Below, piece after piece: positions 1-14,946 of a DNA stretch of 14,946 nucleotides. The DNA comes from Clostridium sp. UBA6758 (lineage in GTDB: Bacteria > Bacillota > Clostridia > Clostridiales > Clostridiaceae), in contig DKGY01000083.1 of NCBI GenBank assembly GCA_002453475.1, positions 6,222 through 21,167 on the forward strand, in the 5' to 3' direction. The notes under the pieces are model-generated. The model was not told the origin of the DNA. It did no database searches and saw only the letters and a list, made by a program, of their open reading frames with translations. A program made the translations under genes and the position numbers. Each line of letters opens with the position of its first letter. Position 1 is the stretch's first letter.

Positions 1-2
1 TA

Positions 3-242
3 TTTAACTTTATAATACTATACATATCAATCTGCAAATCTCTGTAATCCTTCTTCTATAGTTATTGATATTTTAAATACTACAGCTTCTTGAAGTTTAT
101 CTGTAGAAGCATAGGTTGCTGGCACATCACCTGGTTTTATAGGTTCAAATACTTTATGAAAAACTACTTCTCTACCTAAAGCATTAGATAAAGCTTTCTC
201 TAAGGCTCCTATTATTTTCTTAACTCCCGAATAGCATTTCAA
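3..242 (-). pseudogene. Relic of the C-terminus of a UDP-glucuronate 4-epimerase-like SDR gene
   Basis: About 55 residues, from IGALEKAL to the end, resemble the C-terminal tail of UDP-glucuronate/UDP-glucose 4-epimerases. The characteristic PGDVPATYA motif is followed by a TSIEEG-like segment (here ITIEEGLQRFAD). The family normally continues DWYxxYYK. Here the same frame reads TGA at 29-27 where Trp is expected, then Tyr-Val, then TAG at 20-18, then Tyr-Tyr-Lys, so two stop codons interrupt an otherwise recognisable tail. The possible start (TTG at 242) has no ribosome binding site and an in-frame TAG lies just upstream. The N-terminal Rossmann domain, about 250 residues, is absent. The first ~15 residues (CYSGVKK) do not look like the family and mark a breakpoint near 200. 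Epimerase homology and the stops are seen directly; that the gene once supplied a uronic acid precursor to this cluster is inference. Confidence 0.75.
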
Positions 243-552
243 GAAGCTTGCCTAGCTGGACTTATTTTTCCATCCTAACCGGATACCCTTATAATAGTTT
301 TGACCTTTTCTTCTACTGGCTACCTACTAATCTTCCTATCTTTATTTACATACTCTTTTTTCCCACTCTGACTCTTTTCTCTATTCTTTCACATTAAATG
401 TCCATTTTTCACAAACTTTCAGTCTCTCATTCACATTTTGTTCGCAAACACCAGTGCCTTGAGAGAGGCCTGCCTTGAGCTTGCTCATTATAGGAGGATT
501 TTCTCATATAATATACAATCACTATAAATAATGAATTATTTCACTCTTGTTC
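243..552. other. Non-coding stretch with GC-rich core, possible mobile-element debris
   Basis: This 310-nt stretch separates the last assembly gene from the epimerase relic. I see no credible ORF and no hairpin-plus-T-run terminator. The core at 451-485 is about 60 percent G+C by my count, far above the surrounding genes. It contains a 9-nt direct repeat, TGCCTTGAG, at 455-463 and 471-479, and a short stem GCCT/AGGC. I do not recognise it as a named element; remains of an insertion or a dispersed intergenic repeat are possible. Confidence 0.4.
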
Positions 553-1071
553 TCAATCCCTTTCTCCTATTTTCTTTACGGGAATACCTACATTGATAGA
601 GTATGGTTCTATTATGTTTTTTACCAAACCCATTGCTCCTATTATCGCCCCATCACTAATAATTGAACCCTTTAATATTTTACATCCTGCACCTATCCAA
701 ACATCTCTACCAATATATATTGGTTCTGAGTCTAAAGGCTGTTCTCTAATTAAACTAGAACGAACTATTCCATGATCACTATCAATAATATAACACTGCC
801 CTGCTATGGAAGTATCGCTTCCTATATACATTGGCTTATGTGCAAAAATAATTGTATCCTTACCTATAGCTACATTATCTCCTATTGTTATTTGGCCATC
901 ACCCCATATTTGTACACCAGAATACAATGATACATTATTACCAAAAATTATATTTGGATTATCTAACTGTACTTTTCCATATAAATTAATTAAATTTGAT
1001 GTTTTATATATTTTTTTTATCCTATTAAGCCGTATTTGCCTCATTATTCTATTAGAAATTCTACAAATCAT
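553..1071 (-). CDS. Hexapeptide-repeat (LbH) acyltransferase, last gene of the cluster
   Basis: A 172-residue left-handed beta-helix protein that probably O-acetylates a sugar of the polysaccharide. Hexapeptide repeats start near residue 40 (IIFGNN, ITIGDN, VAIGKD, MYIGSD) and resume at 118-150 (IYIGRDVWIGAGC, then IISDGAIIGA). His100 in DSDHG sits in the loop where these enzymes usually carry the catalytic histidine, and VGIPVKKIG near the end is the usual exit motif. The ATG at 1071 is chosen because AGGAG lies 8 nt upstream; the longer GTG start at 1080 would be only one base from it. The start overlaps the flippase stop by 11 nt, so translation is probably coupled. The acceptor sugar cannot be read from the sequence. 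An acetyl-CoA donor is the family norm but not proven. Confidence 0.85.
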   Translation of the reverse strand: MICRISNRIMRQIRLNRIKKIYKTSNLINLYGKVQLDNPNIIFGNNVSLYSGVQIWGDGQITIGDNVAIGKDTIIFAHKPMYIGSDTSIAGQCYIIDSDHGIVRSSLIREQPLDSEPIYIGRDVWIGAGCKILKGSIISDGAIIGAMGLVKNIIEPYSINVGIPVKKIGERD

Positions 1072-2431
1072 ACCTCTCACTCCTATTTAACAAATTAAAT
1101 CTGTATTTAATATCAAAATATTCTATTATAATATATGGTAACAGAGCTAAAATATTTGAAATAATGATTGATATCCATGTATTAACAATATGAATAAGAA
1201 TAAAAGAGAATAAAATCTTTAATAGCGTTGTTACCGTTAATGCTATAGCTTGAACTTTCAATGTACCTAAACCTGCAATAATACTTGTATCAATACTCAC
1301 TTTCATAAAAAGTATATTATATATTGCAAATATAATGCTATACGGATAATAAACTACAATAGTATTATTTCCTAACCAATATTTTAAGATTATAGGCATT
1401 AATAATATAAGTACAGCCTCACATGGAACTAAAATTAATAGCATTTTGTTTAATTTATTATATAAGCCTTTCACCCATAAGTAATCTTTTTTTACACAAG
1501 CTTCTGTTACTGCAGACCATACTGGTGTTAATGCCAGATTAAAAAAAGTGCTTACTAAAGAAAACAACTTGTTATAAATCTGAAAAGGAACAACTTCTTT
1601 TGGATCTATCAGCCTTGAAATTAAAAATTCGTTTGTACTAAACATAACCATAGTTAAGATCTGCAAATAGAAAAATGTTCCACCAAGCTTTAGAATTCTA
1701 TTAGCATATGATTTTTTAAAATACTTTATACTTGGATTACAATTTTTTAGCTTTGTTGAAAAAAGAATAATAGTAGCAATTAAAAACGGAACATTAGCAG
1801 TAAATACATACGCAATTGATAAAATTTTTATATTATATGTAATATTATTTGTTTTTGCAAATAAAGTAAAAACTAACATAAGAATAGATGAAAGTAAAGT
1901 AAGTAATCCGGATATAGCAGATTTTTGTAATGCATATAGAATTGATGTTACTAATTTTAACCAAAATTGAACTAATATCCCAACAATTAGCATTGTAACC
2001 ATAAATAGCAGGGCATCTCTACTAACAATATCTGATGATATATTTAAAATTTTATTCCAATTTAGTAATGGAATAATTACAACACTGCAAATAGTTAAAA
2101 TTATAACCACAATCCCTACAGAAATATATGCTGAGGAAATATTCTTTTTAATTTCTTCAGTATTATTTTTTACTATAGGTTCTACTAAATGATTTCTAAG
2201 TCCATTACCAATTCCTAAATCAAAAGTCAATATCCACGATAACATAGATATTGCAGTAAACCACATCCCTAATACAGCTTGATCTTGAAAAAAATTCATA
2301 TATGCTGGCATATTTAAAAATGAAACTATTAGTGCCATTCCTTTAATTAAAAATGAAAATACTACATTTTTAACCAATATTATGCTCTTCACATCATAAT
2401 CTTTAACTTTAGTCATTACATTCTTAAACAT
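1061..2431 (-). CDS. Wzx-type polysaccharide repeat-unit flippase
   Basis: A 456-residue, highly hydrophobic protein of the MOP/MATE-like polysaccharide flippase family. Roughly twelve membrane segments are visible, with typical short charged loops. The N-terminus (LVKNVVFSFLIKGMALIVSFLNMPAY) is characteristic of Wzx proteins, and FDLGIGNGLRN near residues 71-81 is the usual conserved loop after the second helix. It should move the undecaprenyl-diphosphate-linked repeat unit to the outer face of the membrane. It starts 7 nt after the preceding acetyltransferase stop and has a weak AGAGGA site about 11 nt from the ATG. It pairs functionally with the EpsG-like polymerase at 4270-5325. Substrate specificity is not predictable. 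Confidence 0.88.
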   Translation of the reverse strand: MFKNVMTKVKDYDVKSIILVKNVVFSFLIKGMALIVSFLNMPAYMNFFQDQAVLGMWFTAISMLSWILTFDLGIGNGLRNHLVEPIVKNNTEEIKKNISSAYISVGIVVIILTICSVVIIPLLNWNKILNISSDIVSRDALLFMVTMLIVGILVQFWLKLVTSILYALQKSAISGLLTLLSSILMLVFTLFAKTNNITYNIKILSIAYVFTANVPFLIATIILFSTKLKNCNPSIKYFKKSYANRILKLGGTFFYLQILTMVMFSTNEFLISRLIDPKEVVPFQIYNKLFSLVSTFFNLALTPVWSAVTEACVKKDYLWVKGLYNKLNKMLLILVPCEAVLILLMPIILKYWLGNNTIVVYYPYSIIFAIYNILFMKVSIDTSIIAGLGTLKVQAIALTVTTLLKILFSFILIHIVNTWISIIISNILALLPYIIIEYFDIKYRFNLLNRSERYDL

Positions 2432-2438
2432 GCAAATT

Positions 2439-3116
2439 TTATTCCTCTGCTTTCATTAATTTTTCGATATCACAAAATAAACTTGAGTTTGTTCTTATCC
2501 AATTTTCATCTCTATTCCACCACTGTATACTAAGTAAATACTTTATTTCATCTTCTTTAAACCTATACTTAATGATCTTTGCAGGTACTCCCCCCACTAT
2601 TGCATATGGTGGAATATCTCTAGTTACTATTGCACCGGCTGTAACAACCGCTCCATCACCTACTTTTATACCATTTATTATTCTTACGTCTTCTCCAACC
2701 CAAACATCATTTCCAATTTCGCATAAAAATTCTTGGCTATCATCTGTAAAATTATATTCTTTAAATGAATTGGAATGTTTAAAAGATAATCCTGAAAATT
2801 TTTTACTAGTATAAAAAATGGGATGTGTTGAAACAAATTTTGATGTAGGATGATTTCCTGCAATAATTCTAACATTAGGCCCTATAGAACAATATCTTCC
2901 TATTTTGGTTTTAGGAAATAAGCATGATGATGAAATATATGTCGCAAAACCTATTGAAGATTGAATTATTGATGTTTTGGAGTATATAATATTCCTACCT
3001 TCAAGTTTTGAAAAATTATCTATATTTGATTTAAAAGAAATAGAGCATTTATATTTTTTGTTTGTTTTATAGATTATAATAAGGTTTTTAACTTTAGCAA
3101 TAATTTTATACAACAT
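2439..3116 (-). CDS. CatB-related (xenobiotic/sugar) O-acetyltransferase
   Basis: A 225-residue left-handed beta-helix acetyltransferase. The segment [20 protein letters not shown] (residues 71-90) and STHPIFY (96-102) is the signature of the CatB/Vat branch, with His89 in the usual catalytic position. The C-terminal half has [13 protein letters not shown] and the family exit motif [14 protein letters not shown]. Other members acetylate antibiotics, but genes inside polysaccharide clusters usually acetylate glycans, which is the inference here. The long insert between residues 103 and 130 is typical of this branch. The ATG lies 2 nt after the preceding glycosyltransferase stop, with GGAG 8 nt upstream, so the two are almost certainly cotranscribed. 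Confidence 0.87.
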
Positions 3117-3118
3117 AA

Positions 3119-4267
3119 TTACATCTCCAAAAGTTTCTTTATATTATAAATAAACTCTTTATCTAATTTTTTTATTAGTGCAATACTATCATATGGATCA
3201 TTTATATCAATTGCCATAATAGAATCTGCTGTAGCTTTAGGGGTTTGTTCTTCATAATAGTAAACTGCATTTCCAATAGCAGACATCTCTATAGCTTTAA
3301 TACGTACTGAAACTACTCTCAATCCGTTAGCCATATAGGATAGTATTTTAGATGGAAATGATGTTTCATTATATGTTCCATCAGGTATTTGTGTACTTAA
3401 GCCAATATCACATTTTTGTAAAAACTCAATATACTCTGTACCTTTTAACAAACCATCATATGTTAATGTCGCATCCGATATTTTTGATACTTGTTCTATT
3501 TTATCTAATAGTAATTTTGTATTTTTACTTGACCCAAAACCAATAATGTGCACATGATAATTTTGGGGAAGATATTCAGCAGCAGCAGCAGCAGCAATCC
3601 CCCCTCCTTTTCTCGGATCAAATGTTCCTGCATAAACAACATGAATTTTATTATCTTCAAATTTAAGTTTTTGCTCCTCTTCAACTTGATATGTACCATA
3701 AATTATTGAATATGGCTTATTTACTATATTTAATTTTTTGTTTAGCAATTCAGTAGGAAATATGTATTTGTCTGCCATCTTAAAAAATTTATATTCATCA
3801 CGTTTTGTTCTTTCCGGAAACTTAATTACATCTTGGTAAATTTCTTCAACTTCTAGTACAAGTTTGAATTTCTTTATTTTTTTAGCTAACATTATAGGTC
3901 TCATAATTATCATAGAATGATAAACTATTACTGATTCATTCTTTTTAGTATTTTGTATTAAATACCAAAATAACCAAATCCATGACCATAATACTCTCAT
4001 ACCTCTTAATAATTTAATTCTTGATCCAAATGTAAGGGAACATGTTAAACTAATATTATTTGATAAGTTCACTTTTCTTTTTGGATAATATCCTTGCTTA
4101 TTATCTGTCCACGATGGAGATATAATTTCAACTTTTCTTCCTGATGATATTATTGCTTTTGCAATATAATCCATCTTATTTGTTGCAGCTAAGCACGAAT
4201 ATCTATTCTCATATTCATATGATTTTGTATCATAAAATCCAACATACTTTATTGTTTGTGTATTCAC
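3119..4267 (-). CDS. Glycosyltransferase, GT4-like (GT-B fold)
   Basis: A 382-residue cytoplasmic glycosyltransferase of GT-B type. The C-terminal nucleotide-sugar half begins at [13 protein letters not shown] (211-223) and ends with the [19 protein letters not shown] region (302-320), which matches the donor-binding helix of this branch; the classical EX7E motif is not obvious. The N-terminal half is less conserved, with a hydrophobic patch near 92-104 ([11 protein letters not shown]) that may contact the membrane. I take the GTG at 4267 as start because AGGAG lies 8 nt upstream and it begins 2 nt after the polymerase stop; a TTG reading 18 nt earlier is possible but has no site. Residues 225-230 are six alanines encoded by six identical GCT codons. 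Sugar donor and linkage are unknown. Confidence 0.85.
3578..3595 (-). repeat. Six-copy trinucleotide repeat (GCT on the coding strand)
   Basis: Six uninterrupted AGC units on the plus strand (GCT on the coding strand) lie within the glycosyltransferase gene and encode Ala225-Ala230. Copy-number change would alter the alanine run without shifting frame. Confidence 0.9.
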
Positions 4268-4269
4268 TA

Positions 4270-5325
4270 TTACCACTCCTGCCAAAAAAACTTAAATCCA
4301 CTGAAACTTCCTGTCTTAAAAAAATATGCAATTAATGCCATAAAAACAAAAATATATATTATTATCTTTATTCTCTTATCCTTCTCTGCATTAATAGCTT
4401 TAGGAATCAAAACTATACAAAATATACTAAAATACATACTGATTCTAAAAAATTCTGCAATAACAGCTGAAAACACTTGAAATACCATTCCTAAAAATAA
4501 TAAATTGTATAAAATTAAATTCTTACTGTCACATTTTACAATACCATTTTTAAAATATAAACAAAATAAATAAATAAATAGTTGGATTATAAATCCTGAA
4601 ATTGTCAATGTTGTTCCATGCTCAAGATAGTATGTATATTTATCATTTATATTTAAATTACTTAATAATCCTATTATTTGTGGCCTAAACAAATAAGCTG
4701 CTACTAATGCAGCTAAAACACCAATAACTTGTTTCCATCCAATTCTCATTTTACTTAAAGGATAAGCTACTAAAAATATGATTGCCGAAAAGTGAAATAA
4801 TGACCCGAAGAGAATTATTATTATAAATGGAAATAGCCTTCTTTCGATTAAATACTTATATGAAAATAGTATTATTGATAAAGCAAGTGTCTGTCTTAAT
4901 CCAGAAAGACTGAAATAAAAATAACCAAGAGAGATAAGTGCAACAACACTTATATAAGCCTCGTCTGAATATTTATATATAAATTTTGAAATAGAATAAC
5001 AAAAGAATCCAGCTATTATAGCCAACCATATTCGATAACTTGCTCCAAATAAGCTAATTACTTTATTAAATACATAAAAAAATGGATCTTTTCCAGTATT
5101 AGTAATAAAATTTATCCATAGATCGTATAAATTTGTATAAGATATAGAAATATATTTATTAACATATACCTCTACATCTGTAGTAAAGTATATACTTCTG
5201 AATGCAGATATTAAGAATAAAAATAATCCAGAAATTATAACGAATAATTTTCTGCTATTTTTTTTATTTAATAATATTAGTTTTATTAAACCCAAAAATG
5301 TTATACAACTAATTAATAAAAGCAC
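4270..5325 (-). CDS. EpsG-like oligosaccharide polymerase (Wzy role)
   Basis: A 351-residue integral membrane protein with about ten hydrophobic segments, in the style of the EpsG/Wzy polymerase group. Recognisable points are the first-loop segment RSIYFTTDVEVYVNKY (residues 43-58), which resembles the conserved R-x(n)-D-x-xxY loop of EpsG proteins, and SLSGLRQTLALSIILFSYKYL (a block near residues 139-159) with the typical LRQ motif. It should join flipped repeat units outside the membrane. The start is GTG, supported by AGGAG 8 nt upstream. It lies 11 nt after the preceding glycosyltransferase and 2 nt before the next gene. It is the only polymerase candidate in the window, so assignment by context is strong even though Wzy sequences diverge widely. 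Confidence 0.85.
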   Translation of the reverse strand: MLLLISCITFLGLIKLILLNKKNSRKLFVIISGLFLFLISAFRSIYFTTDVEVYVNKYISISYTNLYDLWINFITNTGKDPFFYVFNKVISLFGASYRIWLAIIAGFFCYSISKFIYKYSDEAYISVVALISLGYFYFSLSGLRQTLALSIILFSYKYLIERRLFPFIIIILFGSLFHFSAIIFLVAYPLSKMRIGWKQVIGVLAALVAAYLFRPQIIGLLSNLNINDKYTYYLEHGTTLTISGFIIQLFIYLFCLYFKNGIVKCDSKNLILYNLLFLGMVFQVFSAVIAEFFRISMYFSIFCIVLIPKAINAEKDKRIKIIIYIFVFMALIAYFFKTGSFSGFKFFWQEW

Positions 5326-5336
5326 TTATATATCTC

Positions 5337-6542
5337 CTAACTTGCTATAATTTTTTTATATAATTCAACATAATCATGTAATCTATCTTCCATATTAAAA
5401 TTATTCTTAGCATATTCAATACAATATTCGCTATAATATTTCTTACCAATATTCTTTATATAAAGTATGTATTCTAATATTTTACTCATACTATCTTTAT
5501 CCACAATATAACCACATCTATCGCCTACCAACTCTGGATTAGCAGTAGAATTTATTACAACTACGGGTGTTCCGCAGGCTAAGGCTTCAGCAGTTACTTT
5601 TCCAAAGGATTCTTCTAATGAAAGATTAACAAATACATCTGCCATAGAATAATATTCTACTAACTCATCAATGTTATGAGTCTCTTTTATATTAATTATA
5701 TTTTTAGGTAAAGATACTTTCTTATCGATATTTCCAACTAATATAATTGCCATATCTTTTGATAATGCCTTTGATAATTCTATAAACTTGTGTAATCCCT
5801 TATTATTACTCCAACTACTTGCAACACCTAGAATTATGAATTTATTTTCTAAATTTAATTTATCCCTTAACATTTCTGTCTTAGCTGGTTTAAAAACATC
5901 TAAATCAATCCAATTATAAATTCTGGTCAATATTTTAGCAGATGAAAGATATGAATTTCTTGCTTCATTTGTTATCCAATCAGATACTCCAGTAATAGCC
6001 AATCTTGGGATTCTTTTAAACCATTCTTTTTTATTATTGTACATTTTCCTTGTACAGTCAAAAAACCAACTTGAATTATCCTTTTTTAATCTAGGGCAAT
6101 TTCCACAGCTATTTTGCCATTTATAACATTCATCAATTGTATAATGTGTGCATTTTCCAGTATAAAACCAACAATCATGTAAAGTTACTACAGTAGCAAT
6201 ATCTTTTTGAGCAAGATATTCAAGTAATAGTTTTAAGTTAATATAATTTCCATGAAGATTTCCTAAATGTACTACATCTGGTTTAAGATTTTCAATATAA
6301 TTTAATAGTTTTTTTGTACTTACCATAGAAAAGTATCCTTGAAGACCAAAAACTCGTGAAAAAAGCCCGTGAAGTTTTATCTGAATATATGTACCTATTT
6401 TATAACCTTTTTTATATGTAGGCCCACCAGAATACGCAATATAGCCTTCATTTCCATTTTTATTTAGATAATCTGCTAGTTCAGTACAAGCTCTTCCTGT
6501 GCTTTTTATTCCATTTACAGCATTAATTTGTAATACTCTCAT
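5337..6542 (-). CDS. GT4 family glycosyltransferase, WcaC-like
   Basis: A 401-residue GT-B enzyme. The N-terminus VLQINAVNGIKSTGR places the glycine-rich loop of the acceptor domain, and VVHLGNLHGNY plus TLHDCWFYTGKC (residues 90-131) are typical of the WcaC-like branch found in colanic-acid-type clusters. Five cysteines (124, 131, 139, 146, 149) form a cluster in HDCWFYTGKC and CGNCP, a known feature of this branch. The EX7E motif is seen as E311...E319 (ESFGKVTAE). It probably transfers a hexose from a nucleotide sugar; the donor is not assignable. The ATG at 6542 is preferred, with GAGGAA about 9 nt upstream; a longer ATG reading at 6560 overlaps this site. It is preceded by 135 nt of AT-rich non-coding sequence. 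Confidence 0.88.
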   Translation of the reverse strand: MRVLQINAVNGIKSTGRACTELADYLNKNGNEGYIAYSGGPTYKKGYKIGTYIQIKLHGLFSRVFGLQGYFSMVSTKKLLNYIENLKPDVVHLGNLHGNYINLKLLLEYLAQKDIATVVTLHDCWFYTGKCTHYTIDECYKWQNSCGNCPRLKKDNSSWFFDCTRKMYNNKKEWFKRIPRLAITGVSDWITNEARNSYLSSAKILTRIYNWIDLDVFKPAKTEMLRDKLNLENKFIILGVASSWSNNKGLHKFIELSKALSKDMAIILVGNIDKKVSLPKNIINIKETHNIDELVEYYSMADVFVNLSLEESFGKVTAEALACGTPVVVINSTANPELVGDRCGYIVDKDSMSKILEYILYIKNIGKKYYSEYCIEYAKNNFNMEDRLHDYVELYKKIIAS

Positions 6543-6677
6543 ATTTATATTTCCTCGCATAATAATATATTTATAAATGAATATTCTATTTATTTCATAT
6601 TAATAAACCATCAAAACTATATTAAAATCAACGGCTATATATTGTGTAACATAAATTAATTTATCCCTTAATGTGAT

Positions 6678-7256
6678 TTAATTATTACATGTTTCAATAA
6701 TATTATTGAAATCTTCATATAATAATTTTTGTAAATCTTCCTTATGATGATTAACTTTTCCACATTCCCATGACTTTTGTGCATAATTCTTAATTATATT
6801 TGGATTATCTATTATGTTTTTAATCTTTTCCTTTATTTCTTTTTCATTTACTGCTATAATAGCAGCATCATTTTTTATCAAATAATCTATAGAATTTGCT
6901 TTACTCCAACCTACAGCAAATATACACTTTCCATTTTGAAAATAGTCTACCAACTTAGTAGAAAATGAAAGTCTTGTTTGTAACTTATATTTTAATTCAA
7001 ACGACTCTACATGGACAACAACATCAGCTTTTTGTTGAATCTCTGGTATCCTGCTTGGTAAAACAGAACCCATAAATCTAACCTCATCGCCAATATTTAA
7101 CTTCTTCTTCATTTTACTTGTCAATCTATTTGCACTATATATATATAATCTCGCTTTGATTTTCTCATTGCTAAGCTCATGAATTATCTCACCTATTTTA
7201 GCAATAATTTTCCATCTCCCATTACCTATATTCCCCGTATAAACAAAATTTATCAC
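6678..7256 (-). CDS. C-terminal half of a split glycosyltransferase
   Basis: A 192-residue reading frame that corresponds only to the nucleotide-sugar-binding half of a GT-B glycosyltransferase. It opens with INFVYTGNIGNGRW, the usual start of the second Rossmann domain, and carries SFSTKLVDYFQNGKCIFAVG (residues ~97-116), matching the donor-site helix. The acceptor-binding half is on the adjacent upstream ORF. The GTG at 7256 overlaps the upstream TGA (GTGA), but no ribosome binding site precedes it. The same frame stays open upstream to 7316 and reads a plausible linker ending KRDGV. I therefore infer one gene broken by a frameshift rather than an independent protein, although a two-subunit enzyme with coupled translation remains possible. 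Confidence 0.7.
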   Translation of the reverse strand: MINFVYTGNIGNGRWKIIAKIGEIIHELSNEKIKARLYIYSANRLTSKMKKKLNIGDEVRFMGSVLPSRIPEIQQKADVVVHVESFELKYKLQTRLSFSTKLVDYFQNGKCIFAVGWSKANSIDYLIKNDAAIIAVNEKEIKEKIKNIIDNPNIIKNYAQKSWECGKVNHHKEDLQKLLYEDFNNIIETCNN

Positions 7257-7993
7257 GCCATCACGTTTAGAATATATTGCATTCCATTTGTAATGCTCAT
7301 ACCTTTTCTTAGTATTTTAAACTTGTCACCAAATTCTTTTTTAAACTCTGATATTTGAACATCACTCATACAATAACAAATATCTGCCATTTTAATACTA
7401 CGTCTAATTTTACTTCTTAATATAAATCTATTAATCCAATACAACCCAGATAAAGAAAATTGCTTTAATGAATACATATCATCTCCAGTAAAAAGTATTA
7501 TCTTGGCATTTGTTACTGATTTTGCATAATATAATATGTTGTGCATATAAAAGCAATCATGTATGGGCATATATATAATTTGCGGATTAAAATCCTTTAA
7601 AAAACTGTATAGTTTATTATTTTTCCATTTACCAATACTCCACAATATCTCTCTTGCCCACACCAAAATATATATTCTATAGTTTCTAAAAAAATCATAT
7701 AGTTTCTTTTCTTTAGCTATAGTTTTGATATTATTTTGACATTCATTCTTTACTAACTTATTATAAGAAGCTATATACCCTACATCTTTATTATTTAGAA
7801 TATTTCTAATCAACTCATTTTCTGTAATTCTGTAATACTTATCACATATTTGATTATTGGGTAATTCTGCTCTGCAAAATAGATTTGCAATACAATTCTT
7901 ATCCCAATTAGAAAAAAAATTTGAAGCTGTATTTCCTGTACTATTGCCATTATTCCATGCATTTCTCGTTATAACTAAAATCCTTTTATTCAT
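7253..7993 (-). CDS. N-terminal half of a split glycosyltransferase
   Basis: A 246-residue reading frame covering the acceptor domain of a GT-B glycosyltransferase, normally about 420 residues in one chain. ILVITRNAWNNGNSTGNTASN (a block over residues 5-25) holds the N-terminal strand and the glycine/serine-rich loop, QIIYMPIHDC (138-147) the internal strand, and ADICYCMSDVQISEFKKEFG (203-222) with KILRKG (226-231) the end of the domain. After KILRKG the expected linker to the donor domain is replaced by about 15 unrelated residues and a TGA. The ATG at 7993 is chosen because AAGGAG lies 5 nt upstream; the ATG at 8008 lies before that site. A frameshift to the downstream ORF is the simplest explanation. 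Specificity unknown. Confidence 0.7.
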   Translation of the reverse strand: MNKRILVITRNAWNNGNSTGNTASNFFSNWDKNCIANLFCRAELPNNQICDKYYRITENELIRNILNNKDVGYIASYNKLVKNECQNNIKTIAKEKKLYDFFRNYRIYILVWAREILWSIGKWKNNKLYSFLKDFNPQIIYMPIHDCFYMHNILYYAKSVTNAKIILFTGDDMYSLKQFSLSGLYWINRFILRSKIRRSIKMADICYCMSDVQISEFKKEFGDKFKILRKGMSITNGMQYILNVMA

Positions 7994-8105
7994 TATTTCT
8001 CCTTTCATATTGTATTAATAATTTATTCTAGAAGAAAAATGACTTAATAAACCTCTCTTAATAATATAAAAATCTAAATAAAATTAGAGAGAGCAATCTT
8101 CGCTA

Positions 8106-9443
8106 CTAGTCACTTAAATGTCTGCTAATTTCCTTAAGCATTTTTTCTTTATCTATTTTACAAATCTCAAGATATTTCTTAATTTTATCTTTTACAACTG
8201 ATTCATTTACAACTAAGTTATCAAATTTATCAAGTACATTTTCTGCATCAATATTTGCAATATCAACAGTGTATTCACTAAATCCCATATCAGACATAAT
8301 TCCTGATGTTTTATGACCAGAATATGAAATAGCAATTGCAGGCACTAATGATGTCATCGCAAAAATAACAGAATGAAATCTAGTACCTATTATATAATCC
8401 ATCTCTGAATAGAATTTTGTTATGTCAAAGCAATTCATTTCAACCTCATTTACATAAGAATAACTCTCTTTTGATACTCTTTTGTTTTTTAGTTGTTTTA
8501 TTACATCTTCAATGGCAATTCTATCATCTTCGTGAGTACTTGGCCCTAATGTATGTGCAACAAAGATTGGATGATATCCTTTATTAATTAAACCTTCTGT
8601 AACTTTGCACATTTCTTCTATATATGACTTATATTTTACTTCTACATTATTACTCTCTGGAAATCTATAAGGTCTCATTGTTATGGCTACTTTTTTCACT
8701 GAACTGTACGTACTTATAAAATTTCTCATCTCATACTTTTTATAATTTTGTATATAAAAACCTAAATCAGTTGATAAAATAACTTTATTTTCTACAATGC
8801 CTGACAAATATTTTCTAGATATTGACTCTCTAGCATAAATTAAGTCACACTTTTTAAGCACTTTTTTTATAATACTTTTTTCAACTCTTCCCATAAAAGG
8901 TCCAAAGGAGTTTGGCATAATGATTATTTTCTTTCCAAGTTGTTTTGCAAGCAATATATTATAAAGACTGTAGTATAAGTAATATAAATCCGATATTCTC
9001 TTATATGTATGTAAAAATCCTCCACCTTTTACAATCATTAAGTCCATTGTTTTAAAATCTTCATATGTTTTTTTTTGTTCTGTATCCAATAAACTTATTC
9101 CAATTCTTTTTAGAAAAGATACTTTAGATATTAATAAAGCGCTTTTAAACATATCTGTTAATGCAGTGGTACCCCAAGATAATTTCGTGAATACTGTATA
9201 ACCAATGTTTTTCTTTTCTTTCCCCCTTGCAGGGTGTAAAAGAATTGGTTTTATAACATCAAACCCCATTTGTCTACTTTGCCTAGATTGGTTATATATA
9301 TCCTTGCCATTATTACCACATTGCAATAATTTATATTCAGCTTCTACTCCAACCTCTTTAACCATATCTCTTATCAGCCATATTAATGCTTGATCTCCAC
9401 GATTTAGATCTGTAATACCAGGAGTAATCAAAATTTTTTTCAT
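8106..9443 (-). CDS. Polysaccharide pyruvyl transferase family protein
   Basis: A 445-residue protein of the polysaccharide pyruvyl transferase family (CsaB/PssM type), which uses phosphoenolpyruvate to add pyruvate ketals to sugars. Visible signatures are the N-terminal GITDLNRGDQAL (residues 9-20), the IVKGGGFLH strand-loop (137-145), and the conserved block IIGTRFHSVIFAM...PAIAISYSGHKTSGIM (351-383). It would put a negative charge on the repeat unit. The start is the ATG at 9443, which overlaps the upstream stop as ATGA and has AGGAAGG just before it; a TTG at 9467 is upstream of that site. The stop is followed by 112 nt of AT-rich non-coding sequence. Some members of the family are not pyruvyl transferases, so the exact reaction is likely but not certain. 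Confidence 0.87.
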   Translation of the reverse strand: MKKILITPGITDLNRGDQALIWLIRDMVKEVGVEAEYKLLQCGNNGKDIYNQSRQSRQMGFDVIKPILLHPARGKEKKNIGYTVFTKLSWGTTALTDMFKSALLISKVSFLKRIGISLLDTEQKKTYEDFKTMDLMIVKGGGFLHTYKRISDLYYLYYSLYNILLAKQLGKKIIIMPNSFGPFMGRVEKSIIKKVLKKCDLIYARESISRKYLSGIVENKVILSTDLGFYIQNYKKYEMRNFISTYSSVKKVAITMRPYRFPESNNVEVKYKSYIEEMCKVTEGLINKGYHPIFVAHTLGPSTHEDDRIAIEDVIKQLKNKRVSKESYSYVNEVEMNCFDITKFYSEMDYIIGTRFHSVIFAMTSLVPAIAISYSGHKTSGIMSDMGFSEYTVDIANIDAENVLDKFDNLVVNESVVKDKIKKYLEICKIDKEKMLKEISRHLSD

Positions 9444-10573
9444 AAGATCTTCCTTCCTATTGCACAATCTTTGTATATAATTTGCATCTTTTCTTCAACT
9501 GAATTTTTATCATATTTTTTAACCGCTTTAATATTAAAGTTGCTCATTTCCTTGCGAACTTTAGTATTGCTAATTAATTTCTGAATATTCTTGTTAAATC
9601 CCTCAACATCATCAGTCCTAACCAAATATCCACCCTTACCATCCTCAATCAAATCTGTATTTCCTCTTATTTTAGAGCAAACAGCAGGTAATCCAGCAGC
9701 CATAGCTTCCATCAAAGCTACTGGTAAACCTTCTTGCAAAGAAGGAAAAACAAACACATCAACAGCCATAGATATTTCTGAAATATCTTTTCTAAACCCT
9801 AAAAATTTAACATTAATATTAAGTTCTTTAGCTTTATTTTTTAAATATTTATCTAAATCACCCTGTCCACAAATAATATAAATAATATTAGGGTTATTTA
9901 TTTTAGCCAAAGCCTTAATAACAACTTCATGATTTTTTCTTTTACTTAACTCTCCAACAGATAGTAAAGCAATTTGATTTTCAAGTATGCCTAACTCTTT
10001 TCGCTTTTTACTTTTATCCACGATCAATCCACAAAACTTTTTAGTGTCTACTCCAACACCTGGAACATAAACTACCTTATTTGCTTTAAACTTTTGTGCT
10101 ATACCATAATCTTCTTTATTTATAGTTATAAGCGTGTCAGTATACCTAGCACAATATTTTTCAATTGGATAGAATAACATCCAATTTTTAATAGGCGCTC
10201 CCTTAAAAAAATGAAAACCGTGAGCAGTATATATAACCTTTGTACCTTTTTTACGTGTATCCTTAGCTGCCAATCTAGTTAATACTCCACCCACAGGTGT
10301 ATGACAATGAATAATATCATATTCATTAGAATCTATAATTTTCTTTAATTGTTTATACGCAGTTATATTATTTGAATTAAAAGGTGAACGTTCGAACGGT
10401 AAATTATAATACTTATCACAATATGGTATAATACAATCCTCTTTATTTTCATAGTCATTTTTTGCACAAACATGTGTTTCATATCCATTCTCTTTAAACC
10501 ACTTTATATATGGAATATGAAATGACATGAAATGATGTTTTACTACATGAGCTACAAACAATACTTTTTTCAT
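9440..10573 (-). CDS. GT4 family glycosyltransferase (EpsD/CapM-like)
   Basis: A 377-residue GT-B enzyme with both domains intact. N-terminal features are KVLFVAHVVKHH (residues 3-14) and IIHCHTPVGGVLTRLA (87-102), with TAHGFHFFKG (116-125) typical of the EpsD/CapM branch. The donor domain begins near 202 (LLSVGELSKRKNH) and has the EX7E motif as E281...E289 (EGLPVALME). Enzymes of this branch often act early, adding the second sugar after the initiating transferase; here the gene is close to that transferase, which supports but does not prove it. The ATG at 10573 is taken as start since GGAG lies 8 nt upstream; the GTG at 10579 is only 2 nt from it. The gene begins 2 nt after the SDR stop and overlaps the next gene by ATGA. 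Confidence 0.9.
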   Translation of the reverse strand: MKKVLFVAHVVKHHFMSFHIPYIKWFKENGYETHVCAKNDYENKEDCIIPYCDKYYNLPFERSPFNSNNITAYKQLKKIIDSNEYDIIHCHTPVGGVLTRLAAKDTRKKGTKVIYTAHGFHFFKGAPIKNWMLFYPIEKYCARYTDTLITINKEDYGIAQKFKANKVVYVPGVGVDTKKFCGLIVDKSKKRKELGILENQIALLSVGELSKRKNHEVVIKALAKINNPNIIYIICGQGDLDKYLKNKAKELNINVKFLGFRKDISEISMAVDVFVFPSLQEGLPVALMEAMAAGLPAVCSKIRGNTDLIEDGKGGYLVRTDDVEGFNKNIQKLISNTKVRKEMSNFNIKAVKKYDKNSVEEKMQIIYKDCAIGRKIL

Positions 10574-10575
10574 AA

Positions 10576-11418
10576 TCACTTCTCCGTTAATCTAATAGTT
10601 TTCTTTAAATCATAAATACAATACTTATTTTTGTATCCCGACACATTTTTCTCATAAATTAAGTCCCCAAACACCTTATTAACTGTACTAAACTTTAGTA
10701 ACCTTAATAAAGGATTAAACAGCCTAGTCATATATATTTTCTTTCCGTGCACTTCAGCAATAGTTTTAACCATTTCTGAAGTACAAACATATTCTTCATT
10801 TTGTGGGAAAAATAGTCCTGTACTTTCTTCATCAATAATAAATTTAACAAATTCACATAAATTATCTATATAAATCATACTTCTCCTATTTTCCATATCA
10901 GGAAAAATAGGTGATTTCAATGCGAACTTCTCTAACCTAGTATAATTACCTTTACACCCTTTACCGTATATCATAGGTGGACGAAGAACTGATATTTTAA
11001 AGTTAGGTTCTTCCAAAGTAGTTATTAATTCTTCACCTTGAAGTTTAGACTTTCCATAATTACTTTTTGGTAAAGGAACAGTATTCTTACTTATAACACC
11101 TTTTTCCATCCCATAAACACTCATAGAACTTAAGAGTATAAAATGCTTAATCCCATCACTCTTTGCTTTCTCAGCAACTTCATATGCTAAATCACGATTT
11201 ACTTTATAATAAAGCTCTGTATTTTCCTTTGTTTCTTTTATATGTGCAATCCCTGCCACATGAAACACTACATCATACCCTGAAAAGCTTTTTTCTTTCC
11301 AAGTACCATCTATCATATCAACACTATCAACTAAATAATCTTCCTGCCACTTCTTTAGCCATTTTTCAAAACTAGTACCTATGTAACTATTAGCACCTGT
11401 TATAAGTATTTTCTTCAT
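10576..11418 (-). CDS. NAD(P)-dependent sugar-nucleotide epimerase/dehydratase or 4-ketoreductase (extended SDR)
   Basis: A 280-residue extended SDR. The dinucleotide loop is TGANSYIG (residues 7-14), the NVAG-equivalent is HVAGIAH (53-59), the catalytic region is LLSSMSVYG (95-103), and the YxxxK pair is Tyr121/Lys125 (YGKSK). It is shorter than GalE (about 330 residues) and has a diverged substrate-binding C-terminus, so it is not assigned as GalE. SDRs of this size next to an initiating phosphoglycosyl transferase are often UDP-4-keto-6-deoxy-HexNAc reductases or epimerases that make its donor, which is the inference here. The ATG at 11418 is chosen because AGAAGG lies about 9-11 nt upstream; a GTG at 11430 overlaps that site. 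It ends 2 nt before the next gene. Confidence 0.85.
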   Translation of the reverse strand: MKKILITGANSYIGTSFEKWLKKWQEDYLVDSVDMIDGTWKEKSFSGYDVVFHVAGIAHIKETKENTELYYKVNRDLAYEVAEKAKSDGIKHFILLSSMSVYGMEKGVISKNTVPLPKSNYGKSKLQGEELITTLEEPNFKISVLRPPMIYGKGCKGNYTRLEKFALKSPIFPDMENRRSMIYIDNLCEFVKFIIDEESTGLFFPQNEEYVCTSEMVKTIAEVHGKKIYMTRLFNPLLRLLKFSTVNKVFGDLIYEKNVSGYKNKYCIYDLKKTIRLTEK

Positions 11419-11465
11419 CCAGCTAATCACCTTCTTCTATTCACTCCAACAATACTTTCAACCAA

Positions 11466-12104
11466 TCAAACCGACACCGAATCTCTCTCCACTTCTACTT
11501 CTTTCTCCTTCACTACTTCCTTAACTCCACCTTCTAAGACCCCATCTCTCTTTAGTACAGAAACAACAGTTCCAAAGAAACATTTAGCATCCATCTTTAC
11601 TCCCAAATTTTCAACATAATCTCCATCATATCTTGCCTTGTCTTCAATGGCTACTGTATCTCTTCCATTAATTTGTGCCCATCCAGTGAGACCAGGTCGT
11701 ATATCATTAGCTCCATACTTGTCCCTTTCTGCTATTAAATCATATTGATTCCATAGAGCAGGTCTTGGTCCAACTATTGCCATGGAGCCAGCTATTATAT
11801 TCAAAATTTGTGGCAATTCATCTAAACTAGTCTTTCTTAAGAATTTACCAACTTTAGTTATATACTGCTGTGGATTTTTAAGGAGATGAGTTGGCATGTC
11901 CTTAGGTGTATCTATTCTCATAGTACGAAACTTCAATATATTAAAATGTGTTTTATTAATTCCAACTCTTCTTTGTTTAAAGAAAACCGGGCCTTTAGAG
12001 TTAAGTTTTATAGCTATAATAATTATCAAAAATAATGGCGATAGTAAAATTAATCCTATAAGTGCAAGTATAAAGTCAAATAATCTTTTTACTTTTAAAT
12101 ACAT
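11466..12104 (-). CDS. Initiating phosphoglycosyl transferase (PglC/EpsL-type sugar transferase)
   Basis: A 212-residue monotopic phosphoglycosyl transferase that transfers a sugar phosphate from a UDP-sugar to undecaprenyl phosphate, starting the repeat unit. It has one re-entrant hydrophobic segment (residues ~8-33, with the SPLF turn), then KGPVFFKQRRVG (37-48), LKFRTM (57-62), the catalytic Asp-Glu pair D95/E96 in SLDELPQ, and VGPRPAL with RPGLTGWAQINGRD (136-149). It lacks the long N-terminal membrane domain of WcaJ, so it is the short PglC-like form. After about residue 192 the tail becomes a low-complexity Val/Glu/Lys stretch not seen in the core family. GGGGGAG lies about 5 nt before the ATG. 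Bacillosamine, QuiNAc, Gal or GalNAc phosphate are all possible donors. Confidence 0.93.
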   Translation of the reverse strand: MYLKVKRLFDFILALIGLILLSPLFLIIIIAIKLNSKGPVFFKQRRVGINKTHFNILKFRTMRIDTPKDMPTHLLKNPQQYITKVGKFLRKTSLDELPQILNIIAGSMAIVGPRPALWNQYDLIAERDKYGANDIRPGLTGWAQINGRDTVAIEDKARYDGDYVENLGVKMDAKCFFGTVVSVLKRDGVLEGGVKEVVKEKEVEVERDSVSV

Positions 12105-12149
12105 ATCAATCTCCCCCTTAAATTAAAGTAATATTATGAACCTATTACT

Positions 12150-12677
12150 TCATCCCTTTAAGCTATTATATTCTATAACCTGACCACTATTAATCTTTAA
12201 TAAAGGAGCAATACTGCAATAAGATTTAATCACTGCTCCACAGTCCACATGGCATCCATAACCAATGATAGCATCATGGTCAATAATGGTTCCGATGCTT
12301 ATAATACAGCCCTTTCCAATCTTTGTGTTTGTATTTACAACTGCTTTAGCTTCTATTACTGAACTTGAATAAACTATAGCTGATGGACTAATATATGCTG
12401 TGGGATGAATTAAAGTTGGAATTTGAAATTTATTCTTCTCAAGTTTTTCAATCCACTCCATACGAAGTTTGTTATTCCCAAAGGCTGATATTGCATAGGT
12501 GTATTTTTCTATAAATTTTTCATTATCTGAACACTTTCCTATAGCTTCATTAGAATTATCATCTAAAAAGTCTATTTTATGAAATATCCCCATAGCTTCT
12601 GCAACTTCCTTAACTACATGACCATGGCCGCCAGCTCCTAGAATTATTAGATTTTTATTTGAGTTATGATTTGCCAT
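12150..12677 (-). CDS. NeuD/PglD-like sugar O- or N-acyltransferase
   Basis: A 175-residue acyltransferase with an N-terminal Rossmann-like domain (LIILGAGGHGHVVKEVA, residues 10-26) that binds the UDP-sugar, and a C-terminal left-handed beta-helix (IGKGCIISIGTIIDHDAIIGYGCHV, within residues 120-144). His134 in IIDHDA is at the catalytic position of PglD/NeuD enzymes. It is shorter than PglD (about 200 residues): the helix ends early with LLKINSGQVIEY, as in some Firmicute members, so a full C-terminal cap may be missing. It is the first gene after the riboswitch leader. AGGGGG lies 7 nt before the ATG. Together with the SDR and phosphoglycosyl transferase it could make and load an acylated amino sugar; that link is inference. 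Confidence 0.87.
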   Translation of the reverse strand: MANHNSNKNLIILGAGGHGHVVKEVAEAMGIFHKIDFLDDNSNEAIGKCSDNEKFIEKYTYAISAFGNNKLRMEWIEKLEKNKFQIPTLIHPTAYISPSAIVYSSSVIEAKAVVNTNTKIGKGCIISIGTIIDHDAIIGYGCHVDCGAVIKSYCSIAPLLKINSGQVIEYNSLKG

Positions 12678-12844
12678 ATAATAACCCCCTAATACTTTAT
12701 CCTTTATATTTCCCTCTTAATTAAGACTGCCCACCGATTCTTAATTTTTATAAAACCAGATAAAAATAACCCACCACTATCTTTTACATAACTCACTTAC
12801 CACAAATTTCCCCTTCAAATTTATAGTTACCCCGAATTAATAAG
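12678..12844 (-). promoter_or_regulatory. Riboswitch-to-gene leader, candidate expression platform
   Basis: Between the riboswitch and the acyltransferase start lie 167 non-coding nt. A hairpin pairs 12719-12726 with 12739-12746 (AATTAAGA/TCTTAATT, 12-nt loop), but no T-run follows it, so it is not a standard terminator. On the transcript, ATAAAGG (12707-12701) repeats exactly the 5' strand of riboswitch helix P1, and the overlapping GATAAAG (12701-12695) also matches the P1 3' strand. Both could compete for that strand just upstream of the AGGGGG site at 12690-12685. The repeats are seen; a switching role is inference. Confidence 0.4.
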
Positions 12845-12920
12845 ATAAAGGTGGGTTGCGCTACTAACTCCATGTAGTCCAAGCGCCCAAGTACAGACTA
12901 CATTTCATAATTCCCTTTAT
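12845..12920 (-). ncRNA. Cyclic-di-GMP-II riboswitch
   Basis: The transcript carries the class II core GAGTTAGTAGCGCAACC (12870-12854) preceded by TTGGGCGCTTG, closely matching the clostridial consensus as I remember it. The secondary structure fits: P1 ATAAAGG/CCTTTAT (12914-12920 with 12845-12851, 7 bp); a helix ATGTAGTC/GACTACAT (12896-12903 with 12872-12879, 8 bp) where the known C. difficile example has different bases but the same pairing; and GGGCGC pairing with GCGC-AA-CCC (12883-12888 with 12853-12861), keeping the two unpaired adenines that contact the ligand in solved structures. It binds the bacterial second messenger c-di-GMP. A TATAAA 22 nt upstream (12948-12943) could be a -10 box, but no good -35 is seen, so it may instead be read through from upstream. 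Confidence 0.9.
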
Positions 12921-12955
12921 AATTAAGTTATTTATGTCGAATTTTATATTACCCC

Positions 12956-13114
12956 TATCGGCTATAAACAGATTTCTTAGCTTCTTTGAAGCTTAGAAAT
13001 CGTTATCCAGAGACGTAGCAGCTCTTTACTCCCACTTCGAAGAAGAAGGGAGTTTAGAGCTGGTAGTCATCGGATTAAAAGTACCCCCAATTCCCAACTT
13101 TTACATAACCGATA
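12956..13114 (-). ncRNA. Large structured element of unknown class upstream of the riboswitch
   Basis: A 159-nt region closed by TATCGG/CCGATA (13114-13109 with 12961-12956). Inside are two arms. Arm A pairs ATCC/GGAT (13072-13075 with 13005-13008), GAC/GTC (13066-13068 with 13012-13014), AGCTCT/AGAGCT and ACTCCC/GGGAGT (13048-13061 with 13020-13033), separated by small symmetric internal loops such as AA/AA. Arm B is a 14-bp stem with one mismatch at 12971-13001. Regular helices with symmetric internal loops suggest a conserved RNA, or a palindromic MITE-like repeat. I cannot name a class. Confidence 0.5.
12971..13001 (-). terminator. Long hairpin, possible terminator of the regulatory module
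   Basis: Two 14-nt arms (12971-12984 and 12988-13001) pair with one mismatch around a 3-nt loop. On the transcript the stem is followed by TGTTTAT, a weak U-rich tail. It lies 145 nt after the phosphatase stop. It could end part of the transcript, or simply be one arm of the larger element. Confidence 0.3.
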
Positions 13115-13145
13115 CACCCAGTTTAAATTTTTTTATACTTTAAAT

Positions 13146-13916
13146 TTATCTTTTAAATAAGCTCATAATTCCATGTTGTTTTTTAATTTTCTCACCTTGA
13201 TAGTTCACCCTATTATTCTTTAAAATTTCCTGAGAAATGTTGTCCATTTCCCTTTCATATCCAGGTTTTATTTTCTCTATAGCTCTTATTCCTAAGGTCA
13301 TATCTGTAGTTCTAACATCTGCTCTATGAGCATCGGAACCTATAACACTATATATTTTATGCTTTACAAATAACTCTGCAGTTTTTTTAACACTTCTTCC
13401 AAAGTCTCCTGCTATGCTACCTGTATTAAGTTGAAATAAAAACCCCTCTTCAATAAACTTATTTATTAATTCCGGGGCTTCTATAAAAGTTTTATATCGC
13501 TCTGGATGAGCAATGATAGGTACAATCCCCTTTAGTTGAAGTTCATAGACATCATTTATTACTTCATCCACAGAAAATCCCCTTAAAGGAAATTCTATTA
13601 ACATATATCTACTGTTTTCAATGGTAGATATATCACCACTTTGAAAACTTTCTAGAATTCTATTAGTATAGTAAACCTCTTGACCACAATAAATTTCTAT
13701 ATTTATACCATTTTTTTTAGCTAAGTTTTTTAATTTTGTTACTTCCTTTTGTATTTCCTCATAAGGTATTTGAAACCTACCCCTGAAAAAATGTGGAGTG
13801 GCAACAATTCCTCTTGTTCCTGAACTCTCAGCTAATTTAAGCATGTCTACAGTCATATCTTCATCTTTAGATCCATCATCCACTCCATGAAGTATATGGC
13901 TATGAAAATCTATCAT
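13146..13916 (-). CDS. PHP-family protein-tyrosine phosphatase (CpsB/YwqE-type)
   Basis: A 256-residue metal-dependent phosphatase of the PHP superfamily that dephosphorylates the partner tyrosine kinase. The metal-binding motifs are all visible: FHSH (His5, His7) followed by HGVDDGS, TPHFF (His42), the GQEVYY strand (Glu80), IIAHPERY (His137) and GSDAHR (Asp195, His197). Length and order match CpsB/YwqE. It lies 36 nt after the kinase gene, the usual arrangement. The ATG at 13916 is preferred: GGAGG is 7 nt upstream, whereas the GTG at 13922 falls directly against that site. It is the last gene before the 468-nt non-coding leader. Confidence 0.93.
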   Translation of the reverse strand: MIDFHSHILHGVDDGSKDEDMTVDMLKLAESSGTRGIVATPHFFRGRFQIPYEEIQKEVTKLKNLAKKNGINIEIYCGQEVYYTNRILESFQSGDISTIENSRYMLIEFPLRGFSVDEVINDVYELQLKGIVPIIAHPERYKTFIEAPELINKFIEEGFLFQLNTGSIAGDFGRSVKKTAELFVKHKIYSVIGSDAHRADVRTTDMTLGIRAIEKIKPGYEREMDNISQEILKNNRVNYQGEKIKKQHGIMSLFKR

Positions 13917-13952
13917 AAGCACTCCTCCAACCTTTAAGTGAAATTTTATATA

Positions 13953-14606
13953 TTATTTATCACCATAATAGTAATAATAGCTATTTCTTTTAGTGTCTAC
14001 TCCATTTAATATGGTACCAATGATATTTGCATTAACCTTTTTCAAAAGATTTACAGAGTTTACAACAGAATCTTTTTTTGTTTTCTCAGCTCTTATCACA
14101 AGTAATGTTCCATCTGCTCTAGTGGAAAGGATTTGTGCATCAGTAACGGCTTGTACTGGTGGAGTATCTAATATTACATAGTCAAAAACCTTTTTTAAAG
14201 CATCAATTAGAGCCTTCATAGACTTTGAACCTAGCATCTCTGATGGGTTAGGTGGAATCTTTCCTGATGTTAATATAGTAAGATTATTATTATATCTATG
14301 TCCTACTACAGAAATGCTTTCTTTTCCAACTATTACATCAGAAAGTCCTGCAGTATTAGATATTTCAAATTTTTTATGTAATGATGGCTTTCTTAAGTCA
14401 CAATCAATGAGTACCACCTTTTTATCGCTTTGAGCTATAGATAGAGCTAAGTTTCCTGCTGTAGTACTTTTCCCTTCTCCCGGCTCTGCACTAGTTACTA
14501 CTATTACTTTATATTCCTCATCAAAGGATGAATATTGTAAATTTGTCCTTAGAGTTCTATAACTTTCTGCAGCTATAGACTTAGGGTCTTTTTCTACTAT
14601 AAACAT
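13953..14606 (-). CDS. BY-type tyrosine-protein kinase (CapB/YwqD-type)
   Basis: A 217-residue cytoplasmic bacterial tyrosine kinase. Walker A is AEPGEGKST (residues 40-48, Lys46), Walker A' is VVLIDCDLRKP (64-74), and Walker B is VILDTPP (144-150). The N-terminal ESYRTLRTNL (14-23) is the oligomerisation motif of the family. The C-terminus has a five-tyrosine autophosphorylation cluster (Tyr210-Tyr214). It needs the C-terminal cytoplasmic part of the adjacent CapA/Wzz-like membrane protein for activity, and is switched off by the PHP phosphatase encoded next. AAGGAGAG lies about 5-7 nt before the ATG. The kinase and membrane domain are on separate genes, as is usual in Firmicutes. Confidence 0.95.
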   Translation of the reverse strand: MFIVEKDPKSIAAESYRTLRTNLQYSSFDEEYKVIVVTSAEPGEGKSTTAGNLALSIAQSDKKVVLIDCDLRKPSLHKKFEISNTAGLSDVIVGKESISVVGHRYNNNLTILTSGKIPPNPSEMLGSKSMKALIDALKKVFDYVILDTPPVQAVTDAQILSTRADGTLLVIRAEKTKKDSVVNSVNLLKKVNANIIGTILNGVDTKRNSYYYYYGDK

Positions 14607-14656
14607 TAATTTCTCTCCTTAAGTAAAAATCTAATAATTTTATCTGTTGTAATCTT

Positions 14657-14946
14657 CTACTGCTCAGTGTTAGGTATAGTTCCTATAACAGGAATTTCTA
14701 ATTCTTTTTCTAATTGTTCTCTATTCTTATATGTGTTGTCTAAAAACTCTAATAAGAAGCTTATTCCAACGCTCACCATTAATCCAAGCAGAAAAGCTAT
14801 AGCTATATTCATTTTTTTATTAGGGCTCACTGGTATTTCTGGAACCTTTACGGATTCTATAACTTTTATATTCCCATTTGGCACTAAAACCTTAGATGTA
14901 GTTACAAACTCATTAGTTATTGCTTGTACCATAGTTGCTGCCATAT
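14657..14946 (-). CDS. Wzz/CapA-type chain-length and kinase-activator protein, C-terminal part only
   Basis: The frame is open at the right window edge, so the ATG at 14944 is probably internal and the N-terminal membrane segment and most of the extracellular domain lie outside. The visible 95 residues contain the end of the extracellular domain, the proline-rich stretch VPEIPVSPNKK (34-44), the second membrane helix (about residues 46-65, IAIAFLLGLMVSVGISFLL), and the cytoplasmic tail FLDNTYKNREQLEKELEIPVIGTIP, which is the part that activates the tyrosine kinase in CapA/YwqC proteins. It sets polysaccharide chain length together with the kinase encoded 50 nt downstream. Confidence 0.9.
   Translation of the reverse strand, partial: MAATMVQAITNEFVTTSKVLVPNGNIKVIESVKVPEIPVSPNKKMNIAIAFLLGLMVSVGISFLLEFLDNTYKNREQLEKELEIPVIGTIPNTEQ

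Follow-up and report, generated by a model that had tools for sequence, protein, structure and literature searches.

A predicted ON-type c-di-GMP-II riboswitch between the regulatory and assembly genes of a Clostridium exopolysaccharide operon

In many bacteria, c-di-GMP raises exopolysaccharide production through the action of proteins. An RNA element in a 14,946-nt stretch of DNA from Clostridium sp. UBA6758 (contig DKGY01000083.1; this whole stretch is called the window below) raises the question of whether c-di-GMP could also reach such an operon directly through RNA. The initial annotation had placed a c-di-GMP-II riboswitch in this operon after a kinase/phosphatase module and immediately ahead of the assembly genes, and this siting was borne out by Pfam and TIGR matches to the genes on either side. 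The operon genes are all on the minus strand, in the order CapA fragment, CapB, CpsB, riboswitch, acetyltransferase, priming sugar transferase, and remaining assembly genes, as follows.

14657..14944, minus strand: C-terminal part of a CapA/Wzz-type chain-length determinant, its frame running to the window end (PF13807 GNVR, E 4.6e-09)
13953..14606, minus strand: CapB-type tyrosine autokinase gene (TIGR01007, E 9.7e-65, above cut-off)
13146..13922, minus strand: gene for a CpsB/CapC-type tyrosine phosphatase, preceding the switch (PF19567, E 2.7e-60)
12150..12677, minus strand: PglD/NeuD-type acetyltransferase, the first gene downstream of the switch (PF17836, E 9.1e-17)
11466..12104, minus strand: priming sugar transferase (PF02397, E 4.8e-61)
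556..11430, minus strand: epimerase-family protein, glycosyltransferases, pyruvyltransferase, EpsG-like protein, acyltransferases and flippase-like protein (Pfam)

The acetyltransferase also matched TIGR03570 with an E value of 1.5e-34, which is under that model's cut-off, and the Pfam score of the flippase-like gene within 556..11430 was likewise under cut-off. Two frames on the minus strand, 8008-7253 and 7256-6678, overlap by 4 nt. Pfam assigns a glycosyltransferase domain to the second and nothing to the first, and a single glycosyltransferase may be split between them. A short minus-strand frame at 242-27 also had no Pfam match. It resembles a nucleotide-sugar epimerase at its C-terminal end and is possibly a gene fragment.

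When the whole window was searched with cmscan, RF01786 (c-di-GMP-II) was the sole family to match at gathering score, and one lower-scoring clan relative was dropped by the program in its favor. The match lies at 12924-12841 on the minus strand, enclosing the interval 12845-12920 that had originally been assigned to this class, and it spans model positions 1-84 of 84. Its score of 72.6 bits is well over the gathering score of 53.5, with an E value of 4.8e-15, or 2.1e-16 when 651 bases were taken as the search space. One scan of the genome collection found two close relatives of the window's phosphatase, at 81% in Clostridium sulfidigenes 113A and at 79% in Clostridium sp. UBA1056, and in both of these genomes an aptamer is found directly after cpsB, scoring 69.9 bits at the C. 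sulfidigenes locus (L001) and 68.2 bits at the UBA1056 locus (L002). The parts of the aptamer are as follows.

12841..12924, minus strand: c-di-GMP-II aptamer with its 5' end at 12924 (RF01786 score; pair counts over 22 aptamers)
12883..12886, minus strand: 5' strand of the pseudoknot, model positions 39-42, GCGC (pair counts over 22 aptamers)
12858..12861, minus strand: 3' strand of the pseudoknot, model positions 64-67, GCGC (pair counts over 22 aptamers; conservation over 98)

Pairing was counted in a gapless alignment of 22 aptamers that included the window's own. The Rfam helices together with the pseudoknot 39-42/64-67 were paired in 87.1% of cells, compared to a mean of 69.7% for shuffled controls, none of which reached 87.1% in 500 trials, and 35.6-44.2% for slid controls. 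The pseudoknot itself was paired in 100% of cells, with two-sided changes in 3 of its 4 pairs, and the window carries GCGC/GCGC where most aptamers carry GCAC/GUGC. A model built on the 22 aptamers was then matched to 98 aptamers in 90 sources, one of the 98 being cut at its 5' end. At positions conserved in 90% or more of these, the window deviates solely at 24/51 and 41/65, and pairing is kept at both; the G-C pair at 41/65 occurs in only 2 of the 98, the window and its orthologue. The compensatory base changes noted in the initial annotation are therefore real. The conserved core, the pseudoknot and a score above the threshold of RF01786 were all found in the window RNA, which on this evidence is a well-supported, if predicted, further member of a known riboswitch class, and we infer that c-di-GMP is its ligand.

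One pair bears on whether that ligand is the right one. The 12/72 pair at the base of P1 is A/G in 70 of the 98 aptamers, G/G in 10, A/U in 6, G/C in 5 and other combinations in 7. G12/C72 is the form in both the window and the L001 orthologue, which counts against our reading. Position 72 is G in 82 of the 98 aptamers, and this G lies near the ligand in the crystal structure. A departure from the commonest A12/G72 could signal a variant aptamer that recognizes another cyclic dinucleotide or binds with altered affinity, but three of the five G12/C72 aptamers belong to loci other than the window's, the A12/U72 form recurs as well, and the variant model c-di-GMP-II-GAG fits the orthologue L001 much more poorly than RF01786 does, at 41.2 bits versus 69.9. 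We set aside altered ligand specificity through G12/C72 given the recurrence of this pair, consider a variant aptamer of either kind highly improbable, and note that the pair looks like natural variation when judged across the alignment.

How would such an aptamer control the genes that follow it? The minimum free energy (MFE) fold of 12930-12660 does not retain the aptamer intact. Instead, P1 is dissolved and the 3' strand of the aptamer pairs with 12783-12768, after which comes AUUUUUAU. Taken as a whole, however, this region gained only moderate stability over shuffled versions of itself (z -1.96, with 6 of 200 as good), which counts against the reading. The elements of this putative terminator are as follows.

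12842..12857, minus strand: 5' arm of the terminator, AACCCACCUUUAUCUU (inverted repeat I3; shuffle test; MFE fold)
12768..12783, minus strand: 3' arm of the terminator, AAGAUAGUGGUGGGUU (MFE fold; inverted repeat; shuffle test; orthologues)
12760..12767, minus strand: U tract following the stem, AUUUUUAU (sequence; shuffle test)

The 5' arm overlaps both the conserved CAACC of the aptamer and the 3' strand of P1. We applied a test in which the 5' arm was forced to lie inside the aptamer and a U-rich tail was required, with dinucleotide shuffles as the control. The window gave a hairpin of 15 pairs with one mismatch, which was matched by none of 300 shuffles. The 3' arm is conserved in both orthologues save for a few pairs; among the 33 pairs predicted jointly in both, 1 shows two-sided changes and 4 are broken in one sequence each. 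Such a hairpin was present in all 11 loci that lie in or near a cpsB context, the window included, and shuffles as good numbered 0 of 300 in eight of these, 3 in L105, 3 in L111 and 10 in L108. Over the 98 aptamers, 85 passed the test, with no more than 5 of 100 shuffles as good, and 13 failed, suggesting that an aptamer-overlapping terminator is the usual, but not universal, design for c-di-GMP-II. Two features of the window's hairpin count against it as a terminator: its apical part is long, with 58 nt between the arms, and its U tract is interrupted. A stock terminator scan, which admits loops of 3-8 only, also found none in the stretch. Downstream of the terminator, at 12744-12721 on the minus strand, is a second hairpin, UUAAGA...UCUUAA, which is present in both orthologues. 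The downstream loop GGUGGGC, at approximately 12732, was considered as a second anti-aptamer and ruled out by eye as it is not conserved in L002.

The terminator and the aptamer are mutually exclusive, so ligand binding should allow transcription, and an ON switch is predicted, a direction that refines the earlier claim, which had given none. At low c-di-GMP, strand 12857-12842 would pair with 12783-12768 and polymerase would terminate at the U tract, approximately 80-90 nt short of where the first assembly gene starts. At high c-di-GMP, 12857-12842 would be held by the aptamer as part of P1 and of the ligand site. This would block the terminator and allow transcription of the acetyltransferase, priming sugar transferase and downstream assembly genes. 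In the portions of two reports on C. difficile that were available to us (PMC6366702, PMC6200980), the class II c-di-GMP switches are ON and the class I switches are OFF. The class I precedent is the one point we can cite for an OFF or a translational switch in the window, for which nothing specific was found. The terminator uses the aptamer's own 3' strand, which argues against both, and translational control is not favored because the likely ribosome site (GGGGG, 12689-12685) lies approximately 70-80 nt past the end of the terminator. Either arrangement is very unlikely. We consider it very probable that the element is an ON-type transcriptional c-di-GMP-II riboswitch controlling the assembly genes, with its direction in the cell and its effect on the glycan inferred. 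The proposal that c-di-GMP sets the expression of the assembly genes is thus supported by computation as the likely role.

We determined whether this arrangement recurs. The orthologous UBA1056 locus conserves the order CapB, CpsB, aptamer, PglD, sugar transferase, epimerase, glycosyltransferase. The C. sulfidigenes 113A locus (L001 6898-8306) does not, as no assembly gene lies near its switch, which is a point against our reading; the next long frame after that switch, a GGDEF/Spo0E-like gene with a GGDEF domain, runs in the opposite direction. In the family of genome G001, the aptamer was detected in 112 of 206 genomes (over cut-off in 102) and cpsB in 160 of 206 (E up to 1e-20). The aptamer was directly downstream of cpsB and on the same strand in at least 9 of the 206 (G001, G002, G010, G011, G012, G015, G021, G057 and G101), as counted by comparing coordinates by eye among the listed matches, which for PF19567 reached down to approximately 2e-52; 65 of the 112 aptamer genomes (40 plus 25) were searched a second time for this. 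Left out of this count were G092, in which the aptamer is approximately 1.1 kb downstream on the same strand, and G079, in which it is on the opposite strand. The chance expectation for this siting is approximately 0.02 under a rough uniform model with 290 aptamers that treats related genomes as independent. When G092 was added to the nine, a sugar transferase was the next or next-but-one same-strand gene in 8 of the 10 genomes, identified by Pfam at L105, L107, L110 and L112 and by similarity to that of the window at L002, L106, L108 and L109. At L111, LuxR-type response regulators lie downstream of the switch instead, which again counts against our reading. A recurrent switch heading assembly genes would make the link between c-di-GMP and matrix sugars directly testable in Clostridium.

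The leader between cpsB and the aptamer differs between the window and its orthologues. Relative to both of them, the window has 110 nt extra at 13073-12964, as follows.

12964..13073, minus strand: copy of a dispersed repeat within the leader, separate from the switch (absent from both orthologues; genome matches)

Matches to this repeat, many of which are partial, numbered 47 in G001 and 44 in G002, and five genus mates had none. The copies (window 13073-12964 on the minus strand; L016-L045) are palindrome-rich and approximately 110 nt long, some lying head to tail. Most are intergenic: at 29 of 30 repeat loci, a few of which share a tandem copy, no long frame overlaps the copy that was examined. 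In the two-hairpin fold of 17 copies, 3 of 32 pairs had two-sided changes and the covariation term was weak; the repeat is strongly conserved outside the stems as well. The leader fold is highly stable (z -5.03, with 0 of 200 shuffles as good), and this strength is largely that of the repeat. A search of 12600-13250 at E up to 5 gave no credible match to EAR or to any other Rfam RNA, either for the repeat or for the strongly folded leader as a whole, and plasmid and phage searches gave no match to the repeat. An IS200/IS605-like origin for it was unsupported: Y1 transposases numbered 0 in G002 and 2 in G001, and neither of the G001 loci matches the repeat at any length. One G001 gene for a Y1-type transposase (L154) has GGGGTCTGACCCC-type palindromes on both flanks, unlike the window's repeat. 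The repeat lies inside a leader hairpin between cpsB and the aptamer, with arms at 13113-13105 and 12965-12957 on the minus strand, which by eye is apparently common to L001 and L002, with changed pairs.

An insertion of this kind could have broken the leader and left a decaying or non-functional switch that no longer controls the operon, and the L001 switch, with no assembly gene downstream, could be viewed in the same way. We find this quite unlikely. The aptamer and terminator of the window are intact, its aptamer scores higher than those of both orthologues, the repeat stops 39 nt short of the aptamer, and the scan for loops of 3-8 placed no terminator in the stretch.

Whether transcription reaches the switch from the genes upstream or starts at the switch itself was examined by promoter scanning. 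Between cpsB and the aptamer, the window has a single promoter-like match (9/12), at 12968-12941, which overlaps the repeat insert. Over both strands of the stretch there were 6 matches, compared to 3.3 +- 2.0 in shuffles, placing the window match at chance level, and no sense-strand match was found before the aptamer of L002. Different results were obtained for L105, L106, L108, L109 and L110, where TTAACA, a 17-nt spacer and TATAAT or TACAAT lie immediately upstream of the aptamer. The L105 promoter, found by the scan, matched at 11/12 with a TG before the -10 box and ends one base ahead of the aptamer; the other four were read by eye. These five relatives, along with the 9/12 match, are the case for the same ON switch having its own promoter in the window, the assembly genes then forming a separate c-di-GMP-controlled unit. 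With that match no better than chance and L002 without one, we regard such a promoter as a possible but unlikely explanation here. The switch is probably read by polymerase arriving from capA-capB-cpsB because no convincing promoter was seen after cpsB, and we lean toward the window's switch being a mid-operon attenuator, or gate, fed from these genes. The chain-length, kinase and phosphatase genes would be made regardless, and the assembly genes alone would depend on c-di-GMP. Such wiring would illustrate how biosynthetic genes can be gated in an operon whose kinase/phosphatase module stays on.

The original suggestion that c-di-GMP controls assembly independently of the regulatory proteins consequently stands in half: it better fits the relatives with a promoter before the aptamer, but in the window and L002, with the lone 9/12 match in the former and none on the sense strand in the latter, transcription may arrive from the regulatory genes themselves. 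The recurring placement thus likely comes with two wirings: some relatives would have the assembly genes as a separate unit, and the clade of the window perhaps has a mid-operon gate. We suggest only tentatively the broader proposal that Clostridia have placed a c-di-GMP ON switch more than once between the CapA-CapB-CpsB module and the priming transferase, and that in the clade of the window it acts as such a gate, the module always being made. If so, c-di-GMP would act on exopolysaccharide in Clostridium by a direct RNA route.

EAR RNA is found inside the Bacillus eps exopolysaccharide operon, after the kinase module, where it promotes processive antitermination; to our knowledge it has no ligand. 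The parallel with EAR that had been drawn for the window held for position, which the two elements share, but did not extend to the RNA itself, as EAR gave no Rfam match in the window at gathering score and none in 12600-13250 at E up to 5. If the broader proposal is right, the window element would be a ligand-sensing positional counterpart of EAR. Among RF01786 riboswitches, it resembles the others in its full-length match, helices, pseudoknot and terminator overlap (85 of 98) and differs in its siting, after cpsB inside an exopolysaccharide operon; the apical part of its terminator is also long, whereas most of the c-di-GMP-II terminators listed are short. Among the open-licence titles and abstracts listed, none described a c-di-GMP-II switch within an exopolysaccharide operon of Clostridium, and an earlier description elsewhere is possible. 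Among the closest known systems are the class II switches of C. difficile, for example Cdi-2-4, which precedes pilA1; these switches, in the available portions of PMC6366702 and PMC6200980 are likewise turned ON by antitermination, but control pili and surface adhesins, whereas the window's switch lies in a polysaccharide operon.
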